From Nitrospira lenta (GTDB lineage Bacteria > Nitrospirota > Nitrospiria > Nitrospirales > Nitrospiraceae): DNA of 64,000 nt. The notes beneath the pieces are model-generated. The model was not told the origin of the DNA. It did not search any database and saw only the letters and a program-made list of their open reading frames with translations. Location: NCBI GenBank assembly GCA_945865525.1, contig CAMBDY010000009.1:1-64000 (forward strand), read 5' to 3'. Shown piece by piece: positions 1 through 64,000 of this stretch. A program made the position numbers and the translations under genes. Positions within the stretch are counted from its first letter, which is position 1. Each line of letters opens with the position of its first letter.

Positions 1-2
1 TC

Positions 3-380
3 GCCTGGATTCGCGCGCGCAGCCAGGTCATCATCCTATCCGACACCTTCTATCAGTTCGCCGCCCCTTTCATGCGGCAGCTGGGATTCCCTGCGCTCTT
101 CTGTAACCAATTGGAGCTCGATCCCGCCGGCCGCATCATCAACTTCCATATGCGGATGCCGAACCAGAAGCAGCATGCCGTGGCGGCATTCAAATCGCTC
201 AACTTTCACGTCCTCGCCGCGGGGGATGCCTACAACGATACGGCTATGTTAGGCGAGGCCCACGCAGGCTTCTTCTTCTGTCCCCCGGACCACCTGCCCA
301 AGGAGTTCCCGCAATTTCCTGTGACGAAGACGTACGAGGAACTCCAAGCGCGCTTCGCAGAGGCGGGGGGGCTCCCCTAG
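3..380 (+). CDS. thrH: ThrH-type bifunctional phosphoserine phosphatase/homoserine phosphotransferase, C-terminal part (5' truncated by window)
   Basis: In-frame extension AWIRARSQVIILSDTFYQFAAPFMRQLGFP joins the ORF; HAD motif GDAYNDTAML; ThrH-like C-terminus. Confidence 0.8.
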   Translation, partial: AWIRARSQVIILSDTFYQFAAPFMRQLGFPALFCNQLELDPAGRIINFHMRMPNQKQHAVAAFKSLNFHVLAAGDAYNDTAMLGEAHAGFFFCPPDHLPKEFPQFPVTKTYEELQARFAEAGGLP

Positions 381-410
381 CGAACCGCCCTGACGGGGAC
401 CGCATGATCG

Positions 411-2348
411 CTATCGCGCCCCGTTCACCACGGCTAAGACCCGCCGGCCATAGCGTTCCGCCTGCAGCGCACCGATCCCTGGGACGTCTAACAGCGCCGC
501 CGGCGTCGCGGGCAGATGGCGGGCGAGGGCCTTTAACGTCTTATCCGGAAAGATCACACTCGGCGCAACCGCCTCGTCCTCGGCCAGCTCCGTGCGGAGC
601 TGCTTCAGCTGGTCCAACACGTGCGGGTCGACCGGTCCGGTTGATCGTGCAGCCACGGGCCCTGACGGGGCACGAGCGCGCGGCGGCGCCGGCGCCTTGC
701 GCGGGCGCCCCTCCACGACGTTTAGCAGAACGGGGCCAGCCCCCTGCAAGACCGCCCGCCCGTGGCTCGTCACATCAATCGTCGGATACTCCACCCCGTC
801 GATCTGCAGATAGCCTGACTCGATCAGCCCCTTCACGAGGTGCGTCACCGAGGCCTTCGAATGCGCCCGGCAGGCCCCGTACGTCGGACAGCGGTCCCCG
901 CCAAAAGCTAGGAGCGCGTTTGCGCGGCTGCCTCGGAGCACCTCGACAATACGGCTCACCCCAACCCGTCCGCCGCACCAGGAAACCGTCGCCAAAACCG
1001 CCGTGGCACACGCCGACTCCTCATCGGGAACCACCGGCCTCGCGCGCGGCATCAGTCCGACACACCGATCGCAGAGGCCGCAGGGGCCCAGGGCCCGCCC
1101 GGCGTCATCGCTGAAATACTCAAGAATCGCGAGCTGCCGGCAGGTCGAGGTGGACACGTATCCCCGCATCTCATGGAGGAGGGTGCGCATCCTCGCGGCC
1201 CGATCCGCGCCGTCGGGATCCTGGGCCGCCAGGTGAATGAAATACTCCTGCGTGGCCAGATCCCGCTCATGAAACAACAACACGCACGCGGCGGGCCGTC
1301 CATCGCGCCCAGCCCGCCCCACCTCTTGATAATAGGCCTCCACACTGCCGGGAATATCAAAATGTACGACCAGCCGCACATCCGACTTATCGATGCCCAT
1401 GCCAAAGGCATTCGTCGCCACCAGAATCTTCACCGTCCCCCGACGAAAGTCGTGATGCACGCGCTGCCGCTCGTCATCCGAAAGACCGGCATGGTAGGCG
1501 CCGACCGAGGCCTGCGTCTGGCCCAGCCACGCCGCCACCTCTTCGACCGCCCGACGCGTCGCGCAATAGATGAGCCCCGTCCCCTGCTCCCGCTCCCGCG
1601 TCCGCACCAGCTGCGCCAACGTCGCACGCTTCTCCTCACGGGACGCACAGAGACGGACGGACAGGGCGAGATTGGGCCGGCGGAACCCCATGACCAACGT
1701 GAACGGATCACGGAGCGCGAGACGCGTACAGAGATCGAGTTGCACACGGGTGGTGGCGGTCGCGGTCAGGGCGAGACAGGGAGGATTCGTTAAGTCCTGG
1801 CGGAGGCGGCCGATCTTGAGATAGTCCGGTCGGAAATCGTGCCCCCAGTGGGAGATGCAATGGGCTTCATCAACCACCAGCAGCGAGACCCATACGGCCC
1901 GTAGATGCTGAAGAAACGCCTCATGCTGCATCCGTTCCGGTGCCAGATAGAGCAGCTGCAGCCGCTGCTGCTGCAGGTCCTGGATCACCCGATGCTTGGC
2001 AGGCCCCGCAAGGCCGGAATGAAAAGCCGCCGCATGGACTCCGCGCTGCGTGAGGCTGGCCACCTGATCTTGCATTAAGGCGATGAGGGGCGAGAGCACA
2101 AGGGTCAACCCCGGCAGCAGGGTCGCTGGGAGCTGGTAGCACAGCGATTTTCCTTGCCCCGTCGGCATGACCGTCATCACGTCACGCCCCGCCAGCACCG
2201 CGCGCATGACCGCTTCCTGGCCAGGCCGAAACGCCGTCAAGCCGAACTGGGCCCTGAGCTGTGTGATGAGATCGTTCACGGATCGATACGTGGAATGGGA
2301 TGGTGAGGGGTCGTCGCTCAGGGGAGTATAAATGACCCCCCGCCGCAT
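411..2348 (-). CDS. recQ: ATP-dependent DNA helicase RecQ
   Basis: RPGQEAVMRAVLAGRDVMTVMPTGQGKSLCYQLPA, VVDEAHCISHWGHDFRPDY, QEVGRAGRDG, RecQ zinc cysteines and C-terminal HRDC-like region; start moved to 2348, inside the upstream terminator boundary. Confidence 0.93.
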   Translation of the reverse strand: MRRGVIYTPLSDDPSPSHSTYRSVNDLITQLRAQFGLTAFRPGQEAVMRAVLAGRDVMTVMPTGQGKSLCYQLPATLLPGLTLVLSPLIALMQDQVASLTQRGVHAAAFHSGLAGPAKHRVIQDLQQQRLQLLYLAPERMQHEAFLQHLRAVWVSLLVVDEAHCISHWGHDFRPDYLKIGRLRQDLTNPPCLALTATATTRVQLDLCTRLALRDPFTLVMGFRRPNLALSVRLCASREEKRATLAQLVRTREREQGTGLIYCATRRAVEEVAAWLGQTQASVGAYHAGLSDDERQRVHHDFRRGTVKILVATNAFGMGIDKSDVRLVVHFDIPGSVEAYYQEVGRAGRDGRPAACVLLFHERDLATQEYFIHLAAQDPDGADRAARMRTLLHEMRGYVSTSTCRQLAILEYFSDDAGRALGPCGLCDRCVGLMPRARPVVPDEESACATAVLATVSWCGGRVGVSRIVEVLRGSRANALLAFGGDRCPTYGACRAHSKASVTHLVKGLIESGYLQIDGVEYPTIDVTSHGRAVLQGAGPVLLNVVEGRPRKAPAPPRARAPSGPVAARSTGPVDPHVLDQLKQLRTELAEDEAVAPSVIFPDKTLKALARHLPATPAALLDVPGIGALQAERYGRRVLAVVNGAR

Positions 2349-2365
2349 CGGCAACCACCGACACG

Positions 2366-2404
2366 ACAAAAAGAAACCCCGCTGGGGATCTCCCAGCGGG
2401 GCGT
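2366..2404 (-). terminator. Rho-independent terminator downstream of porin gene
   Basis: Minus strand CCCCGCTGGG-AGATC-CCCAGCGGGG followed by TTTCTTTTTG. Confidence 0.8.
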
Positions 2405-2464
2405 TCTTGTATCGGCTGGGCGAGCGATCGTCTCGTCCCGAGCCTGCTGTCTTGTGCGGTCGGC

Positions 2465-4138
2465 TTAGAAGTTCAGCCAGAGCTGGGCATAGGCCCAATC
2501 CTGGTCGCGGCTCGTGCCCAAGTTCTCTGCGATATAGCCGCCTGCAAACAGGTGGCCATAGGCCGCTTGGAAGGCCAGCTTGCCATCCATGAACATGTGG
2601 GTATAGGCCACGTCCAATTCGTCACCGATGTGCTTCTTGGTGTTCCCGACCTTTGAGTAGACATACGCACCTTGACTACCCCGGTACCAGTTGTCTTCCT
2701 TATTGGCCAGATTCAAGCTGGTCCCCCAGATTTCGATATGGTCATCCTTGGTCGGCCGTGCTTGGAAGTTCACCGACGGGCTCATCATGTTCTTCCAGGC
2801 TTGGACGTCCATGTAGCCCATGTGGATGTGGTTCGTGGGAAACAAGTTTTCAAACGTGTTCGCCGATTTGCAATTTCCAACGGCCGCATTACCGGCTGAA
2901 CCGGCATTACACTGTGCGCGGCCATCGCCTGAGGCATAGTCCAAGTTCATCGCCAACCGTGGCTTCCATGACGACTGGTAATGGGTATACCCAATCCAGT
3001 TTCTGGTCGCCCACGCGTTAATAGACAGGCTCCGCTTGTCGCCATCGTAGCTTGCCGCGGTGGTGGCGTGGCTCATCTGATCACCCATCGAACCAAACTG
3101 GTACACAATTTCGTTCGTCGCATCGAAATTGCCCTTGCGCATTTCGATTCGGTTACCGACTGTGTGGCGAGTCTGATTCGAGTGCTTCGCCGTACCAATG
3201 CCCTGGCCCGCATTGTACGCTGAGCCCTGTCTGTTGATATACCCAATGTAGTAGGGCTCGATCAGGAAGCCAGGAATCGACTTGATCTGGTTATAGAAAA
3301 TGAACATGTCCGCGTCATTACCACCCATACCGGTATTGTTGCCGGTCACGTTGGCGCTGATGGAGCCCGTTGCGTTGCCCTGATTCATGTCGGTTTCCTG
3401 AGTGCGGAACCAGCCCAAGTACGTATCAAAGGCCTTGGTGCTGTAGTTCAACATAATACCGTCATGCGAGAACCCCGTATTGGCCCAATCGAAGTGGCCG
3501 AATAGGGAGTGGTTGCCGAAGATGATATACTGACGACCGGCCTTCACGCTCAAGCCCTGCACGCCCGCAAAGTTGCGGACTAACATGTAGGCGGCGCGCA
3601 CACCCACGATGCCGTGGTTCAAGGCCGGATCATTGCCGCCCGCTGCGCCAGCCACACCTTGGACGGCGCTCCCACTGTTCGTGCCCCACGTGGAGGAGTT
3701 GATGAGCTCCATGTAGAAATTCACATCCGGCGATACATCGTAGCCGATGCCCAACCGAGTCATCTGCTGCGTGAACTGATCGTTCGCCTGACCTTTGGTA
3801 CCGTTACCACCACCTTTGGCGTTACAGTTACCAACACCCGCACTAATGCTGCCGAAGCAGGTGTTATTCCGCATTTCCGGTCTCACGCGCAAGTCGGCGC
3901 GAAGCCAGAAGTTCTTCACATCAAAGTTCTTCCCGATCTTCGGATCGTAGAGTTCGTAGGCTTCCTTAATCGGCATCGCACGCGGAATGGCCGGGACGTT
4001 GGTGATCACATCACCAGCCGGCAATTCAAACGCCGCCTGCGCAGGGGCCGGCGAGAATGACAGGCCCACCGCCACGACGGCGGCACTCACGAAGGTGGTC
4101 ACGCTGGCCCACCCCATCTGTCTGTGAATACGTTGCAT
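2465..4138 (-). CDS. Outer-membrane porin-like protein (alginate-export/beta-barrel type)
   Basis: Signal peptide (MQRIHRQMGWASVTTFVSAAVVAVGLSFSPAPAQA); alternating beta-strand pattern; C-terminal aromatic AYAQLWLNF. Confidence 0.7.
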   Translation of the reverse strand: MQRIHRQMGWASVTTFVSAAVVAVGLSFSPAPAQAAFELPAGDVITNVPAIPRAMPIKEAYELYDPKIGKNFDVKNFWLRADLRVRPEMRNNTCFGSISAGVGNCNAKGGGNGTKGQANDQFTQQMTRLGIGYDVSPDVNFYMELINSSTWGTNSGSAVQGVAGAAGGNDPALNHGIVGVRAAYMLVRNFAGVQGLSVKAGRQYIIFGNHSLFGHFDWANTGFSHDGIMLNYSTKAFDTYLGWFRTQETDMNQGNATGSISANVTGNNTGMGGNDADMFIFYNQIKSIPGFLIEPYYIGYINRQGSAYNAGQGIGTAKHSNQTRHTVGNRIEMRKGNFDATNEIVYQFGSMGDQMSHATTAASYDGDKRSLSINAWATRNWIGYTHYQSSWKPRLAMNLDYASGDGRAQCNAGSAGNAAVGNCKSANTFENLFPTNHIHMGYMDVQAWKNMMSPSVNFQARPTKDDHIEIWGTSLNLANKEDNWYRGSQGAYVYSKVGNTKKHIGDELDVAYTHMFMDGKLAFQAAYGHLFAGGYIAENLGTSRDQDWAYAQLWLNF

Positions 4139-4416
4139 ATGCGGTCCTCCTATGGATAACTGTACAGCCGTTGCCGGGGCACGTCCCGGCGCTGCGCTGT
4201 CCGACTGAACCTCTAAAATTCCCTGCATTAATGTCCTTGACCCCTGTGTTCACCCTTCATTCGAAACATCCGTGGTGCCCACGGACACGCATTAAGCGAC
4301 TCTAATTTCCCGCACTATGCCTGAATCGAATCCCGATGGCAAGTGCTTTTTTGGGTAATTTTTTTAAGCGGTTAGGAGGCTCATCCTGTCCACGCCCCGA
4401 CCCCCACTCGCTGCGA

Positions 4417-4716
4417 CTACGCTTGAGTCGATGAGGCTAGCGAGCCCGCCTTCTGCTCCGCCTGCTCTCCAACGGCGTTAAGCTCCGTCTCGGCGTCCTT
4501 GAGCGAGGCCTGAAAATCCTGCTCGACCATCTTCACTTCCTGCTGAATCATATTTAGCTCTGGCTCCACCGACTTCCGAAGGTCTTCCGCCGTCTCCTTA
4601 AACCCCTTCACGGCTCGCCCAACCTGGCGCCCAACTTCAGGCAGCTGCTTTGGACCGAACAGTAAGAACGCAATCACGAGGATAATGAGAATTTCGCCAG
4701 CGCCCAATCCGAACAT
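4417..4716 (-). CDS. Sec-independent translocase TatA/TatB-like protein (TatB-like tail)
   Basis: MFGLGAGEILIILVIAFLLFGPKQLPEVGRQVGRAVKGFKE N-terminal TM plus amphipathic helix. Confidence 0.85.
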   Translation of the reverse strand: MFGLGAGEILIILVIAFLLFGPKQLPEVGRQVGRAVKGFKETAEDLRKSVEPELNMIQQEVKMVEQDFQASLKDAETELNAVGEQAEQKAGSLASSTQA

Positions 4717-4755
4717 CGTGTCATCCCGTGTGCAGTGCTCGCGGTCGACGACCGG

Positions 4756-5022
4756 CTACCCCTGCTTAATGGGCTGGACCGCGTCCACCGGCGCCGTCGT
4801 CTGCTGGGCCGCGTGGGCGAGCGGAGTCGGCGGCGCCTCGAGCGTATCGGACGGCGGCGGCGTCACGTCGATGGCATCGACCTCGTTCACGCTCTTCTTA
4901 AAGCCTTTGATCGCCTTCCCGAGCCCCTCACCCAACTGCGGAATCTTGCCGGCACCGAAGACGATCAGGACAATGATCAGAATCAGGACTAATTCCATCC
5001 ACCCGAATGATCCAAACATCAA
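4756..5022 (-). CDS. tatA: Twin-arginine translocase subunit TatA
   Basis: FGSFGWMELVLILIIVLIVFGAGKIPQLGEGLGKAIKGFKK. Confidence 0.88.
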   Translation of the reverse strand: MMFGSFGWMELVLILIIVLIVFGAGKIPQLGEGLGKAIKGFKKSVNEVDAIDVTPPPSDTLEAPPTPLAHAAQQTTAPVDAVQPIKQG

Positions 5023-5155
5023 AAACCTCGTAATAGTCGTTATGGCCGTCCGCGTGTTCGGACCAGGCCCAGCCTGCGTTGCTCCCGAGGGGCAGGCTAG
5101 CGAAGCACACCGGATTAGTCAAGGGAAATTCCGGACGCACGGGCCCCCGGACGGG

Positions 5156-6607
5156 TCAGCGAGGCGCGACGAAGGCGTGAAAGTAATCGACGGGACTCGG
5201 GGGCGCCGTGAGGACAATCCGAAACGCGTCGGGCTCGTAGCCGATGGCTTCGAGGTCCGTCGAGGCCTGCGTCAATTCTTCTTCCGTCAGGTACGCCACC
5301 GTATCCGGCACGCCCGTCGGCTTCAGCGCCGCGACGAGCGCCTGCAGCCCGTCGCGCTCCTCCGGCGGCATCGCCAGCGCAATCGGAAAGTCCAAGCGAC
5401 GCGCGTACGGGCTCTCATACGTCGCGTTTAAGGCGCAGAGCGTCTGGAGCATCAGGCGGTCCTGTTCCCAGGGCGTCAGGTTCGGGCCGACGGACGGATG
5501 CGTGGCCATGAGGTCCATGAGGGTCAAGACGTTGGTGCCTAAACTACGCCCCACAAACTCCCGCTGGCTCTCGAGGGTCATCGGGCCGGCGCCTAACTGC
5601 GTGGCAACGGCTTCCGCCAGCGCGAAGTTGACCATGAAGCTCTGCTGACCGCCGAATTGGCTGGAGCACGGCTTCTCCGGGTCGTTCAGCACCGCCAGAT
5701 CCTCCGTACCCGCATCAAAACTGCTAAAGCCAATCGCATCGCGCGCCAGCAGACGCGTGGCCTCCTTGAGCGTGGCATAGGCCCCCAGATTCACGGGCAC
5801 AATCACCTGCTCATCGATGCGCTTAAGGAACTCCGTAATCGTCTTTCGGTAGGGCACCTCTTTCCAGGCGACCGTCCGGTACTCTCGCTCCCACACCAAA
5901 TCGTCGAGAAACGGCGGGAACTGCGTGAGCGTTGCCATATCCAGAGCCTCGAAGGCCCGCACAAAGGTCGCCCAATCGGTAATTTTCGCGTGCAGGGCTT
6001 CGCTCAAATTCGGCCGCAGAAACTCTTCTTCGAGCTCCTGCCCCTGACGCGACAGCAGCTTCGTCGGGAGATCGTTCCACAATTCGTTGCAGATGAGGCG
6101 ATCCACGCTCCCGTCGGCGACGCCGTCGAGCCCGTCTACGGTCCCGCGATGGGTTGCAACCTGGCCACGATGCGGCGCGAGTAAGGGATGGGCCACGGCG
6201 GCATCGAGCACCGACTGCTCCCGATCGACGAGGACATATCGAACGCGAGGATAGATCGTGCCCGCGGTATCAAGGACTTTCAGATGGCTCAAGAAACAAG
6301 CGGCAAGATTGCCGTTGCCCGGGCCCCATTCCATCACCGTCAAGGGGGAGGTTGGGGGTCGGGCGGGCGTCGAGGCCGCACCGGACTCGGTGCGCCCCCG
6401 TGCCTTCTCACGCGTCACAACTTTTTCAAAATAGTCCGCGGCCAGTGCATGGGCGAGCCGGTAGTCCGCCGAGGCAAAGGTTTGGTAAAAGCTGCGGATC
6501 TGCTCGCCCCGAACGCGATAGAAGAGCGTATTGATGTGGACCTGCCACTGATCGACCGGCTTATAGTCGCCAATGAGCTGCGGTAAGGCGTCGGCGTCTT
6601 GTAACAT
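5156..6607 (-). CDS. Class I SAM-dependent methyltransferase (MidA/DUF185-like)
   Basis: Motif I VMEWGPGNGNLAACFL; VRYVLVDREQSVLDAA; LICNELWNDLPTKLL. Confidence 0.65.
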   Translation of the reverse strand: MLQDADALPQLIGDYKPVDQWQVHINTLFYRVRGEQIRSFYQTFASADYRLAHALAADYFEKVVTREKARGRTESGAASTPARPPTSPLTVMEWGPGNGNLAACFLSHLKVLDTAGTIYPRVRYVLVDREQSVLDAAVAHPLLAPHRGQVATHRGTVDGLDGVADGSVDRLICNELWNDLPTKLLSRQGQELEEEFLRPNLSEALHAKITDWATFVRAFEALDMATLTQFPPFLDDLVWEREYRTVAWKEVPYRKTITEFLKRIDEQVIVPVNLGAYATLKEATRLLARDAIGFSSFDAGTEDLAVLNDPEKPCSSQFGGQQSFMVNFALAEAVATQLGAGPMTLESQREFVGRSLGTNVLTLMDLMATHPSVGPNLTPWEQDRLMLQTLCALNATYESPYARRLDFPIALAMPPEERDGLQALVAALKPTGVPDTVAYLTEEELTQASTDLEAIGYEPDAFRIVLTAPPSPVDYFHAFVAPR

Positions 6608-6788
6608 CCGCTAAATCCTCGGTGGAGTTTCGGCGCGAGCGTGAGCCGCGCGGAGTCTAGCAGATGGCGGGAAACCGCTGCAACGGGTGCGCTCGGAGCC
6701 GACTCCGCACACGGGCACGCGACAATCTTTCGTGGTGGCCGGCCCCCCTCGCCTTGACAGCTCCCATCGAGCCGTGTACCACAGGGTG

Positions 6789-7364
6789 ATGGCAAACAGC
6801 GTGAGACGAGCACGGCGCGGGGCGATCCTCGCCGTCATAGCCCTGGCGTGGTCTACGCTGCCCGCGCCCGTGGCCGCGGCAGTGCCGATCCCCACGACCC
6901 CGCCCCTGCCGGAGGCCCAGACGCTCCCCCAGAACGCCAGTCCCTACGACTTCAATGCTCCGCCGCAAGGGCTGTTCCTCGCCATTACTATGGCGGAAGG
7001 ATTCGACGAGGAGTTCGACGCGCGCCGAACGCACAACATCGTGGCCGTTCACCCGACCGACCGGTTCCGCTCCGACGCCCCCACCGTCTTCATCGTCTTT
7101 CATCTCCACCAGCATTATCAAGGCTTCCAGGTGTTCGGACAGCTCTTCCCGGACGCTGTGGCCGGCCTCGACCCCGCCGTGCTGATCGGACAAGATGCCG
7201 TGCACGTCGCGCTCGAAGATGAAAGCGGCTACCTCGCCCTCTCCCCGCCGCAGACCCGATGGCCGCCCGGCCGATACCGCGTAGAAATTCACGTGGGCGA
7301 AGCGGTCAATGCGATGAGCCTAATCGGCACGATGCGGTTTACGATCGATGACGGACCCCCGTGA
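6789..7364 (+). CDS. Exported hypothetical protein
   Basis: Signal-peptide-like N-terminus (RRARRGAILAVIALAWSTLPAPVAAA); predicted beta-rich C-terminus. Confidence 0.6.
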   Translation: MANSVRRARRGAILAVIALAWSTLPAPVAAAVPIPTTPPLPEAQTLPQNASPYDFNAPPQGLFLAITMAEGFDEEFDARRTHNIVAVHPTDRFRSDAPTVFIVFHLHQHYQGFQVFGQLFPDAVAGLDPAVLIGQDAVHVALEDESGYLALSPPQTRWPPGRYRVEIHVGEAVNAMSLIGTMRFTIDDGPP

Positions 7365-7437
7365 TCGGTGATGCGTGAGGGGGGAAAGACTCGACCCCGC
7401 GCGTCACGAGGCCCCCGTCGCGCCGCCCGTCCAGCGT

Positions 7438-7466
7438 TTGACGCTCGTGCGGGCATTCTGTAGAAT
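7438..7466 (+). promoter_or_regulatory. Predicted sigma70 promoter (TTGACG-N17-TAGAAT) upstream of the GT2 gene
   Basis: -35 TTGACG at 7438, exact 17-nt spacer, -10 TAGAAT at 7461. Confidence 0.6.
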
Positions 7467-7472
7467 GCCCGC
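7449..7472. repeat. Perfect inverted repeat overlapping promoter spacer and -10 (putative operator)
   Basis: GCGGGCATTCT-GT-AGAATGCCCGC, 11-bp perfect arms. Confidence 0.7.
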
Positions 7473-7516
7473 GTGATGCTGTGGCCCCCCTTCGGCGTTA
7501 GGAATAGTAACCCCGC

Positions 7517-8278
7517 ATGACCGTGCCATCCCAGCCATGGGCGTCCGTCATCGTCCCCATCAAGGACGAGCGTGACAACCTCGTGCCCTTAACGGAGCAA
7601 TTACTCACGGCCCTCAAGGCCTGCGACGAATCGCGCACGGCACCCTTCGAAATTCTGTTCATCGACGACGGCAGCACAGACGGCAGTGCGACCCTGCTCG
7701 ATCGGCTGGCTGCAGACCATCCGCCCGTGCGCGTCGTGCACTTCGATCGCAACTATGGCCAATCCTCAGCCTTCGATGCAGGCTTTAAACAGGCGACCGG
7801 CGCGCTCGTCATCACCATCGACGGCGACCTCCAGAACGACCCAGCCGATATCGGCACCTTGCTGCCCTACACGCGCACCTTCGACCTCGTCTGCGGGTGG
7901 CGCACCACCCGGCATGACAGTCTCGTGCGCACACTGTCCTCGAAAATTGCCAACGCCGTGCGGAGCGCGGTCACGGGCGACCAGGTGCACGACACCGGCT
8001 GCTCACTGAAAATCTTCCGCCGCCCCGTCGTGGAGCGGCTGCAGCTGTTCAACGGCATGCATCGCTTTTTCCCCGCCCTCGCGCTGCTGTATGGGTTCAC
8101 CGTCACCGAAGTGCCCGTGCGCCACTACGCGCGCACGCACGGCCAGTCCAAGTACGGTCTCGGCAACCGCCTCTTCACAAGCCTCTACGATCTGATCGCG
8201 GTGTGCTGGATGCAGCAGCGCGTGCTGCGCTACCGCATCACGAATGGCCCCGAAACGCGAGACAAGGGGGGAGTATGA
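7517..8278 (+). CDS. Glycosyltransferase family 2 (polyprenyl-phosphate glycosyltransferase, DPM/ArnC-like)
   Basis: ASVIVPIKDERDNLVPL, FIDDGSTDGS, ITIDGDLQNDP, HRFFPALALLYG, TEVPVRHYARTHGQSKYGLGNR. Confidence 0.88.
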   Translation: MTVPSQPWASVIVPIKDERDNLVPLTEQLLTALKACDESRTAPFEILFIDDGSTDGSATLLDRLAADHPPVRVVHFDRNYGQSSAFDAGFKQATGALVITIDGDLQNDPADIGTLLPYTRTFDLVCGWRTTRHDSLVRTLSSKIANAVRSAVTGDQVHDTGCSLKIFRRPVVERLQLFNGMHRFFPALALLYGFTVTEVPVRHYARTHGQSKYGLGNRLFTSLYDLIAVCWMQQRVLRYRITNGPETRDKGGV

Positions 8279-8366
8279 ACGCCACAGACGTGACGAGGTT
8301 GACGCCGCATGCCTTCGGGCGAGGCCTCCCGCCGCGTGCCACGCACCACGCGGCCCCAGCCGGCCG

Positions 8367-8654
8367 ATGAGCATCGAGTATATTTGGCTCGCTATCGGAT
8401 TCCTCGGGCAAGGGCTCTTCTTTGGCCGCTGGGTCATCCAATGGATCGCCTCGGAACGAAAAGCGGAGAGCCAAATCCCCCTCGCCTTTTGGTACATGAG
8501 CCTGACCGGCGGACTCATCACCCTCGCCTATGCGATCTATCGAAAAGATCCAGTCTTCATCGCAGGACAGAGCATCGGAGCCGTCGTCTACATCCGCAAC
8601 CTGATTCTCATCGCGCGGGCCAGCGCAGCCGGCCCGGGACCCGGTGATCGGTGA
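8367..8654 (+). CDS. Stand-alone lipid-A-disaccharide synthase N-terminal (LAB_N) domain membrane protein
   Basis: IGFLGQGLFFGRWVIQWIASERKAESQIPLAFWYMSLTGGLITLAYAIYRKDPVFIAGQ matches LAB_N pattern. Confidence 0.85.
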   Translation: MSIEYIWLAIGFLGQGLFFGRWVIQWIASERKAESQIPLAFWYMSLTGGLITLAYAIYRKDPVFIAGQSIGAVVYIRNLILIARASAAGPGPGDR

Positions 8655-10411
8655 TGGCGGCTCTGGAGGATCCAAATGCCCACCCCGCCCCACTAACGCC
8701 GCCGCCTGCGCGTCTCACCCGTCACCTACTGCTCTTGCTCGCGCTGTCAGGGCTACTGTTCTTTCTGGGGCTCGGCGACATGGGCTTGACCGACCGTGAC
8801 GAAGGACGGAACGCCGAAGCAGGACGGGCAATGTTCGAGTCGGGGGATCGCCTGACGCCGACCTTCAACGGCGAACTCCGCGTGGCAAAACCGGTCTTGC
8901 TGTATTGGCTCATGGATCGGTCCTATCACCTCTTCGGCGTCAACGAGTTCGCCGCGCGATTCCCCTCCGCCCTCTTCGGCCTGGGCGTGATCCTCCTCCA
9001 GTACCTCTTTCTTGCGCACCAGCGCGAGCAAACCGTTGCGCTCTTCGGGGCCCTGATGCTCTTGCTCAACCTAGAAATCCTTGGACTCGGGCGCATGGCG
9101 CTCACCGACAGTGTCCTGATTTTCTTCATCACGGCTTCGCTGTATGGATTCTGGCTTGGCTTACATGGCACGGGAGCCGCCCGCCGATGGATCTGGGCCT
9201 TCTATATCGGCATGGCGCTCGCCACCCTCACGAAGGGGCCGGTCGGAATCGCCGTGCCTCTCATCGTCGCGGCGCTCTATCTCACCTGGACCCGCCGCTG
9301 GCGGGACTATTGGCAACAGGGCCTGCCCGGCGCCGGCCTTGCGCTCGTCATTCTGCTGGCGGCGCCTTGGTATGCCGCCATGTTTTATCTCCATGGCGAC
9401 GCCTACGCCTCCGCCGCCAAGGCCAATACGATCGGGCGATTCCTCAGCCCAATGGAAGGCCACCACGGGACGGTCTTCTTCTATCTCCCGGTCCTGCTCA
9501 TCGGCTTCTTCCCCTGGAGTGCGCTCTTGCCAGTCCCGCTCTATCGCACGCTCAGGGATTGGCGACGCGACTCGGCAAGAGGGTCCGCGCCCCCGCCGCA
9601 CGAACTCGACCTCTTTGCCGCCCTCTGGATCGTAGGCGTCTTTCTCTTTTTCACCGCCTCGTCGACTCGCTTGCCCCACTATATCGGGCCCCTCTTTCCG
9701 GCCGCCGCGCTCTTGACCGCCTCCTTCTGGTCGCGCGGACTGCACGAGCCGACCCTGAAGGGGCTGCGCGGCTCGATTCACCTCATGATGGGACTCGGGT
9801 ATCTCTTGGCCATCGGCGTGGCCGGCCTCCCCACGCTTTACGCCAACTCCGTCACGACGATCGTGCGTGAATTCCCCTTGGCCGGACAGGTGGGGCTCGG
9901 CAACGGACCCTATCTGGCCACCGCCATTCTGTTACTCGGGATTACGTTAGTGGGCTATCTTGGATTGAACGAGGAGCGACGCGGAGGCGCCTTCTGGGCA
10001 GCGGGAGCGACTGTGGCCGGCCTCGCCCTGACCATCATCGTAGTGGTGACTCCGCATATCAACCGCTTTGTGATCGCGCCACCCCAAGAACTCGCCTATG
10101 CCGCAGGACTGAACCTGGCCCCCCAAGATCAATTCATCGCCTATGGCGTGACCCGGCCCTCATCCGTCTTTTACGCAAAACGCCCAACGCTCTTCGTCCC
10201 ATTCGGCGAAGAGGATAAGATCCGGGCGGCGCTGAAAGAGCGGAGACGAGTGATGATTCTGTTACCGGAGAATGCACAAGCGAAGCTACCGGAAGAAGCA
10301 ACCGCGCTGGTCCCCCTGCTCAAACGCTACGGCTATGTTTTGCTCGCCAACCAGCCAATGATTACGGTCCCGGAAAATGCCCCGAAGCCACCACCCCTTT
10401 TGGGTCATTGA
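8651..10411 (+). CDS. ArnT/PMT-like membrane glycosyltransferase
   Basis: N-terminal LTDRDEGRNAEAGRAMFESGDRLTPTFNGELRVAKPVLLYWLM followed by many TM segments. Confidence 0.87.
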   Translation: MMAALEDPNAHPAPLTPPPARLTRHLLLLLALSGLLFFLGLGDMGLTDRDEGRNAEAGRAMFESGDRLTPTFNGELRVAKPVLLYWLMDRSYHLFGVNEFAARFPSALFGLGVILLQYLFLAHQREQTVALFGALMLLLNLEILGLGRMALTDSVLIFFITASLYGFWLGLHGTGAARRWIWAFYIGMALATLTKGPVGIAVPLIVAALYLTWTRRWRDYWQQGLPGAGLALVILLAAPWYAAMFYLHGDAYASAAKANTIGRFLSPMEGHHGTVFFYLPVLLIGFFPWSALLPVPLYRTLRDWRRDSARGSAPPPHELDLFAALWIVGVFLFFTASSTRLPHYIGPLFPAAALLTASFWSRGLHEPTLKGLRGSIHLMMGLGYLLAIGVAGLPTLYANSVTTIVREFPLAGQVGLGNGPYLATAILLLGITLVGYLGLNEERRGGAFWAAGATVAGLALTIIVVVTPHINRFVIAPPQELAYAAGLNLAPQDQFIAYGVTRPSSVFYAKRPTLFVPFGEEDKIRAALKERRRVMILLPENAQAKLPEEATALVPLLKRYGYVLLANQPMITVPENAPKPPPLLGH

Positions 10412-10419
10412 GGAACCGG

Positions 10420-11544
10420 CTACAGCGGCACACGCCCCTTCAGCCAAGCGCTCGCCACCACCACGACCAGCACCGCCGCGACGAACAGCCCCTCTTCCAC
10501 CATGATCCGCATCCCCACAGGTCCTGCGGGCATGAGGTTCCGCGGATCCTGAAGCCCCTCTATCCAATGGGCCACACACACGAGCAGTACCACGGTGGTC
10601 ACAAACAGCGAGCCGGTCGTCATCCCCAATCCCACGCCCACAAAAGCGCGAGCCAACGCCCCCGACAGCCAGACCGGACGCCAAAATGCGTGCACCCGCC
10701 ACACAACATGGCCGGCGAGTCCCGCTAGGAGAAGCGCCCCGCCCCCGCACACCAGCGCTTGCGGAATCCAGCCTGTGGTTGGAGGCGACACAATCGTCCA
10801 CAGGAACGCCAGCGTCACCACCAAAAATGGTGCGAGCCGACACACAGCGATGCTGGCCGCTGTGCGCCATTCCCGCCAGGGACGCACGGCAATCAGGCCC
10901 ATCACAACACCGAGAGCCGCTCCTCCGACCACATCGGTGGGATAGTGCGACCCGCGGATAACGCGGCTCACGGCAATCGCCACAGCCACCGCGAACAGCG
11001 GCGCGCGCGCGCGCGGAAACTTGACCGCAAGCACGGTCGCGACCGCGAAGGCGGCCGACGCATGGCCGGAGGGAAAGGAGTCCCACCCACTCCCCCCCGC
11101 TGACGAAAAGACAAAGTTGCTCGTATCGATGAACTTAGGCCGAGGCCGGCCAATCGCATGTTTCAAAAACGTCGCGACCACGGCCACGAGCCCATGCGCG
11201 AGGAGACTCTGTCGACCCGCGTCTTTCCACGGCTGGTGGGAGAATCCGTACCCCACCGCCAGCACCACAAGACTCAGGAGCACCAACGTCTTCCCGTTAC
11301 CGAGGCGGTCGCCGAGATCGCCGAACAGGGCCAGCCAGAGATTAGGGACAGAAACCACCGGGGGATAGAGCGAGCGGACGACCCTCGCGAGAGGCACATC
11401 CCACGCCACTAGCCCTACGAGGACAAGGAGGAGGGTGACGCACGCCAGCACCTGAGCGAGGCGCGCGGAAGGCGGAACGCGGAAGGCGGGCGCACTGCCG
11501 CGCGCCTCGGTCATCGTGCCCAAGCTAGGGGACTCATCTAGCAT
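10420..11544 (-). CDS. PAP2-superfamily phosphatase, multi-TM
   Basis: PAP2 motifs KHAIGRPRP, FPSGHASA, SRVIRGSHYPTD. Confidence 0.87.
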   Translation of the reverse strand: MLDESPSLGTMTEARGSAPAFRVPPSARLAQVLACVTLLLVLVGLVAWDVPLARVVRSLYPPVVSVPNLWLALFGDLGDRLGNGKTLVLLSLVVLAVGYGFSHQPWKDAGRQSLLAHGLVAVVATFLKHAIGRPRPKFIDTSNFVFSSAGGSGWDSFPSGHASAAFAVATVLAVKFPRARAPLFAVAVAIAVSRVIRGSHYPTDVVGGAALGVVMGLIAVRPWREWRTAASIAVCRLAPFLVVTLAFLWTIVSPPTTGWIPQALVCGGGALLLAGLAGHVVWRVHAFWRPVWLSGALARAFVGVGLGMTTGSLFVTTVVLLVCVAHWIEGLQDPRNLMPAGPVGMRIMVEEGLFVAAVLVVVVASAWLKGRVPL

Positions 11545-11548
11545 CCTG

Positions 11549-12670
11549 CTACGGCACCCAGTCGGCGAGGAACACGTTCAACTCACCAGGCGTCGTGGCG
11601 CCGCGATCTGAGACCCAAACCAAGCGGGTGCCGTTCGGGGAGAACATGGGCGCACTATTGAACTGTCCGTCGAACGTGAGTCGCTCAAGTGCGTGGCCGT
11701 CCTCCCCGATCGCGTAGAGATGCCGACTCGCCGTACCGCCCTCGGCGGGTGTTGCAAGATTCGAGGAGAAGATGATCCGCTGGCCATCGTGGAAGTACGC
11801 GGGTGAGAAGTTCGCAGCTCCGTTCTGCGTGATCTGCCGCTGCCCGCTTCCATCCGCATTCATCACGAAGAGCTCAAGGTGGATAGGCTCCACCAGATTT
11901 TGCATGAGCAGCGCCTGATACTGCGCACGGTCCGACGGCTCGGTCGGATGCGACGCCCGGTAGACGATCCGTTTACTGTCGGGCGAAAAGACGGCGCCAC
12001 CGTCATAGCCGACCTCGTTCGTCAGCCGCCGAGCCCTCGACCCGTCAAGATTCATTGCATAGAGCTCCAGATCCCCGTCCTTCACGGAGGTCCAGACGAT
12101 CGTCTTGCCGTCCGGCGAGACCGTGGCTTCCGCATCGTAGCCGGACGACAACGTCAGCCGCTGGATGTCCTGCCCATCAAGGCGCACGGCATAGAGGTCA
12201 TAATCGTCTACAGCCCAACGGGAGGCCGTCTTTGGCGGCAGCGGACAGTTCGGCCCCGTCGCGTAGGTCGACGAATAGAGCACCCGACGATCGCCAGGGA
12301 AAAAGAACCCGCCGGTCGTGGCCCCCGTCCCCGTGCTCACCAATCGCACGGTGCCGCTTTCCAAGTCCATGACATACATTTGCGAGCAGCGCAGCCCGGC
12401 ATCGGCTGGTGTGAGCATGGCCGCATACGTATCGTTCATCCAATTATTCGTGGATTGAAAAATCAATTGGTGCCCGCTGAAAGAGAAGTGGGCGGCGGTA
12501 TTCTGCCGGCCCACCGTCAGCTGGCGCACGTTCGTCAGATGTCGCTCAGCCTGGTGCACCGGAACCGGCCGCACCTTTTGGGCAAGGCCCTCTGCCTGCC
12601 CCTGCTGCGCACAGAGCAGTAGGCCGATCACCCCGATCAGGCCCCACCTACCGAATGGAATTACTGACAT
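11549..12670 (-). CDS. TolB-like WD40/PD40 beta-propeller exported protein
   Basis: Signal peptide; repeated DGKTIVWTSVKDGDLELYAMNLDGS / FSPDSKRIVYRAS / FSPNGTRLVWVSDR blades. Confidence 0.8.
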   Translation of the reverse strand: MSVIPFGRWGLIGVIGLLLCAQQGQAEGLAQKVRPVPVHQAERHLTNVRQLTVGRQNTAAHFSFSGHQLIFQSTNNWMNDTYAAMLTPADAGLRCSQMYVMDLESGTVRLVSTGTGATTGGFFFPGDRRVLYSSTYATGPNCPLPPKTASRWAVDDYDLYAVRLDGQDIQRLTLSSGYDAEATVSPDGKTIVWTSVKDGDLELYAMNLDGSRARRLTNEVGYDGGAVFSPDSKRIVYRASHPTEPSDRAQYQALLMQNLVEPIHLELFVMNADGSGQRQITQNGAANFSPAYFHDGQRIIFSSNLATPAEGGTASRHLYAIGEDGHALERLTFDGQFNSAPMFSPNGTRLVWVSDRGATTPGELNVFLADWVP

Positions 12671-14900
12671 CAAGACGTACCTCCGTTCGATCGCTCGCGC
12701 GCGGCCACTCGTCACGAGTCGCCACCGCGCCATCGTGAAAAACGAACACACTCTGCCATCCGTAAAAAAAAAGGAGTGGGGCCACCTTCGCCACAGCCTC
12801 TGGCGTGGCGCCATACAGCACCGTCACGACGCTGCCAGGACGGTCAGCCCGATGGCAACTGGCCAGTAGCGCTAGCCCAGGTCCTTCGTGCGCCTGGCCC
12901 ATCACGGTGGCCCCCTTCTCAGTCAGGGCCATGTGCCCACCGCAATGTTTAGCGAGGATCCGTTGAATCTGTGCACGGAATTCTGGGCCGCCTAAAAGTA
13001 GCACCGAGCCGTCCTGAGGCAACAGCCCCCCGTGCGCCAGCGCAGCGATCGTGGCCCGCTCACCGAGCGGTTTCTGCGCGTCCTGCGCTGCGATACGCAC
13101 CACCAAATCCCTGAACGGCGAGGGATGGTCCGGCGGATCCGTAAAGGCCGTCAGCACCGTGCGCCGCGGGTCCGTGACATAGTGATTGAGCCCCGGGGGT
13201 AACGATTGCCGTGCAATCCGGCGGAAGGCCGTGAAATCAGGATCGAGCTCCACGGCGACCGGTCGCGCCGGTACGGTCAGAGCGATCTGCTCGCGCAGTT
13301 CACGGACCGGCACCGTGATCAGCTGCTGCCGGTCTCCCTCCATGCGAATCAACAAGGGAAGAGCGAAGCGAAAGGGCTTGTCCAGCTGAACAATCATGGC
13401 CTCAAGCTGAAAGCTCTGGCCGCGTGGCCCAGCCACCGGACGGGCGACGGCGCCGGACACCGACACCTGCGGGGCGCCAGCCTGTTCCACCCACTGCGCG
13501 AAAAACCACCGGAGATCCTGCCCACTCGCTTCCGCAAAGACCAATTCGAGATCGCGCCACTCCGCATGGCGGCCGCGATACTGCGCCACCAACGTCTTCA
13601 GCCCCCGCCAGAAAGGCGCGTCCCCCACCTCCTGGCGTAACGCATGAAACAGCATGGCAGATTTTTGATAGCCGATCGCATTGTCCCGCTCATCCTGTTT
13701 CTGCCTGAACTGCTCGACAGGATAGTCCCGCTCAGGCGGCACATGGAGATTGTACCCCTGCGCCATGAGCCGGCGTTGCGCCCGCGCCTGCATCGGCTCG
13801 CCCGCTAGTTCGTGCCAGTAGTAATTGGCTAGGTAGGTCGTCAGGCCCTCCACCCAATTCCCGCGATCGATGCGATTGAACACCTCGTTGCCGATCCAGG
13901 AATGCACGATCTCATGGCCGAGCGCATACGGCTGCACATAGTGCCGCTTGATGACACCGCTCCCCAACAGGGTGAAGGACGGCATGCCGAGCCCGCTCGC
14001 AAAGAAATTCTCCACCACGGCGAACTTTGCGAAGGGGTAGGGGCCCAATAGCGGAATATAGGCCTCCAGATAGCGCGCCGTCGCATCAAGATATTCGTCT
14101 GCCAGATGTGCATCGTCGGGAAAGAGATAGGCCGCAAGCTGAATTCTCTGACCGGTCAAGGCCGTCCAGTCTCGCCCCTTGGTGACGAATCGATTTGCGA
14201 CCAGCGTGATCGACTCGCTCGGCTCCGTCACGATCCATTCCGTCAGCACCATCTGATCGTTCACACAGAGTCCTGGGGGGCAGGGGCGCGACTCGCTGGC
14301 CTTCCCCTGCGTCACAGCGGTCCAGCCGGATGGCACCGCCACCAACAAAGTATAGGTGCTGAGCGATTCGGGAACATCCGGATACCACCGGCTCTCGCTG
14401 CTCACGTAGACGCCTTCCGGCCCGATATGTCCAGACGTCTCGCTAGGCGTCACAAAACGCAGATGACGCGGGTCGCGCGGCGGATCGTCGATGGGGCCAT
14501 GGTACTGCACCTCCAGCGTGACCGGTCCGGCAGGCAGGACCCCGGCGGGCAGGGTGATCTGCTGCGCCGACTCAGGCGCCGGACCATGTTCACGCACAAA
14601 TGGTAGGTCATAGATCGGCACGGCCGTCCCGGCGGATTTCTGCACGACCGTCATGTGATCGATCTGAAGCGTGGGGGCGAGGAACAAACGAATTGGCAGC
14701 GGCGGCCCCTCAAGGGTCAACCGGTCCTTGGCTATGAGCAGATGTTGTTCCGGGACGATCTGGACGAACAACTCATGATGTTTAATGACGACGTGTGAAG
14801 CGACCTGACCATCGGCACGGGCTAGCCCGAGGGGACTCTGGGTGATCAAGACGAGAAACAAGAACCCGACAACAACGACTGTCCTCCGTCTCGTTAGCAT
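12648..14900 (-). CDS. M1-family (gluzincin) aminopeptidase-like protein
   Basis: HEIVHSWIGNEV zinc motif and downstream EGLTTYLANYY; N-terminal signal peptide. Confidence 0.87.
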   Translation of the reverse strand: MLTRRRTVVVVGFLFLVLITQSPLGLARADGQVASHVVIKHHELFVQIVPEQHLLIAKDRLTLEGPPLPIRLFLAPTLQIDHMTVVQKSAGTAVPIYDLPFVREHGPAPESAQQITLPAGVLPAGPVTLEVQYHGPIDDPPRDPRHLRFVTPSETSGHIGPEGVYVSSESRWYPDVPESLSTYTLLVAVPSGWTAVTQGKASESRPCPPGLCVNDQMVLTEWIVTEPSESITLVANRFVTKGRDWTALTGQRIQLAAYLFPDDAHLADEYLDATARYLEAYIPLLGPYPFAKFAVVENFFASGLGMPSFTLLGSGVIKRHYVQPYALGHEIVHSWIGNEVFNRIDRGNWVEGLTTYLANYYWHELAGEPMQARAQRRLMAQGYNLHVPPERDYPVEQFRQKQDERDNAIGYQKSAMLFHALRQEVGDAPFWRGLKTLVAQYRGRHAEWRDLELVFAEASGQDLRWFFAQWVEQAGAPQVSVSGAVARPVAGPRGQSFQLEAMIVQLDKPFRFALPLLIRMEGDRQQLITVPVRELREQIALTVPARPVAVELDPDFTAFRRIARQSLPPGLNHYVTDPRRTVLTAFTDPPDHPSPFRDLVVRIAAQDAQKPLGERATIAALAHGGLLPQDGSVLLLGGPEFRAQIQRILAKHCGGHMALTEKGATVMGQAHEGPGLALLASCHRADRPGSVVTVLYGATPEAVAKVAPLLFFYGWQSVFVFHDGAVATRDEWPRASDRTEVRLDVSNSIR

Positions 14901-15071
14901 GAAAAGAGTTTTAGCACTCGCAACGGACGAGCACAAGCCAGAGGGATCTCTGACGTACACGAAGAGACCCCTGCGGGAGGCGTCAAACCCTAATCGCGCA
15001 CGGCCGCAGCGCGTGAAGGCCGACGCGGCCCCAAAGGGTCCGGTGAGGATCTGAACGAGACGACACCCACG

Positions 15072-16034
15072 CTAGCGGACCTTTTCAGCATCCCGTTCAA
15101 CGGACGATGTGGCCGCGGGACCGATGAGCGCATCCACAAAGGCTGCACTCTGAAAATCCTGGAGATCCTCGACGGACTCGCCTACTCCGATCAGCCGCAC
15201 GGGTAACGTGAGTTCCTCGGCGATTGCAACAACGATCCCACCGCGAGCCGTGCCGTCGAGCTTCGTCAGAACCAAGCCAGTGACCCCGACCGTTTGATGA
15301 AATTGACGGGCTTGTGCGAGCGCATTCTGCCCGACCGTTGCATCCAACACGAGGAGGACTTCGTGCGGCGCACCCGGGCATGCCTGCGCCATAACGCGCG
15401 TGATCTTACGAAGCTCCTCCATGAGGTTTGATTTCGTATGGAGCCGACCCGCCGTATCAATGAGGACCACGTCCACCTGCCGAGCCTTGGCGGCGGCGAT
15501 TCCGTCAAACACCACTGCCGCGGGATCGGAGCCATGGCGGTGACGAATCACGTCAACGCCGACCCGGTCGGCCCAGACTTGCAGTTGGTCGATAGCCGCG
15601 GCACGAAAGGTATCGGCGGCCACCAGTAACGGCACCTTCCCGCCTTGCACAAGCCGTTGCGCGATCTTGGCGATCGTCGTCGTCTTGCCCACCCCGTTCA
15701 CCCCCACAACCAAGATGACGAAGGGTTTCGGGCCCTGCCCGAGCAGGGCTTCGAGCGGCAGGCCCTGCGCGGGTGTCAGCACGTCCAGCAGCGTGTCGCG
15801 CAACGTCTGGTGGACCAGACCGACCTGCGAGGCATCGGCCCCTTGTAACTGCTGCTGCAGACGGACCATCACGCGCTCAACAACGCGGGCGCCAAGATCG
15901 GAGGCGAGGAGGGCTTCTTCGAATGCTTCCAGGAGGGCAGGATCCGCCGCACGACCCAACAGACGATCCAAGGACCCGCGCACGACATCACGGGTTTTGC
16001 TCAGCCCCTCGCTCAGTCGCTGCAGCCATCCCAT
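15072..16034 (-). CDS. ftsY: Signal recognition particle receptor FtsY
   Basis: GVNGVGKTTTIAKIAQRL, AADTFRAAAIDQL, DTAGRLHTKSNLMEEL, TKLDGTARGG, GVGESVEDLQDF. Confidence 0.95.
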   Translation of the reverse strand: MGWLQRLSEGLSKTRDVVRGSLDRLLGRAADPALLEAFEEALLASDLGARVVERVMVRLQQQLQGADASQVGLVHQTLRDTLLDVLTPAQGLPLEALLGQGPKPFVILVVGVNGVGKTTTIAKIAQRLVQGGKVPLLVAADTFRAAAIDQLQVWADRVGVDVIRHRHGSDPAAVVFDGIAAAKARQVDVVLIDTAGRLHTKSNLMEELRKITRVMAQACPGAPHEVLLVLDATVGQNALAQARQFHQTVGVTGLVLTKLDGTARGGIVVAIAEELTLPVRLIGVGESVEDLQDFQSAAFVDALIGPAATSSVERDAEKVR

Positions 16035-16038
16035 AGAG

Positions 16039-16503
16039 CTACTCGCGCGGCCTTCGCGTGACGCGTTTCGGAATCGACCCGATCGAACGCAGAACCATCC
16101 GTTCACGACGCTGCATCCGATGCGCGTCCGACTCGCTCCGTTCGTGATCATAGCCACAGAGATGCAGAATGCCATGGACTAACAACACGGTCAGCTCCTC
16201 ACCGAGCGATCGCCCACCCTCTTTCGCCTGGCGGACTGCCGTTGGCACGGCAATCACCACATCACCCAACACTCTGGCGGCAGCATGGGGCGCCTCCCGC
16301 AGAGCAAAAGCCAGCACGTCGGTCGTACGATCCTGCCCCCGATACCGGCGATTGAGACTCTTCATGCGCTGATCGCCCACGAACAGGATGCCTACCTCAG
16401 CCGACGCCTCCCCGACGGAGGCAAGAATCGCCCGCGCCTGTCGAGCTAGGCGGGCCTGGTCGAACGTGACACGCCGAATCTGCACCTGCATATGGACCGG
16501 CAT
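16039..16503 (-). CDS. ybeY: Endoribonuclease YbeY
   Basis: HGILHLCGYDHE zinc motif; LNRRYRGQDRTTDVLAF. Confidence 0.93.
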   Translation of the reverse strand: MPVHMQVQIRRVTFDQARLARQARAILASVGEASAEVGILFVGDQRMKSLNRRYRGQDRTTDVLAFALREAPHAAARVLGDVVIAVPTAVRQAKEGGRSLGEELTVLLVHGILHLCGYDHERSESDAHRMQRRERMVLRSIGSIPKRVTRRPRE

Positions 16504-17555
16504 TAATGTGACTGGCCCCACGCATCCGTGCGTGGTGAAGCGGGCGTGGCAGGCTTCAGTGGTTTGTCGTGACCGGACAGGCGCCGTCCCGGCGCGCCAG
16601 AAGACTGCGGGAAATTCTGATGCTGATCGTAGGCTTTGATGATGTCCTGCACCAATTTATGACGGACGACGTCGCGCTCGTCAAAGTAGACGAACGCAAT
16701 CCCCTCGACGTCGCGCAGAATCTCCCGCACCTCGATCAAGCCGGAGACCCGTTCAGGCGGCAAATCCACTTGCGTAATATCACCGGTGACGACGACCTTG
16801 GAATGGAACCCGAGCCGCGTCAGGAACATCTTCATTTGCTCGGCGGTCGCATTTTGCGCTTCGTCGAGGATGACGAACGAATCGTTCAACGTGCGGCCAC
16901 GCATAAACCCGAGCGGCGCGATCTCAATGTCCCCCCGCTCGATCGCGCGCGTTGCCCGCTCCATATCCATCATGTCGAATAAGGCGTCGTACAGAGGGCG
17001 GAGATAGGGATTCACCTTGGCATACATATCGCCGGGGAGGAATCCAAGCTTCTCCCCCGCTTCAACCGCCGGCCGCGCGAGAATGATGCGGCTCACTTCC
17101 TTCTTCATCAAGGCGCTCACCGCCATTGCCATCGCCAGATAGGTCTTACCCGTGCCGGCCGGACCGATGCCGATCACGATGTCGTGCGTCTCAATCGCTT
17201 CAATGTAGGATTTCTGCGTTGGTGTTTTCGGTGCGACGAATCGTTTCTTCGTCACAATGGCAGCGGAGTGGGTCAGGAGCTCTTTAATGGGAGTATCAGG
17301 ACTGTGCCGAAGCGCGCCCAGGGCATGGGTAATATCTTCCGGCTGGAGCACCATCCCGTCGTTGGCCAAAGAAGCTAGTTCTGTGAGGATACGCTCGGCA
17401 TGGCGGGTGGCGTCTGGCGCCCCATCGAGGGTGAGTTCTTCGCCACGCGCCGAGAGGCGCACGCCAAGATCGTCTTCGATCAGCTTGAGGTGCCGATCGT
17501 GGTGCCCGAATAAAACGGCGGTGTTGGTGCCTTCTCGTAATTTAAGTTTGCGCAC
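16503..17555 (-). CDS. PhoH-like ATPase
   Basis: GIGPAGTGKTYLAMAMAV, RPAVEAGEKLGFLPGD, VILDEAQNATAEQMKMFLTRLG. Confidence 0.93.
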   Translation of the reverse strand: MRKLKLREGTNTAVLFGHHDRHLKLIEDDLGVRLSARGEELTLDGAPDATRHAERILTELASLANDGMVLQPEDITHALGALRHSPDTPIKELLTHSAAIVTKKRFVAPKTPTQKSYIEAIETHDIVIGIGPAGTGKTYLAMAMAVSALMKKEVSRIILARPAVEAGEKLGFLPGDMYAKVNPYLRPLYDALFDMMDMERATRAIERGDIEIAPLGFMRGRTLNDSFVILDEAQNATAEQMKMFLTRLGFHSKVVVTGDITQVDLPPERVSGLIEVREILRDVEGIAFVYFDERDVVRHKLVQDIIKAYDQHQNFPQSSGAPGRRLSGHDKPLKPATPASPRTDAWGQSH

Positions 17556-17689
17556 GCGTAGTGAGCGGGCCTCTCTTAATGAACAATGGGCCTATTCTAA
17601 CAAACTCGGAAAAGCCGTGACAAGGGAAAGGAAACGCGGAGTACGACGGGCCAAAAGGGATATCGGCGTCATGCGTCAGGACGGAGCGC

Positions 17690-18562
17690 TCACGATTCGG
17701 GAGGCGTCGGCGCAGCGACTCTTCGACGCTGGCGGACCGCTTCGAACAGGGTCACGGCTGCGGCAGCCGAGACATTAAGCGACTGCACCTTCCCCAACAT
17801 CGGCACTCGAATCCGGTCGTCACAGACCCCCAGCACGCCAGGACGAATGCCGTCGCCCTCTCCGCCCAACACCAGCGCAATCGGCCCAGTCATGTCGATA
17901 TCGGTATGGAGTTTCTCTGCCTGCGGATCGACGCCATAGACCCAGAGTCCCTCCTCTTTCAGCTCCTCAATCAGACGAATCAGATTGGCCACGCAGCCGA
18001 CATGGATGTGATCGATCGCCCCGGCGGAGACCTTTGCCACCACGGGTGTCAGCCCGACGGCGCGACGTTCCGGAATAAAGACTCCATGGACACCGGCGGC
18101 TTCAGCCGTGCGCAAGACTGCGCCCAAATTGTGCGGGTCTTCGACTCCGTCAAGAAGGACGAGGAACGGCTTCTCGCCCCGCGTCTTCGCCCGGCCGAGA
18201 ATATCCTCCGTCGTGCTGAACGACTTGGCCGCGATGTAGGCGATGACCCCTTGATGATTCCCCGTTGGCACTAATCGTGCGAAGGCCGGAGGCGGCTCGA
18301 TATGCACGGGGACTCGCTTGACCTTCGCGAGCTGCACGAGATCGGCAAATTGCCGATCGGTTCGCATGAGCAGCAGCCGCTGCAACGGACGTGTGCCCGC
18401 GCGCAAGGCCTCGCGCACCGCATGCAGCCCATAGATCAGATCCGGAGGACTATCGCTTCCAACGGCTGGTGCCGTCGGGCTTATCTTCGATGACGATGCC
18501 GTGGGAGGCGAGGAACTGACGAATCGTGTCGGCCTTCTTGAAATCTTTCTGTTTCCTGGCTT
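17690..18562 (-). CDS. rlmB: 23S rRNA 2'-O-ribose methyltransferase RlmB / TrmH-family (start uncertain)
   Basis: IYGLHAVREALRAGTRP; LVLLDGVEDPHNLGAVLRTAEAAGVHGV; LVLGGEGDGIRPGV; VQSLNVSAAAAVTLFEAVRQ. Confidence 0.88.
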   Translation of the reverse strand, partial: KPGNRKISRRPTRFVSSSPPTASSSKISPTAPAVGSDSPPDLIYGLHAVREALRAGTRPLQRLLLMRTDRQFADLVQLAKVKRVPVHIEPPPAFARLVPTGNHQGVIAYIAAKSFSTTEDILGRAKTRGEKPFLVLLDGVEDPHNLGAVLRTAEAAGVHGVFIPERRAVGLTPVVAKVSAGAIDHIHVGCVANLIRLIEELKEEGLWVYGVDPQAEKLHTDIDMTGPIALVLGGEGDGIRPGVLGVCDDRIRVPMLGKVQSLNVSAAAAVTLFEAVRQRRRVAAPTPPES

Positions 18563-19901
18563 CATTGCGTTCAACCAACTGCCTGGCGATCTCATGGTCT
18601 GCCAGAGGGGTCTGCGACCCCTCCATCTCCGCTGACACACCGGCCCCAAGTGTAAACTGCCATGTCTCCAATTGAAACAGTCCGAGCACAGATCCCAACG
18701 ACCGAAAAGCCGAGCGGGCCTGCTGGCGTTCCTCGGTCGAGAGGCCCTGCTCCAGAAATTTATTCACGTCGCTACGGAACTTCTGCATCGACGCCAGCGC
18801 CATGGGCGTATTGAGATCATCGTCCATCGCCTGCCGAAAGGCCGCCTGCGCCCGATCGATCGCGGGCGCCAGCGCTACCGGACTCGTGGCGTGCGCGCCC
18901 GCCTCACGCAACCGCTGAAAGAGATCGTAGAATCCGTCCAAGGCCTGCTTCGCTTCTTTTATTGCAAGGTCTGAAAAATCGAGTGGGCCTCGATATTGAG
19001 TCGCGAGGAGAAAATACCGCACCATCTCTCCGGTAATATCTTCGGGCCACTCCGACTGCTCAAAGATCTCGCGAATCGTGAAGAAGTTCCCTAGGGACTT
19101 GGACATCTTCTCCTGATTGATCTGCACAAACCCGTTATGGACCCAATACCGCGCAAACTCCTTCCCCGTGGCGCCGCAGGACTGGGCGATTTCGTTCTCG
19201 TGATGGGGGAAAATAAGGTCCATCCCCCCGCCGTGGATATCGAAGGTCTCACCCAAATGCCGCATGGCCATGGCAGAGCATTCGATATGCCACCCGGGGC
19301 GCCCTGGCCCCCAGGGGCTCTCCCATGACGGCTCACCAGGCTTGCTGCCCTTCCAGAGCGCGAAATCCATAGGATGACGCTTCCGCTGATCCACCTCTAC
19401 TCGCGCCCCAGCCTGTAACTCGTCGAGCTTCCGTTTCGAGAGGCGCCCATAGTCCCGATACTTCTCGACCTGAAAATAGACATCGCCGGCGGCTGAATAG
19501 GCGAGACCCTTCTGGATCAGCGTCCCGACCAGCTCAATGATCTCGGCCATATGCTCAGTGGCTTTGGGCTCGTTCGTTGCCCGCCTGATCCTGAGCTTCC
19601 CCATGTCCTCATAATAGGCGTCGATAAACTCCGCCGTGATCACATCGCAGGAGACACCCCGTTCGTTTGCCCGCTTGATGATCTTGTCGTCCACATCGGT
19701 GAAATTCTTGACGAACTCGACCTGGTAGCCGCTCAACTCCAAATACCGACGGATGACATCGAACACGAGCGCGCTCCGCGCATGGCCGATATGACAATAG
19801 TCATAGACGGTCACGCCACAGACATACATCCGAACGATCGTGGGCTCGAGCGGCTGGAACGGCTCTTTTTTTCCGGTTAGCGTATTGTAGAGCGAGAGCA
19901 T
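18450..19901 (-). CDS. cysS: Cysteinyl-tRNA synthetase
   Basis: YVCGVTVYDYCHIGHARS, GWHIECSAMA, GGGMDLIFPHHENEIAQS, KMSKSLGN. Confidence 0.97.
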   Translation of the reverse strand: MLSLYNTLTGKKEPFQPLEPTIVRMYVCGVTVYDYCHIGHARSALVFDVIRRYLELSGYQVEFVKNFTDVDDKIIKRANERGVSCDVITAEFIDAYYEDMGKLRIRRATNEPKATEHMAEIIELVGTLIQKGLAYSAAGDVYFQVEKYRDYGRLSKRKLDELQAGARVEVDQRKRHPMDFALWKGSKPGEPSWESPWGPGRPGWHIECSAMAMRHLGETFDIHGGGMDLIFPHHENEIAQSCGATGKEFARYWVHNGFVQINQEKMSKSLGNFFTIREIFEQSEWPEDITGEMVRYFLLATQYRGPLDFSDLAIKEAKQALDGFYDLFQRLREAGAHATSPVALAPAIDRAQAAFRQAMDDDLNTPMALASMQKFRSDVNKFLEQGLSTEERQQARSAFRSLGSVLGLFQLETWQFTLGAGVSAEMEGSQTPLADHEIARQLVERNEARKQKDFKKADTIRQFLASHGIVIEDKPDGTSRWKR

Positions 19902-19907
19902 AGGCGA

Positions 19908-20546
19908 TTAGCGCTCTGGATTTACGCGGCGCTTTGGCCAATGGGACCAGAGAAAATAGCCCACGCCAAGCGCCACGCTCAAGCCGATGATGACGTCAAA
20001 CTGATGAAAATAGTCGCGCAGGTGCGCCCACTCTTTTCCCATTTTCACCCCGATAGAGGCCAGGAGATAACACCAGGGGAGTGCGCCGAGAAAGGTAAAG
20101 AGGATGAACCGATAGATATTCATGCCGGCAATGCCGGCCGGTAACGAAATGAAGGTCCGGACCACCGGCAGCATCCGGCCAAAAAAGACTGCCGCCTCAC
20201 CATACTTGGCGAACCAGCGATCCGCTATCACGATCTCGTTGCGCGACACCAGCAGATACGGCCCATATCGCTCCACGAAGGGCCGCCCGCCCCAGACACC
20301 AACGTAGTAGGCCACCATCGAACCCGCAACGTTTCCGATGGCACCGGCCAAAGTCACCCCGAGCATCGTGAACTGGCCCGATGACACGAGATACCCGGCA
20401 AAGGGCATGATGATCTCGCTAGGTAAGGGAATGCAGGCGCTTTCAATTGCCATGGTCACGAAAATTCCGGTGTAGCCGAACGTCGAAATCATCGACACGA
20501 TAAATCGGCTCAGTTCCGTAATGATCGCTTCAATCAGATTCCCCAT
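19908..20546 (-). CDS. DedA-family membrane protein
   Basis: FVTMAIESACIPLPSEIIMPFAGYLV; GRMLPVVRTFISLPAGIAGM. Confidence 0.9.
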   Translation of the reverse strand: MGNLIEAIITELSRFIVSMISTFGYTGIFVTMAIESACIPLPSEIIMPFAGYLVSSGQFTMLGVTLAGAIGNVAGSMVAYYVGVWGGRPFVERYGPYLLVSRNEIVIADRWFAKYGEAAVFFGRMLPVVRTFISLPAGIAGMNIYRFILFTFLGALPWCYLLASIGVKMGKEWAHLRDYFHQFDVIIGLSVALGVGYFLWSHWPKRRVNPER

Positions 20547-20551
20547 AGCCC

Positions 20552-21340
20552 CTAGCTTTTTTTCTTACTCTTTGGCTTCGGTGCGGCGGCGGGCCGACGT
20601 TCCATCTCCCATTTCCTGAATCGGGCCAACGCTCGGTGATTTGTGGTATCGAGATGCACGGGCGTAAGCGAGATTGCCCCCTGCGCCAACGCCTCATGGT
20701 CGGCATTTTTGCTCCGGCTCCAGGACACTCGGGTGCCGGCAATCCAATAGTACGTCCGGCCACGAGGGTCAACCTTTTCGATAATCGGATTGTCGAAGCG
20801 CCTACGGCTGAGCGAGGTCACGCGCACGCCCGTGATGGACTTGAAGGGACGATCTGGAATATTCAGGTTGACCAATGTTTCATCAGGTAAGCCATCTTGA
20901 AGAATCAATCGGGCAATCTGCACCACGTAGCGGGCACCCGCGTCGAAATGAAATCGATCCCGCCCCTCCTGCGAGACCGCCATGGAGGGAATCCCAAGAA
21001 TCGTCCCTTCCATCGCAGCCGATACCGTTCCGGAATACAAGACATCGTCACCGAGATTCACGCCTCGATTGATTCCCGATACAAGCAAATCAGGTGGCGC
21101 AGGCAGAAGCTTCAGCACGGCCAAATTCACACAATCAACTGGGGTGCCGCTAACCGCATAGCGCCGCGGCCCGACCTCCTGCACGCGCAGCGGTTTATGG
21201 AGCGTCACCGCATGCCCGGCGGCGGTCCGTTCACGATCCGGCGCCACCACCCAGACCTCACCAATTTTGGTTAGCGCCTTGGCCAGCGCCGTCAACCCGG
21301 GCGAAAGAATCCCGTCATCATTCGTCACTAAAATGCGCAT
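20552..21340 (-). CDS. surE: 5'/3'-nucleotidase SurE
   Basis: MRILVTNDDGILSPGL; VSGTPVDCVNLAV; SGINRGVNLGDDVLYSGTVSAAMEG. Confidence 0.96.
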   Translation of the reverse strand: MRILVTNDDGILSPGLTALAKALTKIGEVWVVAPDRERTAAGHAVTLHKPLRVQEVGPRRYAVSGTPVDCVNLAVLKLLPAPPDLLVSGINRGVNLGDDVLYSGTVSAAMEGTILGIPSMAVSQEGRDRFHFDAGARYVVQIARLILQDGLPDETLVNLNIPDRPFKSITGVRVTSLSRRRFDNPIIEKVDPRGRTYYWIAGTRVSWSRSKNADHEALAQGAISLTPVHLDTTNHRALARFRKWEMERRPAAAPKPKSKKKS

Positions 21341-21351
21341 CGGTCTTTCAG

Positions 21352-21379
21352 AAACAAAAAGAGCTGCCGGTGGCAGCTC
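21352..21379 (-). terminator. Rho-independent terminator after tRNA-Pro trailer
   Basis: Minus strand GAGCTGCC-ACC-GGCAGCTC followed by TTTTTGTTTC. Confidence 0.85.
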
Positions 21380-21444
21380 GCGGTGTCAGTGCTGAGAACC
21401 GAGTCCACGACTCTCCTGTTCGTCTCAGTCCTCAGCACTTGTTT

Positions 21445-21521
21445 TGGTCGGGGCGAGCCGATTTGAACGGCCGACCACTCGCACCCCAAGCGAGTACGCT
21501 ACCGGGCTGCGCCACGCCCCG
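21445..21521 (-). tRNA. tRNA-Pro (anticodon GGG), CCA encoded
   Basis: Minus strand CGGGGCGTGGCGCAGCCCGGTAGCGTACTCGCTTGGGGTGCGAGTGGTCGGCCGTTCAAATCGGCTCGCCCCGACCA folds as a cloverleaf; anticodon loop TTGGGGT. Confidence 0.95.
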
Positions 21522-21617
21522 ACACGCTCTATTCACGTTCACCGTCCCCGGCATTGTCTCCCTGAAGGGGACTGGAATGCAACCGACCAGGAAAACGAAT
21601 CGGGACCGTGGTTGGGC

Positions 21618-21962
21618 TCAATACGACTCCAGGATTTTGAGAATGGCCTGGAGATTCCCCCGCAGTTTTTGCGCCAGTTCTTTGGGGCGCACCCGCTGGT
21701 GCGCGACCCGCCCACGCCTGGCCCAATACCGCTTTACGCCTGCGAGAGTGTGCCCCTCTTCGTACAGCATCCGTTTGATTTCGAGCACTGTTTCGATTTC
21801 ACGTCTGACATAGAGCCGCTGATTCCCTCGACTTTTCTTGGGCTTGAGAAACGGGAATTCGGACTCCCAAAATCGCAGCACATAGGCTGGCAACTTGGCG
21901 AGCTCGCTGACTTCGCCGATCTTATAAAAAACCTTACTGCCCAGCCGGGGCTCGTTCCCCAT
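21618..21962 (-). CDS. MerR-family transcriptional regulator
   Basis: KIGEVSELAKLPAYVLRFWESEFPFLKPKKSRGNQRLYVRREIETVLEIK. Confidence 0.88.
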   Translation of the reverse strand: MGNEPRLGSKVFYKIGEVSELAKLPAYVLRFWESEFPFLKPKKSRGNQRLYVRREIETVLEIKRMLYEEGHTLAGVKRYWARRGRVAHQRVRPKELAQKLRGNLQAILKILESY

Positions 21963-22007
21963 GACCGGTCCTCGCGGTGGGATGAGTGCGGGTGAGTACC
22001 CGTGCTA

Positions 22008-22280
22008 TCAGTTGACGTATCGTTTAAAAACTTGGCTGGGGCGAAAGGTCACCACTCGGCGGGGCGTGATCCCGATTTCTTCGCCGGTCCGTGGGTTCCG
22101 GCCCTTCCGTGCCCCTTTACTTCGTACCACAAAATTGCCAAATCCGGCAATCTTAACCGACTCCCCCTTACGCAGCACTTGCTTGAGCAGATTCAGCACG
22201 AGCTCAACGATATCTGCGGCTTCGCTCTTCGAAATACCAACCTGCTTATAGATTTCGTTCGCGATATCCGCCTTCCTCAT
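22008..22280 (-). CDS. ihfA: Integration host factor alpha / HU-family DNA-binding protein
   Basis: MRKADIANEIYKQVGISKSEA...IAGFGNFVVRSKGARKGRNPRTGEEI. Confidence 0.9.
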   Translation of the reverse strand: MRKADIANEIYKQVGISKSEAADIVELVLNLLKQVLRKGESVKIAGFGNFVVRSKGARKGRNPRTGEEIGITPRRVVTFRPSQVFKRYVN

Positions 22281-22418
22281 GCGTCCTCCTCCGATGCCAC
22301 CGGACACTTTTCGAGCGAGTCGTCTCTCACGCTAACGTACCTAATGAACAGTTTCCCCATAAGTTACATGAGGTTAGATGGGCTGTCAAGGTGTCACGGG
22401 CAAATATGTACGACTCGC

Positions 22419-24074
22419 TCACGCGCCGTGGTCCTTGGCGAGTAATTTGTATTCGATACTATCGGCCAACGCTTGCCAGCTCGCCTCCATGATGTTCTCG
22501 GAGACGCCGACCGTGCCCCATTTCTCCGTCTGGTCACCTGATGCAATCAACACCCTGACCTTCGATTCCGTCCCGCGATCGGCCGACAACACCCGCACTT
22601 TATAATCAAGCAATTTAACTTCTTTGAGCTGGGGATAGAATTTCTCCAAGGCTTTCCGCAAGGCATGGTCGAGCGCATTGACCGGGCCGGCTCCGGCCGC
22701 AGCCGCATGTTCCACCCTATCGCCAACTTGCACCATAACCGTGGCCTCCGACACCATGGCACCCTGATCCTGCTTTTTCTCAACGATCACCCGGAACCCT
22801 AAGAGGTGAAAGGAGGGCGTATGCGTTCCCATCGCCTTCCGCATGAGCAACTCGAAGGAGCCTTCTGCCGCCTCAAATTGGTAGCCTTGGCTTTCACGCT
22901 CCTTCAGCACCTCAATCAATTCTTGGAGCTTGGCGTGATCCTTGTCTAATTTGATCCCGTAGGCCTCGACCTTTTCCATCAACCCGCTTCGGCCGGCCGC
23001 GTCCGAGAGCAACATCCGCTGGCGGTTCCCGACTAGCGACGGACTCACATGCTCATAGGTCGCGGCATTCTTTAGCACCGCATGGATATGGACCCCGCCC
23101 TTATGGGCAAAGGCCGAGTCGCCGACATACGGCTGATGCGTGTTGGGCATGAGGTTGGCGATCTCGGTCACGAATCCGGACACCCGCTTGAGATGGCTCA
23201 ACCGATCGCCCAGAACCGGCCGTTGCATCTTGAGCTCAAGATTGGGAATGATCGAACAGAGATTGGCGTTCCCGCACCGCTCGCCGATCCCATTGATCGT
23301 CCCTTGTACTTGCAGGATGCCGGTTTCGATCGCCATCAACGAATTGGCGACGGCCATTTCACAATCGTTGTGGGCATGAATCCCCAAGGGCACGGCACAT
23401 TCACGCCGCACGACCTGGCAGATCGCTTTAATTTCCCACGGCATCGTCCCGCCATTGGTGTCGCAAAGAATCACCCGTTCGGCGCCGGCGGCCACGGCCT
23501 GACGAATGGTCTCTAAGGCATAGTCGGGATTCGTCTTGTAGCCATCGAAAAAATGCTCCGCATCGTAGAACAGTCTTCGGTCTTTGGAGCGGAGAAAGGC
23601 CACGGAGTCGCTGATCAATTCCAGATTTTTCGTAAGAGAAATGTTGAGCGCATCGGTGACGTGCAGCGACCAGCTCTTGCCAAAGAGGGTGATTACCTGG
23701 GTCTCGGCCTCCAACAGCGACTTGATATTCGGATCGTTCTGGACCGCGTTACTGGCTTTTCTCGTTGAGCCAAAGGCCACGACCGTCGCCGTCTGCAACG
23801 GAACCGTCTTGATCATCCGGAAAAACTCGATATCTTTGGGATTTGCCCCGGGCCACCCGCCCTCGATGAACTGGACGCCCAGCCCATCGAGCTGTTGCGC
23901 GACCCGCACCTTGTCCTCCACCGAGAAACTAACGTCCTCGGCCTGGGCTCCATCGCGCAGGGTCGTATCGTAGATTTCTAGTGCCGGCTTCACGGCAGGC
24001 GCAGGTACGCCTGGCGCTGACGCCGGGGCCTGCTTACCTTTTGAAGAGCCTGATGAAGGTGTCTTTCGAGCCAT
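22419..24074 (-). CDS. cimA: (R)-citramalate synthase (CimA / LeuA-like)
   Basis: EIYDTTLRDGAQAEDVSFSVEDKVRVAQQLDGLGVQFIEGGWPGANPKD; HAHNDCEMAVANS; C-terminal LeuA dimer domain. Confidence 0.92.
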   Translation of the reverse strand: MARKTPSSGSSKGKQAPASAPGVPAPAVKPALEIYDTTLRDGAQAEDVSFSVEDKVRVAQQLDGLGVQFIEGGWPGANPKDIEFFRMIKTVPLQTATVVAFGSTRKASNAVQNDPNIKSLLEAETQVITLFGKSWSLHVTDALNISLTKNLELISDSVAFLRSKDRRLFYDAEHFFDGYKTNPDYALETIRQAVAAGAERVILCDTNGGTMPWEIKAICQVVRRECAVPLGIHAHNDCEMAVANSLMAIETGILQVQGTINGIGERCGNANLCSIIPNLELKMQRPVLGDRLSHLKRVSGFVTEIANLMPNTHQPYVGDSAFAHKGGVHIHAVLKNAATYEHVSPSLVGNRQRMLLSDAAGRSGLMEKVEAYGIKLDKDHAKLQELIEVLKERESQGYQFEAAEGSFELLMRKAMGTHTPSFHLLGFRVIVEKKQDQGAMVSEATVMVQVGDRVEHAAAAGAGPVNALDHALRKALEKFYPQLKEVKLLDYKVRVLSADRGTESKVRVLIASGDQTEKWGTVGVSENIMEASWQALADSIEYKLLAKDHGA

Positions 24075-24129
24075 AGAACACGGTCCCGTGAGCGGCCCCT
24101 CCGGCCACAGCTCACATCATCACTACGCG

Positions 24130-25371
24130 TTACGGTCCCCGTCGACCCTCGACCGGCGCTTGATCCAACCCGAATGCGGTGTGGAGCGAACGCATCGCGA
24201 GCTCCACATACTTTTCATCGATGACGCAGGAGATTTTGATCTCCGACGTACTGATCATGAGAATATTGACGCCGCTCCTGGCGAGGACCTCGAACATCTT
24301 CGCTGCCACGCCCGAATGTGAACGCATCCCAACGCCGACCAGCGAGACCTTGGCGATCGCCTCGGTCACGGCCACCGATTTCGCCTCGACCCCCTTCGCG
24401 ACCGCCTGGATGATCGGCAGGGCCTTCGCGAGGTCCACCCGTGGAATCGTAAAGGACATATCCGTCAGGCCGGACTGGCTCATATTCTGGATGATCATAT
24501 CAACGTTGATATTGGCCTCGGCCACCGGCCCGAAAATTTTCGAGGCAATGCCCGGCTTGTCCGGCACACCCACGATCGTGATTTTGGCCTGATTCCGGTC
24601 CCCGGTGACACCCGACACGGCGACCGCTTCCATATCCTCATCTTCACGTGTCACGAGCGTCCCCTTTCCTTCTTTGAAACTGGAGTTCACCTCCACCGGC
24701 ACATTGAACTTCGCGGCAAATTCGACGGAGCGGCTCTGCAGCACTTTCGCCCCCAAGCTGGCCATCTCCAACATTTCCTCGTAGGAAATCTTGTCGATGC
24801 GGCGCGCCGCCGGAACAATATTGGGGTCCGAGGTGTAGACGCCATCGACGTCCGTAAAGATGATGCAGCGATCGGCCTTCAAGGCCGCCGCGAGCGCCAC
24901 CGCCGTCAGATCAGAACCACCCCGCCCCAGCGTCGTGACGTCCGACTGTTCGTTGATCCCTTGAAACCCGGCCACCACCGGGATCACCCCTTTCGACAGG
25001 GCCTCACGGATGCGCTCGGCCGCGACCTTGGTAATGCGCGCTTTCGTATGGGCGCTGTCGGTCATGATCCCGACTTGGCGTCCCGTAAACGATTTCGCAT
25101 CGAGTCCACGGACTCGCAAGGCCATCGCCAACAAGGAGATGGTCACCCGCTCGCCCGTCGACAGGAGCATGTCCAGTTCGCGATCGTCCGGAAGTGCCGT
25201 CACCTCATACGCGAGCTTGAACAGCCGATCCGTTTCGCCACTCATCGCAGAGAGGACGACGACGACACGATGCCCCTCCTTGTGCGCTCGCTCCACGCGC
25301 TCCGCGACGCACTGGATCCGCTCGATCGTGCCCACGGATGTGCCGCCATATTTCTGAACAATCAGCGCCAC
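24130..25371 (-). CDS. lysC: Aspartate kinase
   Basis: [36 protein letters not shown]; two ACT domains. Confidence 0.96.
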
Positions 25372-25376
25372 AACCG

Positions 25377-26615
25377 TCAGGACCCTTTTGCAAATAATCG
25401 GACGACGAACTTCGTCGCATCACGGGGCGGCACGGTCGACGCCTGCGCATCGGCCTCGGTAAATTTTCGTTGGCTCGCGGCGGCGGAATCGACGGCGCTG
25501 TCTTGATAGGCAAAGAACCCCGGTCCCGCTGCCCCTTGGCCTTGCGGCACGGCACTCGCATCACAGAAGGCCGCAAGGCGGTAGGGACCGACGTGCGCCA
25601 GCCCTTCACGCAATGGCCCAACCAGTTCGCGATCGACCGCTTCGATCGCCTTCACCTTGGCGGCGACGTCCGATCCATAGACGACCTCATCTGGCAACTC
25701 CACATGCACGTAGGCAAAATCTTTTTTCTTAAGACTCTCCAGCGCGACCGCCGCGTGGGTCCGCAGATCCCCGCTGGCCAGCCGCGCACCATCCACCGCC
25801 TCGAGCCCAGCCATCAGGCCGAGCCCCCGATGGACATCACTCTGCGACACGACCGTACCGGTCATCTTAAACCGCTCCGCTAGGCTGGGCCAGAACAGGG
25901 CCCGGCCCTGACCCCAGAGCCACAGGCAATTAGCGGGCTTCTGCCCCGCCTTGCTCCGCTCCTCATTCAGGGGATGATCGCGCAAGATTTGAAATGACGC
26001 GTCCATGAGCTTCCATAAATGGTCCGCCCCCTCTCCCGTCGGTAACGCCTCGGCGATCGGCCGGCCGACCCACGATTGCGGATCCTGACAGACTGCGCGC
26101 ACCTTCCCGTTGACCCATACCATGAGATGGCGGTGACCTAAGCCAGGATAGAACTGAATCATCTCGGACCCGAGCTGTTCATTGATCGCTTCAATCAATT
26201 CACGTGCCTCTTCCGTGGCAATCAACCCGGCGGTCGCATCGTCCATGGTCACATGTGGCCCCAGCTTCTTGATCTTATCCAATCCCCCGTTTCCCGCGGA
26301 CGCTGCGGCTCCCAACGTGACCATCGTGCAACGATAGACCACATCCTGCTCGCCAACCGCAACGCCGCGGCTGGCGGCTTCGAATGGACCGGGGCCCTGA
26401 TAGTATTGCTTACGGTCGTAGCCGAGGATGGCCGTCCCCATCAACCCGCTCCCTCCCCGCGCGCCCTCAGGCGCCGCAGCGAGGAGCCCCAGCTCTCCCT
26501 CTTTCGCAAGACGATCGAGATGAGGCGTCGAGGCCGCCTGCAGAGGAGTCTGTCCGCCCAATTCCTGCCGAGGCAGGTCGGCCATCCCATCGGTATGGAG
26601 AATCACATATTTCAT
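25377..26615 (-). CDS. Cofactor-independent phosphoglycerate mutase-like protein in Thr operon (proposed homoserine kinase-like family; several active-site residues appear degenerate)
   Basis: [45 protein letters not shown]; located between lysC and thrC. Confidence 0.85.
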
Positions 26616-26637
26616 CGACGCCCTGCACGCATGATAG

Positions 26638-27696
26638 CTACACCCTTAAAAGACGAGCGACATCCTCCCGCGTCGCTCTAACGGTTTTCGGCTGAACCGA
26701 TACGCTAATCGCCGTCTCAGCATCTTTCAATCCATGGCCGGTCAAGGTACAGACTACCGTCTCGCCGTCGCGAAACCTGCCCTGCTGGCTCAACTTGATC
26801 ACGCCGGCCACCGACGCAGCGGACGCCGGCTCGCAGAAGACGCCTTCTGTCGCCGCCACCATCCGATAGGCCTGGATAATTTCCTCATCCGTCACCGAAT
26901 CCATCGCCCCACACGATTCCGTCACGGCATTCAACGCGTCGCACCAACTGGCTGGATTGCCAATCCTGATTGCCGTGGCCACGGTCTGCGGATTGTCTAC
27001 GATATGGCCCAGCACGATCGGCGCCGCACCGGACGCTTGAAACCCCATCATCCGAGGCAGTTTCGTCGATTGATGGGCCGCACGGTATTCCTGATAGCCC
27101 CTCCAATAGGCCATAATATTGCCCGCGTTCCCCACCGGCAGGACATGGCGGCTCGGGGCATCGCCGAGCTGATCGCAGACCTCCATCGCGGCCGTCTTCT
27201 GCCCTTCGATCCGATAGGGGTTCAGCGAGTTGACCAGCTCGAGGTGATGGCTAACCGACAGTTCCTTCACAATGGTCAAAGCCTGGTCAAAGTTCCCCTC
27301 GATCTGAATGACCGTGGCCTGGTGCATCATGGCCTGAGAGAGTTTGCCCATCGCAATCTTCCCGGCAGGGATCAACACATAGACCGCCAGACCCGCCCGC
27401 GCGCCATAGGCTGCCGCCGAGGCGGACGTATTCCCCGTGGACGCGCAGATGACCGCCTTTGCGCCGGCCTCGACGGCCTTCGAGATCGCCAGCGTCATAC
27501 CGCGGTCCTTGAACGATCCCGTGGGATTTGCACCCTCGATTTTCAAATAGAGATCGATACCAGGCGCAATCTGCTCCGCCAACCTCGACGCCCTGATGAG
27601 TGGCGTATTGCCTTCCCCTAACGTCACTACCGGGGTGCGGTCGGTCACAGGGAGGAACTTCCGATAGGCTTCGATCAGGCCAGGCCAACGAATCAT
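26638..27696 (-). CDS. thrC: Threonine synthase
   Basis: [44 protein letters not shown]. Confidence 0.95.
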
Positions 27697-27700
27697 GACA

Positions 27701-29014
27701 TCACTCGTCCTGGCCTTCGACGCGAATGAGCGTCGTCGGCTCGGCAATAAAGGCCTGCTGGTTAATCGCGCGTAAGGCCGCCTGGACATCGCGCTCCATG
27801 GCCATATGGGTCTTGATTACAACCGGGACCGTCTGTCCGTCGCGCCGTCCCTGCTGAAGAACGGAGGAAATACTGATCCCACACCGGCCCAATTCTCCCG
27901 CGATCTGAGACAAGACGCCAGGGCGGTCCAGCACCATAAAGCGGAGGTAATAGAGCGAGCTAATCTCCTCTATCGGCCGCATGCGAAGCGAACGGCGCTG
28001 CTCCTGCGGGAACGACGCGGGCGGCACGCGCCCCACCGCGCCCGTTAACAGATTACGCGAAATGGCGATGAGGTCGCTGACCACGGCGCTGCCAGTCGGC
28101 ATGGATCCTGCCCCGCGGCCATAGAGCACCACGTCCCCAACGGCATCACCCACCAATTGAATCGCGTTGTAGACTCCGTCGACCTGGGCGAGCGGCGACG
28201 ACGCCGATAGCATCGTGGGATGCACGCGGGCTTCGACTTCGTTGCCCACCAACTTGGCAATCCCCAACAGCTTGATCGTACAGCCAAACTCTTTGGCGTA
28301 GGCGATATCGAGCGGCGTAATGTGGGTAATCCCTTCGGTATACACCTCTTTAAAATTGACCGGTGTCCCATAAGCCAGCGCCACTAGGATCGCCAATTTG
28401 TGGGCCGAATCGATCCCGGCCACATCAAACGTTGGATCCGCTTCGGCATACCCCGCCTGCTGCGCGTCGCCGAGCACCGCGTTAAAGCTTTGGCCTTCAC
28501 TGGTCATGCGCGAGAGGATATAGTTGGCCGTCCCGTTAATGATCCCGTAAATGGATTGGATGGTATTAGCCGCCAGTCCTTCCCGTAGGGCCTGGATGAC
28601 AGGAATCCCTCCGCCCACACTCGCTTCGAACCCGATGTCGACGCCCTGACGTGAGGCCGCGGCAAAAATTTCTTCTCCATGCAATGCGAGCAAGGCCTTA
28701 TTGGCGGTCACAACATGTTTGCCAGCCGCAATGGCGTCTAGAATGATGCGTTTAGGGAAATCGTAGCCCCCGACCAACTCGACCACGATATCGATCGACG
28801 GATCGTTCAGAATCTGCTTCGCATCGGTTGTGAGGACCCCAGGCGGCAGAGCCAGCCCCCGATCTTTCGTCACATCTAGGTCCGCAATCCGAACAATCTC
28901 AATTGGTACACCGACACGGCGGCTGATGACCGCAGCATTCGCGAGAAGAATCTTGGCGACCCCGGTACCAACCGTGCCAAGCCCGATGAGGCCGATGCCG
29001 ACGCGCGCGCTCAT
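27701..29014 (-). CDS. hom: Homoserine dehydrogenase
   Basis: [49 protein letters not shown]-terminal ACT. Confidence 0.96.
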
Positions 29015-30207
29015 GCTTCAGCCCCCTTCAGCTTCAAGGCCTTGCGAATACCGCGCACGGCCTGCCGAGTACGATGTTCGTTTTCAACGAGACCAAAACG
29101 CACGTACTCGTCTCCGCCTTCACCGAATCCAATCCCAGGAGACACCGCAACTTTAGCCTCGCGGAGCAGGAGCTTGGAAAACTCCAACGACCCCATCGAC
29201 CGATACGGCAAGGGAATTCTGGCCCAGACGAACATCGTTGCCACCGGCTTCGTCACCTGCCATCCGATGCGGTTCAGGCCGCCCACCAACACGTCACGAC
29301 GCTTCTGATACCGCAGTATCGTCTCATTGACGCACTCTTGCGGCCCATTGAGAGCAATGACGCTGGCGATCTGCAACGGCTGGAAAATGCCGTAGTCAAG
29401 ATAACTCTTGATCTTGGCCAGTGCGCCGACGACTTCGCGATTCCCGCAACAGAAGCCCACGCGCCAGCCCGGCATATTGTAGGCCTTGGATAACGTATAG
29501 AACTCCACGCCGACATCCTTGGCGCCGGGAGCCTGCAAGAAGCTCGGCGCCTTATAGCCGTCGAAGACCAAGTCGGCATAGGCCAGATCGTGAATCACAA
29601 TCACGTTGTGCTCTTTGGCAAAGGCCACAATTTTCTTGAAAAACTCAAGATCCACCACTGCGGTGGTGGGATTGTGCGGAAAATTGATTACCAAAATCTT
29701 CGGGCGAGGAAATGTTTGGCGATACGCCTTCTGTAGCTCTTCGAAGAAGTCGCTGTCTTGGCGCAACTCGATGCCACGGACTTCGCCGCCCGCAATGATA
29801 AAACTGTACATATGGATGGGATAGGTCGGCGTCGGCGTCAGGACCACATCGCCTGGGCCAATCAAGGCCAAGGCCAGATGCGCCAACCCTTCCTTCGAGC
29901 CGATCGTGACGATCGTCTCAGTCTCCGGATCCAGCTCCACGTCATAATTGCGTTTATACCAGCCCGCAATCGCATGTCGCAGCTTCGTAATGCCACGCGA
30001 GGCCGAGTAGCGATGATTCTTCCCCTTCCGCGCCGCCTCGATCATCTTCTCGACGATATGGCTCGGCGTTGGTTGGTCGGGATTCCCCATGCCGAAATCG
30101 ATAATGTCTTCGCCCTGTTGGCGCGCCTCAAGCTTGAGACTCTGCACCTGAGCGAAAACATAAGGCGGTAGCCGTTTGATGCGATAAAATCCGTCGCCGA
30201 GTCCCAT
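29011..30207 (-). CDS. PLP-dependent class I aminotransferase (AlaC-like)
   Basis: [53 protein letters not shown]; adjacent to hom. Confidence 0.88.
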
Positions 30208-30491
30208 ATATCCTTTGCCGACAATGCCCCTACACCGGAGGCGTGAAGCAACCACCCGCCCCCCCTTAATCAGGGCGTTCATTCTAATGGCGAGGGGGGG
30301 GTTGAGTCAAATTATGCCGTGATTCTATGGGGTTCGACATTCGGCCCCCCAAAGAAACTGGGCCAGCCAGATGGCCCTCCCCCCTCCCAGTCCTTGCTCC
30401 TCCCAGCCAATTTCTGCTACAACTAGCACGCGCTTTGACTCATCATGCAACGCAGCTTTTCCTCACCTCACATCGCCATAATGGAGAATCC

Positions 30492-31205
30492 GTGCCACGA
30501 CTTGGGGTGAATATCGACCATGTGGCCACGTTGCGGCAAGCCCGCGGCGGAGCCGACCCGGACCCGCTGGCCGCCGCCGTGCTGGTGGAACTGGCCGGCG
30601 CCGACGGCCTGGTCGTCCATCTCCGAGAGGATCGGCGGCATATTCAGGACCGCGATCTTCGTCTCTTACGGGAACTCATCCGCACCAAACTCGATCTCGA
30701 GATGGCCGCCGATGAAACCATGGCCAAAATTGCCCTGGCCATCAAACCGGATATGGTGACACTCGTCCCGGAGCATCGCCAAGAACTCACGACCGAAGGG
30801 GGCCTGGACGTGGCTGGCCACCGAGACCGTATCCAGGAAATCGTGGCCATGCTCCACGATGGCGGCATTCCCGTCAGCCTCTTCATCGAACCCGATCTGG
30901 CGCAGGTCAAAGCGGCACACCGAATTTCCGCCGACTTCGTCGAACTCCATACAGGCCGCTATGCGAACGCCCAACGCTCTAAAGAAGCCGATGCGGAGGT
31001 CGACGCCATTACACAAGCCGCCAAACTCTCGTACAAGCTGGGCATGGGCGTCAACGCCGGACATGGATTGGACTATCGCAACATCGGACGGTTGCTGAAC
31101 ATCCCTGAAATCGTCGAATACAACATCGGCCACAGCATCATTGCCCGAGCCGTCCTCGTGGGCCTCGACCAAGCGGTCCGGGAAATGAAAGCGTTGCTGC
31201 GGTAA
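30492..31205 (+). CDS. pdxJ: Pyridoxine 5'-phosphate synthase (GTG start)
   Basis: [56 protein letters not shown]. Confidence 0.96.
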
Positions 31206-31239
31206 CCCTATACTCTAGGGACACCCTGTCCTCCTTGCC

Positions 31240-32847
31240 ATGACCTTGCAACGCAAGCCACCACGCGCGCGATCCCCCCAAGCCACGTCACCTCTGCACA
31301 TCGTGACCGGAGCCGAGATGCAGTTGCTCGATCGCCGCACGATCACTGAGGCGAAGATCCCGAGTGCCACCTTGATGGAGCGGGCCGGCGAGGGCATCGT
31401 CACCCAGATGGAAGCCCTGTACGGGCCACTGCGCGGCAAGACGGTAACCCTCCTCTGCGGAAACGGGCACAACGGAGGCGATGGGTTGGTGATCGCCCGC
31501 CTGCTGCACCGCCAACGCGCCAAGGTCCACGTGCTGCTCCTGACACCGGTGGCGGAGCTGCACCGCGAGACCGCGGCCATGTATCACCGATTCACAAAAG
31601 CAGCAGGGCGCACCACGATCCTTCGATTCCGGTCTGCCGAGCAGACGCGTCCCCTCCTTGCCGCGAGCGAGATCCTCGTCGATGCCCTTCTGGGGACAGG
31701 CCTGTCCTCCGAAGTCACCGGAGCCTATCGTGAGGCCATCGAGGTCATGAACGAGGCCGATAAGCCGGTCATTGCCGTCGATCTGCCATCCGGTATTCAT
31801 GCGGATACAGGGGCCATCCTAGGCCACGCCGTCCGCGCCTCGCTCACCGTGACGCTCGGCCTCCCGAAACTCGGGCTCTACCTCGGAGCGGGAATCGACC
31901 ACGCCGGCGTAATTCGCATCGTCGATATCGGCATGCCCCCAGCCTATGTGGACACGCTCGCCCAAAGAACGCTGCTCCTGACCACCGCTGACATCGCCAC
32001 CATGCTGCCGGCGCGAGACCCGTCCTCCCATAAAGGCACGTTCGGCCATGCGGGGATTCTTGCTGGCTCCGTCGGGAAGACCGGTGCTGCGGCCTTAGCG
32101 GCTCAGGCCGCGTTACGGATCGGAGCGGGCCTAGTCACCGTAGCCACGCCGAGCAGCGTCAACGATGTACTCGAGTCAAAATTACTCGAAGCGATGACGA
32201 TGCCGTTCCCGGAAACAAAGGCGCGGACCCTCGCTCGCTCAGGCCTCGATCGCATCGTCGCCTTCATCCAAGCTCGGACAGCCGTTGCCATCGGCCCAGG
32301 CCTCTCAACCCATCACGAAACCGTTGAACTGGTGCAGTCCCTTATGAAGCATCTGGATCGGCCCTCCGTCCTCGATGCCGATGCGCTCAATGCCTTGGCC
32401 AGCCGGGCCGCGTTACTGACGGAATGTAAAACTCCGCCCATTCTCACCCCTCATCCCGGCGAAATGGCCCGACTGGAAGCTAATGCCACCGCCCGAAGCA
32501 TCAACGCAGACCGCATCAACACGGCCAGACGGTTTGCCAGAGAACGGGGCGTGTTTCTCGTCTTAAAAGGCGCCCGAACCATCATCGCCCGCCCCGATGG
32601 GCTGGTTGCCATCTGCCCCACCGGGAATCCTGGCATGGCCACGGCCGGAACCGGCGATGTCTTAACCGGCATGATCGTCGGCCTCTTGGCGCAAGGAGTC
32701 CCCTCATGGGAGGCAGCGTGCGCCGCAACCTATCTGCACGGATCCGCCGGAGACTTGGCGGCCCAGCAGCTCGGCCAGGCCGGGATGCTCGCCAGCGACC
32801 TGATTGCTCACATTCCTTATGCGCTCCAACAAATCACCACGCCCTAA
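31240..32847 (+). CDS. nnrDE: Bifunctional NAD(P)H-hydrate epimerase / ADP-dependent dehydratase
   Basis: LCGNGHNGGDGLVIARLL; DLPSGIHADTG; ILTPHPGEMARL; GNPGMATAGTGDVLTGMI. Confidence 0.95.
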   Translation: MTLQRKPPRARSPQATSPLHIVTGAEMQLLDRRTITEAKIPSATLMERAGEGIVTQMEALYGPLRGKTVTLLCGNGHNGGDGLVIARLLHRQRAKVHVLLLTPVAELHRETAAMYHRFTKAAGRTTILRFRSAEQTRPLLAASEILVDALLGTGLSSEVTGAYREAIEVMNEADKPVIAVDLPSGIHADTGAILGHAVRASLTVTLGLPKLGLYLGAGIDHAGVIRIVDIGMPPAYVDTLAQRTLLLTTADIATMLPARDPSSHKGTFGHAGILAGSVGKTGAAALAAQAALRIGAGLVTVATPSSVNDVLESKLLEAMTMPFPETKARTLARSGLDRIVAFIQARTAVAIGPGLSTHHETVELVQSLMKHLDRPSVLDADALNALASRAALLTECKTPPILTPHPGEMARLEANATARSINADRINTARRFARERGVFLVLKGARTIIARPDGLVAICPTGNPGMATAGTGDVLTGMIVGLLAQGVPSWEAACAATYLHGSAGDLAAQQLGQAGMLASDLIAHIPYALQQITTP

Positions 32848-33421
32848 CGGCACGAAGCCCGCTAAGACGAACCGGCCGGCGGCGCAGCCCCGCACGGCCG
32901 CGAGTCTGCCGTGGAAACTGCTGTCCGCCTCGAGCCAACAGACCGAGCGCGTAGGCCACGCGCTCGGCCGCACGCTACGCGGCGGCGAAACGATCGCCCT
33001 CTACGGACCGCTCGGGGCCGGCAAGACCGCGCTCGTGCGCGGCCTCGCGCACGGCCTCGGGGCCGCGCCTGGAGCCGTGACCAGTCCGACCTTCGTCGTC
33101 ATTCATGAATACCACGGCCGCCTGCCGCTCGCCCACATGGATTGGTATCGCATCACCTCGCTCCGCGAGCTTGAATCGACGGGCGTCATCGAGTATTTTT
33201 CTGGGCAGACCGTCACGGCCATCGAATGGGCGGACAAGGGCCTGGCCCTGCTGCCGCCGGACCGGCTCGACATTACCCTCAGCCATCGGGGCAAGCAGCG
33301 CCGGACGATTCACGTCCACGCAACGGGGCCCTTGTCCAAGAGCGTCCTCGCGCGCACGCGCCACGCCCATCGCACAATAGTCCGTCGAGGTTCAAACCCG
33401 AAGGGAGTCCCGCGATCATGA
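32819..33421 (+). CDS. tsaE: tRNA threonylcarbamoyladenosine biosynthesis protein TsaE
   Basis: ALYGPLGAGKTALVRGLAHGLG; VTSPTFVVIHEY; AIEWADKG. Confidence 0.93.
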   Translation: MRSNKSPRPNGTKPAKTNRPAAQPRTAASLPWKLLSASSQQTERVGHALGRTLRGGETIALYGPLGAGKTALVRGLAHGLGAAPGAVTSPTFVVIHEYHGRLPLAHMDWYRITSLRELESTGVIEYFSGQTVTAIEWADKGLALLPPDRLDITLSHRGKQRRTIHVHATGPLSKSVLARTRHAHRTIVRRGSNPKGVPRS

Positions 33422-33759
33422 TGCGATTGATTTTAGTCGGCATCCTCCTGCTCCTCTCTCTGGCATTTTTTCTTCAAAACCAAGAACAAGACGTCACGCT
33501 CCGATACTTTTTCGGCGTCTTCGAGTCCTCGACGCCGATCTATAAGCCCATTCTGGCGGGGTTCGTCGTGGGGCTGTTAGTCGCCGGCATTCTGTTGTTC
33601 CCGCCCTGGGTGCGAGGCCGAATCGACCTCCGCCGACAGACCAAAGCCCTGCAGGAGGCCGAGGTGGACTTGGAACGCGTGCGCCACTCGCTTGAAAAAA
33701 TCACGGGCCGGATCGCCTCGACCGCCCCCGACGACCCCGCCGCGAGACCACCACGATGA
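33418..33759 (+). CDS. LapA-domain (DUF1049) membrane protein
   Basis: Two TM helices, AFFLQNQEQDVTLRYFFG motif, coiled-coil C-terminus. Confidence 0.8.
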   Translation: MMRLILVGILLLLSLAFFLQNQEQDVTLRYFFGVFESSTPIYKPILAGFVVGLLVAGILLFPPWVRGRIDLRRQTKALQEAEVDLERVRHSLEKITGRIASTAPDDPAARPPR

Positions 33760-36410
33760 GTGACGCAGAGGCCTCACCCCTCATGCGGCAATACCGCGAG
33801 GTCAAACGCGGCTATCCCGACGCCGTGCTCTTGTTCCGCGTCGGCGACTTCTATGAAATGTTTTACGAGGATGCACGGGCTGCCGCCACGCTGCTCTCGA
33901 TCACGCTAACCTCTCGCGACAAATCCAGCGCCAACCCCATTCCCTTATGCGGGGTGCCCTACCACGCCGCCCAAGGCTATATCGCTAAGTTGCTCAAAGC
34001 CGGGCGGACCGTCGCTCTCTGCGAACAGGTGGAAGACCCGAAACTGGCGAAAGGCCTGGTGCGCCGAGAAGTCGTCCGTCTCTATACGCCTGGCACATTG
34101 GTCGATACCGAGTTCCTCTCGCCGGGCGAGTCGCATTTCCTGGTCGCCGTGGCCTTCACCGACGCGACAGCCCCCTCCGCCATGGGGCAATCCGTCATTG
34201 GCCTCGCCTGCCTGGATGTCTCTACCGGCGATTTCTGGATTACAGAATTCCAGGGCGCACGGGCGGAGGCCCAGCTCATGGATGAATTGGCCCGGCTAGA
34301 ACCGCGAGAAGTCCTGCACCAGGCGGCTAATGCGAAGGCCCTGTCCTGCCTGGCGGACCTGCGCGGGCCTCGTTTGTGCGCCCAACCCGCTCCCGCCTTC
34401 GATTTCCACGATGCGGCGCCACTGCTCCAGACGCACTTTGCCGTCCATTCACTCGATGGATTCGGCTGCCGCGGCCTCACGGCTGGGATCGGCGCAGCCG
34501 GCGCGGTTCTGCGCTATGTGCGCGAAACGCAACCGACCGCATCGCTCGCACACCTCCGCCGCCTGCACACGCGCTGGAGTGGCGACTCGATGCATCTGGA
34601 TAGCGCGACGATTCGCAATCTCGAACTCGTGCGGCCGTGTGGCGCAGACGATCGACCGGGGCAGGAGCAGCCGACCGTCTTGTCGGTGCTGGATCGCACG
34701 GTGACCGCGATGGGCCGCCGCCTGCTGCGCGATTGGCTCGTCAGACCGCTGCTCAATCGTGACGCCATTCAGGCCCGACTCGACTCAGTCGGGGCATTGA
34801 AGGATTTGATTCACCAGCGGGTCGCGCTCAGGGCGACGCTCCGCGATATCCAGGACATGGCTCGGTTGAGTAGCCGCGTGACGCTCGGGGTTGCCGGACC
34901 GCGCGAACTGCTCGCGTTAAAACAGTCTGTGAGCACCCTGCCGGTACTCCGATCCCAGCTCCACCCGTTTTGCACCACGCTGCTGGCCGATCTCCGCGAC
35001 TCGTGGGACGACTGCCGCGACGTGCATGACGCCATCGAGCAGGCCATCAAGGAGGATGCGCCGATGGCCCTCCGTGACGGAGGTGTCATTCGGGAAGGCT
35101 ACCATGCGGGAGTCGATGCGCTGCGCAAGGCGAGCACGGAAGGCAAGGGCTGGATCGCCGCGCTGGAAGCTAAGGAGCGAGAGCGCACGGGAATCGAATC
35201 CCTCAAAGTACGCTACAACCAGGTATTCGGCTACTACATCGAAATCACCAAAGCCAATCTGCCGCGCGTCCCGCCCGACTACCTGCGCAAACAGACCTTA
35301 GTCAATGCCGAACGCTTCATGACGGCGGAGTTGAAAGCCCTGGAAGACAAAGTCACGGGAGCGGACGCCACGCTGCTGGCGTTGGAGCAGGAACTATTCG
35401 AGCAGTTACGTGGCCGTTTAGCCCACGAGGTGTCGCGCCTGCAAGCGATGGCCACGACCGTCGCGGTGCTCGACGTGCTCGCGGGGCTCGCCGAAACTGC
35501 CGCCTTGCAGCGCTACGTTAAGCCGCACGTCGATGAGAGCCTCACGATCCGCATTCGGGACGGCCGGCACCCCGTGGTCGAGCAACTCAGTAGCGATCTG
35601 ACCTTCGTGCCTAACGACACCGCCCTTGATTGTGACGGCCAGCGGCTGGTGATCCTCACAGGCCCCAACATGGCCGGCAAGAGCACCTACCTCCGCCAAG
35701 TCGCGCTGATTGTGCTGCTGGCGCAGATCGGGAGCTTCGTGCCTGCGGCCGAAGCGCACATTGGATTGGTCGATCGAATTTTCACCCGTGTCGGTGCTTC
35801 GGACAACCTCGCCGCCGGGCAGAGCACCTTCATGGTCGAAATGCTCGAGTCCGCTCAGATCTTACATAGTGCAACCGCGCGCAGCCTGATTCTCTTGGAC
35901 GAAATCGGCAGAGGCACCAGCACCTACGACGGACTGAGCCTCGCCTGGGCCATTGCAGAGCATATTCAGGACCGCCGGCATATCGGCGCCAGAACGCTCT
36001 TCGCCACGCATTATCACGAAATGACCCAGCTGGAAGGGTTGCGGGAGGGGATTAAAAACTATTGCGTGGCGGTCCAAGAACGAGATGGCGACGTGGTCTT
36101 CTTACGCAAGATCATTGCTGGCGGCGCGGACCGCAGCTACGGGATCCACGTCGCGCAACTCGCGGGGTTGCCTCCCACCGTCATCGAACGGGCGAAAGAC
36201 GTCTTGGCCCAGTTGGAGCAGCCGGATCACACTCTCACGAGCAGGCCCCTCTCGTTCGAGCCCGCTGCCCCGAGTCCGTCGCTCCCCACGCCCCATCCGC
36301 TCATCGATGAAGTCAGACAGATCGACCTCTTCTCCCTGACCCCACTCGATGCGCTCAACCGCCTCGCCGACCTTCAGCGTCGAATCGGCCCAGCCGATCG
36401 CGACAAATAA
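33756..36410 (+). CDS. mutS: DNA mismatch repair protein MutS
   Basis: MRQYREVKRGYPDAVLLFRVGDFYEMFYEDA; ILTGPNMAGKSTYLRQVALI; SLILLDEIGRGTSTYDGLSLAWAI. Confidence 0.98.
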   Translation: MSDAEASPLMRQYREVKRGYPDAVLLFRVGDFYEMFYEDARAAATLLSITLTSRDKSSANPIPLCGVPYHAAQGYIAKLLKAGRTVALCEQVEDPKLAKGLVRREVVRLYTPGTLVDTEFLSPGESHFLVAVAFTDATAPSAMGQSVIGLACLDVSTGDFWITEFQGARAEAQLMDELARLEPREVLHQAANAKALSCLADLRGPRLCAQPAPAFDFHDAAPLLQTHFAVHSLDGFGCRGLTAGIGAAGAVLRYVRETQPTASLAHLRRLHTRWSGDSMHLDSATIRNLELVRPCGADDRPGQEQPTVLSVLDRTVTAMGRRLLRDWLVRPLLNRDAIQARLDSVGALKDLIHQRVALRATLRDIQDMARLSSRVTLGVAGPRELLALKQSVSTLPVLRSQLHPFCTTLLADLRDSWDDCRDVHDAIEQAIKEDAPMALRDGGVIREGYHAGVDALRKASTEGKGWIAALEAKERERTGIESLKVRYNQVFGYYIEITKANLPRVPPDYLRKQTLVNAERFMTAELKALEDKVTGADATLLALEQELFEQLRGRLAHEVSRLQAMATTVAVLDVLAGLAETAALQRYVKPHVDESLTIRIRDGRHPVVEQLSSDLTFVPNDTALDCDGQRLVILTGPNMAGKSTYLRQVALIVLLAQIGSFVPAAEAHIGLVDRIFTRVGASDNLAAGQSTFMVEMLESAQILHSATARSLILLDEIGRGTSTYDGLSLAWAIAEHIQDRRHIGARTLFATHYHEMTQLEGLREGIKNYCVAVQERDGDVVFLRKIIAGGADRSYGIHVAQLAGLPPTVIERAKDVLAQLEQPDHTLTSRPLSFEPAAPSPSLPTPHPLIDEVRQIDLFSLTPLDALNRLADLQRRIGPADRDK

Positions 36411-36411
36411 A

Positions 36412-36447
36412 AAAGGCGGCATCCCCTTTCGGAGATGCCGCCTTTCG
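36412..36447. terminator. Bidirectional terminator between convergent mutS and 36466 gene
   Basis: AAAGGCGGCATC-(loop)-GATGCCGCCTTT flanked by A-run on one side and T-tract in the 3' arm. Confidence 0.8.
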
Positions 36448-36465
36448 ACACAGACCGCGCTCCGC

Positions 36466-37152
36466 TTACTTCGCAGCCGCCGCCTTGTTATACTCCGCGG
36501 TCCACGGAATCAGGCCGCCAACCGGCTGACCACCAGGGAGCAACACATCGTACAGCATGGGTGGTATGCCCTTGCACATCGAGCCAGCAGGACCTTGGCA
36601 CGGGGTCGTGTTGAGCTGCTGCTTTGCAGCGGCACAACCGCCCTCATTCTCGTTCGTCCCTTTACAAGCTGGGAGGCGAAGGGCACTAATGCTAAGCGGC
36701 TTGCCCATGGCGCCGGACACTTCCGCAAGCTTCTTAACGGAGGAAATCACTCGGTGATTCTGCTCCGGTTCCGTTGCGACGAACTCAATCAAATCCGTCG
36801 TGCTGGAAGGCGGGACGTCCTTGGCCGCGGCCGGTCCAGCATGGACACGGCCCATCTTCTTCAAGTCGTCCCAGACAGCGCCCTCCGCGTAGAACTTCAA
36901 GTTCTTACCCGGATGAATCTTCTGCCAGAAGAAACCGCTCTCAGCGGCTCCACCGAACACAGACACATTAATCCACACCGCTTGATCGTAGGGATCGATC
37001 ACGATCACGCGACCCTGAATCGTGGTCGGCTTGCTCAGATCGCCCCACTCAAAGCGCTCTTGAAATGCTTCGATGGCCAACGCGGTGGAGGCGATCGACA
37101 CCCCCAGCGCTACAGCGGCCACCATGGCCCAACCTTTCCCATGAAACTTCAT
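36466..37152 (-). CDS. Exported hypothetical protein A
   Basis: Signal peptide MKFHGKGWAMVAAVALGVSIASTALA; Cys-containing C-terminus; no family recognised. Confidence 0.7.
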   Translation of the reverse strand: MKFHGKGWAMVAAVALGVSIASTALAIEAFQERFEWGDLSKPTTIQGRVIVIDPYDQAVWINVSVFGGAAESGFFWQKIHPGKNLKFYAEGAVWDDLKKMGRVHAGPAAAKDVPPSSTTDLIEFVATEPEQNHRVISSVKKLAEVSGAMGKPLSISALRLPACKGTNENEGGCAAAKQQLNTTPCQGPAGSMCKGIPPMLYDVLLPGGQPVGGLIPWTAEYNKAAAAK

Positions 37153-37202
37153 AATCGCGTCCTCCTTACAGAACATAAAAAATTAAAACTGGTCGAGGTC
37201 GA

Positions 37203-37730
37203 TTACTTAATAACCTTAAAGCTCGTGATTGTCCGACCCTCCAAGCTCACTTCCATGGCGACGAGCTCCTGGGAGGCCTTGATGATCTGATCCATAAGCG
37301 ACTTATCCTTCACGGCCAACCGGACGGTCGTGGCCGCATGGTACCACCCAGAATACGGGTTGTTCTTCTCGGTACCACCCACGAAGCCCCACCCGCAACA
37401 GCTCACTAATGGATCGGGTGGCTTCACATCGAGATCGGAAGAGGAACGGCCGTTCGGAGTGCCTGATGCCGGTTCCCCGGTGTTCCAATATTGAATCCCG
37501 AAGAGCAACTCGCCATCTGGATTATCGGCCCACTGCGACCAGACACGACCCTTCAGAGTCTTGGTGACCCCAGTTACCTGCATCGGCGTACCACCAACAA
37601 TATTGGTGGTTGGGCCAGCAGCAACAGCAGGCGCGCCTGCAGGCGCATCAGCCGCCACGGCAAACTCCGCCGCCAGCATGCCGAACATAGACAACATGGC
37701 CACGGAGGCGAAAACTACGAGCCTTTTCAT
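37203..37730 (-). CDS. Exported hypothetical protein B
   Basis: Signal peptide MKRLVVFASVAMLSMFGMLAAEFAVAA; SCCGWG motif; good RBS context. Confidence 0.7.
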   Translation of the reverse strand: MKRLVVFASVAMLSMFGMLAAEFAVAADAPAGAPAVAAGPTTNIVGGTPMQVTGVTKTLKGRVWSQWADNPDGELLFGIQYWNTGEPASGTPNGRSSSDLDVKPPDPLVSCCGWGFVGGTEKNNPYSGWYHAATTVRLAVKDKSLMDQIIKASQELVAMEVSLEGRTITSFKVIK

Positions 37731-38038
37731 ACTTAGTCCCTCCTTACATAAAAAGTAACAACGACGAGAATCGATAAACACGAGTTGACGCGCAATAAAT
37801 TCGTAAATCTAATTCAGCAATCCTTCGATCCACGACAGGAATGTCTCGATTGAGAATCCCTGTCCAAAAGTGAGGCCATGGTACTCAAATCATCCGAAGC
37901 CTGTCAAGGAAATGTTCTGCCTGTGTATAATCTTCCACTAATTCGTAAATTGTTTAGATAATCAATGACTTATGAGATTTTACGCGCGCGTGATTTTGAC
38001 CGCTTTTTAATGCGGGACTGTCATCGATTAGAAAATTC

Positions 38039-39292
38039 TCATTTATAGGACTGCAAGGTGCGGGGTGCGAGGGGTCCCAATCCTGTGATGGCGAGCGAAT
38101 CCAACGTGAACAATTGACGCCCGACATGGCGTATCTGCGCCTCGCTCACGCGATCGATTGAAGCGAGCATATCGTTCAGTGACATATGCTTTCCGTAAAC
38201 CAGTTCATCCTTCGCCAATTTGCTCATGCGGCTGTGCGAGCTCTCCAGACTCAACATTAGGCTCCCCTTCATCTGCGTCTTCGCCCGCGCAAGCTCTTTC
38301 CCACCGATCCCCTTGCTCCCAATCCGTCGAATTTCACGGCAGACGAGGTCCACGACACGATCCACCTCGCTCGGTCGGGTCGCCGCATAGATGGTGATCA
38401 TGCCGCCGTCCGAATAGCCAGCCAGATAGGAATAGATCGAATAGACGAGCCCTCGCTTTTCCCGAACTTCCTGAAATAATCGCGAACTCACACTGCCGCC
38501 CAGCACGCTGTTGAGTGCATAGAGGGCGTACCGATCCTGATCGCCAGCCGGCACCCCCTTGAGCCCGAGACAGAGATGGACCTGCTCAAACTTCTTCTTC
38601 CGCAGGACGACCCCACCATGTACGTCAGGCGGACGACGCCCGTTGGCCTGGGTGGCTGGTGTGGCGCGACCTTTGCCGAAATATTTTGCGGCTAGGCCCT
38701 CCAGCTCATCCTGCTGAAAATTTCCGGCAATTGACAGCACGGTCTGACTTGGCTGGTAGTAGGTCTCTCGATAGTCCAGCAAATCCTGGCGGCGTAACCC
38801 CCGGATCGTCTGCTCACGACCGAGAATCGGACGGCCCAGCGGATGACGCCTTAGCACTTGCCCCATATGGAGCTCTTGCACGAGATCTTCGGGATCGTCC
38901 TGGACCATGCGGATCTCTTCCAGCACAACCTGTTTTTCTTTTTCGATATCACGGGGGGCGAAACGGGAATGGTGGAACAGATCGGAGAGGAGTTCGAGCG
39001 CGTGGGGCAGTTGCTGGTCCAGCACTTTGACGTAATAGGTCGTCGTCTCGCGCGACGTGAAGGCGTTCATCTCGCCGCCGAGCGCGTCGATTTCACGCGA
39101 GATCTCGGCAGAGGAACGGGTCCGCGTTCCTTTAAAGAGCATGTGCTCGATGAAGTGGGCGTAGCCGGCTTGGGCAGGCTGCTCGTCCCGCGACCCGGTG
39201 TTGACCCAGACCCCAACGGTGACCGACTTCAATGTCGGTATCCGTTCCGTGACGACCCGCACCCCGTTGTCCAGGACGAGCTGACGATACAA
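38039..39292 (-). CDS. M16-family zinc peptidase (processing-peptidase-like)
   Basis: HFIEHMLFKGT (HxxEH) and downstream E; VNTGSRDE. Confidence 0.94.
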   Translation of the reverse strand: MYRQLVLDNGVRVVTERIPTLKSVTVGVWVNTGSRDEQPAQAGYAHFIEHMLFKGTRTRSSAEISREIDALGGEMNAFTSRETTTYYVKVLDQQLPHALELLSDLFHHSRFAPRDIEKEKQVVLEEIRMVQDDPEDLVQELHMGQVLRRHPLGRPILGREQTIRGLRRQDLLDYRETYYQPSQTVLSIAGNFQQDELEGLAAKYFGKGRATPATQANGRRPPDVHGGVVLRKKKFEQVHLCLGLKGVPAGDQDRYALYALNSVLGGSVSSRLFQEVREKRGLVYSIYSYLAGYSDGGMITIYAATRPSEVDRVVDLVCREIRRIGSKGIGGKELARAKTQMKGSLMLSLESSHSRMSKLAKDELVYGKHMSLNDMLASIDRVSEAQIRHVGRQLFTLDSLAITGLGPLAPRTLQSYK

Positions 39293-39297
39293 AATAG

Positions 39298-41415
39298 TTA
39301 CCCGGCAGACGGCCCAGAGGTTGCGCCCTCGGCCGGAGCCGGCATGGCTTCCTTGCGGCTGAGACGGATCTTCCCTTGACGGTCCACTTCCATGACCTTC
39401 ACCAGGATTTGGTCCCCTTCCTTCACTTCGTCAGAGACCGCCTGAACCCGATGATGCGCCAGCTGCGAAATATGTACTAATCCGTCGGTCCCCGGAAGGA
39501 CCTCGACAAAGGCGCCGAAGTCCATGATCTTCCGGACCGTGCCCGTGTAGATCTTCCCGATCTCGACTTCTTCGGTAATCCGGTTGATCATGCCCTTAGC
39601 CTTTTCGGCCGACGCGCCATCGACCGACGCGATCGTCACGGTTCCGCTGTCATCAACGTTAATTTTCACTCCGCAATCGGCAATGATACTGCGGATTGTT
39701 TTCCCGCCCGGCCCGATGATCTCACGAATCTTGTCCTGCTTAACCTTCATCGTGAAAATCCGCGGCGCATAGGCCGACAACGTGGCTCGTGGGGCTTGCA
39801 GCGCTTTCTCCATACACCCCAGAATGTGCAACCGACCGGCCTTCGCCTGCTCCAACGCCTTCTGCATCAGGGCCGACGTAATACCGCCGATTTTAATATC
39901 CATCTGCAAAGCCGTCACCCCCTGCCGCGTGCCACAGACCTTAAAGTCCATGTCGCCGAGGTGGTCTTCCAGTCCGAGAATATCGGACAGGATCATGACC
40001 CGGTCGCCTTCCTTGATCAATCCCATCGCGATTCCAGCCACGGCCTTGCTGACCGGTACGCCGGCATCCATCAATGCAAGACTGCCCCCACAGACGGTCG
40101 CCATCGACGAAGACCCGTTGGATTCAAGAATGTCAGACACGATCCGAAGCGTGTACGGGAAGGCGTCCTTGCTTGGAATCACCGGGGCCAATGCCCGTTC
40201 CGCTAAGGCCCCGTGGCCCACTTCGCGGCGTCCCGGTGAGCGAAGCGGCCGCGCCTCGCCGACGCTGAACGGCGGGAAGTTGTAATGGAGCATAAACGTC
40301 CGCATGTGCTCCCCTTCCAACGCATCGATCCGCTGCTCGTCGTCCGCAGTGCCTAATGTGACGACGGCCAAACTCTGGGTCTCGCCTCTGGTGAAGATCG
40401 CAGAGCCATGCGTCCGCGGCAGCGCGCTAACCTCGCAGGTGATCTGACGAATATCGGCTGGGCCTCGTCCATCCGCGCGCGACCCCTTTTCCAGGATCAT
40501 GTTCCGGACTTCGGTATATTCCAGCTCATGGAACACCAGCTTAACGTGCCGCTCCCGATTGGGATCGTCTGCATGCTTCAGCTGCTGAACAGCGTGGCTC
40601 TTAACCTCGTCCAACTTCTCCTGCCGGGCCGACTTGTTCGGGATCATGATGGCATCGCGAATCCCCTGCGCGACCAACGCCTTCACTTGCCCCGCCAGCG
40701 CCGCGTCGATCTGCTCCTTTACGACTTTCCGCTTCGGCTTGCCGGCACGGGCTTGCAGCTCGCGAATCTTGGCCACAATCTTCTTGATCTCGCCATGGGC
40801 CAGTTCAATCGCTTCCAGCATCACGGCTTCGGACAATTCGCTTGCCCCCGCCTCAACCATCATGACTGCATCGGCCGTGCCCGCCACTACGAGGTGCAAC
40901 TCGCTCTTCGCCACCGCCTCAAGGTCAGGATTCACCACAAACTTGCCGTCCACCCGGCCGATTCGCACACCGGCGATCGGATTGTCGAAGGGGATGTTCG
41001 AAACGGTCAGGGCTGCGGAAGACGCAATGATGGCGAGGATGTCCGAGGAGCCGGTCTGATCGACTGAAAGGACTGACGCGATGACTTGCGTCTCGAAGTA
41101 ATACCCTTCTGGAAACAGCGGGCGGAGCCCCCGATCGATCTGCCGGCTGGTCAGCACGGCTTTTTCAGATGGACGCGCTTCTCGCTTGAAGTAGCCGCCA
41201 GGTATCTTTCCCGCGGCGAATGATTTTTCCTGATAGTCGACCGTGAGGGGCAGGAAATCGATACCGGGTTTGGCGACCTGTGCGGCAACGGCGGTGGCCA
41301 ATACAACGGTATCGCCGTAGGTGGCCCAAATCGACCCATCGGCTTGTCGTGCGACACGGCCGGTCTCAAGTCGCAAGGTGCGACCGGCAATATCGATCTC
41401 AACTATGTGTACCAT
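39298..41415 (-). CDS. pnp: Polyribonucleotide nucleotidyltransferase
   Basis: RNase PH domains, KH IIGPGGKTIRSI and S1 domain at C-terminus. Confidence 0.97.
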   Translation of the reverse strand: MVHIVEIDIAGRTLRLETGRVARQADGSIWATYGDTVVLATAVAAQVAKPGIDFLPLTVDYQEKSFAAGKIPGGYFKREARPSEKAVLTSRQIDRGLRPLFPEGYYFETQVIASVLSVDQTGSSDILAIIASSAALTVSNIPFDNPIAGVRIGRVDGKFVVNPDLEAVAKSELHLVVAGTADAVMMVEAGASELSEAVMLEAIELAHGEIKKIVAKIRELQARAGKPKRKVVKEQIDAALAGQVKALVAQGIRDAIMIPNKSARQEKLDEVKSHAVQQLKHADDPNRERHVKLVFHELEYTEVRNMILEKGSRADGRGPADIRQITCEVSALPRTHGSAIFTRGETQSLAVVTLGTADDEQRIDALEGEHMRTFMLHYNFPPFSVGEARPLRSPGRREVGHGALAERALAPVIPSKDAFPYTLRIVSDILESNGSSSMATVCGGSLALMDAGVPVSKAVAGIAMGLIKEGDRVMILSDILGLEDHLGDMDFKVCGTRQGVTALQMDIKIGGITSALMQKALEQAKAGRLHILGCMEKALQAPRATLSAYAPRIFTMKVKQDKIREIIGPGGKTIRSIIADCGVKINVDDSGTVTIASVDGASAEKAKGMINRITEEVEIGKIYTGTVRKIMDFGAFVEVLPGTDGLVHISQLAHHRVQAVSDEVKEGDQILVKVMEVDRQGKIRLSRKEAMPAPAEGATSGPSAG

Positions 41416-41452
41416 CTGTCTCTCCTCTGGTTAGGCCCCACAGATGCCCACA

Positions 41453-41545
41453 GAGAGGGGCTTGCCCCATGTGCAAGCCCCTCTCCGTGTTCACCTGTGC
41501 GACTGACGACTACTGCCCGCTGTGGCACCCACTGGCGCCACAGCG
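41453..41545 (-). promoter_or_regulatory. Two tandem stem-loops in the rpsO-pnp intergenic region
   Basis: 12-bp stem (GAGAGGGGCTTG/CAAGCCCCTCTC, 41453-41464 with 41474-41485) and 9-bp stem (CGCTGTGGC/GCCACAGCG, 41518-41526 with 41537-41545). Confidence 0.7.
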
Positions 41546-41555
41546 AGACGGGATC

Positions 41556-41825
41556 CTACTTTCTGATGCCCAATCGCTCGATCACCGCACGGTACCGGGC
41601 ATCGCTCACACCACGAAGATAGTCGAGCAACCGACGACGGCGGCCGACCAACAGCAGGAGGCCACGGCGCGAGTGATGATCTTTCTTGTGCAGCTTGAAA
41701 TGCTCCGTTAAATACGTAATCCGGGTGGTGAGCACCGCGATCTGGACTTCCGGTGAACCGGAATCCGTCTCATGCTGCCGATGCTGCTTAATTAACTCCG
41801 CCTTTGCTTCTTTTAGTAATGCCAT
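41556..41825 (-). CDS. rpsO: 30S ribosomal protein S15
   Basis: [54 protein letters not shown]. Confidence 0.98.
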
Positions 41826-41866
41826 GGGGTTCCTTCCTATTCCTTCCCTCCCTCCGCAACGGAGGG

Positions 41867-42826
41867 TCATCCAACTTGATCGATCAAGACCTTCTCAACC
41901 TTGAGCGCCGTGCCCGAAACCTCCGGACATCTCCCGATCGCAATCAACTGCCCGGCGCGATCATGAAGACGGACTGACTCGTGCACGCGCTGCGCGCCAG
42001 CAACCGTCCCTTCCCACCGCAGAATCTTCGCCAGCGGCACCGGAGCCCCATGTCGCACTCGTTCGGCAGTCTGTTCGTCTACCACCGCAACCGACAACTG
42101 GCGCAACGCCACATCCATCGAAACCAAATCGTCTCCCAACCGGCCGAGGGCATGACGGGCCGCCGCCTCATCCACCGTCAGCGCCCGCTCAATCGTCAAG
42201 AAACCGACGCGCCGTCGCTCCAACGACAGCATATGGCCGCCGACGCCAAGCGCTTCCCCAAGGTCCGCGCAGAGCGTCCGGATATAGGTTCCCTTGGAGC
42301 AGACGACGTGCAACGTCACATCGCGCCCCTGGATCGCCAACACCTCAAGGGCATGAATGACGATGGGGCGCGCGTCTCGGGCAATCGTTTTACCCGCACG
42401 CGCGGACTTATACAGAGGCACCCCTGCGATTTTCACCGCAGAATACATCGGCGGGGTTTGCTTGATCGGTCCGCGAAACCGGCCGACCACCTCATGGATT
42501 GCCCCCGCTGTCACCTGACCCGTCGCCCGACTCGCCAGCACCGTTCCCGTCGCATCCTGCGTGTCGGTGGTCTCGCCGAGGCGCAGCACGGTGCGATATT
42601 CCTTGTCCCACTCCACGAGATATTCAGCAATACGGGTTCCCCGGCCAATGAGCACGGGCAGCACACCCGTTGCGGCAGGATCGAGCGTCCCCGCATGGCC
42701 CACCTTCACACCCCCGAGAAGCTGCCGGACCTTGGCCACGACAGCATGCGAGGTCCACCCCGCTTCCTTCTTGATGCTCAGCACGCCATCGGCAACGACG
42801 CCGCTCTGGGCGAGATCCATCATCAT
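41867..42826 (-). CDS. truB: tRNA pseudouridine(55) synthase TruB
   Basis: [45 protein letters not shown]. Confidence 0.97.
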
Positions 42827-42836
42827 GTCCCCGACG

Positions 42837-43265
42837 CTACAAGGCTGGCGGCGCTTCAGATGCGCCGCCCTCGGCCTCCGTCTTCGCGTGCAGTTCGTCC
42901 AACAGTTTCAACACGCGATCGCCCCGTGGCCCGCTGACATCCATGGTAAACACGATCTCCGGCAGATACCGGAGCGCCACCCGCCGCCCGAGCTCGCCAC
43001 GAATAAATCCGCTGGCCTGCTCCAACCCCAGGAGGACCTGCCGCTCTTCTTCTTGCGTGCCCATGGTCGTCACATACACGCGTGCGATCCGCAGATCGCT
43101 CGTCAACTTGACGTCGGTGACGGTCACGGCCTGCACGCGCGGATCCTTGATCTTCCGCATGAGAATGTCGGCCACTTCCATGCGAACTTGATCCGCTACA
43201 CGATCGGCCCGATTGTATCCCGTCTTGGCCACCGGGCCCTCCACCAGACCTGCCCCTGTCACCAC
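42837..43265 (-). CDS. rbfA: Ribosome-binding factor A
   Basis: RVADQVRMEVADILMRKIKDPR...VTVTDVKLTSDLRIARVYVT. Confidence 0.94.
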   Translation of the reverse strand: MVTGAGLVEGPVAKTGYNRADRVADQVRMEVADILMRKIKDPRVQAVTVTDVKLTSDLRIARVYVTTMGTQEEERQVLLGLEQASGFIRGELGRRVALRYLPEIVFTMDVSGPRGDRVLKLLDELHAKTEAEGGASEAPPAL

Positions 43266-43282
43266 GCTTCTACTCGCAATGC

Positions 43283-45760
43283 TTACAGCTTCGCCGCGAT
43301 TTTATCGACCGTATAGGCCTCGATAATATCCCCTGCCTTGATATCATTAAAATTCTCGACGCTAATTCCGCATTCGTAGCCCTGCTGCACTTCGCGGACA
43401 TCGTCCTTAAAGCGGCGTAACGACCCGAGCTTACCTTCATAGACCACCACGTTGTCGCGAAGCACCCGGACCCCGACCGCCGCGCGGCTAATCGTGCCGT
43501 CCTCCACGTAGGCGCCGGCAATGACGCCGGCCTTGGACACCGTGAAGACCTGCCGCACCTCGGCCCGTCCCAGACTCCGCTCCTTGAGCGTCGGCTCAAG
43601 CAGCCCTTCCATCGCGGCCTTAATCTCGGTTATCGCATCGTAAATAATGGTGTACTGCCGGATATCAACGCCCTGCTGTTCGGCCAGGGCGGACGCCTTC
43701 GGCTCCGGCCTGACATTGAACCCAATCACGATGGCGTTCGACGCGGAAGCCAGCAACACGTCGGACTCCGTAATTCCGCCCACACCGGTGTGAATGACGC
43801 GCAACCGGACTGCGGCGGTCGCCAATTTTTCGACGCTCGCGGTTAAGGCCTCCGCCGACCCCTGAACGTCAGACTTGATCACCAATGCCAACTCCTTCAC
43901 GGAGCCTTCGTTGATCTTGGCAAATAAGTCGTCGAGGGTGACCTTCGCCGACCCGGACAAGCCAGCCGTCCGCTGCTTATGCACCCGATCTTCCGCAATC
44001 TCTCGCGCCACCCGCTCATCCTTCACAACCTGGAAGACATCGCCCGCAGAAGGCACCCCAGGAAGCCCGGCAACTTCAACAGGAATGGAAGGACCCGCCA
44101 CTACCACCTTGGCCCCTGTATGCGTCGTGAGCCCGCGCACTTTTCCACTAAAGACTCCGACGACAAACACATCGCCGACGCGCAAAGTCCCGCTCTGAAC
44201 CAGCACCGTCGCCACAGGGCCACGGCCCCGCTCCAGCTTGGCTTCGACGACAACGCCCTTGGCCATCCGATGCGGGTCCGCCTTGAGCTCCAACACTTCA
44301 GACTGCAGCAGGATCATTTCCAGCAACGTGTCCAAGCCGGTCTTTTCCTTGGCCGACACCTCGACCATAATCGTGTCACCACCCCACGACTCGGAAATAA
44401 GTCCATGTTCGGACAGGGCATTCTTGACACGATCGACGTTCGCGCCGGGCTTATCGATCTTATTAATGGCCACAATCATTGGAACGGATGCGGCCCGGGC
44501 ATGATTAATGGCTTCAATCGTTTGTGGCATCACGCCGTCGTCCGCGGCCACAACGAGGATCACGATGTCCGTAATCTTGGCGCCGCGCCCACGCATCGCG
44601 GTGAAGGCTTCGTGACCCGGCGTGTCCAGAAATGTCACCTGCTTTTCGCGTACCGTCACCGTGTAGGCGCCGATATGCTGCGTAATTCCGCCAGCCTCAC
44701 CTTCTGCCACCTTCGTTTGCCGGATCGCATCGAGCAGCGAGGTCTTGCCGTGGTCGACGTGACCCATGATCGTCACGACCGGCGACCGTGACTCAAGCTG
44801 GGCCGCTTCCTCCGTCTGCACGGCGGACTCCAACAACTCCTCTCCAACCTTCTCTGTCGAGAGATCGAGCTTGATCCCGTTCTCGTCGGCAATCATCATG
44901 GCCGCGTCCACATTCATCGTCTGATTGAACGTGAGCATCAGGCCCATATCCATCAACTTGCGCATAATGTCGGCTGGGCGCTGGCCAATCAGCTCGGCAA
45001 ATTCCTTGACCGTCATGCCGGGCGCATACTTGAAGCCCTTCCGGCGCGGCTTCGTAACTTCCCCTGGCATCGCATGATGGACGTGCTTGCTGCGATCGTC
45101 ACGTCGTTGCTGTAATGGAATCGCGCGAACGTCCTGCCAGCGCGCGGCATCCTCGCGAAGACGCAGCTCTTCCTCTTCCCGCGTACGGCCTGACTTGCGC
45201 GCCTTCTTCTTCAGACCCTCGGCTTGAATCTCTTCAAGGGAGAGCGCTTTCTTTTTCCCGGTGGTCAGATCAACGCTAGGGGCAAGAGCCGGCTTGGTGC
45301 TAGATAGTGGAGGCGGGGCGGTCGCCGTCCCGACGGACGGCATCGGGTCCGACATGACCGTCAGTTCAGGATGCGGCGCGTGCACGGCCGCAACTGGCGA
45401 AGGCGCGTGGACGTGCAGAGGATCGACGCCCGCGGGCCGCATCTCGGTCATTTCCGATTCGGGCAGCGATGCAGAGTCTTCAGCGGACGCCTCATCATCA
45501 CGCTTACGCTTGATCAGAATGCGGCGCTTATCGGCCTTGGCATCCTCGGCCACCACCGGCGCGGCGGGGGCCAACGCCGCCTTACCCGTCGCTTTCGCGG
45601 GAACTTTCGCTTTTGGGCTGAGCTTCGTTAGGACCTTTTGCACCACATCGTCATCCAACGCACTGCTGTGCGACGTGACGGCGATCCCCATCCGCTTCAA
45701 GGCGGGAATAAGTTCGCGATTTTCCATCTCGAGCTGTTTAGCTAATTCGTAAACGCGCAT
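43283..45760 (-). CDS. infB: Translation initiation factor IF-2
   Basis: [67 protein letters not shown]. Confidence 0.98.
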
Positions 45761-45783
45761 GAAGCCTTGACACCTATTCTTCT

Positions 45784-46941
45784 TTAGCCGGCATCCGACT
45801 CTGCCCGAGCCTGTAACTCCTGCTCCTGGGCTTCTTGTTGCTGACGCAGCGCCTCGGCTTCCTCTACAAAGGCCGCCTGAATATCTTCATCCCGCTCGGC
45901 TTTTTGTTTTTCGTATTCGGTCGCGCTGATGATGTCGATCTTCCAGCCGGTCAGACGGGCGGCCAACCGGACGTTCTGGCCGTTCTTCCCGATCGCGAGC
46001 GACAACTGGGAATCCCCCACTACGACCAGCGCCGACTTCTTCTCTTCGTCGATGCCGATCTTTTCAATGCTCGCCGGGTTCAACGCTGCCGCGATAAACA
46101 CGCGTGGATCGGACGTCCAGGTAATAATGTCAATCTTCTCGCCGCGCAACTCGCGCACGACTGCCTGAACCCGTGACCCCTTAATGCCCACGCACGCCCC
46201 GACCGGATCAACGGCTTTCTCGCGCGACGTCACGGCAATCTTCGTCCGATCGCCGGCCTCCCGCACAATCGCCTTGATCTCGACGATCTTTTCGAGCACT
46301 TCTGGGACTTCTAGTTCAAACAGTTTCGCGACAAACTGCGGATGGCTGCGCGTCAAAATAACCTGCACATCCTTCGGGGTCCGGCGTACTTCCAGAAGCA
46401 TGGCCTTGACCCGATCACCGCGCCGATAGGTTTCACGTGGAATCTGTTCCTGAACCGGCAGGACGGCCTCGGTCCTCCCCAGATCCACCAGGTAGTTCCG
46501 GCGCTCCATACCGAGAAGGATGCCGTTGACCAGATCGCCCTGTCGCGTCGAGTACTCTTTTTGTACCGCTTCCCACTCAGCCTCGCGGACCTTCTGAAAA
46601 ATCACCTGCTTGGCGGTTTGGGCGGCAATCCGACCCAAATCGTTCATCTCGATCAACGACCCGATTTCGTCCCCGACCTCCGCCTCGCTGTCGAGCTGGC
46701 GCGCCTCCTGCAGCGAGATCTCAGTTTTGGGATTGGTGATCGTCTCGACGATGGTCTTCTTCGAGACAATCGCAATCTCACCCGTCTTGGCGTTGATCTC
46801 GACCTGGATGTTCTCAGTCTGTCCTAACCGCTTCTTAGCCGCCATGAGTAGGGCGGCTTCGATCGCGCCGATCACGCGGCTCTTCTCGATGCCCTTTGAT
46901 CGGCCAAGCTCATCAATGACGGAAATTAGTTCACGATTCAT
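45784..46941 (-). CDS. nusA: Transcription termination/antitermination factor NusA
   Basis: [38 protein letters not shown]1 and KH domains; [21 protein letters not shown]. Confidence 0.97.
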
Positions 46942-47027
46942 AGTTCACTCTCCAACGACTGCCCCTGCAGCCACCCTCCAACAATACGGCGATAGACGGC
47001 TACCGCGATGATCGACGTCGAAACGGG

Positions 47028-47588
47028 TTAAAACGTGACGACGCGACGCGCTTCAGCGATCGAGTCGAACCCCAGGAGAACCGTCCGCTCAGGGCGCGGA
47101 TCACTCACCACCACTGTCACGCCCTGCTCATTCACTGCGGTCAACAGCCCGACCACCCGCCACTGGCTATCAATCGGCTGCCGGAGCTTCACGCTCACGC
47201 GCCTCCCCACCGCTCGACGATAATCCTGAATCCGTCTAAAGGCCCGATCCAGACCGGGCGAGGAGACTTCCAGCGTATAGGCATGAGGAAAGGGATCCAG
47301 CACATCTAAGGCCGGACTGATCGCGAGATGCGCACGCCCACAATCGTCTACCGTGACACCGTCCGGCTTATCGATATACACACGCACAACGGACCGCGAA
47401 CCTTGCTCCGCGCAAACAAGGTCAACCAATTCCACGCCCAGAGCCCACAGGATAGGCGATACCACCTCGCTGATGCGGTCGACGACCGGTCGGGACTCCT
47501 TCACCGGCACCCCTAGCCCTGCGTCTTTGGATAACACATACACGTGATCAAACAAAAAAGTGGGCCTGAGCCCACTTCCAATCACCAA
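47028..47588 (-). CDS. rimP: Ribosome maturation factor RimP (start uncertain)
   Basis: VRVYIDKPDGVTVDDCGRAHLAISPALDVLDPFPHAYTLEVSSPGLDRAFR. Confidence 0.92.
   Translation of the reverse strand: MVIGSGLRPTFLFDHVYVLSKDAGLGVPVKESRPVVDRISEVVSPILWALGVELVDLVCAEQGSRSVVRVYIDKPDGVTVDDCGRAHLAISPALDVLDPFPHAYTLEVSSPGLDRAFRRIQDYRRAVGRRVSVKLRQPIDSQWRVVGLLTAVNEQGVTVVVSDPRPERTVLLGFDSIAEARRVVTF
47549..47577 (-). terminator. Rho-independent terminator between the 47626 aminotransferase gene and rimP
   Basis: Minus strand AAGTGGGC-TCAG-GCCCACTT followed by TTTTG. Confidence 0.75.
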
Positions 47589-47625
47589 ACCATAGCATGC
47601 CTCCTACGCCAAAGCAAGGGGAGCG

Positions 47626-48465
47626 CTAGCCCGCCAAGCCCGTAAAGCCTGCGGCAAGTCGTTGGGTGATCGGTCCAGGCCGCCCATCCTTAATGACCTT
47701 GCCGTCCACCCGAACGACGGCGAGCACCTCGACGGTAGTCCCCGTGAGAAACACCTCGTCCACGCCGTAGAGATCCGTCTGCGTGATACCACATTCCTGA
47801 ACCGGCAGCCCTGCCTTCCGAGCCAGCTCTAACACGACGGCTCGTGTGACCCCGGACAAAATCGTCGGCCCCTCCGGAGCGGTCATGATCGTGCCACCCC
47901 GCACCACCATCACGTTGCTGACCGCGCCCTCCGTGATCGAACCCGCTTTGACCAAAATGGCTTCGAAGACCTGAGCCCGCTTCGCCTGCTGACGGGCGAA
48001 CACATTACCCAAGAGATTTAAGCTTTTGATGTCGCACCGGCCCCAGCGGATGTCCTCGATCGTTATCGCCTCCACCCCGTCCGTCTGCATTGATCGGCTG
48101 AGCGAATGAAGTTCACGAACCGTCATGACGACCGTGGGCACCAGATCCGCCGCGTAGGCATGGTCACGGGGCGCGACCCCTCTGGTCAGCTGAATGTAAA
48201 TTTTCGCCTCAGGATAGGCCGCCCGCCTGATCCCTTCTAAAAGATGCTTCGTCCACTCGGCGCGGGAATAGGGTTGAATCAGATCAAGCGCCGCCGCGCT
48301 ACGGTCAAGGCGCGCCAGGTGGGCTTCGAGCTCGAAGGGCTGCCCCCGGTAGGTGCGGAGCACTTCATAAATACCGTCGCCGAACTGAAAGCCCCGATCG
48401 TCGATCGAGACCATGGCGTCGGCCGGCGGCATAAACACGCCATTGACGAACGCCACATCCGGCAC
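47626..48465 (-). CDS. Class IV aminotransferase (D-amino acid / branched-chain aminotransferase)
   Basis: FVNGVFMPPADAMVSIDDRGFQFGDGIYEVLRTY; ITEGAVSNVMVV. Confidence 0.9.
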   Translation of the reverse strand: MPDVAFVNGVFMPPADAMVSIDDRGFQFGDGIYEVLRTYRGQPFELEAHLARLDRSAAALDLIQPYSRAEWTKHLLEGIRRAAYPEAKIYIQLTRGVAPRDHAYAADLVPTVVMTVRELHSLSRSMQTDGVEAITIEDIRWGRCDIKSLNLLGNVFARQQAKRAQVFEAILVKAGSITEGAVSNVMVVRGGTIMTAPEGPTILSGVTRAVVLELARKAGLPVQECGITQTDLYGVDEVFLTGTTVEVLAVVRVDGKVIKDGRPGPITQRLAAGFTGLAG

Positions 48466-48467
48466 GG

Positions 48468-48839
48468 CTACGCACTCCCGTAGGACGAGGCATCGGAAAC
48501 CGTCACCTCAAAGACGCGCCGATCCTCTGCCGTGAATTTCCACCCCAAGCGTTTCTCAAACAACACCCGATGGGTGCCCAGTTTGACCGGCTGAAACTCA
48601 AAGGTCCGCCGCCCGTTATCAACGGCATTATTGCCGGCAATACACAGGTAATCGTCTGCCAGCAGCGATAGCCCCGTCGGATCATAGGTCGGAACCCAGA
48701 GTTCCCCTCGCGTCCGATCTTCCCAGAGATGGATCTGGATGGGTCGCGCAAGGGTCGCCTGAATTACCTTGACCCCGTCCGATGCCTGAGAGCCGTCATG
48801 GTCGTGGCTCGACGTCATACTCATCTGTACAGTGCCCAA
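48468..48839 (-). CDS. Hypothetical protein
   Basis: ORF adjoining the aminotransferase gene on the same strand; no recognised domain. Confidence 0.6.
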   Translation of the reverse strand: MGTVQMSMTSSHDHDGSQASDGVKVIQATLARPIQIHLWEDRTRGELWVPTYDPTGLSLLADDYLCIAGNNAVDNGRRTFEFQPVKLGTHRVLFEKRLGWKFTAEDRRVFEVTVSDASSYGSA

Positions 48840-48866
48840 CCCTTCGCGCGCGCTGCAGCGAATCTT

Positions 48867-49187
48867 CTATGTTTTCTTCCTAGGCCCGACAAAAATATCG
48901 GCGCCCTCCACCCGCACGTCATAACTCCCCACGCAATACCCGCCCCCGTCCGTTCCTTGCCCGTTTCGGATATCAAAGGCCAGATCATGCCAAGGACAAG
49001 CCACAACAAATCCCTTCACGTGCCCTTCGCTCAGCGGGCCTCCCTCGTGGGGGCAGAGATTATGAATCGCAAAGTACGCCCCCTCAACATTAAACACTGC
49101 GAGCTCACGATTCTGTACCCTCACGACTTTTGCTTGCCCGGGCTGTAGCTCCTCAACACGGGCGACGGATTGAAATCCTTCTAACAT
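48867..49187 (-). CDS. Rieske [2Fe-2S] protein (NirD-like)
   Basis: CPHEGGPLSEGHVKGFVVACPWHDLAFD. Confidence 0.92.
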   Translation of the reverse strand: MLEGFQSVARVEELQPGQAKVVRVQNRELAVFNVEGAYFAIHNLCPHEGGPLSEGHVKGFVVACPWHDLAFDIRNGQGTDGGGYCVGSYDVRVEGADIFVGPRKKT

Positions 49188-49231
49188 GCGGCACCGACTC
49201 CTTTTTTAAAACTTTCCTCAAGCTGCAGACG

Positions 49232-49726
49232 TTACATCCGCAGCGTATATTTCAGCTCCAACCCGACCGTGACCCCTTCTCGCTCGATAAAGCCGGCTTC
49301 CATTTGAATCGCATAGCGCACCGCATCCGGCGCGGAACTATATTGAGGGCAAACCTCGTCCACGCAGGGCACGACATGCGCCTTCAGTCCCACGACATGA
49401 TGACTTTCATCGATCCAGATCATGTCCACGGGGAATCGATATCCCCTCGTCCAAACATGGTTCTGGCCGGTCGACTCAAAAATATAAAGCATCCCTCTGT
49501 TCGCCGGCAACGTCTCTCGAAAGGCGAGACCAAAAAGCAACTTCTCCGGCGTATCCGCCACCTCCGTCTCAAGCGTCCGGCCGTTCGGAAAGGACACGAT
49601 AATAATGGTCTCGTCTTTGCGATCAATCAGAAAAAACGAGGCGCTCATCAGAAAAATCGCCATAAGGACGAGAGTGATAATGCGCTTTTTTTTCTGCTCC
49701 CGATCGCTGACCGAGGGACTGGCCAT
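49232..49726 (-). CDS. DUF192 family membrane-anchored protein
   Basis: FGLAFRETLPANRGMLYIFESTGQNHVWTRGYRFPVDMIWID. Confidence 0.88.
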   Translation of the reverse strand: MASPSVSDREQKKKRIITLVLMAIFLMSASFFLIDRKDETIIIVSFPNGRTLETEVADTPEKLLFGLAFRETLPANRGMLYIFESTGQNHVWTRGYRFPVDMIWIDESHHVVGLKAHVVPCVDEVCPQYSSAPDAVRYAIQMEAGFIEREGVTVGLELKYTLRM

Positions 49727-49832
49727 AGCGCTACTCTCTCACGAGTCGTACGGGGTGACTGGGCTCAAAGACCCATAAACGGGCCCATAATACAGGTCGT
49801 CTAGGCCTTCTGGGCAAGGACCGTTCTGTTGA

Positions 49833-50294
<462 letters not shown>

Positions 50295-50318
50295 CCTGTC
50301 CTGTCATCGCGCAATCCT

Positions 50319-50357
50319 GAAGGCCCTACTTCTCACAAGAGCAGTAGGGCCTTCCTG
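50319..50357 (+). terminator. Stem-loop / likely terminator downstream of ferredoxin
   Basis: GAAGGCCCTACT...AGTAGGGCCTTC (12-bp arms); weak T-tract. Confidence 0.55.
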
Positions 50358-50663
50358 TTGCTCCATCGACCCCCACAGCGCCCCCTTCCTGGACTGCCTT
50401 CCCACTTAATCGCACCGCACTCAAAATGAGGGCCTCGGCAGGTCCTCGGTGCAGCCAGCCACGATTGCGTGCGTACCGAGACCCACTCGCCGGGGGTTGC
50501 CATCATGATGGCTTGGTACACGATCGTGAGCCAACGACGCAAGACGCCCCTCACCCGCAAACATGTTTAAGAGTGATCGTGCGGGGAGATCGCGGTGGGG
50601 GTCAAGAGTGCTCGCTCGGACCTGGCCCTCACTGCCGAGCTGCACAAGAAGTCTGCGTAGCAC

Positions 50664-50706
50664 AAAAAACCACCGCCCTCTCCGCGTGATCGCAGAGAGG
50701 GCGGTG
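50664..50706 (-). terminator. Rho-independent terminator downstream of cupredoxin gene
   Basis: Minus strand CACCGCCCTCT...AGAGGGCGGTG followed by GTTTTTTG. Confidence 0.85.
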
Positions 50707-50727
50707 ATAACTCACCTCTGATAAAAA

Positions 50728-51207
50728 CTACTTGATCATCAAAATCTTACCGGACAGATGCGCCGGATGCAGATGACAGCGATAGGTCAACGTATTCCCC
50801 TGCGTGGCATAGAACATGTCGCTGGTCGGAATACCGATGTACTTCGTTTCGCCAGGCTTCAACACAATTTTGGCGTTCATCACCGTCGGAGTCAAAGAAT
50901 TCGTGGCATCAGTCATCTCAAACCCATGCTCGGCAGTCGCATTATTCGTCACCTTGAGCAAAACTGGACGCCCCGGCCGAACTTTAAAATCGATGACCGT
51001 GACGGACGGATACCACGACTTCAAAGCGCCAATCTCAACTGCGAATAGCTCGGCATCAACGTCCAGCTCACTAAACAGCTGGCCAACAACTCTGCCAGTG
51101 GCCAAATCTCCGACTTCGACTCCGCCAGCTTGGAGCGCAAACGCGGTGGATGCCCCACCTACCGCCAACATGAGGCCGAAGAAGACCCCTAACATCGTTT
51201 TGCCCAT
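50728..51207 (-). CDS. Exported cupredoxin-domain protein
   Basis: Signal peptide; KVRPGRPVLLKVTNNATAEHGFEM and TYRCHLHPAHLSGKILMIK copper-ligand-like region. Confidence 0.82.
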   Translation of the reverse strand: MGKTMLGVFFGLMLAVGGASTAFALQAGGVEVGDLATGRVVGQLFSELDVDAELFAVEIGALKSWYPSVTVIDFKVRPGRPVLLKVTNNATAEHGFEMTDATNSLTPTVMNAKIVLKPGETKYIGIPTSDMFYATQGNTLTYRCHLHPAHLSGKILMIK

Positions 51208-51466
51208 GACCTACCTCCTTAAAAAAAAGAAGAGAGTGAATCGGCTTGGTAGCACCCGCCCGCCAAGCCCGCGCGGTCTAAACCCCAACTGACAAAGACT
51301 TCTCTAGAGCGAATTCCTGTTTGATGCTTGCTCCGCGATCATCACGGAGGCCTCTTATAGCACGGTAACGAAAATAGACGCAAGCAGGTTTCTTCGGCTC
51401 TTTCTGAAAGGCCCCTCCGAACCCGCGACGCTAGACTACCTCAAGATTCTGATCTATTTCAACATC

Positions 51467-53029
51467 TTAGTGCACGGTCACGCCTTCAGGAGACGCGGCG
51501 TGCACGGCCGATCCCATCAAGAGATCGTACGGCGCATAGTTGTCCGTGAGCACGATGCCCGGTTCCCAGGGGAGTGCGCGATGCCCCCTCAACAGGGCAA
51601 GGGCCTCGAAGGGAAGCCGCTGCCGCTCAACCAATCGGTTCACGTGATCCGCAATGGTCGTGAGATAGTGTGACGCGAGTGCGGCCCCGGCAAAAAAAAT
51701 CAGATTCTCGGACTTCGTCTGAGCCGACCTCCAGGGCCCCTTGACGGCAAAAGACTCGATATTGGGAAACGACCGTCTCATCGTCTGCACGACTGCATTG
51801 GCCCGCAGCAAATCGCCTCCCTCCCCAGACGAGGCCAGATTCACCGCCAAGATCCCGTTCGGCTTCAAATGGGCGCGCACCTCGGCGAAGAACTCAGCGG
51901 TGGTCAGATGAAAGGGAACCATGTGGCGCGCAAAGGCATCGACCCAAATAAAATCATAGGTCTGCGCCGTGGAGTGCAGAAAGACTCTGGCGTCCCGGAT
52001 ATGCACGTGATGCTGCCGCGGGGGCTGATAGGAAAAATACGTTTCGGCTAGGCGCGCAACGACGGGATCAAACTCAACCACATCCATTTCTAGGTCAGGC
52101 CACCGTTGGGCAAGCCACTTGGCCAACGATCCGCCTCCATGGCCTAAGATCAAGCCCTGCTTCGGCTCCGGTACCAACGCGAGCGATGCGACCATCAACT
52201 GGCTATACGGAAGAAACAACGTGACTGGGTCCGCCTTCCACATGACCGCATGGAACGTCCGATCTAGGATGAGATACCGGAACAGATCGTCATCACGGAC
52301 TCGGACTTGCTGATAGGGACTGTCTTCCTGATAGACCGGCGGCTTCAACTTCTGAATCGGCGACAGGGCCCCGGCTCCCAAGCCGCCGACACAAAGGATG
52401 AGGAGACCGATCACAACGGGCCTCGCGGTCGTCCCCCGAATCAACCACCAGAGACCAAGCCCCACCTGAATGGCGCCGAGCCACGCCACCAGCGCCTGAC
52501 TGCCGATCCACGACAGAAAGAAAAATGCCGTTCCCCAAGTTCCCAATAAACTTCCCATCGTGGAGAGCGCGATCATCCGGCCTGTCTGCCGACCAAAATG
52601 AGCAAGGTCCGACACGGCCAATCGCAACATGGCCGGCAACACGCCACTCAACCCAAAGGCCGGCGGGCCTAGCAACAGCGCCGCCGCCACGCAGGGTCCC
52701 CACCGTGGATCCTCAATCGCCGCCGCGACTGCGAAGAGGACCGGCTGACTGAGCCAGGCGATTAAACAGGTCCAGGCTCCGGAGAACAACAACAGGCCGG
52801 CCAGCACCTGTCCCCCACGATAGCGATCTGAGACCCAGCCCCCAAAGGCATACCCGCCGCTCATTGCGGCAAGAATCACGCCGATCAAGGCCCCCCAGAC
52901 GAACAGAGAGCTTCCGAAGACCGGCGCCAGGAGCCGGCTGCCCAAAATTTCAAGCGCCATGACCACGGCACCGGTCACCACTGCTGTGGTCAAAAGCAAC
53001 CAGCGAGGTATGTGTGTGGATCGAGGCAT
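51467..53029 (-). CDS. Fused MFS-like/spermidine-synthase-like membrane protein
   Basis: N-terminal multi-TM region (LEILGSRLLAPVFGSSLFVWGALIGVILAAMSGGYAFGGW), C-terminal LGHGGGSLAKWLAQRWPDLEMDVVEFDPVVARLA. Confidence 0.88.
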   Translation of the reverse strand: MPRSTHIPRWLLLTTAVVTGAVVMALEILGSRLLAPVFGSSLFVWGALIGVILAAMSGGYAFGGWVSDRYRGGQVLAGLLLFSGAWTCLIAWLSQPVLFAVAAAIEDPRWGPCVAAALLLGPPAFGLSGVLPAMLRLAVSDLAHFGRQTGRMIALSTMGSLLGTWGTAFFFLSWIGSQALVAWLGAIQVGLGLWWLIRGTTARPVVIGLLILCVGGLGAGALSPIQKLKPPVYQEDSPYQQVRVRDDDLFRYLILDRTFHAVMWKADPVTLFLPYSQLMVASLALVPEPKQGLILGHGGGSLAKWLAQRWPDLEMDVVEFDPVVARLAETYFSYQPPRQHHVHIRDARVFLHSTAQTYDFIWVDAFARHMVPFHLTTAEFFAEVRAHLKPNGILAVNLASSGEGGDLLRANAVVQTMRRSFPNIESFAVKGPWRSAQTKSENLIFFAGAALASHYLTTIADHVNRLVERQRLPFEALALLRGHRALPWEPGIVLTDNYAPYDLLMGSAVHAASPEGVTVH

Positions 53030-53078
53030 CGGCCTTATCTCGAACGAACTGGTAAGGGCAACGCAGACTCCAGCGTGG

Positions 53079-53489
53079 TCACAGACCGCCCCAGTTTTTA
53101 AAGTATCGCAACAGATCACGGACCGAGATGATCCCCACGATCTGCCCCTCGTCAGAAATTGCCAGATGCCGAATCCCCTGCTCGGCCATCATTTCACTCG
53201 CCTCATGGGCCGAACTGGCACTATCGATCGACAGCAGCGGGTGGCTCATCACGGCACGCACTTGCGTTTGCTCCGCCGGCTGTCCCTCGGCCATCCCCTT
53301 GCGGACCAAATCAGACTCGCTAACTAGGCCACTGTACTGGCCCGCCTCATAGACCAACAAGGCACCAACCTTCGCCTCACGCATCGCCCTCGACGCCTCC
53401 AGCAGGGTCGCATCAGGACTGATCGTGCGCAAAGTTCTGCACATCATCACGGCCAGCGGTTGCTGTAACGGTCCGTTCTGAGTCGCCAT
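53079..53489 (-). CDS. Tandem CBS-domain protein
   Basis: TLLEASRAMREAKVGALLVYE...GLVSESDLVRKG...IRHLAISDEGQIVGIISVRDLLRY. Confidence 0.9.
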   Translation of the reverse strand: MATQNGPLQQPLAVMMCRTLRTISPDATLLEASRAMREAKVGALLVYEAGQYSGLVSESDLVRKGMAEGQPAEQTQVRAVMSHPLLSIDSASSAHEASEMMAEQGIRHLAISDEGQIVGIISVRDLLRYFKNWGGL

Positions 53490-53652
53490 ACAATTCGTCC
53501 ATCCCCTTGAGGGGGCAAATACTACTCAGCCCACGGACAGCTGTCAACGAATGGGACCTCCCGATGGGCGAGCCTCGAATAACCTCGTTGCTCACCCACG
53601 ACCCCATTGCTATACTGCCCCGACCGTTCGTGATGAGAGGAGGACCGTGCCC

Positions 53653-54981
53653 ATGCATATCAGTGTTATTGGAACCGGCTATGTCGGGCTGGTCACAGGC
53701 GCCTGTTTTGCGGAGTTCGGTGTGACCGTGACCTGCATGGACACCGACGCCGGACGGATCGCCAGACTGGAGAAGGGCGATGTGCCGTTTTATGAACCGG
53801 GCATCTCGGAGCTCGTCGCCAAAGGCATTAGAGAGAAGCGGATTAGCTTTACCACTGACGTCGCCCAAGCCGTCAGCAAGGCCCTCGTCATCTTCATTGC
53901 CGTCGGCACCCCGCCGCGCGCGGACGGGTCCGCCGATCTCTCCTACGTCGAAGACGTGGGTCGCGGCATCGCCCAAACCATGACCGACTACAAAGTCATC
54001 GTCACTAAATCGACCGTCCCGGTGGGAACAGGCGAAAAGTTGCGCGAGGTCATCAACGCCCACCAATCCGGCACGCTCAGCTTCGACATCGTCTCCAACC
54101 CAGAGTTTCTGCGTGAAGGGTCCGCCATTGAAGACTTCATGCGGCCGAACCGAGTTGTTATCGGCGCAGACAGCGACCGGGCGATTGGAATCATGAAAGA
54201 ACTCTATCGTCCGCTCTATCTCATCGAAACGCCTTTCCTCGTGACCGACATTCCGACGGCCGAAATGATCAAGTACGCCTCCAACGCCTTCCTCGCCACC
54301 AAAATTTCCTTCATCAACGAAATTGCAACCATTTGTGAACAGGTGGGCGCCGACGTGCAGATGGTGGCGAAGGGGATGGGGCTCGACAACCGGATCGGGT
54401 CGAAGTTTCTCCATGCCGGACCCGGATTCGGCGGATCCTGCTTTCCGAAAGATCTGGCCGCACTTGTCCAGACGGGCGAGCGCGTTGGCTATCCCCCGCA
54501 GATCGCCGAAGCCGCGATCCTCGTCAACGCGCAGCAACGGACTAGAATGCTTGAAAAAATCACGAAAGAGACGGGGGGACTCACGGGCAAGACCTTCGCG
54601 ATGTTGGGCCTTTCCTTTAAGCCCAATACCAACGATTTACGGGATGCCCCAGCGCTGGCTCTTGCGCAGGAACTCATCAAGCACGGCGCCACGGTTCGCG
54701 CCTACGATCCTGCCGCCCTAGCGGAAGCCTGTCAGCTCGTCCCAGAGCTCGTCCCCTGCACGGATGCCTACGAGACCGCACAAGGCGCGGATGCCCTGAT
54801 CCTGATGACCGAATGGAATCAGTTCCGCACCCTCGACTTCACCAAGCTGAAAAGCTTCTTGCGGCAGCCCCTCTTCTTCGACCTCCGCAATGTCTACGAT
54901 TCCGACCGAATCACGAGCTTGGGCTTCCGACATATTTCGGTCGGGAGGCCCAGCAAGGCGCCCGCGCCGGCCAAACAATAA
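53653..54981 (+). CDS. ugd: UDP-glucose 6-dehydrogenase
   Basis: MHISVIGTGYVGLVTGACFAEFGVTVTCMD; KSTVPVGTGEKL; GPGFGGSCFPKDLAAL; GLSFKPNTNDLRDAPAL. Confidence 0.96.
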   Translation: MHISVIGTGYVGLVTGACFAEFGVTVTCMDTDAGRIARLEKGDVPFYEPGISELVAKGIREKRISFTTDVAQAVSKALVIFIAVGTPPRADGSADLSYVEDVGRGIAQTMTDYKVIVTKSTVPVGTGEKLREVINAHQSGTLSFDIVSNPEFLREGSAIEDFMRPNRVVIGADSDRAIGIMKELYRPLYLIETPFLVTDIPTAEMIKYASNAFLATKISFINEIATICEQVGADVQMVAKGMGLDNRIGSKFLHAGPGFGGSCFPKDLAALVQTGERVGYPPQIAEAAILVNAQQRTRMLEKITKETGGLTGKTFAMLGLSFKPNTNDLRDAPALALAQELIKHGATVRAYDPAALAEACQLVPELVPCTDAYETAQGADALILMTEWNQFRTLDFTKLKSFLRQPLFFDLRNVYDSDRITSLGFRHISVGRPSKAPAPAKQ

Positions 54982-54985
54982 TGCA

Positions 54986-55696
54986 TTACGTCAGTCGCGG
55001 CGCTTCAGCGGCCTTGGCGTCCTCGTTTGTTTTGGGCTTGTAGCCCATCCGGTCCAAGACCTTCATCACCCGCGTCTTCAAGCGATCATCGGCATTGGCC
55101 AGGGCGGTGGCCAGCGGCTCAACGGCGGGCTTGCCGATCTTCCGGATGATTTCCGTCACGGATTGCCGAAGCTCCTCTTCCTCGGACACCAGCAGGGGCA
55201 CGAGCGAAGAGACCGCGGGCCCGCCGATCTTAATCAACGAATCATAGGCGCGCTGCCGAACATCGCCGACTTCATCCACCAAGGCATCAACCAAGGGCTG
55301 CACTGCGCGCACTTCTTTCAGTTCACCCAACACTTCCGCCGCATACTTCCGATTGAGCCAGTGGGTGTCTTTGAGGTCTAGGAGCATCGCGTCAGCGCGT
55401 GCCGCGTTGGGATCCTTCGCGCGAATCCGAAAGCTCTTGGCGACACGCTTGCCGCCTTCTTCGACGACGCGGATCGTGGCGCCATCGCCGACCTTGAGCT
55501 TCTTCAGCTCTTCAAGCGCCTCGTCGTCTACATCCAGTACGACCGTCTTGCCATCATAGGCCAACAGCTCCACTTCGACCTGTTTCGTCTCAGGGTTCAC
55601 CGCGACGACCCGTTCCGTCACAAGGTTAAACCCGTCCTTCTTCGCGCCGCCCTTCGGACCGATCTGAATCAACTTTTTAGGAGCTTCGTCCGCCAT
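54986..55696 (-). CDS. HEAT-repeat protein with N-terminal beta-domain
   Basis: N-terminal ~100 aa beta-rich segment, then HEAT units (LNRKYAAEVLGELKEVRAVQPLVDALVDEVGDVRQRAYDSLIKIG). Confidence 0.82.
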   Translation of the reverse strand: MADEAPKKLIQIGPKGGAKKDGFNLVTERVVAVNPETKQVEVELLAYDGKTVVLDVDDEALEELKKLKVGDGATIRVVEEGGKRVAKSFRIRAKDPNAARADAMLLDLKDTHWLNRKYAAEVLGELKEVRAVQPLVDALVDEVGDVRQRAYDSLIKIGGPAVSSLVPLLVSEEEELRQSVTEIIRKIGKPAVEPLATALANADDRLKTRVMKVLDRMGYKPKTNEDAKAAEAPRLT

Positions 55697-55723
55697 GATG
55701 TATGTCCTTTACCTCGAAATAAA

Positions 55724-56488
55724 TTACGACTTCGCTTTCCACCCAAAACTTGCCAAGACGCCCTCAACCGTTTCCTGCACCATCGTGTTCTCATCTTCGA
55801 GCAGCGGCAGCAAGGGATCGATCGCTTCCTTCGCCCCGAGCCGCGCAAGCGACTCCGCTGCATTCCGCCGCACGAGCCAATCTTCATCCTTGAGCGATTC
55901 GATCAAGGGACCGACGCCGCGGGCATCGCCGATCTTGCCCAGGGCCTCGGCCGCATGGCGGCGCACCATCCAATTATTGCCCAAGAGTCCCTCGATCAAG
56001 GCCTCCACGGCCCGCGCATCGCCAATTTTCTTAAGTACCCGCGCGACATCCTCGCGTACAGTGTTGTCGGTCAGCGCCTCGACCAGCCCCGGCACGGCTC
56101 GCGGATCGCCGATGCGCTCTAGCGCCCAGACGGCCGCGGTCCGTACCGCGCCATCCTTATCCTTAAGGGCCTTCACGAGGGGATCAATCCCCCGCTGATC
56201 CTTAAGCTTCCCCAACCCCGCCGCCGCTTGCTCGCGAATCGCCCATTCATCGTCCGTCAGCGCTTCAATTAAGGGATCGACGACCATGGGACCGATCCGC
56301 ACGATCGCGCTAGTCGCCGCTTCCCTGATCAACACATCTTCGTCCGCCATGAGCGCGATCAGCGGCCCCACCGCGTCCTCGCCCACCTGACTCAAGCTGG
56401 CAATCGCATGGTCGCGAAGCGCTTCATTATTATCCCGCAGCGCTCCGATCAGTTGCTCGATCCGTTCCGCCTGCACATCCTCACTCAT
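55724..56488 (-). CDS. HEAT-repeat (PBS-lyase-like) protein
   Basis: Tandem DDEWAIREQAAAGLGKLKDQRGIDPLVKALKDKDGAVRTAA units; ends LASFGWKAKS. Confidence 0.9.
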   Translation of the reverse strand: MSEDVQAERIEQLIGALRDNNEALRDHAIASLSQVGEDAVGPLIALMADEDVLIREAATSAIVRIGPMVVDPLIEALTDDEWAIREQAAAGLGKLKDQRGIDPLVKALKDKDGAVRTAAVWALERIGDPRAVPGLVEALTDNTVREDVARVLKKIGDARAVEALIEGLLGNNWMVRRHAAEALGKIGDARGVGPLIESLKDEDWLVRRNAAESLARLGAKEAIDPLLPLLEDENTMVQETVEGVLASFGWKAKS

Positions 56489-57611
56489 CGTCGTCCTGCC
56501 CTCCCTGACTCCCGACAGGCGTCCCGTCGAGCGCTTCCAGTTTATCGGCAATTAAGCCTGAATTGTACGCAACAAGGCCATCCCGGTCTGTCCTCAACCG
56601 GTCGAACAACTCTTTGTGTGGACGTAGCACTTCCACATCCTTCACTTTGGCCAACGCCTCCATGGCAAAGACCCGCAAGGGGCGAATGGGGATAGCCTCG
56701 ATATACAGTTGGGCCGGCCTGGCATCACCGATCAAGCCCAAGGATTTCATCGCCAGCTCCTTCACGCCCGTATCCTTATCGACCCGCAACCGCTCCATCA
56801 AGGGCTCCACCGCGCGCACATCGCCAATCTTGCCCAACAAGTCAGCCGCCGCTTCACGGATAACCCAATCATCGTCCTCCAGATACTCGATTAAAATCTC
56901 CACGCTCGGACGACCGATCGCCAGTAAATTAATCACGGTGCTCATGCGAGCCTCTTCCCGTTCACTCAACTCTTCAATCTCGCGAAGATCATCGAACACG
57001 CTGTTGATGCGCTCACGAATGGCCGTCAACTTCTTAAGCGTCCGCACGGCAATGTCGCGAATGGCCGGCTGCCCCATGGCCGCGATAAAAGCATCCGACG
57101 ACCGGGGGTCAAGCAGCCGCTCCAACATTGTTGCGGCCAGAATCTGCGCTTCCGGATCGGGATGGATCAACATCTCGCTCAACGGGGCGATGGCATTAGG
57201 AATCACCCCCAACAACTGCGAGGCCACCAGGCGAGTCTCGTCATCTTTTGATTCATAGACCAGCGCGGTCAACGCCGCGGCAGTCATCTCATCCAGCACC
57301 CCAGCCATATGCTCCAACGCTGATGCGCTGGCCTTGCGGACCGCCGCATCGTCATCGCGGAGCAAGCGGACCAACGGCACACCGGCATGCGGATCGTTCA
57401 CGCGAGCCAGCATGGCCGCGGCCTCAGCTTTCAGTGCGGGCGCACCGGTCGCCAGCGCCTCGACCAACGCCTGCACCGCACGGGGGCCCCCGGACAGGCA
57501 GGCCGCCGTCGCGCGCATCCGCCGCCAGTCCTCTTCATGAACGAGCTCGGCAACCAGCGTTTCAATCGTTTCTTTCGACATCGTTTCTTTCGAAACAGAC
57601 ACGAGGCTCAC
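56481..57611 (-). CDS. HEAT-repeat protein (overlaps the next gene's start)
   Basis: DDDWVIREAAADLLGKIGDVRAVEPLMERLRVDKDTGVKELA; GDDDE-stop overlaps downstream ATGAGTGA. Confidence 0.88.
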   Translation of the reverse strand: MSLVSVSKETMSKETIETLVAELVHEEDWRRMRATAACLSGGPRAVQALVEALATGAPALKAEAAAMLARVNDPHAGVPLVRLLRDDDAAVRKASASALEHMAGVLDEMTAAALTALVYESKDDETRLVASQLLGVIPNAIAPLSEMLIHPDPEAQILAATMLERLLDPRSSDAFIAAMGQPAIRDIAVRTLKKLTAIRERINSVFDDLREIEELSEREEARMSTVINLLAIGRPSVEILIEYLEDDDWVIREAAADLLGKIGDVRAVEPLMERLRVDKDTGVKELAMKSLGLIGDARPAQLYIEAIPIRPLRVFAMEALAKVKDVEVLRPHKELFDRLRTDRDGLVAYNSGLIADKLEALDGTPVGSQGGQDDDE

Positions 57612-57686
57612 GGCAAGAGAGCGTCGTCGTCTATCGCCTTCGACGCCCAGCCCGTTTGCCTCTGACCGTACGCGCCTCGCCTTCTC

Positions 57687-58769
57687 TTACACCCGCCCAG
57701 CCCGCCAGCCTACTCGGGCCAAGGTCTCTTTGACATGGTATACAATATTGTCATCCGACTCGTGCGCCAACATCGCCAACAGGGGCGCAATCACAGCGTT
57801 CCCAAATCGTGTCAACGCCTCGGCAGCCTCCGCGCGCGTCACGGTATACCGGAGGGTCTTCAGGAGCGACGGAATGGCCGCTTCGTCACGGATCACACCC
57901 AAGGCCCTGACGGCCGCACCCATCGTCAGGATTTCTTCATCCCACTGATCGCCACAGCCCTCCATCGAGCGCGCGGCATCAGGGTCGCCCACTCGCTCAA
58001 TAACCGCAATCAATACCGGCACCGCAGACCGATCACCGATCTTGCCCAACGCCTCCACCGCCAAAGGCCGCAGCCCGGCTGTGTTCATCGCCGTCACGAG
58101 GAACTCAATCGCGCGCACATCCCCGATCTGGCCCAATGCGCGAACGGCATCCTCGCGAACTGCTCGGTCCCGATCGTTGACGAGCACCGATAGCAGAGGG
58201 TCTACCGCGTCTGGCGACCTCGTTTTCCCTAACGCCTCGACCGCATGCAGCCGCACCAACCATTCCGTATGAGTCAGCGCCTCGAGCAGCGACGAGAGCG
58301 CCGCCTCGCCGATTGCCGCAAGGGCCGTCGACGTTTCCTCACGCACGGCTTTTACCTTGTCCTGGAGCAACGGCACTAATGACACCACGGCCCCTGCGTC
58401 GTGAATCAGGCCCAAGGCCTTGGCCGCATGCATCCGCACAATCCAGTCCGGACTCTTCAGCGCCTTGATGAGTGGCCCGAGCACCCGCACATCGGCAATC
58501 GCGGCCAACACCGACGAGGCCAACTCCTGAACCGTGAGCACGGGATCGGCGAGGCAGGCCCCCAGGGTCATCACGGCCGGCTCGCCGATCGCCAAGAGCG
58601 CCCCCGTCGCCGCGTCGCGCACCGCGCGATCACCGTCACGCAACACAGAGACTAATGGGACAACCGCTCTTGGATCCCGAAGTCGGCCCAGAATCATGGC
58701 CGCCTCTTCACGAATCGCCCAGTCCTCATCTTTGAGAGCGGCGATCTGTTCAGCTACCGCGTCCGCCAT
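57687..58769 (-). CDS. HEAT-repeat protein
   Basis: DEDWAIREEAAMILGRLRDPRAVVPLVSVLRDGDRAVRDAATGALLAIG repeats throughout; ends LARVGWRAGRV. Confidence 0.9.
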   Translation of the reverse strand: MADAVAEQIAALKDEDWAIREEAAMILGRLRDPRAVVPLVSVLRDGDRAVRDAATGALLAIGEPAVMTLGACLADPVLTVQELASSVLAAIADVRVLGPLIKALKSPDWIVRMHAAKALGLIHDAGAVVSLVPLLQDKVKAVREETSTALAAIGEAALSSLLEALTHTEWLVRLHAVEALGKTRSPDAVDPLLSVLVNDRDRAVREDAVRALGQIGDVRAIEFLVTAMNTAGLRPLAVEALGKIGDRSAVPVLIAVIERVGDPDAARSMEGCGDQWDEEILTMGAAVRALGVIRDEAAIPSLLKTLRYTVTRAEAAEALTRFGNAVIAPLLAMLAHESDDNIVYHVKETLARVGWRAGRV

Positions 58770-58785
58770 AGTGTTCCGCTACCTG

Positions 58786-60150
58786 CTAGCCTCGTTGGGC
58801 ATAATCACCAGACGGGCCAAATCGTCCCGTGTCGCCGAGCGGCATGTCCACTCGGGCATTGTCGACCACGCTCGAGTTCACGGTGATGTCTTCCGGCGCT
58901 GGCATCCAACCCAATTTCTCAAGCGTCTCCAGCGTCAATTGCCGCAAGGCATCTTTTGCCGTGAGTCGGACCGACGCGTAGGAGAGCACCCGCTCCCCTT
59001 CTTTAACCACTTCAGAGGCTTTCGGGTCGTACAGAAAGGCAATCAGCGGCTCGATCGCCGTATCGCCAATCGTCGCGAGGGCGGCGCTCGCCTTCTCACG
59101 CAACACACCATCTTTCAAGAGCATGATCAAATCAGGGATCACACGTGGATCGCGGAACTGGCCCAGCGCCGTCGCAGCCGCTTCCTTGATAAAGGCATCT
59201 TCGCTGACGATACACCCAGGAGTCGGAGTCCCATCCTGCTTAATCCCCTTCCCCTTCAAGGCATCCAGTACCGAGGGCAGGGCGCGCGGATCCCCGATCA
59301 TGCCGAGCGACGCAATGGCATGTCGCTTCACGACCCCGTCCTTCATTGCCTCGATCAAGCCATCGATAGCCCGCGGATCGCCGATCTGGCCCAGGGCAAT
59401 CGTGGCATCTTCCCGGACGGCCCGATCCGGATCTTTCAGCATGGCAATCAAAATATCGACAACCTTGGAGTCCCGCACCCAGGTTCGTCCAATTTGATAG
59501 TCCGTGGTCATCCCGCCGAGCGCACGGGCTGCATGACACCGCACGATAAAATCTTTATCCAGAAGACATTCCATCAACGGATCGACGGAAGGCTGGCCGA
59601 TCGCGATGAGGGCGGTCCCGGCTGTTTCTCGTACGGTTTTCGAGGGATCGCGAAATAGTTTGGTCAAGACGGGGATCGCTTTGGGGTTGCGGATCTTGCC
59701 CAACGCCTCTACCGCGGCGCTCTTCACGGCGCCGTCACGATCGCGACAGACGAGCATAAGCGCCTCGACGACTTTCGGATCTTTGATCTCGCCACAGACT
59801 TTTGCGGCATGCTCGCGGACGCGCCACCGCTCGTCTTTTAATGCGACGATCAAGCGATCGACCGTCATCGCCCCCATCGAGGCCATAGCCTCGACGGCAT
59901 CGTTCCGCACATCCATAGTGGCATCGTTGAATAGGACGATGAGCGCTTCCACAGCTTTCGTCCCACCGATCTTCGCCACGCCACGGCCCGCATGGGCCCG
60001 CACGCTCCAATATTCGTCTCCGCAAGCCCCAACCAGCGCGTCCAAGGTAGAAGGATTTGCGAGTTCCGCAAGGGCCTTGGCCGCCTCTTCGCGGGTAGCA
60101 TCATCGACATCCTCGAGTGCCTCTAAGAGATCATCAAGCGTCTGAGCCAT
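58786..60150 (-). CDS. HEAT-repeat protein
   Basis: DERWRVREHAAKVCGEIKDPKVVEALMLVCRDRDGAVKSAAVEALGKI repeats; LEKLGWMPAPEDIT near C-terminus. Confidence 0.9.
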   Translation of the reverse strand: MAQTLDDLLEALEDVDDATREEAAKALAELANPSTLDALVGACGDEYWSVRAHAGRGVAKIGGTKAVEALIVLFNDATMDVRNDAVEAMASMGAMTVDRLIVALKDERWRVREHAAKVCGEIKDPKVVEALMLVCRDRDGAVKSAAVEALGKIRNPKAIPVLTKLFRDPSKTVRETAGTALIAIGQPSVDPLMECLLDKDFIVRCHAARALGGMTTDYQIGRTWVRDSKVVDILIAMLKDPDRAVREDATIALGQIGDPRAIDGLIEAMKDGVVKRHAIASLGMIGDPRALPSVLDALKGKGIKQDGTPTPGCIVSEDAFIKEAAATALGQFRDPRVIPDLIMLLKDGVLREKASAALATIGDTAIEPLIAFLYDPKASEVVKEGERVLSYASVRLTAKDALRQLTLETLEKLGWMPAPEDITVNSSVVDNARVDMPLGDTGRFGPSGDYAQRG

Positions 60151-60163
60151 GAGTGCCGCTCCT

Positions 60164-60598
60164 CTACGGATAGTAGTTGTCGCGCTGGCCGCCATGCGGA
60201 TAGGTCTGGCTGCAACGGACGGTTAAGGTCTGGGTCCCTCGCCCCTCCACACATTGGTTGAAGGCCTGGGCAATATCCAGCTTACCCTCCAGATTCACCG
60301 TGAAGGGGAAATCAAAAGTGAAGCTGATGAACTTATACTTACCCGGCTTTAGTTTGAGGGTGCGGGACTCGGTCGTCCTGTAGGCATCCATAGACTCAGG
60401 GTCCGACGCCTGAATAGGCGGAGTGACGCCCGGCACATACCACCAAGTCTGAGGATGAATTTTCGTGGCGTCGACGGTGATGACATGTTCCTGCGTATAG
60501 GCAGCAGGTGGACCGGCTGCGAGCGCCGAGAAGACGACCGAAGAGGCCAGCACGCCCCCGAGCAGGCTCACGATCATGTACCATTTTACATGCGGCAT
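60164..60598 (-). CDS. Small exported hypothetical protein
   Basis: Signal peptide MPHVKWYMIVSLLGGVLASSVVFSALAAG; beta-rich LKLKPGKYKFISFTFDFPFTVNLEG. Confidence 0.7.
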   Translation of the reverse strand: MPHVKWYMIVSLLGGVLASSVVFSALAAGPPAAYTQEHVITVDATKIHPQTWWYVPGVTPPIQASDPESMDAYRTTESRTLKLKPGKYKFISFTFDFPFTVNLEGKLDIAQAFNQCVEGRGTQTLTVRCSQTYPHGGQRDNYYP

Positions 60599-60606
60599 CC
60601 TGCAAC

Positions 60607-61599
60607 CTACTCCAATAAGGATAATCTGGGGGCCGGGACAAAGGCAGCCTGAAAGATTTCTTCCACGGCATGACTCTCCCACTCTGTATGAGTCTGTAAT
60701 CCCAGCGTCCGCATCACCGTCGCGCCCGTATCTAAGATCGAGACCGGCTGGTGGATCGCGTACCCATGCTTGACCCCACCCCCCGAGGCAATCCAAGGCA
60801 CCATCGGCACGGCTGCGTCAGCCTGCTCTTGACCAGGGTCCTGGCCGGGCGCGCTGAGCGAGGTCACGAACAGAGTCGTCCCCTTGATCAGCTTTTTTTC
60901 TTTATAGAGATCCAACACCGAGGTGATCGCCTTATCGACCGAGCGCAGGGCCTCGCGGTACTCCTTCGAGGTCCAGCCCTGTACCGCGCCGACTCGACCG
61001 GCCTCAGGAAGATGCACGACCAAAAAATGTGGCAAGGCAGGGATGGCATGGCCGTAACCATGACCGCTGGTCGCTTTCTGAAAATATTGACGGATATAGG
61101 ACACGATCCGGTCCGTGCTGCATTCAGGCTTCAGAGGCCCGCACATCTGATAATCGGTGTAGGGCTCCGGTCTCGCCAACTGATAGAGGGATTCGTCCAT
61201 GAGGAAAATCGCACTGTCGCGGCCCCCGCTCAAGTCGAGATAGTCGAACACGCTCGGGACGCGTGGATACCCACGGCTAAACTCAAAAACGTTCCAGGTG
61301 ATACCATGCTTTTCAACCGGCATCCCCGTAATTAACGACACCATCGTCGGGAGCCGCAAGGCTGGTTTGACCGCCGTAGCCGACCAAGTGACGGACCCCT
61401 CCTTCACCACCCGACTAAGAGTCGGCATCGTGCCGCCCTTCAGGGAGTCCTGGCCAAACCCTTCCAGGACGAAAAGAATCACATGTTCGGTCTGGACCAC
61501 CGCCGCCACCGCCGCGCCAGGCTGGAACCACAAGCCAAGAGCAACGCATAGTGTGACAAGTATGCGAACTGACCATCCACGATTGAGGCGACGTAACAT
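60607..61599 (-). CDS. Exported alkaline-phosphatase-superfamily (type I phosphodiesterase-like) protein, likely catalytically altered
   Basis: Signal peptide; FVLEGFGQDSLKGGTMPTLSRVVKEGSVTWSATAVKPALRLPTMVSLITGMPVEKHGITWN; GGGVKHGYAIHQPVSILDTGATVMRTLGL. Confidence 0.78.
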   Translation of the reverse strand: MLRRLNRGWSVRILVTLCVALGLWFQPGAAVAAVVQTEHVILFVLEGFGQDSLKGGTMPTLSRVVKEGSVTWSATAVKPALRLPTMVSLITGMPVEKHGITWNVFEFSRGYPRVPSVFDYLDLSGGRDSAIFLMDESLYQLARPEPYTDYQMCGPLKPECSTDRIVSYIRQYFQKATSGHGYGHAIPALPHFLVVHLPEAGRVGAVQGWTSKEYREALRSVDKAITSVLDLYKEKKLIKGTTLFVTSLSAPGQDPGQEQADAAVPMVPWIASGGGVKHGYAIHQPVSILDTGATVMRTLGLQTHTEWESHAVEEIFQAAFVPAPRLSLLE

Positions 61600-61682
61600 A
61601 CCCTCAGGCCCCTCCCTTTTATTCCAATCGAACACCCAATTTATCATGCCATTTTCCGCCGAAACAAGGGATTAAGAGGCCC

Positions 61683-61813
61683 CGTAGGCAAGATTGGCGA
61701 GGATTTGCTTCGCCACGAGGCATCTAAGCACATCTTGCCTGCGTGAGTTCGAGCCGTGGCAAAGGCTCACGTGCGAGCCCCAAACATTTCTGCTGCGAAC
61801 ATTTTCAGAAATG
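61683..61813. other. Structured intergenic region (multi-stem inverted repeats), possible ncRNA/leader
   Basis: Stems: 61683-61694/61732-61743; 61695-61700/61710-61715; 61742-61747/61766-61771; 61785-61792/61806-61813. Confidence 0.4.
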
Positions 61814-62001
61814 AAACGTTTCCCTCCAAGAATTGCGATGCGGGCGACCAAATGTTTCTTTCCTTTAACTCTTACTGTGTGCAATAAAGTGTGCACTGAG
61901 AGCATCGAGTTCAGTGATAGTGTGTCATTAATTCAAACTGGTAAGCAATTGAACCGTTTCGCGGCTTTCTGAAACATATAACCTCGTGGATGTAGCTCCC
62001 C

Positions 62002-63273
62002 GTGCCAATTGAAAATAATTTCCAACATGACGAAATGTCGCGGAAAAATCCCGGCGAGCGACTCACCATTCGTGAGGCGACCCTGGGAGTGCTATCGGAG
62101 TTGCCGTCCGGACAGGAAGTCATGGCCGCAACCGGCAAATCTCTATCGCAAGCGGGCGTCCGTCTGATCGTCTTACTGCATGGCTCGATCATGGGGACTG
62201 ATCTCTTCGGGGCTCAACGGCTGGATGAATTGGGCGGGCTGAAACGTGGCTACTCACGCGGCGTGACGGGCGTCGATGCCCTCCTCGCGCTACTACGAGA
62301 CGGGAGCAATGGGATTGCATCTCTACCCGGCGGGTTGAAGCCACCGCTCCCTAACGATGACGCCACCAAGCGGCTGATCGACGAGCAGATCGGGGATGCG
62401 GGCAACTTCACAAACGCCTACGTGGAGCTGATGAAACACTCGCTGAACCGGGGCCTCAATCGTCAAATCCATTGCGTTCGAGAACTCTGGTCCTGCGAAC
62501 ACCATCACCTGGGCCGTGCCTTGGCGGCCACCTCGCTGCTTGGACGGCTACGTGACTGGACCGAAACCCACAAGCTAGGCGAAGGAGATCGAATCCTCCT
62601 ACAGGCCCATGGACAGGCCGGCTTAGTCCTCGCCCTCGTCTCGAATCTCTTATGTGTAGCCGCATCCAGCAGCAGGACGAGACTGTTCGCTCTCCTGTCG
62701 GATTTCGCTACTCAGATCAATCGGCCAGACATCACCACGACGATCCAACGGATCACCCCCTTCCTATCGGAAGGCACCCTCCTGAATGGAGCGGCGCTGG
62801 ACGTCGTCACCTTCGGCATGCCAGTCCGGTACGGATGGGACCTGTCAGGAATAGGCAAGCTACTGCACATCGTCAACCATCGGAATCTTCGGACCGATGG
62901 CAAGGCCTGGCTCGCAAAAATGGAGCTGCCCCAGATCACCATGGAAATGCCGATGGCCTGGGGCGGAGATTATGTTCAGGAAATGGCCGTGGCCGGCAGC
63001 GATGCCGTCCCGGAAGGCGACGCGGCGAAAGCCGCCAACAAAGCTGTGTGGGAAATTGTCGAGCCCTTCGACGGATTCGAACGCTGGCTCGAATGTGCGC
63101 GGCGCGCCGTCCGCATCCCAAGCGAAGGGCTGGGCCTGCTCATCGACTACAAAGACTTCACCGGCTCAACCAACGTGCGCGACCACTACTTCGGCCACGC
63201 CGCTTATACCCGCCTTAACACGATGCTCTTCAATACGACAGAAATTACGCAAGCCCTCTACCCGACTTCATAA
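62002..63273 (+). CDS. Alpha/beta-hydrolase-fold-like hypothetical protein lacking canonical GxSxG serine
   Basis: LIVLLHGSIMGTDLFG (oxyanion-type HG), RILLQAHGQAGLVLALVSN in nucleophile-elbow position, DVVTFGMPVRYGWD. Confidence 0.6.
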   Translation: MPIENNFQHDEMSRKNPGERLTIREATLGVLSELPSGQEVMAATGKSLSQAGVRLIVLLHGSIMGTDLFGAQRLDELGGLKRGYSRGVTGVDALLALLRDGSNGIASLPGGLKPPLPNDDATKRLIDEQIGDAGNFTNAYVELMKHSLNRGLNRQIHCVRELWSCEHHHLGRALAATSLLGRLRDWTETHKLGEGDRILLQAHGQAGLVLALVSNLLCVAASSSRTRLFALLSDFATQINRPDITTTIQRITPFLSEGTLLNGAALDVVTFGMPVRYGWDLSGIGKLLHIVNHRNLRTDGKAWLAKMELPQITMEMPMAWGGDYVQEMAVAGSDAVPEGDAAKAANKAVWEIVEPFDGFERWLECARRAVRIPSEGLGLLIDYKDFTGSTNVRDHYFGHAAYTRLNTMLFNTTEITQALYPTS

Positions 63274-63304
63274 CAAGTGAAATTCCCTAACACCATCACG
63301 GCGC

Positions 63305-64000
63305 TTACGGATGCGCCAGTCGCCAGTTATGACCTGTCCCCATATCGACTTTTAGGGGTACGGACAACCCAATCCTCTTTCCCGCCCCTTCCATCTCCTG
63401 TTTCACGCGCTGCTTTGTTTCTTCTAAGTGTTGTTCCGGTACCTCGAAAATCAATTCGTCGTGGACTTGGAGAATCATCTTGGTATGGGGCAGCTCATGG
63501 GCCAGCAACCGGCTCACGCTGATCATTGCTACTTTAATGAGATCCGCCGCTGAGCCTTGGATTGGACTGTTCACCGCCATACGTTCACCGAAGCCCCGTT
63601 GCACAGGATCTCCGCTCTGCAGCTCAGGAATGGGACGCCGCCGCCCGAGGATCGTAGTCGTGTAGCCCTTCGTTTTGCCTTCTTCGATATTCCGGTCCAT
63701 CAAGGCCCGCACGGCAGAAAACTTCTCAAAGAAGGTCTCAATGTATTTCTTCGCCTCCGCCTGGGTCACGCCAATATTCGACGCCAGACCGAATGGGCTG
63801 ATCCCATACACAATCCCGAAGACGACTGTCTTGGCCACGCGTCGCATGTCTCGTGTGATCTGACCAGAGGGTAGGCCGAAAATCTCCATAGCGGTAGCCA
63901 TATGGATATCCTGCCCTTTGGCAAACACCGCAAGCAAGCGCGAATCTTGCGACAGGTGCGCGAGGATGCGGGGCTCGATCTGACTATAGTCGGCACAGAG
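63305..64000 (-). CDS. polA: DNA polymerase I, C-terminal polymerase domain (5' end outside window)
   Basis: DYSQIEPRILAHLSQDSRLLAVFAKGQDIH; RDMRRVAKTVVFGIVYGISPFGLA; LQVHDELIFEVP. Confidence 0.96.
   Translation of the reverse strand, partial: LCADYSQIEPRILAHLSQDSRLLAVFAKGQDIHMATAMEIFGLPSGQITRDMRRVAKTVVFGIVYGISPFGLASNIGVTQAEAKKYIETFFEKFSAVRALMDRNIEEGKTKGYTTTILGRRRPIPELQSGDPVQRGFGERMAVNSPIQGSAADLIKVAMISVSRLLAHELPHTKMILQVHDELIFEVPEQHLEETKQRVKQEMEGAGKRIGLSVPLKVDMGTGHNWRLAHP

Follow-up and report, generated by a model that had tools for sequence, protein, structure and literature searches.

A phosphoglycerate mutase-like protein with a degraded metal site in the threonine operon of Nitrospira: a probable former homoserine kinase, perhaps kept for its cap domain

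Results

The window analysed here is a stretch of 64,000 nucleotides from a 1.8 Mb assembly (completeness 99.74%); the closest named record among the loci compared is a Nitrospira lenta MAG, with 91% identity. Statements on the window genome as a whole are based on family searches. The minus strand carries a threonine operon of the order ala-hom-thrC-X-lysC-cimA, in which X is the gene under study. The cluster begins with a gene for an alanine/LL-DAP-type aminotransferase (29011..30282), followed by hom, encoding homoserine dehydrogenase with an ACT domain (27701..29014), thrC for threonine synthase (26638..27696), X (25377..26615; 412 aa), lysC for an aspartate kinase with ACT domains (24130..25371) and, downstream of lysC, a citramalate synthase-like gene named by eye from its sequence (22419..24074). 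X lies 22 bp from thrC and 5 bp from lysC. The coordinates and strand of X were right on re-check, as was the arrangement described in a previous sequence-only reading, i.e. alaC-like, hom, thrC, PGM-like and lysC genes on one strand with short gaps. The listed thrC ORF (26638-27789, minus strand) begins too far upstream and overlaps hom; translation likely starts at Met 32 of this ORF, at about 27696, and thrC is therefore free of overlap with hom. Gaps of around 1100 bp that were measured between thrC and X most likely arose because the thrC query was too long. No Rfam element reached threshold in the window. At the very start of the window, on the plus strand, lies a thrH gene cut by the contig end (3..380).

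By profile scan, the X protein scored 326 bits against TIGR00306 (apgM; cut-off 320), 317.9 bits against TIGR02535, below the curated cut-off of 446.3, and 336 bits against PRK04200, below the cut-off of 426; its Pfam matches were PhosphMutase and Metalloenzyme. X is located within a threonine operon, the genomic context of TIGR02535, and the tree indicates common descent with intact TIGR02535 members. It is thus orthologous by tree and synteny to the TIGR02535 proteins (ThrB2, e.g. BT2402), with which it shares length and operon, but it differs from them in falling below the family cut-off and in having lost three of seven ligands. The best sequence and fold matches were the archaeal ApgM proteins 2zkt, 3idd and 3kd8, which share the iPGM-type fold; both the GSD and the D..GH motif can be read from their aligned sequences, in contrast to that of X.

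To evaluate the active site, seven columns were read from an alignment to 35 distinct intact orthologues; we take these columns, assigned via the iPGM/ApgM motifs, to be the metal ligands and the nucleophile of intact members. All seven residues were present in 35 of 35 distinct orthologues from the other classes of the phylum. The X protein keeps four of them (D9, S56, D309 and D352) and has lost three histidines: H313, the canonical His of DEAGH, is replaced by Tyr (codon 25677..25679), H353 of DHPT by Ala (25557..25559) and H361 of RTHT by Gly (25533..25535), all on the minus strand. The earlier motif readings (GGSGLMG, DEVVYGSD and others) were correct, and the degraded metal site that they suggested is confirmed by the alignment. 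Within the order, the number of ligands kept was 2-5 in the own genus, 1-5 in the other genera of group f1, 0-3 in group f3 and 5-6 in group f2, so that loss extends up to all seven. Proteins of f1 and f3 never kept more than five, none had the full set, and the last histidine was absent from the states listed for them. In f2, Asn always replaced the Asp of the 352 column, and Gly stood in the Ser column of three of six proteins. In the own genus, D309 was kept in 31/31, D352 in 30/31 and D9 in 28/31 proteins. Since the subset retained differs between species, no set of ligands is shared throughout the order. Four further residues that are invariant in intact proteins, R75, N97, H131 and Y161, are also replaced in the order. 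On these alignments, the X protein appears to be catalytically inactive.

Searches recovered X from 81 of 101 relatives; named records of the nitrite-oxidising genus Nitrospira carry it as well, among them the N. defluvii chromosome. The order ala-hom-thrC-X-lysC-cimA was constant across the order wherever contigs reached, and an intact homologue occupies the same operon position in another class (L212). In the tree (quick search, SH-aLRT support), the order forms one clade inside the intact family, with f2 branching first. Three lineages (g24, g25 and g29) have hom-thrC-lysC without X and keep ThrH; the X protein is dispensable there, given that the gene was lost. Frames were open in almost all matches among the 101 relatives other than two: the copy at G084:C10:275974-276894 (L078) contains four in-frame stops, and that of G070 is broken into two frames. 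An assembly or reading error was rejected as the source of the altered sites, as many genomes show the same states. Outside the order, the ThrB-carrying genome of group f10 (G259) has an operon copy lacking three ligands; as f10 falls outside the order's clade, this ligand loss is separate. The f5 genome G209 combines ThrB with an intact copy.

Selection was evaluated by pairwise Nei-Gojobori estimates rather than by a branch model. Within the genus, dN/dS of X was 0.118, compared to 0.06-0.07 for hom, thrC and lysC. The cap region (residues 73-258; 25842..26399, minus strand) is under strong purifying selection, with a dN/dS of 0.087 versus 0.143-0.147 for the core. The other f1 genera gave 0.151 for the cap versus 0.214-0.319 for the core, while the intact relatives gave 0.11 versus 0.076-0.085. 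Identities of cap and C-terminal core were 0.66 and 0.44 in f1, 0.59 and 0.27 in f3, and 0.61 and 0.62 in intact proteins. The core of X has thus sped up in its evolution, while constraint on the cap equals that seen in intact relatives. E41, K117, R138, N145, E146, Q147, E151 and Q154 are near-invariant and specific to the order. The AlphaFold model is of high confidence (mean pLDDT 91.3), weakest at residues 351-370, the former ligand loop, and at the extreme C-terminus; its fold is still of the iPGM type (2zkt_B, TMq 0.72).

The ThrH noted previously at the start of the window was confirmed, although only its C-terminal 125 aa are present; the fragment scored 164.8 bits against NF010109 (cut-off 133) and 161.7 bits against TIGR02137 (cut-off 223.4). 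A full-length ThrH from the order could be aligned over its entire length to that of P. aeruginosa (1rku/1rkv), and ThrH is close to the solved structure 1rku. The P. aeruginosa protein is of the HAD type and unrelated to X; its described activity is that of a phosphoserine:homoserine phosphotransferase. GHMP-type ThrB (TIGR00191) was not found in the window genome (best match 31 bits, cut-off 168) and passed the cut-off in 0/101 relatives, while ThrH passed in 84/101. Neither thrB_alt nor SerB exceeded the cut-off in any of 41 genomes (the window genome, G000, and 40 relatives). Of 198 genomes from the phylum, 93 had a TIGR02535 match over the cut-off, 34 had a ThrB match over the cut-off, and ThrH was present in 55. 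TIGR02535 over the cut-off never occurred together with ThrH (0/198), and with ThrB in two genomes, G209 and G107. Within this set ThrH was found in the order of the window only; its exclusion with intact TIGR02535 may for this reason reflect a single event, and the order-wide pattern is weaker than the counts suggest, with f10 adding one more event. In the separate set of relatives, the f2 member L059 reached 493 bits against TIGR02535 with altered ligands and has ThrH in its genome, an intermediate state. Together, the gene-presence pattern across the phylum supports the earlier suggestion of ThrH as a possible source of homoserine phosphorylation.

No second PF01676 match was found in the window genome, so that here a spare apgM or gpmI is absent along with ThrB and thrB_alt. 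In relatives, the two such PF01676 proteins that were scanned proved not to be spare apgM copies: that of a same-genus genome (L197:992-2200, minus strand) is a phosphopentomutase, and that of an f2 genome (L200:488-2077, plus strand) a true iPGM. The window genome encodes a dPGM over the TIGR01258 cut-off (G000:C3:53415-53996; L177:1492-2097, plus strand), which is likely its glycolytic phosphoglycerate mutase.

Discussion

The explanation that we favour, and hold to be probable rather than secure, is that X descends from a homoserine kinase that was displaced by ThrH and is retained as a non-catalytic protein for the sake of its cap domain. X would have been inherited vertically from an intact TIGR02535 gene ('proposed homoserine kinase', ThrB2) in the same operon. 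The ancestor of the order would then have gained ThrH, which would have taken over the formation of O-phosphohomoserine by transferring phosphate from phosphoserine to homoserine. Released from catalysis, the TIGR02535 protein would have shed the metal ligands, and a large part of the constraint on the phosphatase-type core would have gone. It would nevertheless still be folded, with its gene between thrC and lysC, and be kept for a non-catalytic job of the cap, most likely the binding of an enzyme of the pathway (Hom, ThrC, LysC or ThrH) or of a pathway metabolite. Displacement by ThrH is the part supported by the genomic patterns; a binding or regulatory role of the cap is one that we infer. 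Displacement in turn rests on the homoserine kinase activity proposed for TIGR02535. GapMind reports that BT2402 is required for threonine-free growth, yet it failed to complement a thrB mutant of E. coli (PMC7311316); a later study predicted ThrB2 from gene patterns (PMC9026213).

Several observations would also suit a relic without selected function, heading for loss and retained for now through polarity in the operon or because its translation is coupled to that of lysC. X evolves faster than its operon neighbours, the ligands lost differ between species, the gene is gone from g24, g25 and g29, the G084 and G070 copies are interrupted, and the distance to lysC is about 5 bp in most members. 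However, a dN/dS of 0.12 for the gene as a whole and 0.087 for its cap, open frames in almost all other matches, order-specific near-invariant residues and a confidently predicted fold argue against decay; a pseudogene is accordingly disfavoured, and we regard a relic as unlikely, albeit worth keeping in mind. The same variability of ligands bears on the opposite possibility, namely that X still works as a homoserine kinase by means of a rebuilt active site. Its operon position, a genome lacking ThrB or thrB_alt over the cut-off and the retention of D309, D352 and D9 in most of the genus would be in keeping with such an enzyme, but the order has no ligand set in common, R75, N97, H131 and Y161 have been replaced as well, and some lineages without X still have hom, thrC and ThrH. 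A rebuilt kinase is, from the sequences, decidedly unlikely. The 'altered enzyme' of the sequence-only reading is likewise unlikely, since no common ligand set exists; its alternative, a 'regulatory pseudoenzyme', fits the purifying selection kept on the cap domain as far as the pseudoenzyme is concerned, while regulation would be an additional step.

Concerning the source of O-phosphohomoserine, ThrH may also, or mainly, be a phosphoserine phosphatase, because no SerB passes the cut-off. If ThrH were the order's phosphoserine phosphatase only, another kinase would act on homoserine, the account of X as a pseudoenzyme being otherwise unchanged; a shikimate-kinase-like homoserine kinase is indeed known from Desulfovibrio (PMC5764234). 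Against this stand the gene-presence pattern in the phylum and P. aeruginosa ThrH, described with both activities according to the title of Singh et al. 2004 as cited in PMC5764234. We consider a phosphatase-only ThrH highly improbable, and ThrH probably makes O-phosphohomoserine in this order. A glycolytic phosphoglycerate mutase, finally, is suggested by nothing but the apgM family resemblance of X; with three metal ligands lost, a threonine operon as context and a dPGM in the genome, which makes a glycolytic role unlikely, we rejected it as scarcely credible.

If X is a displaced homoserine kinase kept for its cap, it might be an order-wide, long-lived pseudoenzyme that, in Nitrospira and its relatives, is dedicated to regulating or scaffolding the Hom-ThrC-LysC branch through this domain. 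We put this forward tentatively, as an idea that could well prove wrong. In the literature searched, we found no description of such a control layer or of this pseudoenzyme, and nothing to the point on threonine synthesis in Nitrospira. The labels phosphoglycerate mutase and homoserine kinase on these Nitrospira genes are probably wrong. X provides a case of a protein shedding its catalytic residues while one domain remains constrained. For the TIGR02535 family, erosion of the active site together with ThrH in this order, and separately with ThrB in f10, is evolutionary evidence for homoserine kinase activity, and the matched intact and eroded orthologues offer a way to test this unproven step of threonine synthesis.
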